Of a DNA stretch of 60,000 bases, positions 1 to 60,000 are shown piece after piece. Source of the DNA: Bolinopsis microptera (taxonomy: Eukaryota > Ctenophora > Tentaculata > Lobata > Bolinopsidae). The translations under genes and the position numbers were made by a program. The stretch covers positions 13,166,340-13,226,339 of the forward strand of contig NC_087081.1 in assembly GCF_026151205.1 (NCBI RefSeq), in the 5' to 3' direction. The stretch's first letter is position 1. The number at the start of each line of letters is the position of its first letter. The notes under the pieces were generated by a model that ran no database searches, was not told where the DNA came from, and worked only from the letters and a program-made list of their open reading frames with translations.

Positions 1-1079
1 AGCAGCTTTGTGAGTAGTTCGAACATACTGAAGATTATTGCAATATTCCATGTAAATCAAGCGAAAAACTAGAGTTGTGCTTATTCAGGTGTTGCTTCAT
101 TTGAACTACATATTGGCACGTGATAGACGTAAGTTATTTATATCAAATATCAAGTTAGGAGTAAGGAAGGCTGTATAGGGTTCAAAAGGTCTAGGTGATA
201 TATATTGAAACCTATAAATAAGAGTAGTAACACAAGCAGACATCTGATACAGGATCATTAATAATAACCGGATAATTAGTTGACAAAATAATAAAATAAT
301 TGTCGTATTTCACAAATTAATATTTTTATCTCTTAAAATGTGAGATCTAAACGAAATGGCAAAATTTAATGTGTATAGTGTAAAACAAATAATGTCCAGG
401 TCATAAATTACAGTAACTTAATATTTGACTAAAATTAGATAATTAGCAGCCAAATACTTCCCGGAAGCTGGGTGAAGCCTCTTATCAAACGTGAAATGTG
501 TTTCCACATACCTGTTGGTCAATCCGATTGTAAAGAATGTCCATTTCACTGACATTTCCCTTGTCCCGGCTTATCAGAGGAGGCGATAAACCTGTTCTTG
601 ACTCAGTTACCATTTTCCTCAGAACATCTGGTTTCATACTGCTCATTCCTGAGTTATAAGGTGTTATGGAGTGTTATGGAGAGTTCCACATTGCTGAAGG
701 TAGATTCCGATCTACGCTCTTCTTCAAGCGTTTTGTGTTGCTAGGTAGCTTCTCAAAAGACAAATCAATGAAACGAAACATTTCGACAGAAAAAAGTTTT
801 TAAATCAATTGTCGGGGGGATAATTGTTGGGGGGGGGGGGGGGTCAATTGTCGGGGGGACAATTGTCGGGAGTCAATTGTCGCCCACCCGTTTAAATACT
901 ATCTGCAGGTAATGCACATGATTCTAAAACTAATATAAATAATTCTAAAACTCAAATTAAAGTCTTTCGGTCTAATATAGTATTGCTCAATGAGATGGTG
1001 TGGAAATCGCTCATAAAACATTAGTAATGTTTGTGCCTACTATTAAAAGCCAGGGAGTGTTCTAGACGAGATTTGTAGT
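1..1079. other. unassigned AT-rich sequence, no gene seen
   Basis: No open frame or family motif is recognisable. The only structure is the G-tract repeat at 790-885, annotated separately. Confidence 0.5.
790..885. repeat. CAATTGTCGGG-type short repeat with poly-G run
   Basis: The motif CAATTGTCGGG recurs about four times, with one 15-16 base G run after the first copies. CAATTG is itself palindromic. It looks like slippage-driven low-complexity sequence; no function is inferred. Confidence 0.6.
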
Positions 1080-1841
1080 GAAATCAACAAGAAAATGTAC
1101 GAGGAAATTCAATCTTGCAATTTGATGAACAAGAGATCAGTAACGAAAGAGAAACCATGCGAATGGTTGGAAACTGTTTGTTGTATATTGGACCAGTTCA
1201 GTATCACCTGGCTAAGAAGAAATTGACAAGTTGAAAAGTGAGAAGATTTCAGATCAGAGTATTATCATCAATCTTCAGAATAAGGCTATTGAAAAAAGCA
1301 ACAAACAGCTCGAATCAATGCAGAATACCGTGCAAACGGAGATGAAAGCTACTCTTCAGTCGTTAGAAAAAGCATCAATGCTGCTTGCGCCCAAAAGAAG
1401 ATCCACGCTGCAGTTAAAAAAGACGAAAACCAGATTGAGTGAAGCAAGAACGCAATCATTTATGGTCGATCAGAATCAGAGAACGAGCAACTGCTGAGTA
1501 ACGTTGAGGAGGTTCTGAATGAAATTAGTGAGAAGCCTTTAGTCAGGGACTGCTGCTGTATTGGAGCTCCGAAAGAAAATGTATCCAGACCAGTAAAGTT
1601 CACATTGAGCAGTGCTGACCATGCGACACCAGTGATCAGAAACACCAGTACACTACGCTCAAAGGAGGGGAACAGCTCAGTTTACATCTGCCCTGATAGG
1701 ACTGCCACGGAACGAAAAGCTTATAAAAAGCTTGTAGAAGAACTGAGACTGAAAAGAACTACAGAGCCTGACAAGTTTCATAGTATTAGGAACATCAAGA
1801 TAGTCAGCGCTTGTAGAGAGTATAGAGGCGAGACTGGCTAA
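1080..1841 (+). pseudogene. degenerate LINE ORF1 protein
   Basis: Two overlapping frames together read as the ORF1 protein of a non-LTR retrotransposon family common in cnidarians and other invertebrates. The first part (1231-1497) is a polar, coiled-coil-like segment (KSEKISDQSIIINLQNKAIE). A change of frame after about 1345 leads into NAIIYGRSESENEQLL and then, at 1605-1841, the conserved tail SSVYICPDRTATERKAYKKL followed by VEELRLKRTTEPDKF. In intact relatives these blocks are one RNA-binding, RRM-like protein upstream of the reverse transcriptase. Here at least one frameshift and an in-frame stop break it, and the upstream part (1080-1230) is also eroded. No full RT follows; only a short C-terminal fragment lies at 2085-2207, so most of ORF2 was deleted. 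Family assignment rests on remembered sequence style and was not searched. Confidence 0.7.
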
Positions 1842-2084
1842 AATTATTATTCCTACTTATCTAAATTTAAACATTATTGTTGATTTTGATCTTGAAGGGA
1901 CCATAATTTTTGAGGCCATTACTTGCCGATGATGTCAATGTTTATTTCAGGATTACCACTTTTGGAACTCAATAAATGAATCCTTGTATCCTTGTACGTA
2001 TCCTATCAGGTCCAGTTACTACAAAATGCCGTAGCCAAAGCTGTTGATAGGCAATATAAACATTACCATCTTGAGGATGAACTG

Positions 2085-2207
2085 ATCAATCTTTACTGGT
2101 TGGATAATGGATATAGAGAAGAGGATTGAATTCAAAATCTTACTGCAAAATTTCACAAATCCATACTAGGATTGGCTCCAACTTATCTGCAAGATATTGT
2201 CAGGGGC
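2085..2207 (+). pseudogene. fragment of LINE reverse-transcriptase C-terminus
   Basis: Reading two frames together gives an RIEFKILLQ-like block followed by SILGLAPTYLQDIV. This matches the conserved region after the RT domain of CR1/jockey-like LINEs, where the same pattern (RIEFKLCLLIFKAVNGVAPA) is seen in the copy at 22778-23806. A frameshift separates the two halves. It ends just before the mariner-type MITE at 2218, so that insertion probably hit this LINE remnant. Confidence 0.55.
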
Positions 2208-2217
2208 CTTTTATATA

Positions 2218-2909
2218 CAGGGTGGGCCAAAAGTCAGTACCCATACGTTGGGTCTTATACCTCCGCTGTGTTTTATATTTGAGAGTTGTTGCTTTGCAGA
2301 TGGCATACTGTACCTACTTGTTCGAGGATTCTGTCGCCAAAATTTGAAAATTCTAATATTTTAGACCACGCCCATTCAATATTAAAACACCTATATTGTT
2401 TTTTCTGAACATGCTGGACGCCTAATTTTTTCAGAGACGGTAGATTATTGAATGTTGCATGTGATTTGAAAAAAATGATGTGAAACAGATCAGAAATGAC
2501 GAAGTTATCAAGCATTTTAATAAAACAAAAGTTAATAAAACAAAAAGTTAAACGGGGTGGTTAACGGGGTGACCTTATCACCTGATCACACGTAATGAAT
2601 AACCTCGTTATGCTTCCTATGTCGGAAATATGAGAAGCTACAACTCTCCTTTTTTCAGGAAAAACGTAATTCGAATTGCTAAACACAATTCAATAAAATT
2701 TGGCTCAATCCAACTATCCAAATTATCAAATAAATGCTAAAATGAACCTTAATTGTTAAAAAATGAACACGAATATTTTTTGATTTGACAAATTCCTCGA
2801 ACCAGTGGTGCAGTGGTAGTAAGTCATACCAGAAAAATTATTTCAATTGGGTACTCAGTGACTGAGCTATTAAGGCCAACGTATGGGTACTGACTTTTGG
2901 CCTACCCTG
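2218..2909. mobile_element. Tc1/mariner-type MITE with TA target duplication
   Basis: The ends are inverted repeats of about 32 bp starting CAGGGTGGGCCAAAAGTCAG on the left, with CAGGGTAGGCCAAAAGTCAG as reverse complement on the right. Each end abuts TA (2216-2217 and 2910-2911). A CAGGG start, TA duplication and 692 bp length fit a non-autonomous mariner-like element. There is no transposase ORF inside. Confidence 0.85.
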
Positions 2910-2913
2910 TATT

Positions 2914-3006
2914 ATAATACCTTCGCGAATTATATCCACTAAAACTCGGGGACACAGAGAGCTGATAATTTGCACATTTTCCCCGCAAGGGAAGCGAAGG
3001 TATTAT
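2914..3006. repeat. small fold-back element, 13-bp arms
   Basis: ATAATACCTTCGC (2914-2926) pairs with GCGAAGGTATTAT (2994-3006). The terminal ATAATACCTT is shared with the next fold-back at 3146-3235, suggesting one miniature family. Confidence 0.55.
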
Positions 3007-3145
3007 CAGCATAGACTCAGACTGGCTGGCGGCAAGTTTTAAAACAAATAACACTGGCGTTCTATATATTAGACACTATATTGTATCATGCGCATGTATC
3101 ACATTACACCCCTTCCAATCGGAACCGGAACGTATTATTTAAAGA

Positions 3146-3235
3146 AATAATACCTTGGCTGCTTCGGGCCGCAAATTCCCTCCAGCAAGGTGTCGGGAAT
3201 TATCACGAGCGGCCCAAAGCAGCCAGGGTATTATT
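3146..3235. repeat. small fold-back element, 27-bp arms
   Basis: The arms 3146-3172 (AATAATACCTTGGCTGCTTC and onward) and 3209-3235 are inverted repeats with two to three mismatches around a 36-nt loop. Ends resemble the 2914-3006 fold-back. Confidence 0.65.
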
Positions 3236-3599
3236 GTATTATATATGAGTATAATACATTTTACCTTATAATGTGTCCGAATCTTATTTGGGGACTCGGA
3301 AGCATTTAGCGACTTGTTCTCGTAGCAGGCCAATCCAGTGCAGTATAAACAAGAAAGGTAAAATATCCAATAGATCAACTAAACCTCACATTAAACTGTG
3401 TTCTATATGTATCAGCTTGAGGAAGACTGGTGATAGACAAGTAAGGCCACATCGCTGCCAAATACTTGGGGCAGAATTTCACTCCAGAGAATCAACAAAA
3501 CCGATTTTCCAATCTAAGGAACTAATGACAGTACATAACATATATATATGGACACGTTCATTTGAGTTTGAGGATATTGGTAAATATAAGTGACCCTAT

Positions 3600-4947
3600 T
3601 AAAAGGCACAGTGTAGTTGACTTTGTCACACTATTGAATTACTTAAACCCTTGATGGTTAGGATAATCGTCTCATCCTCTAGGCTAACTTTGTCACATAA
3701 CGATATCTTAATCAGGTGATAAGATATCGCTTAAATACGGTTGGCACGGAAATGGTTACATTGTCACACTATAAACATGTGACGGAGTAAATATGAACCC
3801 CTTGCTGCCGTTTTTGACCAAATTTTTGAGTGTCCAGTTGATTGGATGGGTACATATGACCATTACCTACATATTTGACGACTTTTTTCGTTATATGGTG
3901 CATTCAGGTTTACTCTGTCACACATTAAAGAAAATATGTGATGAATGTTTAGGGCACCCTGATAAGCAATGCTGAGTAGTGTAAGTTTATTTGATGGCCT
4001 GGAAGTGCTGGGAATTGTTATTATATCATATAGTCGTAAGGAATTAAAACACAGAAGGCACAACCAAGCTTATTTTGTCACATAATCTTGATGATATCTG
4101 AACATGTGTGAAATTGAACAAATAATGGTATACCAGCTTAAACCCCTTATCTTATACGTACTATGGATCAAACAACACTGCTAGTACCATGCACCAGTCA
4201 CATAAATCATTATCAGGTGGTAATATGTTAACAGTGTCACAATTAAACTACCGCTACATGGTCAAAAATAGGGTAATTTCGTCACAAAAAATTATTATAA
4301 CTCTGTTAGCTCCTTGCTGGCAAAATAACTAGTTTATCGAAATTTTTTTGATGATAAGGTTACATGGTATTCTAATAGAGGTATAGTTCTTCAAAATAGG
4401 GGCAAGACATGTTTACTTTGTCACATCAGTTATTATAAGAGTTAGGTAATCGTCATCAGATTAAAAGATATTTTTCGTAGTTTGGATCGATTAATACTTT
4501 AATATACCTGTAATAAATCCTATGCCAATTTTAACACACTATCTTGATACTGTTGGGGCAGAAAAAGTTAATTTTGTCACATTTTCAATGTCTTTGACAA
4601 ATTAATCTAAATCTAGGGGCAAGACATGTTTACTTTGTCACATCAGTTATTATAAGAGTTAGGTAATCTTCATCACATTAACATATATTTTTTTGTAGTT
4701 TGGATTGATTTATATAGGTAATAAAGCAGCCTATGCTAATTTTTACACACTATCTTGAAATTTTTGGGGCATGAAAAGTTAATTTTGTCACATTTTTAGT
4801 GACTTTGACAAATTTAACCTAAAATTGTTAAACTTAAGCTCTGATGTTCTGGACAATATTCTAATAGAGGTATAGAATATAGATCTTCAAAATAGGGGCA
4901 AGACATGTTTACTTTGTCACATCAGTTATTATAAGAGTTATTATTAG
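3600..4947 (+). repeat. degenerate satellite with TTTGTCACA motif, left arm
   Basis: The core TTTACTTTGTCACA recurs at roughly 100-bp intervals. Three copies of a longer block beginning GGGGCAAGACATGTTTAC lie at about 4399, 4617 and 4896. No coding potential is seen. The same motif on the opposite strand fills 12192-12890, on the far side of the LTR element. Confidence 0.6.
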
Positions 4948-6033
4948 AGTAAGCGGTGATTATTTAATAGATTTTGGATAGTATTGTGTAATAAGGCAGT
5001 ATTGTGTAATAAGGCAGTATTGTGTAATAAGGCAGTGGAAGTGGAACATCCAGTTCTGGTCTGTGGTTAGGGAAAGTTAGAGAAAGCGAATACAATGGAG
5101 ATTGTGGGTTGGACCTCACCTGGACGGACGAGAAATATGTCACTCTGGAGGAGAGACAATGGTTCTAGGAGAACTCAGACGTAAACCCTTTGTGTAGATA
5201 GAGAGTCAAAGATAGATGTGAGCTCTAACAAACTATGGATTCAGAGGTCATCAGACAGGAAGCTTTGGTAAAAAGATGAATAGTCGTAACACCTGGACTC
5301 GGGACAATGAAGCTTTAGTGGGAGATAAGACCAGCTGCCAAAGGTGTGAGTAGGGGCACGTGAGTCTGGTTAGAGAGGTCGGGTGAAAAACCACGGACAG
5401 GACATTATATAAGGTCCGGTGGAAAGGTCAGAAGAGGAGATAGAGTTTGCCCGATTCGAGGGCCATTGATATAGGTTACTTTGGAGCCAGGACCTGTTAC
5501 GTTAGGGTCCTGGAGAGAGCATTATCGTGGTCTGTAGTTAGTGGAACTGTGCGGAGGACATGAGCAGTCTGGCTTAAGCGTAGGGAGAGTCAACATTGGT
5601 TAACTCAGGAGAGCAGGAATAGGCTGTGTTGTAGCCAGGGTTAACACGGGTTAATCCAACACGAGTGGGTTCGTGTCAACAACAATCGGGCTCAGGTAGA
5701 GCGAGAATGAACTATAGTGGATTTGGACCTGATATAAGGACGGTCAGCGAGGGCTAAAAGTGCAGTGTTATGTAAGTGTAGTTTAAGGGTAAGACTCCGT
5801 TAGAGACGGTTAACGAGGGTGATAAGTAAGGGTAGAGTAAGGACGTGTGTTTTACAGTGGATGTAGGGCGTTATAAGTCAGAGTAATTAGGAAGTGTATT
5901 TTGTGGTAATTGGATTGTTAATCATTTTGTTTCTTACCCTTTGTTACCATCATTATTACTTTCGTTTTTGTTGTTCGTAACCTAAATTACTACAAATAAT
6001 CTACGAATCTAAAGCAAGTGATGACTGCTTACA
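4948..6033 (+). repeat. left (5') LTR
   Basis: It is nearly identical to the right LTR without the latter's 593-bp duplication: 1086 + 593 = 1679 exactly. Differences seen are the first base, one C/A (AGAAAGCGAA/AGAAAGAGAA) and one A/T. Near its start is an 18-bp direct repeat (TATTGTGTAATAAGGCAG) in three copies. Confidence 0.85.
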
Positions 6034-6035
6034 AA

Positions 6036-6051
6036 TGGCGCGAACGGTAGG
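6036..6051 (+). other. putative primer-binding site
   Basis: TGGCGCGAACGGTAGG begins two bases after the left LTR. Its complement ends in CCA, as needed for a tRNA 3' end. The tRNA species was not identified. Confidence 0.65.
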
Positions 6052-6055
6052 ATCC

Positions 6056-7289
6056 TATTTTATTATAGGATAGATTGTTTGTAGTTTAATTAAGGTAGGG
6101 AGGAGATTACTTATTATTCAAGAGTGAATTGACAGGTGAGGAGTATAGTTACGTTACGTTGTAACAGTGTTGCCAGGTACCGTTGTCAGATTAGTGCAGC
6201 GCAAGAGCAGCAAATGAAGGCACGGTTAACTGTGAAGTTTAAATGATATTTTTGGGTTTCTTTCATCATGGAGGGGGAACTGGGGAAGGGAGGTTAGATA
6301 CCGGAGGCGCACTGGTTAGGAGGGGCTGAGGAGATATTTCGAGGAATAAATGTCAGTCCGTTGAGAGATTTTATCGAGAGAGTGTTATGATTATTATCGA
6401 GGGGGGTACGTGAGGAGTTCATGGTTTACTGTTTCTTATTTTAAGTTTTAAGACGGCAGACTTGACATACTTTCAGCCACCAGAACCTCAGTGGGAGTGG
6501 CTGCCTGCTGAATCATTCTGTTGTGTGTCAGACTTGTTTTCTTTTTGTAGCGCTACGAATGTTTATATTATGTAAGATAGCGAGAGGGGGAGTTTGGAGA
6601 GGGGGAGTTTGGAGTGGGCGAGAGAGGTATGGGGAGAGAGATGAAATTTATATAAATGAGACCCGGGTGATGCTAGCAGTGGAAAGGAAGAGGGAGGTTA
6701 TTTGGAGAGATGTGACGTCACTAGTGAATTTATGCAGTGTATTGGTTTGAAAACGTGGTACGTTTTGAGTGCGTTTTATGTTTTGGGGGGTGCCAGGGTA
6801 TGGTATTTTCTATGATGAAAGAAACTAGTTATAGTTATAGTACTGCTTTTTATGTGAAGACTGTGATAAATTAGCAGGTCGAATATTTGAATATGATGAT
6901 ACGAAAGCAGTTTTGTAATTAAAGTCAAGGAGTGACTGTGTGAGACACTGGTTGAATAATGAGAGTAAAAGCCGAGAAATACAGGGCTGAGAAATGTAAC
7001 GGACAGGTGCGTATTGTATTGAGTGAGTGAAGTGCAGGATAGAAAGCTATGGTTGTATTGGTGTGCACTTGAAACATTTATATTAGTCGAAGAATGATAT
7101 CGTGTTACGTCTGAGCCGTGTGTTTATTATGAAAGAGCACCTGGGGCTGAGCCATGATCTAAGTTTCATATAGAGTGGCTATCGTTAAATGTTCAGTTAT
7201 AGTTTGCGAGTTTTATAAAGTATTCAGTTTCCTCTATTAAACGAAGTAGCGGTTGTTCGGTCGTTTGCTTGTTTTGTTTGTTTTACATA
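6056..7289 (+). other. LTR-element interior, non-coding leader
   Basis: Stop codons are frequent in all plus frames. A 75-codon frame at 6523-6750 has no recognisable motif. No gag-like CCHC box or protease DTG was found. Confidence 0.6.
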
Positions 7290-8545
7290 TGGATCCACTC
7301 GGAGACATGGTGGTGGCAATACTAGTAAAATACTATTGGAGACATGATGGTGGTACTAGTGGTAACTAGTGGAATTACTATTGGAGGTGGTGGTACTAGT
7401 GGTGACTAGTGGAATTACTATTGGAGGTGGTGGTACTAGTGGTGACTAGTGAAATACTATTGGAGATGGTGGTACTAGTGGACAGTGGTGACTAGTGGAA
7501 TTACTATTGGAGGTGGTGGTACTAGTGGTGACTAGTGGAATTACTATTGGAGGTGGTGGTACTAGTGGTGACTAGTGAAATACTATTGGAGGTGGTGGTA
7601 CTAGTGGTGACTAGTGGAATTACTATTGGAGGTGGTGGTACTAGTGGTGACTAGTGGAATTACTATTGGAGGTGGTGGTACTAGTGGTGAATAGTGGAAT
7701 TACTATTGGAACACGGGAGGTGACAAATAGTGGAATTACTATTGAGACATGGTCACATGGCGAGAGAGGATAAATAGTGGAATTACTATTGGAGTATGGT
7801 GAGGGGTAATAAATAGTGGAATTACTATTGGAACACGGGAGGTGACAAATAGTGGAATTACTATTGGAGCATGGTGAGAGAGGATAAATAGTGGAATTAC
7901 TATTAGACCATGGTGAGAGGTGATGAATAGTGGAATTACTATTGGAACACGGGAGGTGACAAATAGTGGAATTACTATTGAAACATGGTCACATGGCGAG
8001 AGAGGATAAATAGTGGAATTACTATTGGAGCATGGTGAGGGGTAATAAATAGTGGAATTACTATTGGAACACGGGAGGTGACAAATAGTGGAATTACTAT
8101 TGGAGCATGGTGAGAGAGGATAAATAGTGGAATTACTATTAGAGCATGGTGAGAGGTGATGAATAGTGGAATTACTATTGGAACACGGGAGGTGACAAAT
8201 AGTGGAATTACTATTGAAACATGGTCACATGGTGAGAGAGGATAAATAGTGGAATTACTATTGGAGCATGGTGAGGGGTAATAAATAGTGGAAATACTAT
8301 TGGAACATGGTGAGAGAGGATAAATAGTGGACTTACTATTGGAACATGGTGAGAGAGGATAAATGGTGGAATTACTATTGGAGCATGGTAAGAGGTGTTA
8401 AATAGTGGAAATACTATTGGAGCATGGTAAGAGGTGATAAATAGTGGAAATACTATTGGAGCATGGTGAGGGGTAATAAATAGTGGAATTACTATTGGAG
8501 CATGGTGAGGGGTAATAAATAGTGGAATTACTATTGGAGCTGAGC
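7290..8545. repeat. palindromic-core tandem array in the LTR element
   Basis: The near-palindrome AATAGTGGAATTACTATT, or an ACTAGTGG variant, recurs some 30 times every 35-65 bp. The first half (7300-7700) has units of about 57 bp with GGTGGTGGTACTAGTGGTGA linkers. The second half has a higher-order repeat of about 270 bp with linkers such as GAACACGGGAGGTGACA and GAGCATGGTGAGAGAGG. Confidence 0.8.
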
Positions 8546-8799
8546 ATAGTGATTGGTGACGGGTGAGAGGTTGTATTAGAAATAGACACATCGAGGCACT
8601 AGGAGATATTGCGCTGGCGATACTAGAGGTAATTATAAAGGTGCTGTTGGACCGTGGTGAGTACTGATATTGGAAGGAGACACGTAAATCAATTTGGAGA
8701 TATTGACATTGCAGTGGCAATACTAGTGGCAAATAGTGGAAATACTATTGGAACATGGCGAGTGGTGACAAAGCATTAACCATTATTCCAGGGTAAATC

Positions 8800-9320
8800 T
8801 AGAAGGAGAAACATTTGAAGGAGACACAAGGAGACATTGGATCGGAGGCATTGGATCGGAGACAGATTGGATGACAGATGGATCGGAGGTCACATAGAAA
8901 AATGGATCGGAGACAGATTGGAGGACACATGGATTGGAGGTCACATAGAAGCATGGATCGGAGACAGATTGGAGGACACATGGATTAGAGGTCGCATGGA
9001 AGTATAGATCGAAGACAGATTGGATGACAGATGGATTGGAGGTCGCATGGAAGCATGGATCGGAGACAGATTGGAGAACACATGGATTGGAGGTCGCATG
9101 GAAGTATGGATCGAAGACAAATTGGATGACAGATGAATTGGAATTTGGAGGTCACATAGAAACATGGATCAGAGACTGATTGGATGACAGATGAATTGGA
9201 GGTCACATAGAAGCATGGATCGAAGACAGATTGGAGGACACATGGATTGGAGGTCACATAGAAACATGGATCGGAGACTGATTGGATGACAGATGAATTG
9301 GAGGTCACGAAGAAGACACA
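8800..9320. repeat. purine-rich tandem array GATCGGAGACAGATTGG
   Basis: Units of about 60 bp alternate GGATCGGAGACAGATTGGA, GACACATGGATTGGAGGTC and ACATAGAAGCATG blocks. The long minus-strand frames here are by-products of the repeat. Confidence 0.8.
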
Positions 9321-9917
9321 TGGAGACCTGTGAAGGAGACACGTGAACACATTGAAAGAAGACGCATGGAGACATTAGAAGGAGACATGTGAACACATTG
9401 GAAGAAAACACACAGAGAAATTGGAAGAAGAGACATCTGAAAACATTAGGAGGAGGCACGTGGAGACCTGTGATTTGTGAAGAAGACGCAGATATGAAGG
9501 TGGAGGGAATGACAGTACGATAATACAGGGGACTGTCCAAAATGTTGGAAAACGAGAAGAACGAAGACGGAGACCTGGTGGGAGAAGAAGAGAGGGATGG
9601 AGACAGATAATTAAGAGGAACACCAGTGGAACAAGAGAGATACACAGTTAAAGAAACAATGAAACGATGTTGGAAGGAGACCTGGAGACTTGGAGACTTA
9701 CCAGGTTGTAAAAACATTCTAGTAAGAGCAGTTGAATCCAAAAGGTTTTGCGGTATTTTTCCAACCTAAAAACGAAAAATTTGATAGATGTGGAAGAGTA
9801 TCAAATTTATAAAGTAAACTTAGACTGGATTGAATAACTATGGGGGATTATCATCCCCCAGGGGCGGTGGAGAAAAGCTGATCAATACATACCTGGAAAT
9901 GAAGATAGGGAGCGAAT

Positions 9918-10112
9918 CTAATCATCCGGAAAGGAGCTGCTCACCATATCATTTTGGATAGGAAGACTTGGGTTCGGAGTCGGAGCTGTCGGGGCAACAA
10001 GTGGAGTGGGGAAAAGTACCCGACATAAAGTACTGTTCAAAGTGACACGAGGAGGAGCTGCAGGGGGATCGTCAGAAGAACTGATTTCGCCATGTTGTAC
10101 AGAGTCAGACAT
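9918..10112 (-). CDS. small Pro/Ser-rich ORF, unknown
   Basis: A 64-residue frame from the ATG at 10110-10112 reads MSDSVQHGEISSSDDPPAAP and ends SSSFPDD. An in-frame ATG further upstream (10142) would add ten residues. The composition is not repeat-like and resembles a disordered acidic/proline-rich N-terminus, so it could be a leftover of a captured or former element gene on the strand opposite to the LTR orientation. No domain, membrane segment or family is recognised. It may equally be chance. Confidence 0.25.
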   Translation of the reverse strand: MSDSVQHGEISSSDDPPAAPPRVTLNSTLCRVLFPTPLVAPTAPTPNPSLPIQNDMVSSSFPDD

Positions 10113-10305
10113 AATTAAGACGGAGTGAAATAAGTCAAGCATTATACTTATATAGACAATAGAACATAATATGAAGATGAACAGTGAATAGATGGCCCGT
10201 CATGGTGTTCAAAAAGGAACAATTTTATTTGGTTCTGGGACAGAGTAATGAGTTTGGTAGAGTAAGAATTTTGAAAAGTGAGTTAAAGATAGTCTTGGAA
10301 CGATA

Positions 10306-10512
10306 GTCTGTAGTACGAGATTTTCTATAAAGTTAGTATACTATTATAGTAAAGTTCTAAAAAAGAACAGATTTTGTAAAGTTGTGTAAGATGTGAATAT
10401 TGAGTGAATAGAAGCTGATATGGAATATAGTCTGTAGTACGAGATGTTCTATTAAATTATTATACTACATATTATAGTAAAGTTCTAAAAAAGATCATAT
10501 TTTGTAAAGTTG
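10306..10512 (+). repeat. tandem duplication before the right LTR
   Basis: Two copies of about 125 bp each run from AGTCTGTAGTACGAGAT to GTAAAGTTGTGTAAG. The second copy runs straight into the LTR start. Confidence 0.6.
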
Positions 10513-12191
10513 TGTAAGCGGTGATTATTTAATAGATTTTGGATAGTATTGTGTAATAAGGCAGTATTGTGTAATAAGGCAGTATTGTGTAATAAGGCAG
10601 TGGAAGTGGAACATCCAGTTCTGGTCTGTGGTTAGGGAAAGTTAGAGAAAGAGAATACAATGGAGATTGTGGGTTGGACCTCACCTGGACGGACGAGAAA
10701 TATGTCACTCTGGAGGAGAGACATTGGTTCTAGGAGAACTCAGACGTAAACCCTTTGTGTAGATAGAGAGTCAAAGATAGATGTGAGCTCTAACAAACTA
10801 TGGATTCAGAGGTCATCAGACAGGAAGCTTTGGTAAAAAGATGAATAGTCGTAACACCTGGACTCGGGACAATGAAGCTTTAGTGGGAGATAAGACCAGC
10901 TGCCAAAGGTGTGAGTAGGGGCACGTGAGTCTGGTTAGAGAGGTCGGGTGAAAAACCACGGACAGGACATTATATAAGGTCCGGTGGAAAGGTCAGAAGA
11001 GGAGATAGAGTTTGCCCGATTCGAGGGCCATTGATATAGGTTACTTTGGAGCCAGGACCTGTTACGTTAGGGTCCTGGAGAGAGCATTATCGTGGTCTGT
11101 AGTTAGTGGAACTGTGCGGAGGACATGAGCAGTCTGGCTTAAGCGTAGGGAGAGTCAACATTGGTTAACTCAGGAGAGCAGGAATAGGCTGTGTTGTAGC
11201 CAGGGTTAACACGGGTTAATCCAACACGAGTGGGTTCGTGTCAACAACAATCGGGCTCAGGTAGAGCGAGAATGAACTATAGTGGATTTGGACCTGATAT
11301 AAGGACGGTCAGCGAGGGCTAAAAGTGCAGTGTTATGTAAGTGTAGTTTGTGTAGATAGAGAGTCAAAGATAGATGTGAGCTCTAACAAACTATGGATTC
11401 AGAGGTCATCAGACAGGAAGCTTTGGTAAAAAGATGAATAGTCGTAACACCTGGACTCGGGACAATGAAGCTTTAGTGGGAGATAAGACCAGCTGCCAAA
11501 GGTGTGAGTAGGGGCACGTGAGTCTGGTTAGAGAGGTCGGGTGAAAAACCACGGACAGGACATTATATAAGGTCCGGTGGAAAGGTCAGAAGAGGAGATA
11601 GAGTTTGCCCGATTCGAGGGCCATTGATATAGGTTACTTTGGAGCCAGGACCTGTTACGTTAGGGTCCTGGAGAGAGCATTATCGTGGTCTGTAGTTAGT
11701 GGAACTGTGCGGAGGACATGAGCAGTCTGGCTTAAGCGTAGGGAGAGTCAACATTGGTTAACTCAGGAGAGCAGGAATAGGCTGTGTTGTAGCCAGGGTT
11801 AACACGGGTTAATCCAACACGAGTGGGTTCGTGTCAACAACAATCGGGCTCAGGTAGAGCGAGAATGAACTATAGTGGATTTGGACCTGATATAAGGACG
11901 GTCAGCGAGGGCTAAAAGTGCAGTGTTATGTAAGTGTAGTTTAAGGGTAAGACTCCGTTAGAGACGGTTAACGAGGGTGATAAGTAAGGGTAGAGTAAGG
12001 ACGTGTGTTTTACAGTGGATGTAGGGCGTTATAAGTCAGAGTAATTAGGAAGTGTATTTTGTGGTAATTGGATTGTTAATCATTTTGTTTCTTACCCTTT
12101 GTTACCATCATTATTACTTTCGTTTTTGTTGTTCGTAACCTAAATTACTACAAATAATCTACGAATCTAAAGCAAGTGATGACTGCTTACA
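10513..12191 (+). repeat. right (3') LTR with internal 593-bp duplication
   Basis: It starts TGTAAGC and ends GCTTACA. The segment 10757-11349 is repeated as 11350-11942, joined at a short TTGTGTAG/GTAGTTT homology. Confidence 0.85.
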
Positions 12192-12890
12192 TTTCATTCT
12201 ATAATCATTGTTTTTAATCTATTTACGATTTCGTATAATTTTTTGTGACAATGTAAACATCAACTGATCTTAACTTGCATCAACTACATTGTCATCATAT
12301 AAAATTTTCCCGCCTTTCAAACCAAAATCAGATATAAATAATTCGCCCAAAATTTTAAATTTCATATATTGTGACAGAATTAACCTCATTTCCCAATAAC
12401 CAAGTGCCTGTATAAGCTAAATATTCAAAACAACATATTTTAGGGCTATGATTGGTAGAGCAACCATCAAATAATGAGTTGAAAGGGTTTTTAGGACACC
12501 TCACAGTAGAATAGAGGTATGGTATCATGAGTGTGACAAAGTTACCTAAATATTGCCTTGTAACCGTTCGATCCGTGCCCATTAACCAATGTTGTATCAT
12601 AATTGTTAGATTGACCTAATTTACTATATTTCAGACCAAGGAATGATAATTAGACAAATGCAGTTAACTAAGTCACACAAAATGTGACATTTGAAACATT
12701 ATAGTGCCTAACAACAATAGATTTTCTTTCTGAGCGGTGCATATGGGAGTATGGGTTACGTGGCTAATGTTCAGAACTTCTGAACGTGCTAGGTTAATAG
12801 ATGTCAAAATTAAGCCTCTATCGTCAAAAACGCTATTATTTTTGTTTACCAATATCCTCAAACTCAAATGAACGTGTCCATATATATATA
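12192..12890 (-). repeat. TTTGTCACA satellite, right arm in inverted orientation
   Basis: On the minus strand the same TTTACATTGTCACA-type monomers seen at 3600-4947 recur. In addition, about 45 bp at 12845-12890 are the reverse complement of 3550-3593 (GGACACGTTCATTTGAGTTT). The LTR element therefore sits between inverted flanks. Confidence 0.55.
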
Positions 12891-12913
12891 GATACAGATG
12901 CATTACTGAAACA

Positions 12914-13186
12914 ATGAAGATAGTGAAGAGTCATCAGCCCATATCCATGTATTCTCTCTTTGAGAAGTCTGAGCTCAGAGATGACAGATTTGTGACACCA
13001 CACTCATCTCACAATTTCGCATATAAAGGGGCAAATCTATGGAATACGTTTCTTGAGCAGTCAAATGCACGTGGTAAAATAGGTTCACTAGGCTCAATTA
13101 AATCCCAATTGAAGCATTCTATCATGAAGGCACACCAACCTGACAATATTAACTGGCAGAACTTAAACGTCAACACTTTCCTATGA
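12914..13186 (+). pseudogene. LINE reverse-transcriptase C-terminal fragment
   Basis: The 90-codon frame includes RDDRFVTPHSSHNFAYKGAN followed by LWNTF and then SIKSQLKHSIM. The aromatic-Y-x-G-A-x-LWN block followed by a short helix is typical of the very C-terminus of CR1/jockey-type LINE polyproteins (compare the PKIWNQLP block of the copy at 22778-23806). Nothing upstream continues the RT, so this is a 5'-truncated remnant. It has an intact stop at 13186. Confidence 0.55.
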
Positions 13187-13189
13187 AAA

Positions 13190-14250
13190 GACCCCCATTT
13201 ATATTTATATCTTTTACATTTTACACTGCACCTGTCACTCACATCATATATACACCACAAAAAAAAAGATTCATTCAATCATTACATTATACACTCACTC
13301 CACCACACACGCACACAAACCATTAAGGAAGGTTACACACTGGTGTACCGTTCACTTTATCCGAAGGGAAAAATGATACTTTCCGTAACGTGCGATTTAC
13401 AGAGCAACACAAATGCGCGCGCGAGCGCTTGCGCGGCTCACTTATCCAACACTCATGTTTACATCGTATCAGGCAATGGTTCAGTTTAATTATGGTAAGG
13501 GCAGAGCCTGTCAAAAACCCTTTTCGCATGATCCGTCGACACCGTCGCGTCTGAAGGTGACTGCATAATAACGGATCAACGTGGAATCAAACGTTAACAA
13601 GCTTGCAGCTTCCGATGACAATGTTTTCAACCTGGTGTCATGCTTGAATTGGTTTTGGACCTCTTCATGCTTTTAATCTATTTATTATTGTTATTGGGTT
13701 TGATTGAAATAAATTTTCGTGCACATACAGAATGAATGGTTAATAATTTAATATATATATGTATTATGAGCTGATATGTACATATACATACGGTGTCTAA
13801 AATTAAGCGTATAGCGAGCATATTTAACAATTTTTAAGCAATAATGTATTGCAAGCAGCTGTAACTTTAATATTGCATAAAAATCATATATAACTAAAAA
13901 CTAAAATTTTATTGGAAAACTAAGATAAAATTAATGTCAGACCCGTCGCCACTGCACTCTCAGCAGTCAACCAGGGCTCATAAAAGCTTAACAGCGTCTG
14001 GGTCCGTTCACCAACTGTGCTAATGTGAGTGGCGGTGTGGTAAGACCCATTTTAACAGCGTGAATATTTAACAAATACAAGCGCGCTAGCTGCTAGCATA
14101 CTTGTATCATCTAATTTTAAATCAAATTTATTCGGATATATATTTATCAATAAATTGATTGTGTATTGAATATAAATTGTTTCAAACAGTATACACATAA
14201 TGTCACAATGACCCTATATAAAAATAACCCTCCAAAAATTCAATATTTTG
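13190..14250. other. unassigned sequence
   Basis: No gene is seen. There is a short CA-rich run near 13300 and an AT-rich tract near 13750-13900. Confidence 0.45.
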
Positions 14251-14254
14251 AAAA

Positions 14255-14651
14255 TCACCCTTGGCCTTGCGGTTCCAAGTTCAAATCTAAACTGTCTATA
14301 TTGACAAAGTTCTTTCTCGCCCCTCTGTCTCCCCGGAGAGAAATTACCGTTGTTCTTAAGATTTCGAAACGAAGGCGCTTCCTAATGTATCCCACAGCAT
14401 CTGAGTACCTCTGCCCTGTGTGGTATTCCATCTTACTAGCCAGCTTCTTTACTAGTCTTTCAGCTTCACCACCCATTCCACCAGACGTTGAGAAAACTAA
14501 CGGCGTGAAGCTTCCTTTCTCTACTTCCAGGACCCTTGCATTGTAACAGCGTTTTTTCTCATTTTCATGGGACTGGTACATTGCTGGGATCGATTTGCTT
14601 GCATTGGAGGGGGCTGGGGCATGGAATACCCTTACATCAAAAATTGTGTAT
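14255..14651 (-). pseudogene. C-terminal fragment of an invertebrate retroelement pol ORF
   Basis: On the minus strand the frame reads FDVRVFHAPAPSNASKSIPA, then a charged HENEKKRCYNARVLEVEKGS run, FTPLVFSTSGGMG, and later RLRFEILRTTVISLRGDRG. This order (DVRVF, E-K-R-Y-x-x-R-V, GSFTPLVFST, SxLRxxxxxLRGxR) recurs at the end of reverse-transcriptase ORFs in many cnidarian and mollusc genomes. The longer frame (to 14806) runs into unrelated repeats of ATTGAATTGGTG, so the protein fragment proper begins near 14651. The exact retroelement class is not certain. No RT core is present here. Confidence 0.5.
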
Positions 14652-14732
14652 TGAATTGGTGATATTGAATTGGTGTATTGAATTGGTGATGAATAATAAA
14701 ATTGTCTTTTCTCAAAAAAAATTGCCTTTCTC

Positions 14733-14816
14733 ACTGAGGCAGTCAACCAACGCGCAGCTTTATTTTTATGATATGATATGTTTTGATTGTTATAAATAAA
14801 TTCCAAAATTTAAATT
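14733..14816 (+). repeat. 84-bp dispersed repeat, copy 1
   Basis: It shares ACTGAGGCAGTCAACCAACG and the following TTTATTTTTATGATATGATA with 18150-18233, with about four differences. It may be the conserved end of a transposable element. Confidence 0.7.
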
Positions 14817-17800
14817 AACCATCACTCCCATATAGGAAGTACTATGTATTTTTGTATGTAATTGAGATCGTATCATTATACTCTAAACAAGCTTGACAAT
14901 ATGTTCGGATTTATGTTTGGTGTGGGTAGCCTCTCTGTAGTAGCTTCTAAGATGTACAATCAATTTGCTAATTCTTTAAATCGTTAAAGCTCTTCTAAAA
15001 ACTTTGTCGAAAAACTATTCAAGTCATATTTGGTAAAAGACCTTCAATTTAAAAAATATAAGGATGATTCTTGTAGCGCGATGCACTACTGGGTCGCGCG
15101 CGCATCAAATAATGCTTCTCGCTTCGGTAGATGATCGGCGAGATGCACCACTGTGCCTCACCGAGCTGCGAAGGATTGACATCGTGAATCAAGGATGATT
15201 CGGAATCAGCGTCCAAAAATACACCGAACAAAATCACTTTCATGCCCAAAGGGCCTTTTCACAAGAATTTTCTTCAAATTTGGGCGAGCGATTTAGTAGG
15301 AGCAATTAGCTTTAGCGCTTGATTTTCATATCACGGTATAAATTTTCGAAAATATGCGCGGCGCACCTACAATTTTAGTTCCATTAAAAATGAATTTTTT
15401 GGTCAAATTATATTTGATATATTTAAATTAGTTGTTATTACAAACTATCTTATTTTATATATCAAAATTTTACCACTTTTTCGAATTTTTACCCGCGAAA
15501 AATAGAGGGATTTAAAAAATTTTTATATCATCTTGTGCGGCTGTGTTTTAACTATCTCCATGCAAGTTTTGCCGACATGCCAACCAAATTAACTTGTTCA
15601 AAAGAATTTACTGAAACCCTAATATAACCCTAACGAAAAATTAAAACAATTTCTTTGCATGGTCGATCATATTACGTGATTGGTGATCGATCGAAACAGT
15701 TTTTCGCCAATATCTCGCTAGGAGAGCATGTATTATATACCTTTTATCAATTTTTGAATGATCTTAATAAGCTCAAGATATTAGCCGATGATAGAGTTGC
15801 TTGGAGGTACAAATTTTTACTCTAGCTGTATTGATCTGTACTGATCACCATTTCTTTTAGGGGTTTTGAATATTTTAATTGTGTAAACAGTTTTTTAATA
15901 ATAATATTAGAGATAATTTTGCAAAAGAATTCTCATATCCAAAGGAGGTTCCATATACCAACGGATGCCTACTAACGGGGTTACATGACCTGATGTGTAG
16001 TGGTCTTTGCATGTCATAAATCGTTAATCGCGATCGTAAAGAATATAGGGTCATGCCCTCCTAACTTCTGTCGGAAGGGAATTTTACATCTAGTAATTAA
16101 CAGTAAGACATAGTTCGCAATATACCTAAAACTATCTCAAGAATTTGCAGGACAGTATTTCTAGCTATTGATGTATGTGTATATCGATAAAATGTATCGA
16201 CCTTCTCGGTAGATGTATATTTCTGATGGTAGCATAACAATTCACAGTTTTTGTAGCTTGTAGTCGCAAAGATCTTAGATCTATAAGAATCACATAATGT
16301 TAACTTTAAATGGATCACTATGCAATGAAACACACCAGTTGTTACAAGTAATTATCAAACCCCACAGACAACATGTTTGTGGTACATTCTGAAATAGAAC
16401 ACAATTAGTATATATTATATCGACTATCATAAATATATAAACCAAATATATAGCAATTCACAATCTCCCGTTCTTTCTTAAAAAGGCTTTGAAAGATTTA
16501 AAATATTAAATATAAAATAAAGGTGTCACAAGAAAGACTATAATCTTTCTAAATATAACTTCCCTCTTTGTGGATACATGCACAACATGTAATAGAAAAT
16601 CGTTTTAAACGAGCACATTATATAAATCACAAATACCAATATATTCACTCTTTAAACTTCTTTAAGTTTCAAATTATTAAGATTATTAAAATCCTTCACA
16701 CACAATATTAAAAACTTTGAATACAATGTTTATTATTGGAATACAATTTTAAACAGTTCATTGTCAAATTCTCCTGACAACAATACCTCCCGTAGCAGTG
16801 AAGTTGGAGCTCCAGCTTTAGTCAAACAATCTGCAAGCTACGTACGTGCATTTAAATTTTAGTTATTAAAATGGAATAAGGAGTTATTAGAATTTTTATT
16901 TTAATAACACTGTATGAATTAGTTATAAATGTATAGATGCGTCAACAACATAGCTCCAGACTATAATATTGACCGATATTGTCTTGTTTAGAAAGAGACT
17001 AAAGACTCACCTTTTTGAAAAAGTATTCATATTGGTATCAAATAATAACTTTCTCATAAAAACCCATACATAATACAATTCTTAGTTCTTTTGTACTTGT
17101 TCAATGTTCATGAGTCGCTTTAGATAGCTTGAGGTTAATTTTTGGGTTTTGAGTTCTTTTTGACTATAAAGCAATGTATAAATTTCTAGTCATTAGTAAT
17201 ATTAGTTGGTAATAATTTTGTAAAAATTGCTGGCTTAGGTCACGCGCATGGTGATACATAAATTTGAAATGTGATTATATTTTTCTTTTTGAAACTGTCA
17301 ACACAGAACCCTATAAATTTTATCACATGGTGATAAATAAACAATAGAATTTATAAGCTAGTTAAGCTATACTGTAGATGACACTAATTTCTACAAACCA
17401 CAAAATATTAAATATAAAATGTGTCCAGTATGGCGCAAATGCATAATTTGATAATTTCTTGACGCCGTCGTCGGGGTGAGAGTTATCTGAACCAACTGCA
17501 TGCCCCTACGATTGCGTCACCACTGGTGAGCAAGCATTTGTTTGTTGTTTAGTTGTGTTGAAAGGGAACATTACTTGATTAATTCATCCATTCGGATTTT
17601 AATAACGATGAGCTATGATATACCGTTCATCTTAGACTATTGGATCAATCTTATTATATGATTAGATTTTATAAACGAACTTGGCACACAAAAGATTGTA
17701 ATGCGGAGGTTGGCTGGCTCTTCTATAATAAATACGACACTTCAATTTACAGAATGCTTGCTAGAGATAAGACAAAATATTATCAGACTATACATGCAGC

Positions 17801-18149
17801 ATGAGTAACTGGTGGGTAAGCCTTCGGTAAAAACGGATCCGGAAAAGTCAATGCGGCACTCGGGTCCTTGGTATTGTCGTCGGTATATTGTCCATTATCT
17901 ACGTTCTGCTTTCGTAGTTTAAACAATAGTGAGTTCTAAATATACAGCTTTAAACCGATTAAGTATGAATGAATGAAATACCTGACAATCCGCACTCGTA
18001 TAATCCAAAAGCATGAGTAACTCGTAGTGATGTATGATTTCTAGAAGCTTTAAATTAATTTTGGCGATCACAGGTCCTCGTGAATATGTGATCGCCGCAT
18101 AAGGTTCTGTAAATGCGCAGGGCACCTTCAAGCTTAAATTATTCACCTT
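14817..18149. other. unassigned AT-rich sequence
   Basis: No gene, RNA or TIR-bounded element is recognised. A direct repeat AAGGATGATTC at about 15060 and 15191 brackets a GC-rich patch (GCGCGATGCAC), but no clear element emerges. Confidence 0.4.
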
Positions 18150-18233
18150 ACTGAGGCAGTCAACCAACGCGCGGCTTTATTTTTATGATATGATATGTTT
18201 TGATTGTTATTAATAAATACCAAAATTTAAATT
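18150..18233 (+). repeat. 84-bp dispersed repeat, copy 2
   Basis: Same orientation as 14733-14816, about 3.4 kb away. Confidence 0.7.
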
Positions 18234-18822
18234 TGTTTTCCTAAAAATTTGTTTTCCTATAATGTTTCCTCTAAAATTGGTTTCTCTATATTGCAGTATT
18301 TCGAGATGTGACTGTTATAGGTTTTTAAAGGTTGTGCTAGTCTTGAAATACCACAAAATAAAAATGATATGCCTTTGTTCATTTAGCTGTAAAAGTAATC
18401 TCTGCGAAAATCGTGTAATCCGTGTAACTGAAATTTGCGTCACTGCTGTTTTCATTTTGATTTGTGTTTAAAATAATTTTTGATTTTTGAGTCAATATTA
18501 CATACTATTATCATGTTCTATTAATATGGCACTGGTTGGGATGAAAAAACTTTCGCAAGATCATTGATCAATGTTCAATCAGTTTTTCACATTCCATTAA
18601 TGATAATAATAATAATAAAATTTGGTAGCTTAAACACAAACTCTAAGCCCAGTGGATAAACCACAAAACTTATGCTCTATTGTGTGAAACAAAGATACTA
18701 GATCAAGATAACTATCAAGGAGTGTATGCATAGGACATAAAAAGTTTTGGAACGAAGATGACATGCTTGTGAAGCGAGCTAACAGTCTAATTGCTAATAA
18801 GTTCAAAAAGATCATGACATTA

Positions 18823-19684
18823 TAGTTAGGGACAATTAACATTAATACAGGACCATCTGGGAAAAAATTTGCGACAAGCTGATTTTTACAGGAATGTGTT
18901 GTCCATAGTGTCAGGAACCACCCCAAAGAGTTTCCAATCTGGATCTGTTGAGCAAAAAAAGTTACAGCCAATTTTCTTCAGGCGCGTATGTCAGCCTGAG
19001 GACCGCACTTGAAAAACTCGTAACTATCGTAATAAAGACCCCCAGGAGCACCATAGGGGGTGCAAAATGACCGCAATAGTGACATTATGTGGGGCGAATC
19101 AGTGTTTTAGGGTCGTCAGATCTTTACTTATTGAGATAATTTCATTTTTATAGGCTAACCTCTCAAAAATTTACTAAAATTTTGAAATTTTACTTAAATT
19201 TGGAAATTTAGCAAAATTGTTGTACAATTAAAGTTATCTAGTTATCAATATTCAAATTCTAAAATTTACTTTCAATTGTCAATTGATCCTTATATTAGTA
19301 TAGTAAATAATATACATATCACATCAAATTCTGTAAAAAAAGGTCCTGATTATTAGCATGGTGTCTTTGACTGGCAACTATTAGGTCACTTCTGGCTATC
19401 CCATTTCCTCAGAGTTGTTTGATTCTCCTGAATAGTCGTGTCTTTCGGGTGCATTAGTGCAACTTAATCCATGACATTGGCCACATGCAGGTAGACATTT
19501 AAAGCCATACTTCCGGCAGGAACACCTTAAGTACTAACAAGGGTTCTCAACCTTCACCCAGCAATTGCAGCAAATGAGGTTGAGCATCCCTGCCGGGGCA
19601 ATCGCAGCTTTAGTCGGGATTGGCCGGTAGTATCCTTCAGAACTCATCTCCCATCCATAATGTAGTGGATTTAGACATGCAGTG
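18823..19684 (+). repeat. left long inverted arm
   Basis: It pairs with 21862-22722 with high identity; the first about 20 bp after TAGTTAGGGA differ by indels. It contains the coding sequence for the C-terminal end of the nuclease-like protein. Confidence 0.85.
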
Positions 19685-21862
19685 TCGAGTGTCACCCAGT
19701 TATGAAGATATGATCTTAATATATGCTCAGTTGCAGAGGATGTAGACGGTGGTAGCCTTGATGGGTTGAGTTTTTTCTTTGCTATCATTCTACTGTAGCT
19801 GAGAAATCTGAGAGTTTCAAGTGCCTTGGTTTTATTTCCTTAGATATGTTGAAACAAGGAGAGGCCAGCTTCAATTACTTCATTTGTTGAAAATCTCACA
19901 GAGAGTAATGATGCTAAATGACCCTCCTCATGAAAAGAAACTGCCTTTTTCAATATCTTCACCTTACCAAAGCCATGTATACTGCTGACCGTGTCACATC
20001 CTGAGAAACTGTGAACAAACAGTAATATGCGTTTTATGTTGGCATCAGGAGCATTTACTATTTTACTGATCGAGTGTGAGCCGTTTCTGGTCGTCATCAC
20101 AATTTCATTGTGATTCTCAGTAAAATGATGAATAAGGAGGCAAAGTATATCATTATCCTCTGCTTTTACCTCAACATCTTCGTAGAAGGACAAGTTTAAA
20201 GCTTTACTAGCTACCATGGTATCAGCATCATCAGTAGCTACATGTACTTCAATTCCATGTTCTGTAAAAACGTTCGACAGAAGCTTTATAAGCTCATGCT
20301 TGTTCTTTGAGTTGCTGAACAGTTTTTTCATCGGAACTGTGCACACAGTAGTACTTTTAATAGCTATATCAGAGCAGTATGACTTGATTCTTCGCTGATG
20401 CTCATGATCTTTTGTTGATCGGGCATAGCCATCAAACACAACAATCACTTTCCGCTGTTCGGATTTCGGAACTAGCTTAAGGTATTCATTAGCTATGTCG
20501 CCGTATGTTTCAAAGCCTGTGAACGAGGTAACTTGATAGAGTAGCCATCCACCATCAATTATTAATGGGGAGGATGGGTTGCTAAATGTCACAGTACAAT
20601 CAACAACATTCTTGAGGTATTGCCCAAGGGCTGCCTTGTTAGCCTTTCTCATCATCTGCTCATTGTTAAAAAGACTCATCGGCATTGCTGTGAGCTCATA
20701 TTGCAAGCTTTCCTCCAGTGTAGACTCTCGTTCAGATGCGAAGACAAGCCGATTTAAAATTGTCAATGAGTCTATAACAATGTCTTTTTCGTTCACCCTC
20801 ACTGTCCTCTTTAGAAGGGTCAAGTTTCCGACTTTGCCTTTAACTCGAAACTTTTCGATAAAGCTTTTGCCATCCAGCTCTTTCTGGAGGGCAGTACCAA
20901 CTGAAATGCAATCTTCTGGGTTGACATTATCCTTCTCTTTCTGTGATATGAGACCCGTTGAGTACGATAGCATTTTAGTCTTGTCTTCAGATTCGTCGAA
21001 ATCAGCTGTATCTTTAAACCAACACAACAGCTTGGTAAACACTGCAATATTTTTCTGTACAGAAGATTTGCTAAGATCTGAGTGATTAGCACTAGAGGCT
21101 TTTGTTGTTGTTCTTTTATTAGATAAGTCTGCAATAGCTTCATCGACACTCTCGTTTCTCAACGCCATTTGATTGAGGGTTGCAGTCCATAACTTATGGG
21201 CACATTCATGAGTTCGCATTCTCCCTCCAGAAAAACCCCCTGATGACTTTGCAGCCTTCATTAGTCGCTGTTCGATCGACAGGTCTGTCCACACACCAGA
21301 CCACTCGTGTTCATTATATCGAACTGTGTGCAGACCTACGACCTTGAACGTTTTGGCTAGTGCCCCATACTGAATCTCAAGTACGGTAATCTGCTCGAGA
21401 TACAGCCGTAGAGCTTTGGAGTACTGACCTCGACCTGCTGCTGCAAAGATAGGCAACATCTTAGCCACAATTGGAAGATGTAGATCGAAGTCATGTAACC
21501 GTTCTGCTCTTATAAAATCTTTTATTAAGCAAATGAAACCATGATAAGTTGTCCAAAGAGCAGCTGTTCGACGATGACATCTCGAACTTCTTTTTTATAC
21601 GCTCTGATAACTCTTGTACGACTCTGGTCTTGTGGTTTACACCGAGTTTTTCATTGCCACACTTGGCAATATAGCTAGCCATATCTTCAAGATCCTCCTC
21701 TGCTATTTTGTCCTCAAATAAATAGCAGCAGAGAGCACAATCTTTTCAATCAAACTTAAAAAGTGGGCCCTCAGTGCTTTGTAATAGGATCCACCGTCCA
21801 TTATGTGAGTTACATCCCCAGGGTAGACTAATCTCATAAGGTCTTCCAGTCCGGAGTCTGCC
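19396..21862 (-). pseudogene. FEN1/XPG-like (PIN-fold) nuclease with C-terminal Cys-rich domain, broken
   Basis: The main frame (19840-21468, 542 codons) has motifs in the order of FEN1/XPG-family nucleases: LIIDGG (residues 302-307), VVFDGYARSTKD (343-354), HVATDDADTMVA (409-420), EDNDIL (437-442) and SGCDTVSSIHGFGKVKILKK (489-508), the last resembling the FEN1 helix-two-turn-helix GCDY..I.GIG. The frame stays open beyond a TAA (19840-19842) into RFLSYSRMIAKKKLNPSRLP, then beyond a TAG (19534-19536) into RCSCRKYGFKCLPACGQCHG, a CXC-like zinc cluster, ending at 19396. Upstream, 21491-21682 is in another frame and 21728-21862 back in the first (ADSGLEDLMRLVYPGD), so at least two frameshifts and two stops disable it. 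The N-terminus is cut where the right arm begins. Many unannotated invertebrate proteins share this layout. Likely substrate is branched or nicked DNA, by family only. Confidence 0.7.
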
Positions 21863-22722
21863 ACTGCAAGTCTAAATCCACTACATTATGGATGGGAGAT
21901 GAGTTCTGAAGGATACTACCGGCCAATCCCGACTAAAGCTGCGATTGCCCCGGCAGGGATGCTCAACCTCATTTGCTGCAATTGCTGGGTGAAGGTTGAG
22001 AACCCTTGTTAGTACTTAAGGTGTTCCTGCCGGAAGTATGGCTTTAAATGTCTACCTGCATGTGGCCAATGTCATGGATTAAGTTGCACTAATGCACCCG
22101 AAAGACAGGACGATTCAGGAGAATCAAACAACTCTGAGGAAATGGGATAGCCAGAAGTGACCTAATAGTTGCCAATCAAAGACACCATGGTAATAATTCA
22201 GGACCTTTTTTTACAGAATTTGATGTGATATGTATATTATTTACTATACTAATATAAGGATCAATTGACAATTGAAAGTAAATTTTAGAATTTGAATATT
22301 GATAACTAGATAACTTTAATTGTACAACAATTTTTATTATTTGCTAAATTTCCAAATTTAAGTAAAATTTCAAAATTTTAGTAAATTTTTGAGAGGTTAG
22401 CCTATAAAAATGAAATTATCTCAATAAGTAAAGATCTGACGACCCTAAAACACTGATTCGCCCCACATAATGTCACTATTGTGGTCATTTTGCACCCCCT
22501 ATGGTGCTCCTGGGGGTCTTTATTACGATAGTTACGAGTTTTTCAAGTGCGGTCCTCAGGCTGACATACGCGCCTGAAGAAAATTGGCTGTAACTTTTTT
22601 TGCTCAACAGATCCAGATTGGAAACTCTTTGGGGTGGTTCCTGACACTATGGACAACACATTCCTGTAAAAATCAGCTTGTCGCAAATTTTTTCCCAGAC
22701 ATTTTGCATTATTCCCTAACTA
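21862..22722 (-). repeat. right long inverted arm
   Basis: Reverse-complement copy of 18823-19684. It repeats the 3' end of the nuclease gene, including the same TAG stop, so the stop predates or was homogenised with the arm duplication. Confidence 0.85.
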
Positions 22723-22777
22723 TTAGGTTGCATCCTAAACAGTTTAAGCAAATTACATAAAGTTATTATATTGTCAA

Positions 22778-24648
22778 TTAATCGCTCATGCCATAACTTT
22801 TCTTAAACAGGTGAGTTTTTAATAATGTTTTGAACAGATCAACATCGGAACAAGTCTTAATTTCAATTGGTAGTTGGTTCCAGATTTTCGGAGCAACAGT
22901 CTGAAACGCTCTTGGGTGTGATCTTGTAGATCCGACGGGTAGGTGTAAGGAGGAAGTTTTTCTGCTACTCGAACTAACAAATGTTACTAGATCACACAGA
23001 TATGCAGGAGCAACACCATTGACTGCTTTGAAAATCAGTAAGCATAACTTAAACTCAATCCTCTCCTTCACCTTGAGCCAATGAAGGGATTTGAGCTTCT
23101 CCTGATCCTCGACTGAGTCTCTCTTCTTTAATCCAAAAACCAGACGGCATGCTCGGTTCTGAATGTTCTGCAGCTGCGTAATTGAGGCTTGACTACAACC
23201 ATAGTAAAGTGCATTGCAGTAGTCAAGCGATGAGATTACAATTGCTTGAGTCAGTGTTCCCATCTGTTTGGTTGTGAGGAATGTTTTCATCTTAGCAAGG
23301 TCTCTTAGTTTCAGAAAACACGATGTTTTAAGTTGCTTGATTTGCTCACCAAAGTTTAGTTGAGAGTCAAGACGAAATCCGAGGTTCTTTGCAACAGGTG
23401 ACAGCCTGATACACGTCTCAGAGTTAACAAACACGCCCCCTATAGACAGCTGCTGGAGAACAAGCGGTGTCCCAAAGACAAGAATCTCAGTTTTTCCTGC
23501 ATTGAGCTGTAGATAATGTTTTTTCATCCAGTCATTAATTTCTTGGAAACATTTGGGAACATCGTTGATAAGGACTGTGGGCTCCTCGTTTGGCTTGAAA
23601 CTTTTATACAGCTGATGATCGTCGGCGTAACCCTGGATGGAGAAGTTCAAATCATGTGCTGCTGAGTACAAAGAGCGAATGTAGATCTTGAACAGGACTG
23701 GACCCAGCACAGAGCCCTGTGGGACTCCAAACTTAAGGCCAGAGGGGGGGTAAAATTGGTTTTTCCAGTTTTCACATATTTGATCAGAGCTGCTGGAGAC
23801 AAACAAGAAGAAAAAAACCAGACCGAAATCTGACCTTGCGTTTTTAAGATATCGCGCGCCAAATATTGAGGTTTACTTGTAATTACATGTAAAACTTTAA
23901 CTTAAACTGTAAAAAGTTAAAAGTCCCTTAGTTGAGAATACTGGCCGAACCCAGAAGCTGAAACTTGGCACAGTTGTTCCTTGGGCTGTCACCCACAATT
24001 CTATTGTACAAAATTTTGATATTTGCCTCTGTTCTCGAAATATGAGGTTAACTTTACCCCAAATTCGACACTTTTCGAAAAATTGTCGAATTTGGGGTAA
24101 AGTTAACCTCATATTTCGAGAACAGAGGCAAATATCAAAATTTTGTACAATAGAATTGTGGGTGACAGCCCAAGGAACAACTGTGCCAAGTTTCAGCTTC
24201 TGGGTGTGGCCAGTATTCTCAACTAAGGGACTTTTAACTTTTTACAGTTTAAGTTAAAGTTTTACATGTAATAACATGTAAACCTCAATATTTGGCGCGC
24301 GATATCTTAAAAACGCAAGGTCAGATTTCGGTCTGGTTTTTTTCTTCTTGTTTGTCTCCAGCAGCTCTGATCAAATATGTGAAAACTGGAAAAACCAATT
24401 TTACCCCCCCCTCTGGCCTTAATCACTATCTCATAAGATTCCTCATTTCCAACTTTAATCGTTTGACATCTACCTGTGAGGAAGCTGCTGAACCATTTCC
24501 AAGCTGTCCCTGTTATTCCCAACTCATTTCTGAGGATGTTCAGTAGTTTGCAGTAGTTTGCAGTGGTCAACTGTATCAAAAGCTGCGCTGAGATCTAGGA
24601 GAAGAACAACAGTTGCCTTGCTTTCTGTAGATGCAATGAGTAGATCGA
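22778..24648 (-). pseudogene. LINE reverse transcriptase, 5'-truncated and split
   Basis: Downstream part (22778-23736): FGVPQGSVLGPVLF, then the catalytic YADD (residues 60-63 of the frame starting 23806), LNAGKTEILVFGTP, and a C-terminal block with LQNIQNRACRLVFGL, WLKVKERIEFKLCLLIFK and PKIWNQLP. These are RT palm motifs and the C-terminal domain of CR1/L2/jockey LINEs. Upstream part (24419-24648): LLLDLSAAFDTVDH, then a 10-bp tandem duplication (CAGTAGTTTG at about 24541) that shifts frame, then LNILRNELGITG and NEESYEIVIK. The frame VIK/FGVPQG is cut by the fold-back element; about 24 residues at the start of the frame from 23806 come from that element. The endonuclease and ORF1 are missing. 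Confidence 0.85.
23737..24418. mobile_element. fold-back MITE with TTAA target duplication
   Basis: Arms 23737-24070 and 24084-24418 are near-perfect inverted repeats of about 334 bp with a 13-nt centre. Both ends are GGCCAGAGGGGGG and both abut TTAA (23733-23736, 24419-24422). Removing the element and one TTAA closes the RT frame exactly. TTAA points to the piggyBac or Kolobok groups. There is no transposase. Confidence 0.85.
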
Positions 24649-24724
24649 ACTAATAACTGTTCCAATAATTTATTTGTGCATAAATTATTTCATGATAATA
24701 AACCTAAGCTATACAGCTATTATA

Positions 24725-24748
24725 CCTTCATGTGTTTATAATTTCAGG
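24725..24748 (+). other. 3' splice acceptor before the first PAP2 coding exon
   Basis: A pyrimidine-rich run ends TTATAATTTCAG at 24747; the exon starts GTATTTGTT and then ATG at 24757. The frame is open back through the acceptor, so an upstream coding or leader exon is possible. Confidence 0.6.
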
Positions 24749-24756
24749 TATTTGTT

Positions 24757-25692
24757 ATGCACCATGACCACGACAAAACAGCCAAAAGGCAGAAAATAAC
24801 AGAATCTTGGGACACGTTTGCTACCAGTGTGAGGGATTTAGCAGAAGCAGAGTGGTATTATTCTAAAAGCCAACTGTGTCAATTATTGAAGCTGCCGTAC
24901 GTTATTGAAGACTATCCAACCAAAGTTGTATGGCTGGCATTTTTGCCACCCATATTCTATTTGGCAATTTTCAATTTCTTTGCATTTTGGCAGTGGTTTT
25001 TGGGAGCATCAACGGAACCATGGATTCATCTTCCATCATTAGAAATCAAATTGTACGGATGTAACCCCCATCAGATCATATCAAGGTACACCAGCCCATT
25101 TTTGGACACAATCGCTGCAATACCTTACTTAGTTCACTTTCTTCTAGTTCTTTTGTATCCACCCTACTGTTACATAAATCGCAAAAGACTTGGATCTCTA
25201 GAGCCAGCCTTGAAAAGTCTGTGGTGTGGTGGCATTGTATGCTCCCTTTCGGTGTTGACTCAACTGTTTTTTCCAACTGCTCCACCATGGTTTAACGAGT
25301 CTGCTGTGTACGATGCAGATGGTAAGCTACTGTACATGGCCTACAACGAAGCTGGTTTTCAGCGAGTGGATGCACAATATGGCTATCAATTGTTTCATGA
25401 AATGTATTCAAAATCTCCTATCACGTTTGGCTCTTTTCCCTCTCTCCATGTCGCATTTCCAACTGTGATTTTGATGAATGGATCCTGGATCAGCTGGAAA
25501 TTTGGACTTTTTCATGTTTGCTTGATCTCTTGGGCAGCTCTATATTCACACCATCACTACCTCATTGATGTCATTGGTGGATTCATGCTTACATTCTTTA
25601 CATATCAAATTTATCATAAAGTTTGGAACCCTTTCCGGAAAATAGGGGGAATGTGTGAGAGCAGAACGGAGCTTTTGAGCGAAGGGGTGTAG
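24757..25692 (+). CDS. PAP2-superfamily, AUR1/IPC-synthase-like membrane protein (paralogue 1)
   Basis: The 311-residue protein has about six hydrophobic segments (roughly residues 56-82, 115-140, 155-176, 228-246, 248-263, 269-287). Phosphotransferase motifs are GSFPSLH (225-231, His231) and SHHHYLID (264-271, His267, Asp271), matching the C2 and C3 motifs of PAP2 enzymes. Other AUR1-like marks are FPTAPPWFN (172-180) and the block before the catalytic motif, NEAGFQRVDA. In fungi this family moves phosphoinositol from phosphatidylinositol to ceramide in the Golgi, with the active site facing the lumen. Substrate here is inferred only; a lipid phosphatase or other phosphotransferase is possible. 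Paralogue 2 lies 21 kb downstream, about 60% identical by eye. The coding part has no intron. The ATG chosen is the first after the acceptor; an upstream exon might extend the N-terminus. Confidence 0.85.
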   Translation: MHHDHDKTAKRQKITESWDTFATSVRDLAEAEWYYSKSQLCQLLKLPYVIEDYPTKVVWLAFLPPIFYLAIFNFFAFWQWFLGASTEPWIHLPSLEIKLYGCNPHQIISRYTSPFLDTIAAIPYLVHFLLVLLYPPYCYINRKRLGSLEPALKSLWCGGIVCSLSVLTQLFFPTAPPWFNESAVYDADGKLLYMAYNEAGFQRVDAQYGYQLFHEMYSKSPITFGSFPSLHVAFPTVILMNGSWISWKFGLFHVCLISWAALYSHHHYLIDVIGGFMLTFFTYQIYHKVWNPFRKIGGMCESRTELLSEGV

Positions 25693-27182
25693 AATTCGTC
25701 CTGTGGAATGGTTAAAACTGCTAAAACTTTGCCGGCCAGTTCTATGTTGTGGAAATCGAATTTCGTTCTGATATTTGATAATTTCATGTCTGAACAATTT
25801 TTATGTCATCACCTTTTTATACAACATGGGAAAATGATGAACTTAGTTGTTATATAAACTTTTTATGGCCACCAATATGTTTTGTATGTACTATACGTAT
25901 CATATTTTTAATTGTCCATGGAATTTTATGCGTACTCAATAGTCCTCCCCTTTAATTAATATATTTACGTACTATTTATTAAGATCAAAATGATGTATTT
26001 ACCTCACTTAACAAGTTCCACAAGTTACAAGCTTTTTGTTTCTTTTATAATTTTTAATGGAGATGTCATGTAATTGATAAAACGTTGTGTAACCACGTGA
26101 TCTTTCGGCAAACTGAAACGATCATTAAATGTTGGCTAAACATTGGGATTAGCAGTTTTTTGAACTAACGGAAAATTTGTTAAGCTGGTACTGTAGTTTT
26201 AATCACATTGAGAAAAGATCATTTTTTTCGAGAAAGGAATTATATTTTCTTTAAAAATGTAGTAATGCTTTAATAGGCTAGACTATATGTGATTCAATTT
26301 AATTTAAATAGTATGCACTAACTTATTGCTCGTGATAATTATTCATTTAAGGGAGCATATGATTGATCTTTGCACGATATTTGAAATTTTTTTATGATAA
26401 AATCACTTTTTATGGATATAAATAGCATTATATGATTATCTATCGAATTCTATTTATTGTAAGAAGACAGCTTGAAATTTATAATTTAACATGAGGTTAT
26501 TTTCTGAATTATTGATCTTATTGCAATTGGCTGAGCTAGTTAATATGCTGTTATGGTACTGGTAATGATATCTCTGAGCCACTTTTATCATGTAACGGCA
26601 AAGTACTGAACGATAGGTACATTAGCGCGCATTTTATTTTAATCAATCGTATTATTCTAGTATAGTATAGCATGTAGGTCAAATTAGGCGAAATTTCTTT
26701 CTCTTAAGCTTTAGACGGTACTCATACTGGTAACACATTCTTTAATGCCATATTAGTAAATAACTACACTCTGATTTTGTAAGTAGTAAGTATGATGGCA
26801 ATTATAATTTGGTGATAATTTTCTTTGAAACTCATATTGTATTGATTCTTTGGTAAACTTATTTTAATTGAAGATATTAAGAATGTTGTACTTTCTATGT
26901 TATTTAGTTTTTATCAATTGATAGCACTTAGTTGATTAAGTTGTAATTAGAAAATGTTCGTTCAGTAACATAGAACCATGCGATTCCTTAAGTCGGCACA
27001 TTAAACTTGGTAAGTTTCACTGAAGCACACGATAGTTAATTAATTAATTATTTAATTAACTCAAAAGATTAATATTCGAATCCCGTGAATGATGGTTGCC
27101 TTACTTTCATAATCATGTATTATTCCCATAATCAGTAATCATGTGTTGTCCCCTTTGTAATAATCTATTCTCTGTGAAAATG
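25693..27182. other. 3' flank of paralogue 1, no gene seen
   Basis: AT-rich sequence, presumably 3' UTR followed by intergenic DNA. No canonical AATAAA signal stands out close to the stop. A short TTAATTAA run lies at about 27040-27060. Confidence 0.45.
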
Positions 27183-27317
27183 TGCACAATATTTGCACAA
27201 TATTTGCACAATATTTGCACAATATTTGCACTATATTTGCACTATATTAATTGCACCATATTTGCACTATATTGGCACAATATGTGGACTATATTTGCAC
27301 TATATTTGCACAATATT
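27183..27317. repeat. 11-bp minisatellite AATATTTGCAC
   Basis: About eleven imperfect units (AATATTTGCAC, TATATTTGCAC). Confidence 0.8.
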
Positions 27318-28328
27318 GTACACACTGCCGTTGATACAATGTGTGCGTACTGTATGATATTTTCTATGTAATTTTGATTGGTAAAGTACTATATAACTTA
27401 TAATAATAATATTGAATGAAAATAAGTTCGATGTGTAGTTATAAAGCTGATTGGTGAATAGCAGTCATGTGATACCGATTAATATTTGAATGCCTTGATG
27501 ATTTTCTAGTTTCTGAAATTAACCTGTGTTTTCATTCGTTTAAGATTTATTTTCTAAACGAGACTATATTTCCCGGAAAAATGTGCTAGCTCGATACTTA
27601 AAACACATTCTTAGGCGATCAATGAAATTTTGAGTATAACTTAAACTTAAATAATAATATGCTAACTATATCAAAAATGTAAACTATAACGTGTAAACTA
27701 TTTATTGATAGGGCATAGCGATGATCACTGGACTCGATTAAAACGTTGGAACCTTTCTTGTCTCTCAATCCTACTACAGGTAATATTTTTTATCAATTTC
27801 TCAAAACTTTTCCGGTAAATTAACAACAGAAAATCTCGTTTCCCGTTTTGTCATATTCCCGAGAACAAATATTACTCTATACTGTCTTACTCATCGTCAA
27901 ATTTCACATTCTCACGTGCTTTCTATCTTTTCGAGAAATGAGATTGATTTTTTGGGTTTCATTGGCTCACGTGGTATGCGATAATAACTCCAATCAAGTT
28001 CGTGTAGACTATAATCATAATACAGGACTACTCATGAAGTGTCAATTACAGTGTCAATTACAGAGATCCTATTCTTTTTAACTTGCATTTTTATTGTGAA
28101 AAGGAACACTTTATCTTAGACACACCATTCCATTACCACAGTAATACAGGTTATGTTGCATTACTAGATGTGTTTAAATATAACACTATTAAGAGTTTAG
28201 TGACTAATACTAACAGTTTAGTCACTTCATCATCTGGTGCTCTGAGCAGTTACCGAGAAACCATTACAGATTAGTAAGAACAGATACATTGTTGCAGCTC
28301 CATATCATGTTACCTGAAATACAAGAAC
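27318..28328. other. unassigned sequence
   Basis: No gene or repeat family recognised. Confidence 0.4.
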
Positions 28329-28377
28329 ACGTGACTTGGTCGTATAGTCACGTGACTTGGTCGTATAGTCACGTGAC
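28329..28377. promoter_or_regulatory. tandem GTCACGTGAC sites
   Basis: A 21-bp unit containing CACGTGACTTGGTCGTATAG repeats about 2.5 times. It gives two full GTCACGTGAC palindromes (28347-28356, 28368-28377), the consensus of MiT/TFE-type bHLH sites. Function inferred from motif only. Confidence 0.45.
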
Positions 28378-28640
28378 GTGATCTTATGTTACATATAATC
28401 CCTCTTGCAGCGCCCCTGTATTTCTCTTTGTACTTCTTCTCTCTTGTTGTATTTTCTTGAGGTAGAGACTAGAGAGTCATGTGTGTTGGCGCCCTGCCAA
28501 AACAACATCTATATCAATTATCCCAAAAAGTGTGTGGGTTCTTGTGTGTTTAATTTAATATACATATATATATAATACATATATAATATACATGTACTTT
28601 TGGACTGTTTTAGCTGCGACAGTGCAATTCCAGCCGACGC

Positions 28641-28828
28641 GAAGGTCGGGTAACACTAGTGTTTTCTTATAATTTGGAGTAGCTGTTGAAGGTCGGGTAA
28701 CACTAGTGTTTTCTTATAATTTGGAGTAGCTGTTGAACGTCGGGTAAGACTAGGGTTTTCTTATAATTTGGAGTAGCTGTTGAAGGTCGGGTAACACTAG
28801 TGTTTTCTTATAATTTGGAGTAGCTGTT
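28641..28828. repeat. 47-bp x 4 tandem repeat
   Basis: Units begin GAAGGTCGGGTAACACTAGT at 28641, 28688, 28735 and 28782. The third copy has three changes. Confidence 0.9.
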
Positions 28829-28841
28829 ACTCAGGAACAAT

Positions 28842-28919
28842 AAAACCCCCATTTACCGCGGAGTTTGGGAGAAAGGAAATTGCCGCGGGAAATCGGGGTT
28901 TGCGGTAAATCGGGGTTTT
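28842..28919. repeat. 78-bp fold-back
   Basis: AAAACCCCCATTTACCGC (28842-28859) pairs with GCGGTAAATCGGGGTTTT (28902-28919), one mismatch. Confidence 0.7.
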
Positions 28920-29702
28920 GATTGCTTACATAATGTTTTCATTCCTTCTTGTTGGCTGCTACTAAGGTACTTTCTTTCTTGTTGCTGATAAGAAACAGGA
29001 ATACCGACACTCGTGGAATGCTTGCAGAGTTAGGTACCTTGGGCTTCTTATCGCAAAGTTTTAATAGTGTTAAAATTCCTTATGACTCATCAAGTTTCTG
29101 GCAAAATGTCAACTTAAGTCATTCTCAGTATTTCTCTTTTTCTCAGAATTTTTCTTTTTCGTTTCTTTGCGGACTCGTTAAACTTCTTAACAGACATTCG
29201 CTTGAAATGAGTGAGTGGTTCGGAGCTCGGACTGTTCTTTTTGAGTTGCGTAGTGTTTTAATTTGATTAATTTCATCGTTTTAAATGTCCAACGTTCCTC
29301 TTGGCTTTTCACTGGGTAAACAAAAAACGTAGATTAAACAAACAGAAGTGTTTCTTAAATTTTCTTAAATTTAAAAACAAAATAATGTCAACGTAAACAT
29401 ATCTTGTAATAATATGTGAACCTAAGATAACTTTGTCCCAAGAAAAAGTGAATTGTTCAGGAATTGCGAAGTTACCATGAAAAACGTTATAAATAGGTTA
29501 ATAAAGGTAACACTACTTCTTGTTATAAATAAAAATCGGACATGAAAATTAAAATGAAAGTCACGCAAGGTTGCCCGACAGAGATGGCATTTCTAGATGG
29601 TAATGATGGTAATGACATGCCTATATTAGGGCATGTTCATATTATGCTCCATTCCCCTTACAACACAGCATATATTCGATCTCTCTCAGCTCTCTTTTCT
29701 AA

Positions 29703-29821
29703 GACGTCAAGCGTGTATGACGTCACGTCTCAACTCTCACGAGACATGACGTCACATGATATGACACGTTGCATGACGTCACGAGACTTGGTGAGTGCAG
29801 CTAGTGAATAACGTGACGTCA
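29703..29821. promoter_or_regulatory. cluster of GACGTCA (CRE-like) sites
   Basis: Five GACGTCA cores occur in about 120 bp, four as TGACGTCA. Known binders of this palindrome are CREB/ATF bZIP proteins. A similar pair with ACGTGGTGTG spacers lies at about 30770-30815. Confidence 0.4.
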
Positions 29822-31069
29822 TACAGGAGTGTGGGTGTCTGTGTGGGCGCGTGGCCCTGGTTACTGGTTAGAGACAGAGATCACTTACCGAACTGTAGTT
29901 TGTGTGTGTTGAGGTTCGTCTTGAAGTGGCTTATTTTACTGTTCTGTTTATAAGTTGTGGCATATATGCTATATATTTTGTTTGTTGTTTTCCAGTTTTT
30001 TATCCTGTCTTCTCACATGTTTAAACATTTTCTTTGTTTCGTTTGTTAAAATAATTTTATAAATGAATATTAAAACTTAACAAATTCTGACCTCACAACT
30101 CTGACTTGAACAACTTCACTGCAACTACTGGGATTGTTTAGGACTCACAGCATCAAGATGTCACTTTAAACTGCAACACTAGATTAAAGCGACCGGTCAT
30201 GCATATAATTAATACATGCATCATTAATTATAACTCGTTGCCATACGACTCTACGCGATATCATGACGTTTAAAAAGACCGGTCAATCTTTCTAGACTCG
30301 TGATGATATAAACTATAGATTTCAGAGACTCGTGACTATAAACTGTGTTTCATTTGTTCATGTTCAAGGAAATCTTCCTTTTTAAAACGGATTCCGCAGA
30401 AATCTTCACAAACTCGTGACTTAATGGATCCATTCATTAAGCGTGTCTGTAGCTCCTTCAGTCCGTACATCTCGTTCTGATCTCGTTATATCGTATTACA
30501 GAGGCGTGACGTCACAACCATTATATACCGGCCTCTAGGCCTTTATAATAGGCCTTTATTTTGTGATCTGGTAGGAAGTTGTTATCTGGCTCGGTGTTCT
30601 GGAGAACGGGATCTGTACGTGGGGCAAAGTGTCAACCACAGAACCCTCTTTTTGATCCTTAAACTAATTACAACAACAGAATTTGTTTCACTTCTAGATA
30701 AAAAGCTCGGATATGCCATTTTTAAAGGATTTCCGAAGAAATCACCAGAATTTTACTGTGCACTTTGCTGACGTCACGTGGTGTGAAGTTACGTGGTGTG
30801 ACGTCATACGGATTTACCGTGTCCTATCACGCTCTCTGATTCCTCTCTCTTTCTTCGTGCATCATCACCTGTCTCTCCTTGGTCGGCTAATATGGCGTAA
30901 CATTTCAATAATCTTAGTTGCCTTTTTTCTTTAGAAACTCACCCCATTACATAGCATGATAATAATCCTGCATAATAACTCTCATGTCTCTCAAACAAAT
31001 AGTGACACCTCATAATGTGAGCCATAACTCTCAGTCACTCTCCGTCACTCACTGCTTCCCGAGCTAGGT

Positions 31070-31190
31070 GACACGTGCCCTGACTTCGTCGTGTCTCTTG
31101 CTGTCACGTGACGTCACTTCGTGTCGCGTGATTTAGTCATGTCACGTGACGTCACTTCGTGTCACGTGACGTCACGTGATTTGGTCGTGT
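31070..31190. promoter_or_regulatory. overlapping E-box and CRE cluster
   Basis: GTCACGTGAC at 31103-31112, 31141-31150 and 31161-31170 each overlaps a TGACGTCA, in 20-40 bp steps. The region is an imperfect tandem repeat, so motif density may come from repeat expansion. Confidence 0.45.
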
Positions 31191-31762
31191 CTTTAGGTCT
31201 GTCAAAGCTCGCTTCTCTCCGTGTTGGTTGATCTCTTCTTTTGAGTGGCTCTTGGTTGGTTAACAGTTAATGACAGGTATCTTTATTCAGCATGTTTATT
31301 GGTCGTGGGTCTGAGTAGAAGTATTCTTCTCATAAAACTTGTAGCGAGGTTGTTGTCGCGTACTTTTAAATCTAGCAGACTTGGTTGATACAGTTGGTGG
31401 ATACGTATGTTTATTAGTTATTTAGTTATCGAGTTATTAATTTATTTCATAATGTTTTTCAACCAGTCAATTAGTCAATTAGTCACTTTGTTAATTAGAA
31501 CTGTTATTTAGTTTGTTGATTATACCGAGTAGACACTCCCAATGACATAATTGAACATGGGCATTTTCCGGCAAGGAGCTGATCCTATGATCTTCCTGGT
31601 TGTTGAAATGTAATTAAAATCCCTAAGTCAATTTGTTAAATTACAGCATATATTTCAGTCATATCTCAGTCATGACAGGATGTGTTGCGGTGATAATGTC
31701 ACACACCCAAATACGGGGACACTGTACGCAACAATACCCTGCGACTCTGCACCCAGGGTCCC

Positions 31763-32226
31763 CGGTCCCTGAGTGCAGAGTCTCTGAGTGCAGTGTCTCT
31801 GAGTGCACCAGGGTCCCTGAGTGCAGTGTCTCTGAGTGCAGTGTCTCTGAGTGCAGTGTCTCTGAGTGCAGTGTCCCTGAGTGCAGTGTCTCTGAGTGCA
31901 GTGTCCCTGAGTGCAGTGTCTCTGAGTGCAGTGTCTCTGAGTGCAGTGTCTCTGAGTGCAGTGTCTCTGAGTGCAGTGTCTCTGAGTGCAGTGTCCCTGA
32001 GTGCAGTGTCTCTGAGTGCAGTGTCCCTGAGTGCAGTGTCTCTGAGTGCCAGGGTGCACCAGGGTCCCTGAGTGCAGTGTCTCTGAGTGCAGTGTCTCTG
32101 AGTGCAGTGTCTCTGAGTGCAGTGTCCCTGAGTGCAGTGTCTCTGAGTGCAGTGTCTCTGAGTGCAGAGTCTCTGAGTGCAGTGTCTCTGAGTGCACCAG
32201 GGTCCCTGAGTGCAGGGTCTCTGAGT
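31763..32226. repeat. 15-bp minisatellite CTGAGTGCAGTGTCT
   Basis: About 30 units; variants are CCCT for TCTCT and GAGTGCACCAGGGTC. Because the unit length is a multiple of three and it lacks stops, several frames on both strands stay open for 180-200 codons. These are not taken as genes. Confidence 0.9.
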
Positions 32227-33960
32227 CCCCATTACTTGACATAGCTGCATTTGTTCTGTGATCCGTCTCCCATCCTGTTCTTCGTCACACTGTGTAGTGT
32301 GTTTATCCCAACTTGGGCTAGCTTACTACTAACTTTGTATCTACGTTTTAGACAGCTCATATCACGGCTTCAGTAAGCTGAATTATTTGATAAATAGTTT
32401 GTTTTGTATTTTGTACATGTAGGCCATACTAATAAAAGCAAAATTTTCTATGGAATTGGAAAAGTTTTTCTTATTTCATATCAGTGTCTATCCTTTTTAA
32501 ATTTTAAACGTATTTCTTTATCTGTATGTGACCGTAATAAATTGATGTCCTTAGTTTTTTAACTGGCTCTCTTATCTTGATCTAGCTGTTTAAATGTAAT
32601 TACCCTGCCAAGAAGCCAATATGATACCAGGCTTAGAGAATAATAGAATTACGCGCTGACGTATTTGTATTATATTTTGTACCACGATGCTCTTTTTGCC
32701 ACTTTAAGTTGCCACTATTTCTGTTAGTTCGCCTGTCAGCATTCCAGTGGCCTTCTCAAGAACTACAGTAAAATTACTATTTGTACTTCTGTCCGGCAGC
32801 ACACTGTATCAGTGTGCTGCTGCCCGACTTGTTGACCTGTGAGCCAGTGTTCATTAGATATCAATCAATCAATGAAACACATTTGTTTTTGACAAGCGAT
32901 AATTGTGAACCAATAAGCTTAACGATCTAATGTTACCGAGAAACTGTTACCGTGTGTCTCTCTCCCAGCAGAAGTTGACGCTCCAGTTTTAATGAATATT
33001 TCTCCATTTTCAATTAGCACGTTTCTGATATTCTGGACCCCATATTCTACTGTGGTTTATTAGATTAGTTTTCATTTACGTTTTCATGCAATTTTGTCGC
33101 CAAATATTTGATAAGGAAATTTGCTACGGTTCCTTCCGCAATTAAATGTTGAGTAATATTGAGCAACGTTGCTCGTCGTTCAGTAGTGTTGAGTAATGTT
33201 GAGCAATGTTAACCCTCAATACTCATTTTACGTTACACCTATAAGACTCAGGCTGTGAGTGATGATCTCTCCCTCCTTTTTATGTTTATAATGTACTATT
33301 ACAACTGTTACCCACTATCTAGTGGCCACCAGCTCCTTCGTTTCCCTAATTACTTCACCCTTATTGGTGGAACAGCTGGTTTCTGAAAAGGGGTCCCAGT
33401 TGATCTTTGGTTAGTTACTGCGTGTGTGCTTGTGGTCTGTGTGCCGGCTCCCTACTTGTAGTATGGTTGTTAAGCTCATTTTAATAAGAGCAAGTATTGT
33501 AACTGTATGATTGTTAAGCTCATTTTATTAATTAAAACACGTGCTTCTATTAAGAGCAAGTCCCCCTCCCTCCATCATGATAGCATTCCCTTCACCGTAT
33601 AATGAGTGACTACACGACACACGTGCGTCGTGCTCCTTTATCAATAGCACGTTATTATGCTTTCAGCGCTAAATTTGATCTTTTTCTTTTTGTTTTTAAC
33701 CTGCACTCTTTGTCTGCCGCCCAGCGCAAAAGTGTAATTTACATCTCTCTGTACCCAGAAATATACCTGCTGTTAAAACTAATGTTAAAGACGGCCATTG
33801 AAACTGGAAGCTGCTGTTTAAATTTAATGAAGAAAGCTTCTGTAGAATATCCAGCACCTAATGTAACATTATGTAACATTATGTAACATAATGTAACATT
33901 ATTAACAACCCCTGTCGGTTTTGGCACATGTTTCCTAATAGACATAATGTCATAATTACT
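32227..33960. other. unassigned sequence with one short hairpin
   Basis: No gene is seen. GCAGCACACTG (32796-32806) and CAGTGTGCTGC (32810-32820) form an 11-bp stem with a TAT loop. Confidence 0.4.
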
Positions 33961-33970
33961 AGGCCCGAAC

Positions 33971-34132
33971 CACGTGACTTCTTTGCCGGCCTCTCATTGG
34001 TCAAAACAAATCACGTGTATTTTATCTCATTTCCTATTGGTGTAGCTAATGCGTGCAGTGAGCACGTGTCAAAACTGACGATCCCTCATTGGTTGATCCG
34101 GTTGAGTGACAGAAATGTGACTCTCTGATTGG
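33971..34132. promoter_or_regulatory. candidate promoter or enhancer: four CCAAT boxes with three E-boxes
   Basis: ATTGG (reverse CCAAT) lies at 33996, 34036, 34088 and 34128 in good NF-Y context (TCATTGGTC, CTATTGGTG, TCATTGGTT, TGATTGGCT), spaced 40, 52 and 40 bp. CACGTG lies at 33971, 34012 and 34063. A 15-bp word, CATAGCATTTTGGGT, lies at 34208-34222 and recurs at 38348-38362, again beside an ATTGG. It could drive a leader exon of paralogue 2, 12 kb downstream; this is inference. Confidence 0.45.
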
Positions 34133-34139
34133 CTGCCAC

Positions 34140-35358
34140 TCAGACAAGCTGTGGCACGCTACCCGGAAATTTACAGTACACTTGTCTGAACTCTAACCTG
34201 AATATTGCATAGCATTTTGGGTGATATTCGCCTATTCGGGTAACTTAGTTACATGAATTAGGGCAGTTTGTTTAATGTTTACTGTTGTATAATCCGTGCC
34301 TAGGTTTTTTTCCCAAGTTAGTTCATCCAAAAATACTCAAAAGACTGAAAAAGCAGATTGTTAGATATGTTATTAATTTTATCTATTTTACTAGCAGAAA
34401 AATGATAGAACTAGTAACATCTTAACATTATAGACCGTTTCATATTGTTAAAAATGAAACTATCCAGAATGAATTTTATAACATTCCCATGTCAACTCAA
34501 TCCTCAACTTGTCAAAACTCGTCCACCCAGCCCGACAGACTACGACAACAAACGCTACCACTATCAGTTATCACTACAATATTGTTATCTCTTATTGTTA
34601 AGTTGTTATTACAACCTAACAAGCTTTATCACGTGACACTTCTTGTTTGCTGAGCTCACACAAACCTCACAGTATCCCGCCAATATCATTCATTCCGGCT
34701 TCATTCCTAACATTCCTTTTGATCTTGCTCCACTGCACATGTTCATTCTTTGCTTACACTCCTCTGTCTTCGCACGTTTTCCAGTCCACTTTGTATGATC
34801 CGGCCACTTTGTCTGTCAGGGGCTGTGATCTGCTCCCTACTGAACAGTGTTAACTCGCTCGGCCTTATGAGATTTAAATATAAATTCATTTTTAACAATG
34901 TCCGTATCCTTAAATTCCCACAAATATCTTTGTGAAATGATTTTGTTAGTGTAGCGTTGTGATGGTAACCACGTTCAACCAAGCCAACCCACCACAGCTG
35001 AGATCATCACGATTAATAGATCATCTCCAGATTAACTATCTATAATCGATCACTCTATTTCAATAAGTGACAAGTCCTCGTTGGTCACGTGACGCTATGA
35101 TTTGTTCGTCAGACGTTTACAGTGTTAACACCGTGCCGACTACTCTTCTCTCTCTCTCTTCTACAGCTCGATAAATTCTCCACATTCTTACCCGCAAATA
35201 AGTGTAGTGCAGCTTGAGTAATCCTCCACTTTTTTAGTGCCGCAACGTTGAATTTAAGCCCACTCCTAGTCCATTTAATATTTGAGAGTATGTACTGTGA
35301 CTGAGACTATAATAGCTGAACTAGCTGTATTGCACTACTCCGGAATATCATTCTGGAA
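34140..35358. other. unassigned sequence
   Basis: No gene recognised. Single GTCACGTGAC-type sites lie near 34631 and 35084. Confidence 0.4.
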
Positions 35359-36199
35359 TTTACTATTAGATCTCTAACAACCTCTCTTTGTAACCTACTA
35401 GAACATATCTTTTACTATCAGATCTCTAACCACCCCTCTTTGTTACTTACTATATCATATCTTTTACTATTAGATCTCTAACAACCTCTCTTTGTAACCT
35501 ACTATATCATATCTTCTACTATTAGATCTCTAACCACCCCTCTTTGTTACCTACTATATCATATCTTTTACTATTAGATCTCTAACCACCCCTCTTTGTT
35601 ACCTACTATATCATATCTTTTACTATTAGATCTCTAACCACCCCTCTTTGTTACCTACTATATCATATCTTTTACTATTAGATCTCTAACCACCCCTCTT
35701 TGTAACCTACTAGAACATATCTTTTACTATTAGATCTCTAACCACATCTCTTTGTTACCTACTAGATCATATAATCTTTTACTATTAGATCTCTAACCAC
35801 CCCTCTTTGTAACCTAATATATCTTATCTTTTACTATCAGATCTCTAACCACCCCTCTTTGTAACTTACTATATCATATCTTTTACTATTAGATCTCTAA
35901 CCACCTCTCTTTGTAACCTACTAGAACATATCTTTTACTATTAGATCTCTAACCACCCCTCTTTGTAACTTACTATATCATATCTTTTACTATTAGATCT
36001 CTAACCACCCCTCCTTGTTACCTACTAGAACATATCTTTTACTATTAGATCTCTAACCACCCCTCTTTGTTACCTACTATATCATATCTTTTACTATTAG
36101 ATCTCTAACCACCCCTTTTTGTTACCTACTATATCATATCTTTTACTATTAGATCTCTAACCACCCCTTTTTGTTACCTACTATATCATATCTTTTGTG
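35359..36199. repeat. 52-bp satellite, about 16 units
   Basis: The unit contains GATCTCTAACCACCCCTCTT followed by TGTTACCTACTATATCATAT; unit starts at 35369, 35421, 35473 and 35525 show the exact 52-bp period. Confidence 0.9.
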
Positions 36200-36466
36200 A
36201 CTGCAGAACTGCAATTGTCAGGGAACTGATTGCCTCCTTTTGTTGGTGTAGTTGCCCAATTCCCGCTATCGTAGGTACCCCACTATCGCTACCTCTCTGA
36301 CTGATCTATACATAGCTTGTAATCGCGGGTTTGATTGTCATTTCTTTAATCATTATATTCCTTTCTGCTGCCATATTTTGTGTGCTCTCTGATTGCTGAG
36401 AGTCAGTTTGGTTCTGTGATCTGAGTCAATATCATTCGTTTGAAGTTGAATCATATTGTGACCCAC

Positions 36467-36647
36467 GTGACCAGTGACCAGTGACCAGTGACCAGTGACC
36501 AGTGACCAGTGACCAGTGACCAGTGACCAGTGACCAGTGACCAGTGACCAGTGACCAGTGACCAGTGACCAGTGACCAGTGACCAGTGACCAGTGACCAG
36601 TGACCAGTGAGTAATGACCAGTGACCAGTGCAGTGACCAGTGACCAT
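36467..36647. repeat. 7-bp repeat GTGACCA
   Basis: About 24 near-perfect units, with two interruptions after 36605. Confidence 0.9.
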
Positions 36648-37191
36648 GTACACTGCCAGATGATAAAATGGCCTCTAAAAATAACTTTAAACATTAAAAG
36701 ATATCAGCATCTGTCACTGACTGTAACCCGGTAACAAAACCTCACTAACCAAGTAACCAACACTGGTACAAAGCATAAAATACCTTCCCAGTTATTGCTA
36801 CAGGATACCATATTACCGATACCATCTGTTCATTGGCCAACCTCAGACAATAATTATCATAAACATTGTGTTTTGATAGGTAAATCTCAGACAATAATTA
36901 TCATAAACATTGTGTTTCGTCTCTCTCTCTCTCTGTCTTTTAAAGTATCAGCACGTGATATTGATATCCACACGAGACCAAAATAGCCGCTAAACGATCA
37001 TTCAACGTCAACCTCTACCCTAAAGTTTGCCATCTTCTTGAAACCTTTATGTCTTGCAGGCTCTCCTTTCTTCTTTAGATATTAAGAAGCGACATCTCGC
37101 GCGTGTGTGTGTGTATTAATCTCGACCAGTACCCACTAATCTCTCTTGTAATATAAATACAATGTAGATCCTCTCTCGGTAATATAATACC

Positions 37192-37256
37192 GCACAACAA
37201 CAATACATCACAACAACAATACATCACAACAACAATACATCACAACAACAATACCG
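37192..37256. repeat. 16-bp repeat CAACAACAATACATCA
   Basis: About four units. Confidence 0.8.
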
Positions 37257-37420
37257 CACAGTACTTTACACAGTACTTTATAATATATCCGGTACTCTCC
37301 ACCGTAGTTATGGTAGCTAATTTAGGGTTTAGTGTCATTTAGCATCACTTTGCCCGCTCGACATGCTCACCGTTTACATTTCATACTAGATAGTTTTATA
37401 ACAGCACCAGCCTTTTTGCT

Positions 37421-37519
37421 TTTGCTCATATCACGACATGGCGTGCTCCTATTTGCTCATATCACGACATGGCGTGCTCCTATTTGCTCATATCACGACA
37501 TGGCGTGCTCCTATTTGCT
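37421..37519. repeat. 31-bp x 3 tandem repeat
   Basis: Units start TTTGCTCATATCACGACATG at 37421, 37452 and 37483. Confidence 0.85.
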
Positions 37520-38471
37520 GTGGGATTGAATTGAAACGTGCCCCCGCAACTTTGATGATCTCTAAAACAAGACTTATTTGTAATGAAGTGTTCACTTGCT
37601 CCTTGCTAAACTTTACACTTTTTGTGAGCGTTACTCGTTGTGTTATCATACGTAATCGCGGGATGTTCTAGAAGTTTTAAAACTCCTGTACAGCTGTTAA
37701 CACTGTTCGTGTAATGGGTGATGTAATACGTAAACTTAATGTGGGGAGGTGACGCATATTTACTTTAACAGTAGAGTGCAGAGCGTTATATACGCTGTTT
37801 CGTGCTCTGTCGCGTGTGACCGGTGCCCACTACTTGCTCTTGTAATTTTATCCCAACTTAAAACATTAATTAAAGTTTTAGCTAATTTAAGGAGTTGTCT
37901 GCTGTAATAATAGTCCTAAAATACTAGCTTTGTCGGCCGTCGTCTGTGAGCGGGTGTGTGTGTGTGCTACAGTTATAGCTGGATATAGCCATATTTGGTG
38001 ATATTTAGCATCGCTACTATACGTGACTCTCGTTACTTGTTTATCGATATTTGTTTCTCTTTGGAGATCGCTCTTATTTGTTGTCTTGCTCCGATACTCA
38101 CAGAGTTCACTTGCTCCTTCATACTTTCATAAACTTTATGATACTGACATTAAACACGCAGCTGTCACGTGATCAAGATGTAATGGTCTCGTAGTTGTAG
38201 TGCACTGGAGAAAGTGTACAAACGTCTTTATTCTTAAGGTTTCTCACCAAGAATAGCGTCTTTATTTGACGAGAGTTTCAAATCTTATCATCTTGAAGTA
38301 TTTCATTTTAAACAAAGTATATTCTCTTTTGATTGGTAGCCAGACAACATAGCATTTTGGGTATAATGGAGGTTTGTATGTTGCGCCAACTTTACCTGTC
38401 AGGCTCCAAATTGTGATCTTCTCGTCCCTTTTCTAGTCTGCATATTATATCTAAGCATATCCCCCAGATAT

Positions 38472-38696
38472 AGGAGGGAGGGAGGGAGGGAGGGAGGGAG
38501 GGAGGGAGGGAGGGAGGGAGGGAGGGAGGGAGGGAGGGAGGGAGGGAGGGAGGGAGGGAGGGAGGGAGGGAGGGAGGGAGGGAGGGAGGGAGGGAGGGAG
38601 GGAGGGAGGGAGGGAGGGAGGGAGGGAGGGAGGGAGGGAGGGAGGGAGGGAGGGAGGGGGGGGGAGGGAGGGAGAGAGGGAGGGAGGGGGGGGAGG

Positions 38697-38766
<70 letters not shown>
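38472..38766. repeat. GGGA array followed by GA microsatellite
   Basis: About 230 bp of GGGA units with a few G runs, then about 65 bp of GA. The G-strand can in principle form many adjacent G-quadruplexes. Confidence 0.95.
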
Positions 38767-38769
<3 letters not shown>

Positions 38770-41210
38770 CCCAGATAATCTACCAGCCAGCACTTAGTGA
38801 TATATTATGTTAGGGGTGACGGCCATTATAATTGTCCTCATATAGCCTAGAGTAGATAATGTAGAGAGTAGATGATGCATAATGTATACAGTGAATTGTG
38901 GTAATTATATTCACATAAATGTAGCATATAATATTATTATGGCGATGAACCAATTTCCCAACTTTACGTGTGGTTATTGGTTATCACAAACAACAAACAT
39001 CCAACTAGAATATCTCAATCCTTTCCTTTACGTCTTCCCAGTTGCTACGTACCAAACAGTAATTACCTGGTTTCTGATTATAAGATTACAGTACAGATCT
39101 AACAAATAGACTGAGACATTATATTTTTGTATATATATTAGAGACCACACCCATTATGATAGATCACGTTTAGGGTGAAGCCATGCAACGGCGACAAAGT
39201 ACTAGATATACGCTATATAAATTATAATCTACTATAATATATATTATAGTAGATATAATACTATAATGTGTCCTGTAATACTTAATAAATGCCACGTTGT
39301 CATCTAACTGTGAGTGATCTGTATAAGTTGTACTGCCATCTCTCTTATTTGCTGTGTGTATCACTATTGACATCTCTTAATACGTGTCTTGTTTGCTGTG
39401 TGTATCAATATTGACAGTTTTCGTTCTCTTTTTTCTTTTTTTGTCATCTTTGGTACATTTCAAATGTCCTCTTTTTGTTTTATTCGTGTTTTATGTTTTT
39501 CCCTGTGTATTGTGCAACCACTATTGTTCTCCTTTTGAATTGTGTAAGTTCCTCCTTGACCGAGGCATAAGATACAGGACAGTTCTCTTCTGTTTTTTCT
39601 TGCATCCGTATGAATTGTCTTAAAATTAATGTAATACCAATGAGCTAATGCACTGTCAATTACTAATAATTACTAATTACTTTTCTCTAGATATGTTGCT
39701 ATATAGTATAGTATAGTTGCTCCTGAAATATTATCAAAAACCCGACCGGCGACCACGTACTGCAGTCTGTCTGCAGCATTGCTAAATGATGCTAATCGTC
39801 TGTATTTTCTCACTAATCGTCTGTATTTTCTCATCTTATTAATAACCAGAGTGTAGCTCGACTGTGTTAAACCTCATGCGACGCAAATAAACACGACACA
39901 TGAGGCCGAGGCCTGCTTCTACCCTCCTGTATATTCGCTATAAATTTACTTCAACAGGTGCCAGTGGTTTAAATAGTTTAGTAGTTTCATTTCATGTTAT
40001 AGTTCTGTAGCTTCTATGCTCAAGACATGTTTTTAGTCTCAGTTAGTATGAAACACATAAAAATGCCATCTCATTTCACATAACTAATTGCACGTAACTT
40101 GAAACTAGATAAAGTTTATGAAGGAGCACGTGATATTCACTGACATCTAATTCAGTGTCATGTGAAGCTAGATCACTAGATAACTTGATTAATTAATCTT
40201 TTTATCAGTGACGTTATTCCATCTTTACATGTCCCCTTCTCGTCGTATTTGTAAGGAGGGACAATCTGTTGTGATTTCGTACCATTGAGTTGTGATTTCC
40301 ATGCCACTTCAGGCTATGCTATGTCTAACAATTTATTTTCCTAGAGGCTAGAATTTAAGATCATTGTGACTTGTTAGTACCCAGAAGTAGTCCCCTACTT
40401 AGCCTCATTCCTGTAATTCATGGTTGCCAGGTGCTACACTGGTAATATAACACATCTTGATATATTTCACTACTTCAGTAATGCTCCTTCATAAACTTTA
40501 TCTACTTCAGTTCACATCACAGCGCGTGATTCTACCAATTTGTCTCGCTCTTTGCTCAGTGACGTAGAGATAGTAGCTACACGGTACTATCTTTATAGTT
40601 AATGTAATTAATGTTACTATATAGCCTTTTAATTACTCTAATAAGAGTCATTAGATGGTAATTATAGTACGGAGTTGTGGCGAGTCTCGTTTAATAGGTG
40701 TGTGGGGTTTGTTGGTTATTCTTAAATTTAAGATTTAAGGGTTTCGTTATCGGATTCACGCTGTTTTTTAGTATTATGTCAAGCATTTAATAGCTCCAAA
40801 CTCCATGTCATTGTACAATACAACCGTCCTGATTTTCCAACTGTCTGTTTCTTATAATACCCATGAAAATTCAGTTTTGCTTATAGAGCTGAGGTATTAG
40901 ACCTTGTTCGATAGGGCTTGTCGACAGGGCTGCAATACCATTCAGATGCATAGGCAACTTTTGGGTGCGGCTAATTCTTGCAAATTAGTTTATATAGGTA
41001 GTCGCCTCGAATGAAGTTGACAAAATGACCTTGATACTGTAATTGTATTGTGCTGAATATATGTTGTGGCGACACGTACACCGGCGCCAACTTTATTTCT
41101 GAACACTTTTACATCTGTCAACTTGTTAGGAGAGAAGTGGAGTGAATTAACGAGATACCAATTTACTGTTATTGGGGCCCACCTTGTGTTTCACCTGCTT
41201 CAACTTTAGT
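38767..41210. other. unassigned sequence
   Basis: No gene seen. A short duplication AATCGTCTGTATTTTCTCA lies at about 39796-39832. Confidence 0.4.
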
Positions 41211-41292
41211 AGTAACCATTAGTAACCATTAGTAACCATTAGTAACCATTTGTAACCATTAGTAACCAATAGTAACCATTCGTAATCATTAG
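41211..41292. repeat. 10-bp repeat AGTAACCATT
   Basis: About eight units with minor variants. Confidence 0.85.
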
Positions 41293-42433
41293 TAAACCAA
41301 TTAGCAAATTAAACCATCTCCCCCTCCCTTTGTGGTCCCTGATTACCTTACGTCGCTCAGCAGCCGTTTAATAAAATAGGAGTAATGAGTATAAGCCACA
41401 TTGCCACATGCAGTGTAGTGTGCCTGTGTGCTAGTTGAAATTTACCTGCACGTTAACCACAGTGATTAGGTTATTCGTAACATTCCATCCTGTTCCTACA
41501 CCGCTAAATTATGTAATTCATGTTACAATGATGATAAAATAGCGCCGTTACCTACGTTTAATGTAGCGCCGTTAAGTGTCCACTAGGCACTAAGTCTAAA
41601 TTATAATTGTCAGTGTTTAACATCAGCTCTCAGTCTGGTTATGTCTGGTAATCCCCGCATTTAGCGGCCTCCCCGCATTTAGCGGCCTCCCTCCTCTTAG
41701 TGTCACTTCTCAAGATATATAGCTCAATTTCTCAATCTCTAACATCTTTTCTTGCCTTCCAGTGTCAGATAACAGCAGGTATTAAGTCCAATACCAATAC
41801 CATTAGTTTGTTAACATCTGAGGTCTGATTTATTTACCACTGTAACTAGTCTCCTTGTTATGCTTTATCGCTTTTAGGTATTTACGAAATATGGCCCCCT
41901 AAATACTCCCCACAGCTGTTCCGGATTGGTCAACTGTAGGTGGTATGTAGGTGGTATGTGGGTGGTATGTGGGTATGTAGGTAGTACGTGGGTCGCTGTA
42001 CTGTGTCCAGTACGTCAGCAATACAAATACAGCAATAAAATACAAATACCTGATGATAGATATAGATTCTTGCTATCCGTGTTCGATCCTTTCATTATTA
42101 TATAGTTCTGAGATGAGATGCGTGTCCTCCATCACATACAAGTTGTTTGCAGACTTTATTGCTTTTAATCGTCTTTGTCTAAGTACTTTTACTACTTATA
42201 TCAACCACTATAAATTATATTATCATCTATTTTCTATATTACTTACCACCTTTATAAAATTAGCAAGTTCTATATTATAGGTAACATACCATGATATAAT
42301 AAGCAACCACCAAGCAACCACCACTACAATACAATTAGCAAGTATTTCTACTGGATTGCTGTCTTTGTTCCACCACGCCCATCTTCATACGTTGCGTAGC
42401 TGTTTGGTGCTCTTTGTTTTTACAATCTCATAA

Positions 42434-42584
42434 AACCTGGTAAATAAGTTGCACAACCTGGTAAATAAGTTGCACAACTCAGCCACCAACTTTATTAGAA
42501 CCTGGTAAATAAGTTGCACAACTCAGCCACCAACTTTATTAGAACCTGGTAAATAAGTTGCACAACTCAGCCACCAACTTTATT
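42434..42584. repeat. 44-bp tandem repeat
   Basis: Units start AACCTGGTAAATAAGTTGCA; three full copies and one partial. Confidence 0.85.
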
Positions 42585-45500
42585 CGTGACCACTTTCATT
42601 TCTGTCAACTTTTATTCGGTAACTTACGAGCAATGACATAATGAATAATGAACTAGCAAATATCTAAATGCCGTATTACATAAAATGAAAGCGATTCTGC
42701 TGAATAACTCTCTTTTGTTGTACCACACCCAACTTCATGATGTAAATCGCATTGTTTGTGGTAAAAAGTGTAAGCGTTATTTATTTTTTATTATCTATAA
42801 GCCACACAGCATTGTGTTGTATTCGGTATATAGGTATATAGTTGGTGAGCTTTTGTTCTCGAGTCAGCAGTTCTAGTTCGTCCGTGCGGCTCTGGGTATT
42901 GTATTGAGTAAACACCGGCCATTGTGGCCATTATTGGGCAAAAACCGGCCATTGTGGTTTAAAATCCGGTTAAACAGAATCTTTATCCTTCTTTATCTCA
43001 TCTTTTGTAATAAAATCATTGTATCAACTGCTTATATTATCTACTGTTTAATGTTTACTGTCGAACCAGTATTGAAACTACCGAACAAAGATTGCTTTCA
43101 GTTTCACTTTAGCTGAGATACTTTACTTACATATATATACTGGGAATTTGATTACTTTCAATAGTTCGATGTAACATTTGTCTCTAGATAAGAACACTGT
43201 ACATGACCTGTAGTATATTAATACACGAGACTTCTGTCATCATCTCTCCCTCCCTCTGTCTCTCTCCCTGTCTCTCTCTCTCTAGCTCTCGTGTAGCTGA
43301 CAGTTGTGGGTGTTGAAATTATTTGAGTGCTGAAACGTTGACTTTATTTTATGTGTTGACATGGGTTTACACTGCTGATTTGTAAGTTAGTTAATGATAA
43401 GACGCGCTTTTAACTACTGCGCGTGTACTGATGTGGTGAGATCATTTGCCATGCTGCTTTTATGTTTGGTTGCTTTTTATTTAGTAATATTTTCATTTGA
43501 TTAAGTTTTATTTTCCTTTATTTTCCTTGAACATTTCCGTTATCAGGGTTCTTATATTTCCGCCCGGAAAATATATTCTATTCTTCGTGACTACTTAGGT
43601 ATCCTGCTCGCGTTTGAAACAATTGATCTTTTTAGTAATATAGTCGTGTTTCCCAGCATTGTGACAAATATGGTGACAACTAGAATGACATAATCGATTT
43701 AAAACCCTGAATTGGTTTGACTTTCTCTTACCGATCTATACCGTTCCTTCCAGCCAACTCATCTATATTATTTGTTAGCTAGCTATAGTCTTAACCTATT
43801 ATGGTCTCGTTGGGAATCGGAACCCTGCCAAAATTAATTTTAGTAGAAATTGTGACGGATTTCGCCATCTCCAATTCCCAGAACAGACCACTGCTACATT
43901 ATATCATGAATATATTTTGGATATAACGCCAAACATGATATTTCCTTGTGTTTCAAAGCATTTAAATTTTATGAAAAATTCAAATTGTTTAACTTATATT
44001 CATCTTTATTCAAGAATTCCGCTACAACATTTCCACGCATAAACAGCTGCTTCTCCGATATTCTATTCTGTTCGGTAATCCATAAAACTGAAGGATAAAG
44101 AGCATGTGACCCTATCGGACCCAAGAATAACAGTTTCGTAGCGTTAGTTTCTAGTTTCCTTTTGTAGCTCAGTTAGCCCCCGACATAGTTTGGAAACATT
44201 CCTTTAGTACGTGGTATAAGTGGTACTGTTTTCTCCGAAAATTCCTGGAAATGGACATTAGATAACATGCATTATACCAGCTAAATCCCGTGACGACCAC
44301 ATAATGTGATAACTTCTTAATCGTATAAATCATATCATTACCATAGTGAACTGTTGTCAGTAATGTGATAAACATTTTGCCGCTATTACGAGCAATCTAT
44401 TAGTACTGTAAATACAGACGGGATAATTACTGTTGGTTTTGTTTTTACTTTGTGACGAGAGGACATGTTGAATGTTGTGATCACGTCCATAATTTTTATT
44501 TTTAAATTGAAGCAATGACCAAACAACTCGATATCAAAACGTTACAGCCTCATCTTGCCTCATCTATAATAGTTACACGTGACACGTCATTTCACGACAG
44601 TGGTCAGAAATGTTCAGTGTGAACTGCCTACCCACATGACAGCAGTTCCACGTCTAATAACATTCCACCTCCAGCTGCACGTGCAACCCCACCAGCTGCA
44701 CGTGCAACCCTCTTCCAACCACCTCGGTTATAAAACTACACGTGGGGCGCTTTAAAAGTTAATTAAGTTTTTCCTGTTTCGTTACAGAGTTTTACGGTAT
44801 GCCAGTTAATTTCAATGTTTCAGTACTGTTTTCCTTTTAGCTTTTGGTTGATTTTTGGGAAATCATGACTTATATGGATCTTTGCATTTGGTTAATGGTT
44901 TAAGTGCAATTTACCTATTATTCTCAAAACCAATATTCGTAATGAAATGCGATTCATTTCCTGTGGCCTGCCTTCACATCATTATACAATTTATACATTC
45001 ATTATAGTGCATCACATATTTATATTACTATATACTATATATATTATGCCTACATATTACTATAACCTACAGCTGTATAACCTGTGTAACCTACCTCATT
45101 ACTTACGCTATTCGGAAGTGCAGCGTATATAGTTGCTTTTCTCATTTCTATGTTTAACTGAATTATACCTTAATTTCGTTACATCCTCACAAACTGTTAA
45201 ATACCCTGCACTTTTGTGTTGAAATGGCACCTTTTGTAGCTCACGGTCACATATACTTTATATATATGCGTTATTCATGTCGGTTACATAATTCAGCAAA
45301 TTAAGGTCACTATGTGCATATATGAATTATGTAAAATAATTTATTCATTAAAATTCACCGTGGGATAAACGTGAATGGTTAGTGAGCGCTTTTAGTCAGC
45401 ACAATTAATACTTGTGTAGTTATTCAGCTTACTATATATAGTATATAATATTCAGCTGAATTTATCGTCATTGTGAACACATTGTCTGCTGCTGCTAATT

Positions 45501-45627
45501 CTGATCTGACTTTGATCATTGTGATCTTTTACATTTCCAAGTGTCACACACTAATTTCTCATGATTTTGTAGAATGGATTGTAATAATTCAAACGTCTGC
45601 TGTTGTTGAGTCACACAGAGAGATAGA

Positions 45628-45678
<51 letters not shown>

Positions 45679-46334
45679 TCTTCTGTCGTTAGTCTTCACT
45701 CTTTTCAACCTCGTCCGTGGCATTTCGTTCTTTTGCACAGTTTCTTCTACAGTCCTTACATTCGACAGCTTGTGAGGCTCCTTACTCCTTACTTTAGATT
45801 AATAATATTAGGGATGATTATTACGCGGCAGCCATTGTAAAGTAATTTGTCAGTCTCATTAAACCCATTTAACCTAATTGATATAATGATCATTATGCCA
45901 TGCATATTTAGTATGCACGCAACATAATGCAAATCTCATCGAAGCTACGGATTTAAGTTTGATTGCAGTATTGGAGAGAAATTTCGTCGTCATTTTGAGC
46001 TCTTGCCAAGGTTTCATCACATGAGAAATATGTAATATTTTATTTTTCCATCAGAAAGTATATTTTGTCGGCTCTGCTGTTGTCGCTTTTTTAATTTGTT
46101 TGCTTTATTTGTGGTAGTTTGCTTACTGATTATATCATTCCTTGCCGTTTTCTTGAAAATCTGACTGTAGAATATTTAGCTATTCGCGCGCAGTCTTGCA
46201 AAAAATATAAATCTATTAATTCCGTAGAATAATGAAAATATTTGCTGTTACTAAGATTATTTTTTATTATCATTACTAAAATAATACGATTCTGATTGTC
46301 CAGGAATCGTGTACGTGTTCTAACCCCTCCCTCT
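42585..46334. other. unassigned sequence upstream of paralogue 2
   Basis: No gene recognised. It holds a GA microsatellite at about 45617-45675 and a TC-rich run at about 43240-43285. CCAGCTGCACGTGCAACC is repeated twice at about 44671-44710. Confidence 0.4.
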
Positions 46335-46370
46335 AACGTGACGTCACACCACGTGGTATGACGTCACGTT
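46335..46370. promoter_or_regulatory. 36-bp CRE/E-box/CRE palindrome upstream of paralogue 2
   Basis: The left half AACGTGACGTCACACCAC mirrors the right half GTGGTATGACGTCACGTT with a single mismatched pair. It holds two TGACGTCA sites around a central CCACGTGG. It lies 62 bp before the ATG, in or near the intron end. Confidence 0.6.
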
Positions 46371-46400
46371 ACATGGAGTATTATGAGTACAGTGAACTCC

Positions 46401-46429
46401 GTGTTTTAACCCCTCCCTCTCTTCTCAGG
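46401..46429 (+). other. 3' splice acceptor before the second PAP2 coding exon
   Basis: CCCCTCCCTCTCTTCTCAG is a strong polypyrimidine tract plus AG (46427-46428). The exon begins GTC and then ATG at 46432, in the same phase as the acceptor of paralogue 1. Confidence 0.65.
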
Positions 46430-46431
46430 TC

Positions 46432-47427
46432 ATGCGGTTATGTCATGATCTCAGCAAGAAGAATGACGAGAAACTAGCAGGCCGAGGCGGAGTAAAACTG
46501 ATGAACCGACAAAAGATATGGGAGTCATGGGAGAGGTTCGCTACGTCCGTTCGGGATGTGGCGGAGGCGGAATGGAGCCTGAAAAAGGGCGAGCTGTTCA
46601 AATATGTGGGCAGAATGCCCGGGACTATCTACATCGGGGATTACCCGCTGAAAACAGCGTTAATATCCTGCATCCCCGCCACATTGTTCATGGCATTCTT
46701 CCAGTTCTTCTCGTTTTGGCAGATGCTTTTCAACCGGACCCATGCTGAACCCTTTACCCATCTGCCAGCTATAGAATACTTTCTGTTCGGGTGTCTGCCC
46801 CATCAAATAGTGTCCCGCTGGACTCACCCAGTATTGGACGTGTTGGCTGCGTTTCCCTACCTTGCTCATTTCATATTACCCTTCGGTTACCCAGTGTACT
46901 GTTACTACCACAGAGCTAAACTCGGTAACACTATAGAGCCGGCAATGCGCGCCTTTTGGCTGGGAGGTCAGGTAGCGTTCCTAGCAGTGCTCTTCCAGTT
47001 CACTTTCCCCTGCTCGCCCCCCTGGTTTAACGAGTCCGCAGTGTACGATGCAGACGGTCACCTTATCAGCTACGCGTTCAATGAAGCAGGGTTCCAGCGG
47101 ATAGACGCAATGATCAAACAGCCCTTGTTTCGGGAGATCTACTCCAACGCTCCCGTTACACACGGTTCTTTTCCCTCCCTTCACGCCGCCTTCCCGACAA
47201 TCATATTCCTGAACGGCTCGTGGGTTGCCCACGGAGGCTGGAAGTTTGGGCTGTGTCATGTCCTGTTAATATCGTGGGCGGCTTTGTACTCACATCATCA
47301 CTATTTGATCGATATATTAGGAGGATACGCCCTGTCCTTCTTTTTGTATACGTTTTATCACAAGGTTTGGAATCCTTTCGCTAAACCTAAGTACTCGCCA
47401 TTATCCCGAGAAGAGAATACTGTTTGA
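46432..47427 (+). CDS. PAP2-superfamily, AUR1/IPC-synthase-like membrane protein (paralogue 2)
   Basis: The 331-residue protein aligns with paralogue 1 over nearly its whole length; the N-terminus is about 17 residues longer. PAP2 motifs are GSFPSLHAAFP (245-255, His251) and SHHHYLID (287-294, His290, Asp294). FPCSPPWFNESAVYDADG (192-209) and NEAGFQRIDA (217-226) match paralogue 1. About six membrane segments are expected (roughly 74-100, 134-158, 173-192, 248-264, 273-287, 292-308). The C-terminus KPKYSPLSREENTV is polar, perhaps cytosolic. Codon use is GC-richer than in paralogue 1. The likely role is lipid phosphotransfer, as in fungal phosphoinositol transfer to ceramide, but the substrate is not proven by sequence. 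The coding region has no intron; the ATG follows the acceptor by three bases. Confidence 0.85.
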   Translation: MRLCHDLSKKNDEKLAGRGGVKLMNRQKIWESWERFATSVRDVAEAEWSLKKGELFKYVGRMPGTIYIGDYPLKTALISCIPATLFMAFFQFFSFWQMLFNRTHAEPFTHLPAIEYFLFGCLPHQIVSRWTHPVLDVLAAFPYLAHFILPFGYPVYCYYHRAKLGNTIEPAMRAFWLGGQVAFLAVLFQFTFPCSPPWFNESAVYDADGHLISYAFNEAGFQRIDAMIKQPLFREIYSNAPVTHGSFPSLHAAFPTIIFLNGSWVAHGGWKFGLCHVLLISWAALYSHHHYLIDILGGYALSFFLYTFYHKVWNPFAKPKYSPLSREENTV

Positions 47428-47434
47428 ATGAATG

Positions 47435-47548
47435 TGTCACGTGGTTTGACTTAGTATCACGTGGTTTGGCTTAGTATCACGTAGTTTGGCTTAGTGTCAC
47501 GTGGTTTGGCTTAGTGTCACGTGGTTTGACTTAGTGTCACGTGATTAC
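47435..47548. repeat. 21-bp repeat with CACGTGGTTTG just after the stop
   Basis: About 5.5 units of GTCACGTGGTTTGRCTTAGT lie immediately 3' of paralogue 2; all but one keep CACGTG. Either a 3' UTR minisatellite or an E-box array. Confidence 0.85.
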
Positions 47549-47726
47549 GTGTGAACTGTGATTGGACCTCAGAAACTCTGTTTTGTGTGTGTTTTGGGAA
47601 GTGTTTTTAACGAATGTGTACCTATTGTCGAGTTTTCGGACTGAACTTTTAGAATTGGATCTTTTTAATCGCTCGATCAGGATCGAGGTAAATGATTTCC
47701 GAGTTTTGCTTTTCTTGATTCGACGT

Positions 47727-47786
47727 AACGTCAAACCACGTGGTATGACGTCACGTTTCATGGAGTATTATGACTACAGTGAGCTC
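47727..47786. repeat. second copy of the CRE/E-box block, downstream of paralogue 2
   Basis: It matches 46340-46400: AACCACGTGGTATGACGTCA, then CATGGAGTATTATGACTACA. The left CRE is mutated (AACGTCAA). The two copies flank the gene in direct orientation, about 1.39 kb apart. Confidence 0.75.
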
Positions 47787-47849
47787 TTTAATCTGTCCAA
47801 TCAACGGTCTAGCTTCAAATTGAAGTTTTTAGCTCAGCGTTTTAACTAA

Positions 47850-49122
47850 TTATCTTCCAATTAATTAAGTACCATGATTGAGAGTATTGATATCGTTCAG
47901 ACACTTTCTTATTCCATTATATTATGATGATGATGATGATGATGACACTCGATTAAATACGTACAATACACATGATGGGTTTGGTTATAATGTAATTAGT
48001 CCTCAGTTTTGTAGTAATTCCCTGTTGATTCCCCTTGATCTGCATTAATTTTTCTCTCCTTAACTGTACAGTTTTTTTCCCATAATTCTCCAGTTATTAT
48101 ACCCTATTATAATTTAATTAGCAGATTAGCCTGCGTTGTTTCTTTAGTTACTTAAATTATTGAACGTAGTTCTAGAAATTCCCCGCTCTGTTAAATACCC
48201 TCAGAAACCATAATATAACGCGTGTACTTAACCCCGGATATCCCAAATATCCCGGATATCCCAAATATCCCTGATATCACCGTGGACATTATCCCGTATT
48301 TCTACCATCTTACTAATTACACTGCAAAATAAGCCTGCTGTAAACCTACTTCTTGTTAGATAGTTGTGTTAAAACATTCCACACTTGATCTTGTGCATGC
48401 GTTTAACATGCTGACACCTGTACGCGCCGTAGTCATGGCGCTACGTGCGTTAAAGCGCTGTATCGTGTAAACGCTGCATACTTATCATTTTTAAGGTATG
48501 TTTAATAAGTTAATACATTATTTACACGATTGGCAACATTTTGATAGTATATTATTATCTCAGTACTACAGGGCTACGGTAACCGAAGGTCGTTACTGCC
48601 TCCACACGTGGTATGACGTCACACCACGTGGTATGACGTCACACCACGAGGTTACGGTAACCGAAGGACGTTACTGATCATATGTAGGCAGTGTAACTTC
48701 CGCTCTATCCTCTAAAGTAATAGTTTAAATATATACCATGCGATTCTTTAGAAAATTCTTAAACATATTTAAATTGGGCAGTTTTATTTGTTAACCCGGG
48801 CACTGCCTCCACACGGAAGTAACACCTTCAACAGTAATAATATAATACGAATGATGGTAGTCGTAATGAACAATTAATAACTAATGTAAGAATGTTCATC
48901 GTGTTTTATCATCGTGTTTTCCCACACGGTGAAAATAAAACAAATTATGGACGAAAATGATTTCATATTATGATTGTTTTTTGTAGCAAACGGCTATAAT
49001 TTAAGATGCTTGATAAAATGTAATATTTGATTGAATGATGAGATTTAATATTGATTTATAAGAATGGTTGGTACAGCAAAAAACAAATTATCAGATCTGA
49101 ATTGTGCATGGCTGCTATGAGT
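47850..49122. other. non-coding sequence with further CRE/E-box repeats
   Basis: No gene is seen. A GAT-type microsatellite lies at about 47925-47945 and a GATATCCC repeat at about 48236-48275. CACGTGGTATGACGTCACAC occurs twice in tandem at 48604-48650, flanked by ACGGTAACCGAAGG direct repeats. Confidence 0.5.
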
Positions 49123-49199
49123 TGGCACGTGGGCCTGACATTTACCACGTGGTTTTGGCACGTGGGCCTGACATTGACCACGTGGTTTTAACACGTGTC
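49123..49199. repeat. 33-bp x 2 repeat with CACGTG pairs
   Basis: GGCACGTGGGCCTGACATT, then ACCACGTGGTTTT, twice, followed by AACACGTG. Confidence 0.75.
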
Positions 49200-50744
49200 T
49201 ATTAATGTGGCCCTCTTACATGTGTGTTATTCACGTTTACTTTAATATTGATTAAATTATCAACACACAGCTAGGATTTTACCTCACGGATGTGCTGAGG
49301 GTTCAATTGGTAGCCAAGTCTTTTTAAATGTGGCACGCCGCCAATAACCATATATAGACTTATTGGTATGGTGGTCAGAGTCACTTGGTTACTAGAAAGT
49401 TGATTCATGAGATATAATTTCAATAGGCTGATGAGTGATAATTTTGACGTGTGCGATAATGATCAAATTATACATTATCATTGATATATCTATTAATTGT
49501 TTCTGACTATCTAAAAAGTTGAAAGAATGTAAATTTTGGCGGGATGAAAGTGAATGATGGTTTAATTTTCATTGAAGAATAATTGTTATCGATTTTTATC
49601 AATTTGAAGGGTCAATACACCTGATTTAGAAATTTGACTATGTGGGGAGAGGCAATGCACGTCCAATCACGTGACAGCAAACATTTAATCGGTTTGACTG
49701 TCGTGTGGGTCAAATGTTCATCGTCTTCTCGCAGCTAGCAAGTCCTCAAGTATGTTATTATGTTTTGGGGGCAGAGGCATTGTAAATAAATAGTTTTTAA
49801 ATGAAAAGTTAAGTTATGAATTTACACAGAGATTCTTTTTAGGTTTCTCAGAGAATTTACACATGATTCTACAGTAAATTACCAACACAGTTGTAAAAAG
49901 ATTTTAATCGATTTTGACATTCAATTTTTCCGGGAAGATGAGATTCTATCATAATACGTATGTTTTTCTAAAATGCTATTATTCATTAATTCAACCCTAA
50001 TATATACATCTAATTTTCGTACTCTAACAAACGCGTTTTATTGAAACTGTTCTTTACTGATTAATATTGGAAATCTCAAATAGATGAACCGACAAAACAT
50101 GATAACTCATAAGATTACTGGTTATAGAAATATTCTAAATAACAAACTATTGATCGAAATTTTCTGGTATTCTTTAGGAGAGAAGGTTCATATAAATAAG
50201 AAAGTAAGAAGAATCAGTATTACCATAGTTACGGTGGTTACAGGTGAGTTCAGTTAGCTTTAAAGTATCATCACGTGTTTGTTAGTTGTAATCACGTGTT
50301 TAGTATTATTATTTATTAAATCGTTAAATAATACTGCTGGAAGTGGCGAATTTTGCTTCTTCAATTTGTTCACCATTTATATTATGTAATGCACTTACAG
50401 TAAGGGTAATTGTTTGTTGACTTTGTTCGTCATTTATGTTAAATAATGTACAGTGAGATAAATTGCTTGTTCAGTTTGTTCACCACTGATTTGTATTGTA
50501 TAATGTATTTTAAAAGTAAGTTACTTTGCTGGGTGTAGAACAGTACCTCAACTGGGGTAGCTAAATGGAAGCCAACATTTATTTTCTATTGTTCAATAAA
50601 CACAATATCACGCTTAATAACCATTGTTTCATTGATTACTGCAGTTATTGCATTATAAAACTATATAAAACTATCAAGAAGCTGGTAAAATACTGTCCAG
50701 AGCCCAGAAAATGTAAATAATATGTGTCACTTGACATCTGCTAT

Positions 50745-51010
50745 AATATAATAACTTTATGTTATTTGCTTAAACTGTTTAGGATGCAACCTAATGTCAT
50801 GATCTTTTTGAACTTATTAGCAATTAGACTGTTAGCTCGCTTCACAAGCATGTCATCTTCGTTCCAAAACTTTTTATGTCCTATGCATACACTCCTTGAT
50901 AGTTATCTTGATCTAGTATCTTTGTTTCACACAATAGAGCATAAGTTTTGTGGTTTATCCACTGGGCTTAGAGTTTGTGTTTAAGCTACCAAATTTTATT
51001 ATTATTATAA
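50745..51010 (+). mobile_element. 3' end of the same LINE family (copy B)
   Basis: About 265 bp match the minus-strand LINE 3' UTR on both sides of the 18823-22722 insertion, and both end in an ATT-rich tail. This copy lacks that insertion and reads AACCTAATGTCATGATC across the site. A longer open frame here is UTR, not protein. Confidence 0.9.
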
Positions 51011-51030
51011 AGGGTCTCAATAAGAGGTCT

Positions 51031-51107
51031 CGACTGCCTAGGCGTCAGACCTTGGCAGTCGGTAGTTTTCCTCTGGCCCGGGATCAGCTGACCCTAGGGA
51101 CCAGAGG
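51031..51107 (+). other. two consecutive stem-loops
   Basis: CGACTGCC (51031-51038) pairs with GGCAGTCG (51054-51061); CCTCTGG (51070-51076) pairs with CCAGAGG (51101-51107), the latter with an inner GGGATCAGCTGACCC. GC-rich in an AT-rich setting; possibly part of a small retroelement. No known RNA recognised. Confidence 0.35.
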
Positions 51108-51110
51108 ATA

Positions 51111-52083
51111 AAGGTGTAGAAACTATATGTATCTACAAAACTTTCAAGGTTGTTTTTACAAGAGACAGGGCTTGCTGCGCAAGGGAAGAAAAGCGGGAGA
51201 AACACTCACAAATTATACAAATAAATATTATAAAACATAGCAAAAAGAAATTCAAACAATCCTACACTACTACAAATGTTTATTACATACTACAATGTGA
51301 TACATGATAATTATATGCTGTATAGACTATAGAATATTATTATTATTATAAAGTGTCACACTGAATACACACTGTCATACACTATGAATTAATATACATA
51401 TAATTTAATATTGGGATCTGCTGAGGCCAAGGCTGCGGTTGCAGGAAATCAGATCATGGCACTTCTAGTTAGTAAGTAGCACAAAAAGGTGGCCTCTAAA
51501 TAATAAATATCTGCTTCTTAGTATCATATTTCTGTTTCCAGCTTTACCAGCTTTTATTAGCTTTTCGTGGCTAGGGTGTATTATATCGTGTATTTCGCTC
51601 AGTATCTATTGTGTGAACAGTGTATATATGTAGTGAGTTGTTTAGCTTCTGCTTTGTTTGATTTACCATCATCCTCCACAGTCCACATGTTATATTTATT
51701 ATTTAGTAAAATGATAGTACAGCAAGGCCACTACCACTAAGGGTAGTAGATTAACCTGTAAAGTGTAGTGTTATCATGTAGTGTAATACACGCAGTAGTG
51801 TACTCAGTGTCCAGTTTGTGACTTACGTACACCTAGTACATCATGTACTGTACTTTGCAGTGTACTTTATAGTGTTCATGACGGTGTACTTGTATTGATA
51901 TATATTACTCGAATGATGATGATAGCAAGTGATAGTGGAAAGAATTATCTCAATGGGGCACTAACTCAGTGGCTGAGAAAAAAAGCCCAAACGTTTTCAC
52001 AGTGACTGATAATAGTACATAACTTAGAATTGTACTGTGGAAAAGTACTTACTGTATTTCATTATGACGTAGTGTACAATTTA
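51111..52083. other. unassigned sequence
   Basis: No gene recognised; short AT repeats only. Confidence 0.4.
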
Positions 52084-52141
52084 CACAACTAGCCTGCTGG
52101 GTAGAATGTACACTGTACATTCTACCCAGCAGGCTGTTGTG
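52084..52141. repeat. long perfect palindrome (cruciform-type)
   Basis: AGCCTGCTGGGTAGAATGTA (52091-52110) plus CA pairs perfectly with 52114-52135 around one central base. CACAAC and GTTGTG extend the stem outward past one bulged T. Confidence 0.9.
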
Positions 52142-52288
52142 TGAAGTGTGTAACTGTAACACAGGACTTAATCGGTCATGGTAAGTAGTACTACAGAATA
52201 CAGAGACAATAATCTTGAGTACATCTCTACATTTAACTTAATAGTTATAAAGTTATAAAGTGTACCAAAACTGAAAGCTCCCAACATA

Positions 52289-53550
52289 CGGGTATTTGCC
52301 TCACAGAATGGCCAAAAAAAAGGAAGGTCTCTCAAAGTCACAAAACACACTTTATTCCAGTTTTTATCTCATAAGAAGCTAAGTTGACACTCATATTTTT
52401 CTTCCCGGGGGTTCATTTAATCTCATAACCATTTTTTCTTTGAGAAAAATTGGCCGGAAAATCTTCCTCCAAAAAAACATGCCTCACAGAATGGCCAAAT
52501 CTAAATTTCTATAATTTTGTTGATGGAGATACTTTTTCAATTTCTATCACCACACGTTCTTAGGAAACCTATTAAGGAATGGGGTAATAACCTAAAACTC
52601 ACGAAAAAACTGAGCTGTGAAAAATTATTTCACAAAAAAGAAAAAATGCCTGACAAAATGGCAAAAAAAAAGAAAACGAGAAAATTTTATTTTTCTAAAA
52701 CCTTTGGCTCTTGTTTCAGGCATGCTGCTGGTATTAATATGCCTTGTTAACACCCCCATATAGGTGAAATTTCTTAGAACTGAATAAAAAGGGCATAATT
52801 TCCTACACCAGAAATGGCCATTTTGTGTGGCGTTGTTCATATTCCCTGATTTCATGATTTATAACCTTCATTCGGCTGTAAAAACACTCCATCTGGGGTG
52901 TTATTGTATGATAAATAGCTTGTGAATACTTTAGACTTATGGTTTCATTGAATAAAAGGAGTTTTAAATTTTGGCCATTTTGTGAGGCATATTTTGGCCA
53001 TTTTGTGAGGCGTTTAGCCATTTTAACATTTTGTTTCTTCCTAAATTGAACAATGTTCGTTTTGTTTGATGAATACTATTCTTTAAACATCTTCTGTCAT
53101 ACTGGTGCCAGAAGTTCTCACCAAAATTCAAACTTAGTTCAAAAATTTGAAAACAAATTTTGTGAGGCATATTTTGGCCATTTTGTGAGGCGTGTAGCCA
53201 TTTTAGCATTTTTTTCTTCCTATATTGAACAATGTTCGTTTTGTTTGATGAATACTATTCTTTGAACATCTTCTGTCATACTGGTGCCAGAAGTTCTCAC
53301 CAAAATGTAAACTTAGTTCAAAAATTTGAAAACAAATTTTTCAGTGCTCAAAATTTCTACATAAACAGTCATATTTATGCCAGAAAATGTGGTCCTAGTT
53401 AATGATTTCACCACAGGAAGTGTTGCCAGAAGACTTTTGTTTCATATGGTATCCACAAAACCTACCAGTCTTTTATAAAAAATTAGTTACAAAAACATTT
53501 ACAAATTTGGCCATTCTGTGAGGCTAGCCATTCTGTGAGGCATTTACCCG
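52289..53550. mobile_element. 1.26-kb MITE with TA target duplication and internal TIR-like copies
   Basis: The ends are CGGGTATTTGCCTCACAGAA (left) and, inverted, CGGGTAAATGCCTCACAGAA (right), abutting TA at 52287-52288 and 53551-53552. The terminal word GCCTCACARAATGGCCA recurs inside several times in both orientations (about 52482, 52647, 52804, 52975, 52996, 53160, 53508). A 177-bp segment is tandemly duplicated (about 53030 and 53208). No transposase. Confidence 0.7.
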
Positions 53551-54060
53551 TAGTTTAACATTAGGACTCACCACCCAACATAGTTTAACATTAGGACTCA
53601 CCACCCAACATAGTTTAACATTAGGACTCACCACCCAACATAGTTTAACATTAGGACTCACCACCCAACATAGTTTAACATTAGGACTCACCACCCAACA
53701 TAGTTTAACATTAGGACTCACCACCCAACATAGTTTAACATTAGGACTCACCACCCAACATAGTTTAACATTAGGACTCACCACCCAACATAGTTTAACA
53801 TTAGGACTCACCACCCAACATAGTTTAACATTAGGACTCACCACCCAACATAGTTTAACATTAGGACTCACCACCCAACATAGTTTAACATTAGGACTCA
53901 CCACCCAACATAGTTTAACATTAGGACTCACCACCCAACATAGTTTAACATTAGGACTCACCACCCAACATAGTTTAACATTAGGACTCACCACCCAACA
54001 TAGTTTAACATTAGGACTCACCACCCAACATAGTTTAACATTAGGACTCACCACCCAACA
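53551..54060. repeat. perfect 30-bp x 17 minisatellite
   Basis: Seventeen units of TAGTTTAACATTAGGACTCA plus CCACCCAACA show no differences by eye. It starts at the target-site TA of the adjacent MITE. The 176-codon minus frame with a ten-residue repeat is a by-product. Confidence 0.95.
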
Positions 54061-55225
54061 TCTCCTAAATGGGTATAATCACGTTTATGTGCAGTGTGCT
54101 TTGTGCACCATATTATTATCATACATCATATTTTGATTAAATACACTAAATTGGTGATCTACGTGATCTGAATCTCTGATCATGCCATTTTTGGACAATC
54201 AGTGCATTTTAATGTACTAAATCGGGTAATAATCCACGGCACTAACTTCTAAGTTTTAATAATTACAGATATTACAGTACTTTATTAAGAGATTGGAAGA
54301 GACAAGCGGATATAAACGAAACAATTACTATGACATATTGCGCACGTGCACGTGTACTATGTGCACGTGCGCTGTGTGCACCACTAGTATTGGTTATTAT
54401 AATTGGCTTTTATCACCACACACGAACGGCTCTCGTCGTGTATTATAAGAGTACAATGTAACTCTCCAGTAATATTGGAGATGGAAAGTGTATGTATTAA
54501 CAGTTGTTGGTGATAACTTGTTCTTTAATTACACTGTGTGTAACTATTATAATTGGATAATTGGATAATTGGATACTTTCCTCCTCTCTTCATCCACTCT
54601 CTCTTCATCTTTGTAATTCCAATACACATAAAATAAGCAAATATGATGGCAACGAGAGTCCATTTCAACTCTTTTTGCAGTCAAATTTCTAGAAAAGTAG
54701 AAACACACCGCCTGAAATGCTTGGTGCGATATTTTTGGATGGTGATAATACTGCGGTTATGGTATGTAATGTATGTATGTAATGTGGAATGTATATCATA
54801 TCTGAAATAGTACCACATTTGTGTGTGTTGAAATATCTTCTGAATACATGCAATTGTGTAAAATTGACTCAGGTAAATATTCTGTTTGGATGTTCGCTTT
54901 ACATAGTTTCACTGTCGTGTTAGCCTGATATGAGGGGCATTCAGAAGGCACATTATTGTAACTTTCTGAAAGCTGGTCTAAAGCCCAGACTAAAGGCATT
55001 AATGTAATGTTCAATGAGGTCTTAAACCAGGAAATCCTCGATTATAAAAAGAGTGTTCACAAAAACTAAGTTTTGGTGTGAAAATGGCGCGGGAGATGGT
55101 CACTGACTTCCTGTGAAGTCAATTGGACTGGACTACACAATCCTTATTTTAGTGTTTAAGTCTAGACATTAACATCATCGTTTTTCGTTTTAATAACCCT
55201 GTCGGTAGTCAATTACTAATGTTAA
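54061..55225. other. unassigned sequence
   Basis: No gene recognised. Overlapping GCACGTGC sites lie at about 54343-54370. Confidence 0.4.
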
Positions 55226-56400
55226 AGGGTGTGTTAACACATGATCAGGACTACACTGTACGATGTAATGATGATATCGAATCGGTAAAAATACGTGTAT
55301 AAATCGGGAAATATTGAGTGAGTAATTTATCAGGAATCGAACTCTGACTGTCAGGTAAGTTGATTAGGTAATTTCGAGTGGACCTTCATAATGCATATAG
55401 TGTATGTGAAGTAAATCGCAATGTGAATGATCGATGTCAGTGTTTATGTATTCACTGCAGGGGTAATGTATGTGTACTTGTATATTGAGTGTGCATTGTA
55501 TCTCAGGTACGGTGTGAATGTATGGTCTCTTGACAGATAGTGACATGAATGCATGTTACCTGCCATTGAATTTTCATCCAGATTTACTGTTATTATATTA
55601 ATCATATATTTACAACATAGTAACAGATTGTTAATTTGTATACACTACTTTAAACAATATCTATATAAATACTAGTCACGCCACGCTTAAAATGTTATAC
55701 ATGAATCATGTGTATTGTAAACATGTGGCTGTGATTTCTGTTGATGTTTGGTGTGTTTACGGTTACTTGTATTTTTCAATACACGATATGAATATTGGAG
55801 GCTGTAATATACTGAAAAATCACAATACTTTAATCCATATTGTACAACTACAGTGTTCGTCTCGCTGAGTTTCCGTCAATTTATACTCAGTATCTTCTAT
55901 ATCTCCGCTCCTCGTCCTCCTCTTTATCATCACATGCTACACATTACCATACCTCAATTCCGCATTCTCTCCTAGTCCTACTCAGTACATCGTTCTCCTC
56001 TATTAACCTGCTCTGTTTATTTCTGGTATTCACTTCACCTTTCCACCTAACCCCATTTCTTAATGTAACTTACCTCATTGTTTAATCAACGTTACACCTT
56101 ATCAGGGCTTGAGGCCATAGTCTTGATAACATACCTATAGATCTATCTCATCCTCCAAAGGCTCCGCCTTCACTATCCTCGTTCCAATGGTAAGTTCTGA
56201 CCGTATCGCTCTCTGACATGATGTTATCCTCCAGGATCCATTACCCCTGTCATCCCCTGCCTTGGGTTTACTTCTGACAACATCCTGTCCTTATCGCTCC
56301 CCACAGTCCCCATAGAGTATACTCATAATCTTGTTTCTTTCGACTCAACTTTAGTCCCTATTACTCAGATTATCGTTCCTCAGTGACATGAAAGATAAGT
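55226..56400 (+). repeat. segmental duplication, left copy
   Basis: It begins AGGGTGTGTTAACACATGAT and shares ordered blocks with 58743-60000: TGTTATACATGAATCATG, TACAGTGTTCGT, CGTTACACMTTATCAGGG and TCGCTCCCCACAGTC. It is diverged, with many indels. Confidence 0.65.
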
Positions 56401-56749
56401 TCGGTGCTCAAATCACGTCTAATTATGTAGGTGTTCGTCATATTTCTGTCCGTTAAATCATACCGTGTCGTCAGTAGTCTGTGTCATTTACATCCACTGT
56501 CTAGTTGACCATCCATCAATATTACCATCAGCTCTAAGTCTACATCTCATCAGTCTCATTCCTCAAACATCTGATCACGTCACGTGTCAAACCGTTCACC
56601 TCCCATCACTACTCAGTATCTTATTTAAGTTAAGTTTTCATTGCTCTGAACCACAGTTACAAGTTCTTACATATCTTTCGCTAGTGGCCTGTTCCCCTTC
56701 TATCAGTATCTTTCTCTATTATCGTCAGTTTACTTGCAATTAAGCCGGA

Positions 56750-58450
56750 TCTTCCTCCCTCATGTCTACTATCTCAGTCCTTCCTCCTCGCTCATACGCT
56801 CTAATCCTCCTCATCCTCCTCAGTCCAATCTCAGTCCAATTCTCTTTCTCCATCCTCCCTCCTCTCCTCATCAAGTTCCCCAGTTCTCCTCCTACTCGTC
56901 AGTCCTTCTCCTCCTCCTCAGTCCTTCTCCTCCTCGTCAGTCCTCCTCCTCAGTCCTTCTCCTCCTCCTCAGTCCTTCTCCTCCTCCTCCTTTTCCTCCT
57001 TTTCCTCCTTCTCCTCCTACTCCTAAGTCCTCCTCCTCCTCAGTCCTCCCCCAGTCCTCCTCCTCATCAGTCCTCCCCCAGTCCTCCTTCTCCTCCTTCT
57101 CATCCTCAGTCCTCCTGATCCTCCTCATCATCCTCCTCAGTCCTACTCCAGTCCTCCTCCTCCTCAGTCCTCACCAAGTCCTCCTCTTCCTCAGTCCTTC
57201 CCAGTCCTCCTTCTCCTCCTCCTCATCCTCAGACCTCCTCCTCCTCATCCTCAGTCCTCCTCCTCCTCCTCCTCCCCAGTCCTACCCCAGTCTTCCTCCT
57301 CCTCAGTCCTTCCCAAGTCCTCCTCTTCCTCAGTCCTCCCCCAGTCCTCCTTCTCCTCATCCTCAGTCCTCCTCCTCAGTCCTCCTCCTCCTCCTTCTCC
57401 TTCTCCTTCTGATCAGTCCTCCTCCTCAGTCCTCCTCATCGTCCTCGCTCTCGTCCTCCTCCTCAGTCCTCTTCGTCCTTAGTCCTCGCGTCCTCTTAGT
57501 CCTCTTCCTCCTCCTCCTCATCAGTCCTCCTCCTCCTCTTCAGTCTTCCTCCTGAAGACTCCTCCTCGTCCTCCTCCACCTCCTGAGTCCTCCTCCTGAG
57601 TCATCCTCCTCCTCCTCCTCATCATTCTCCTCCTTATCCTCCTCCTCCTCAGTCCTCCTCCTCATCCTCCTCCTCCTTCTCCTCCTAATCAGTCCTCCTC
57701 CTCAGTCGTCCTCCTCCTCTTCATTAGTCCTTGTCCTCATCCTCCTAGTCCTCGATCTTAGTCCTCGTCCTCATCCTCCTCAGTCTTCCTCCTCAGTCCT
57801 CCTCGTCCTCATCAGTCTCCTCATCCTCCTCCCCAAGACTCCTCCTCGTCCTCCTCCACCTCCTGAGTCCTCCTCCTGAGTCATCCTCCTCCTCCTCCTC
57901 ATCATTCTCCTCCTTATCCTCCTCCTCCTCAGTCCTCCTCCTCATCCTCCTCCTCCTTCTCCTCCTAATCAGTCCTCCTCCTCAGTCGTCCTCCTCCTCT
58001 TCATTAGCCCTTGTCCTCATCCTCCTAGTCCTCGATCTTAGTCCTCGTCCTCCTCTTCCTCAGTCCTCCCCCAGTCCTTCTTCTCATCCTCCTCATCCTC
58101 TTCAGTCCTCATCTTGTTCCTCCTCAGTCCTCCTCCTCCTCCTACTCGTCAGTCCTCCTCCTCCTCCGCAGTCCTTCTCCTCCTCGTCAGTCCCCCTCCT
58201 CGTCAGTCCTCCTTCTCCTTCTTCTCCTCCTACTCCTAGCCTAAGTCATCCTCCTCCTCCTCAGTCCTCCTCCTCCTTCTCATCCTTTTCCTCCTTTTCC
58301 TCCTTCTCCTCCTACTCCTAAGTCCTCCTCCTCCTCATCAGTCCTCCCCCAGTCCTCCTTCTCCTCCTCCTCATCCTCAGTCCTCCTCCTCATCATCCTC
58401 CTCAGTCCTCCTCCTCCTCAGTCCTCCCCAAGTCCTCCTCTTCCTCAGTC
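56750..58450. repeat. 1.7-kb pyrimidine-rich TCC/CAG array
   Basis: Built on TCCTCCTCCTCAGTCC, almost purine-free apart from the AG of each CAGTCC. A block of about 180 bp is repeated at about 57555 and 57838. Long Ser/Pro/Leu frames are by-products. Splice-acceptor-like CTCCTCAG occurs many times. Confidence 0.9.
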
Positions 58451-58726
58451 TTTCAATTGTGGACCAGGGTGGATGTTTCTGTCAAACAAGAGTTGATACG
58501 ACAGTGTGTTGTTTTTCGGACGAAACGATTCTTGTTTGGAACAAGATACCATTTTGGGGTTCTGGGACCACCACCAATCGATTTCTTGTCATATTTAAGT
58601 ACAGAAATAGCTACCTATATCGCCTAGAAACCGCAGAGGGAAGATTTAAATTTTCCCGATTTTTCCGATATGAGGGTTGATGAGGCCAAAATCGGGATCG
58701 GAATTGATCGGAAAAATCGGGTTGGA

Positions 58727-58741
58727 CCCCCCCCCCCCCCC
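58727..58741. repeat. poly-C run
   Basis: About 15 C at the edge of the right segmental copy. Confidence 0.9.
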
Positions 58742-58742
58742 A

Positions 58743-60000
58743 AGGGTGTGTTAACACATGATCAGGACTACGTCGAGTATTGCCACTTTACGGTGTGTAA
58801 TGTATTGAGTGTGCAGTGTGTATAATGTATTCAGTGTACGGTGTGTAATGTATTGAGTGTGCAGTGTGTAATGTATTGAGTGTGTAGTGTGCATTATGTA
58901 TTCAGTGTACGGTGTGTAATGTATTGAGTGTGCAGTGTGTATAATGTATTTAGTGTACAGTGTGTAATGCAAATGTATACACTGCAAGTTTGTGATGTAT
59001 TCAGTGCACAGAATGTACTGTATTAAATATTAATCAAATACTTTATACTTCAATCATATTAACAGTAATTGTGTAATGTGTAATGTAATACAACTACTCA
59101 TAATAATATACTGAATACTATGACTGAGAAGCCTTACTAGTGCTCGCACGCAGGCACGCTGTGAGGGGAAATGTTATACATGAATCATGATCTATTGTGT
59201 AATACATGTGTACTGATATTACTGTTTGATGTATTACCGAGTGTAGTGTTACGAGTGTACTATGTGAAGAGTTATGTATAATACAATACACGATATTGTA
59301 TAGTTATATATTGTGTACTGGCTGTAATATTCTGTTAACATCTCCAATATGTTAAAACATAATTGTAAAAAGTACAGTGTTCGTTACAGGCTGAGTTGTG
59401 AAGCCGTACAATTAATACACACAAGTATACATAATATTATAATATTCTCCGCTCCAATACGCTCCACTTTATAATATATACATGATATACACATAATATA
59501 CACATAATATACACATAATATACACGCATTATATATTATTACCTACACAGAATACTATTACGTTACACACAATCTATTAAACCTGCTGGTGTCTTAATTA
59601 TAAGCTGGGTATTACAATAGTCATTGACCGCATTAAACACACTATTTTAAATGTTAAACATTACTCATTGTGTTTAAATAAAACGTTACACATTATCAGG
59701 GTCTTGAAGGCATTGATTAAACGTTATAGATTAATATTATTAGGCCAAAGGCTCGCTAAAGCGTTATACATTACGTTCAATGGTAAAAGTTGTGGACCGT
59801 TTAACGTTTTAAGAATGATGTTATCCTTCCAAGGATCCCACTAATTAGGCCCCGTTGATAAGGTCCCACTTGCACTAATTAGGGCGATTTAAAAACAAAT
59901 TCTGAAACAAACAATCTGTCCTATTGCTCCCCACAGTCAGCCCCAATAGAGTATAATACAGTATATTCTTTGTTTTTTACGGAGCTCAACGTCTTGTAGT
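58743..60000 (+). repeat. segmental duplication, right copy (continues past the window)
   Basis: Counterpart of 55226-56400 at an offset of about 3.48-3.59 kb. It includes a GTGTGTAATGTATTGAGTGT tandem array at about 58790-58985 that is weaker in the left copy. Confidence 0.65.

Follow-up and report, generated by a model that had tools for sequence, protein, structure and literature searches.

The nuclease of AcademX transposons is of the XPG type, and piggyBac and Kolobok transposons target TTAA. According to the excerpts available of the literature cited here and below, AcademX elements make target duplications of 3 or 4 bp and encode a nuclease, AcademH elements make duplications of 9 or 10 bp and encode a helicase (PMC10045372), and profiles of Academ-type DDE catalytic domains exist (PMC10294476). 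Transib and RAG-like transposons produce 5-bp duplications and have ends starting with CAC; the spacers of RAG signals are 12 and 23, the ends of ProtoRAG have 27 and 31, and a long one pairs with a short one (PMC8289069). Here, we compare with these systems an element of the ctenophore Bolinopsis microptera that is most likely a non-autonomous, rearranged copy of an AcademX-type DNA transposon.

The element lies in a window of 60,000 nucleotides (contig NC_087081.1), whose positions are used below unless another sequence is named. It is 3900 bp long (18823-22722) and flanked at both edges by the 3-bp sequence TTA (18820-18822 and 22723-22725), so that its left tip reads TTA followed by TAGTTAGGGA and its right tip TCCCTAACTA followed by TTA. 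The left terminal 10 bp (18823-18832, plus strand) are the same in most copies, and the right terminal 10 bp lie at 22713-22722 (minus strand). A left arm (18856-19684, plus strand) and a right arm (21862-22699, minus strand) enclose a unique centre (19685-21861). When element positions 34-862 are aligned with positions 24-861 of the reverse complement, the arms are identical in 823 of 838 columns (98%). The inverted repeat is imperfect at the tip, where a long spacer of 23 bp on the left (18833-18855, plus strand) and a short spacer of 13 different bp on the right (22700-22712, minus strand) separate the terminal 10 bp from the arm. The first-pass annotation of this DNA had placed the borders at 18823 and 22722 with these ends and TTA on both sides, which is correct, and independent copies have the same ends; the long inverted arms it described are real as well, the one correction being the differing spacers before the tips. 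It had also seen an empty site near 50790, which we could confirm: the flanking repeat recurs at 51008-50745 (minus strand), where it continues across the insertion point with a single TTA (50794-50792; TAA on the plus strand, 50792-50794), one side matching the flank over 217 bp at 100% and the opposite side over 50 bp at 98%. A LINE-like repeat adjoins or contains the element, whose right edge is directly followed by a 364-codon frame (22778-23872, minus strand) that looks reverse-transcriptase-like by eye.

Tip searches of the same genome, in which 40 candidates each were scored of 217 and 73, so that the copy numbers are lower bounds, gave 36 further places from 37 stretches (two of which are halves of one element), or 37 places with the window. 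Further copies with duplications, which the first-pass annotation had named as the check on its reading, were thus found: both ends are visible at 29 of the 37 places (at the other eight, L038-L045, one end lies within the examined stretch), and an exact 3-bp duplication flanks 25 of these 29, against about 0.019 expected per copy. It is absent from L012, L024, L025 and L035. Because independent copies share their ends and are duplicated far beyond this expectation, the pattern is more than chance, and the window element is a real DNA transposon copy with a 3-bp duplication. The 25 duplications comprise 17 different triplets, and insertion therefore proceeds with a 3-bp stagger and requires little of the target sequence apart from its being rich in A+T; this rules out TTA-specific insertion, and the TTA/TWA target proposed earlier has to be dropped. 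Some copies at different contigs or places have the same flank (L011 and L035; L042 and L044; L108, L109 and L110), and therefore probably spread as part of a host repeat, without inserting separately. Of the first pair, L035 clearly shows the greater divergence.

The longer relative that the first-pass annotation had proposed to look for also exists. L028, a copy of 7694 bp with a GTT duplication, contains an open frame of 1342 codons that is preceded by coding-like exons, and the window copy lacks part of the gene that is open over these 1342 codons. What the window retains is a 584-codon stop-to-stop frame (19840-21594, minus strand). It had been read as a nuclease gene carried instead of a transposase; the frame stands, and the missing transposase is explained by the deletion, because L028 has this frame as a part of its 1342-codon one. 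The C-terminal part of the longer frame contains acidic motifs and a GCD..S..GF.K element that by eye are FEN1/XPG-like, recognisable in the 584-codon frame too, and conserved between this family (family 1) and a second one (family 2, below). Read by these motifs, the protein is a putative FEN1/XPG-type nuclease. Pfam, PDB and a profile comparison with the host's own XPG/FEN1 exons do not support the nuclease assignment: hhalign gave 0.1%, and the score of a small mini-profile was reached by 114 of 2000 shuffles. The 584-codon frame has no significant family match in Pfam or PDB, the longer proteins have no usable match in PHROGs, NCBIfam or Pfam, and the six genome matches to Pfam XPG_I all lie away from the transposon places. 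Eight stretches of viral contigs matched a pattern, none of them encoding a relative, and a structure prediction for the 584-codon frame from the single sequence without relatives reached a pLDDT of 33, too low to interpret.

Among the described groups, AcademX fits best, as the first-pass annotation had anticipated in calling the element a possible derivative of an Academ-type transposon. A 3-bp duplication was found in 25 of 29 family 1 and 26 of 27 family 2 copies, and the element resembles AcademX, for which the excerpt reports duplications of 3 or 4 bp, both in this and in its large protein with nuclease-like motifs (PMC10045372). A separate superfamily outside Academ, making 3-bp duplications by coincidence, would accord with the lack of any Pfam, NCBIfam, PHROGs or PDB match that identifies the protein; we regard it as unlikely, since AcademX is described as combining the two features seen here, a 3-bp duplication and a set of nuclease-like motifs (PMC10045372, as excerpted), and since these motifs are conserved between the two families. 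Other candidates fit less well. AcademH disagrees with the 3-bp duplication, which is not of 9 or 10 bp, and with the lack of a helicase match. The mixed triplets do not agree with the TTAA target of piggyBac and Kolobok, which also separates the present elements from piggyBac-type transposons with asymmetric ends. Transib and RAG-like elements differ in having 5 bp and CAC (PMC8289069), against the 3-bp duplication and the TAGTTAGGG ends here.

We then mapped the 29 two-ended copies on L028. In eight the order is the ordinary one and the arms measure about 370 bp; the other 21 have extended arms. In these, the left tip is followed by the reverse complement of the right interior, which extends down to a point X and is there connected with the part of the right end that begins at a point Y, or the whole arrangement is mirrored. 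The left arm of the window copy is thus an ordinary arm plus an extension copied from the right interior, and its junction (L028 positions 4658 and 6840; window 21861-21862, with a 2-bp overlap) is common to L010 and L016. This is one of at least four arm extensions. Junction 4920/6575 occurs exactly in L017, L025, L027, L030 and L031 and similarly in L013, L023 and L036; junction 5079/5775 occurs exactly in L015, L018, L019, L020+L021, L022, L024 and L037; L034 has 4164/7056, and L014 and L033 are different again. The exact classes hence comprise three, five and seven copies, with overlaps of 0-2 bp at the joints, and the 16 junction sequences compared agree within a class except for scattered substitutions. 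Three copies of the 5079/5775 class have the centre in one orientation and four in the other, as would be expected were the interior able to invert by recombination between the arms.

The 861-bp arms of the window copy are a secondary rearrangement. The first-pass annotation had implied native long inverted repeats as a trait of the family, and the 21 of 29 copies with extended arms speak for that view, but eight copies have arms of about 370 bp, the extension includes duplicated coding sequence and varies between junction classes, and arms of about 370-423 bp are present both in the copy whose frame is longest and in two copies of family 2; native long arms are accordingly highly improbable. 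Aberrant repair would be the simplest route to the long arms: after a break in the element, an end resected to the left arm would invade the homologous right arm and copy inward from it before being sealed by end joining, and the rearranged copy would later have been moved in trans and multiplied; what is observed of this are the shared junctions. Galileo, of the P superfamily, offers a precedent in its variable-length arms that grow by recruiting internal sequence, although it is bounded by 7-bp sequences and not by 3 bp as here (PMC3573991, from an excerpt). Homogenisation of the arms as a general rule is weak: among 28 copies (L036, whose left tip is disrupted, was left out), a copy's own other arm is strictly nearest for both arms in six, with median divergences of 0.016 within and 0.030 between copies.

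The tips of family 1 are asymmetric. The terminal 10 bp and the arm, which starts TCTG, lie 23 bp apart on one side of the element and 13 bp apart on the opposite side, exactly so in 21 of 29 copies by the strict motif and in 24 of 29 when counted to TCTG. Among the remaining five, L033 has 23/12, L012 has 23/12 by hand with a changed inner motif, and L035 and L036 have an altered long tip. The fifth, L037 (G000:C5:3833270-3837251), stands alone in family 1 in that both its tips are short-type, one of them lengthened to 19 bp (19/13), and has a TTA duplication; it is a natural test case for a pairing rule. A long-type and a short-type tip thus occur together in 28 of the 29 copies.

Family 2, from the same genome, has a protein about 60% identical to that of family 1 and starts with TAGTTAGGGC. 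Its tip searches, in which the best 40 of 149 and the best 40 of 144 candidates were scored, gave 26 pairs, all of a long and a short tip; with L047 added, 27 of 27 have spacers of exactly 23 and 13 bp, and 26 of 27 are flanked by a 3-bp duplication (17 triplets). Of the 28 ends left unpaired, one belongs to L047, and for the other 27, four partners were found in the expected slices and five in genome pattern searches, all of the opposite type. The total is therefore 36 of 36 paired long with short, 18 ends without a partner standing outside this count; the ends were picked by similarity to two tip queries, and equal pairs would have appeared in the same lists. A 200-bp family 2 miniature (L101, positions 81-280; G000:C7:12017160-12017359) has 23/13 tips and an ACA duplication, and would bound the sequence needed in cis. 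The 40 long tips listed as best matches all share the same 63 bp (100% identity), suggesting that family 2 expanded in a recent burst.

We also searched the genome for the terminal 10 bp followed by 9-29 bp and TCTGKGA, and obtained 196 matches, against 0 for the reversed control (92 with the gap fixed at 13 bp). Among the 100 listed of the 196, the gap is 13 bp in 47 and 23 bp in another 47, the other six measuring 12, 12, 19, 21, 24 and 27 bp; the list includes diverged tips whose sequence places them in neither family and whose gap is nonetheless 13 or 23. The 100 listed ends form 36 pairs, which overlap the family 1 and family 2 counts: 33 are 13/23, one is 13/24 (L107, duplication ACG), one is 13/19 (L037) and one is 21/23 (G000:C6:14542572-14543121, 550 bp), the last a possible exception to long/short pairing. 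None of these 36 pairs is 13/13 or 23/23. Two short tips are also present in L106, which resembles a rearranged copy, because it has no duplication and its inverted repeat extends into the flank. The short tips of three more diverged places are also 13 bp, L042 and L044 among them, which are not independent, as they have the same flank. Tips with other spacer sequences at 13 or 23 bp (G000:C1:13762890, C1:23184416, C9:3630574, C5:7692517, C7:11472062 and similar) probably represent further families of the same kind.

Comparison of families 1 and 2 shows 8 of 23 identical bases in the long spacer and 4 of 13 in the short one, close to what chance would give, against 46 of 60 in the arm next to them; ACAGGAATGTGTTGTCC is identical in the six ends aligned. 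Length is therefore kept where sequence is not, which suggests, from the comparison of tips, that the spacing is functional. The two fixed lengths differ by one turn of DNA, and whatever moves the element may have to pair a long with a short end; the constant 23/13 pair likewise suggests that transposition joins one of each in an asymmetric complex. Against this, L037 (still with its duplication) and the 21/23 pair are exceptions, and because the two families' arms differ by few gaps, the persistence of two short lengths carries only moderate weight.

Common descent accounts for much of the uniformity seen within families. The same transposon might have 23/13 tips without function if copies simply inherit both parental ends and recombination between arms seldom extends into the terminal 33 bp; this is a real possibility, although we lean away from it. 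It agrees with spacer sequences that are nearly uniform within each family, with L037, whose two short-type tips carry a duplication, and with the few gaps between the families' arms. It fits less well that spacer sequences have turned over between the families with the lengths staying at 23 and 13, that the more diverged listed tips are mostly 13 or 23 too, and that flipped and extended interiors gave no equal pairs among the 36 from listed ends. The functional reading in its general form, that AcademX-type transposons follow a 13/23 rule by which the transposase joins only a long and a short end, a one-turn asymmetry with an evolutionary origin separate from that of the RAG 12/23 rule, we hold tentatively, as something close to an even call.

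Unequal ends have parallels elsewhere. RAG 12/23 signals and ProtoRAG 27/31 ends resemble the present tips in combining a terminal motif, a spacer of two lengths and an inner motif, as far as the excerpt describes them, and differ in their termini and in a 5-bp rather than 3-bp duplication, no RAG-like protein having been found here, so the comparison would be one of working principle (PMC8289069). The same kind of comparison applies to piggyBac-type ends, whose left and right differ in the spacing of transposase-binding motifs (PMC11707139, excerpt). The fixed 23/13 asymmetry belongs to the present elements, and the literature examined, in excerpts, has no mention of it for AcademX, nor of unequal spacers in Academ generally; we therefore regard the tips as provisionally new.

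The explanation that we consider probable is a non-autonomous, rearranged AcademX-type cut-and-paste copy, with arms produced by repair copying and with asymmetric 23/13 end pairing. A transposase from longer copies would recognise the ends by the 10-bp terminus, the 23- or 13-bp spacer and the shared arm, and would excise the element and insert it with a 3-bp stagger, the duplications and the empty site being what is observed and the enzyme putative. The rearranged copies show, with exact junctions, how ordinary arms can become long inverted arms. The 23/13 tips are the point worth following: if they are functional, a transposon without evident relation to RAG uses a device of antibody-gene assembly and would provide an independent system for asking why unequal spacers are used, and if the 13/23 rule is true, evolution would have arrived more than once at unequal spacers as a means of ensuring that the right ends are paired.
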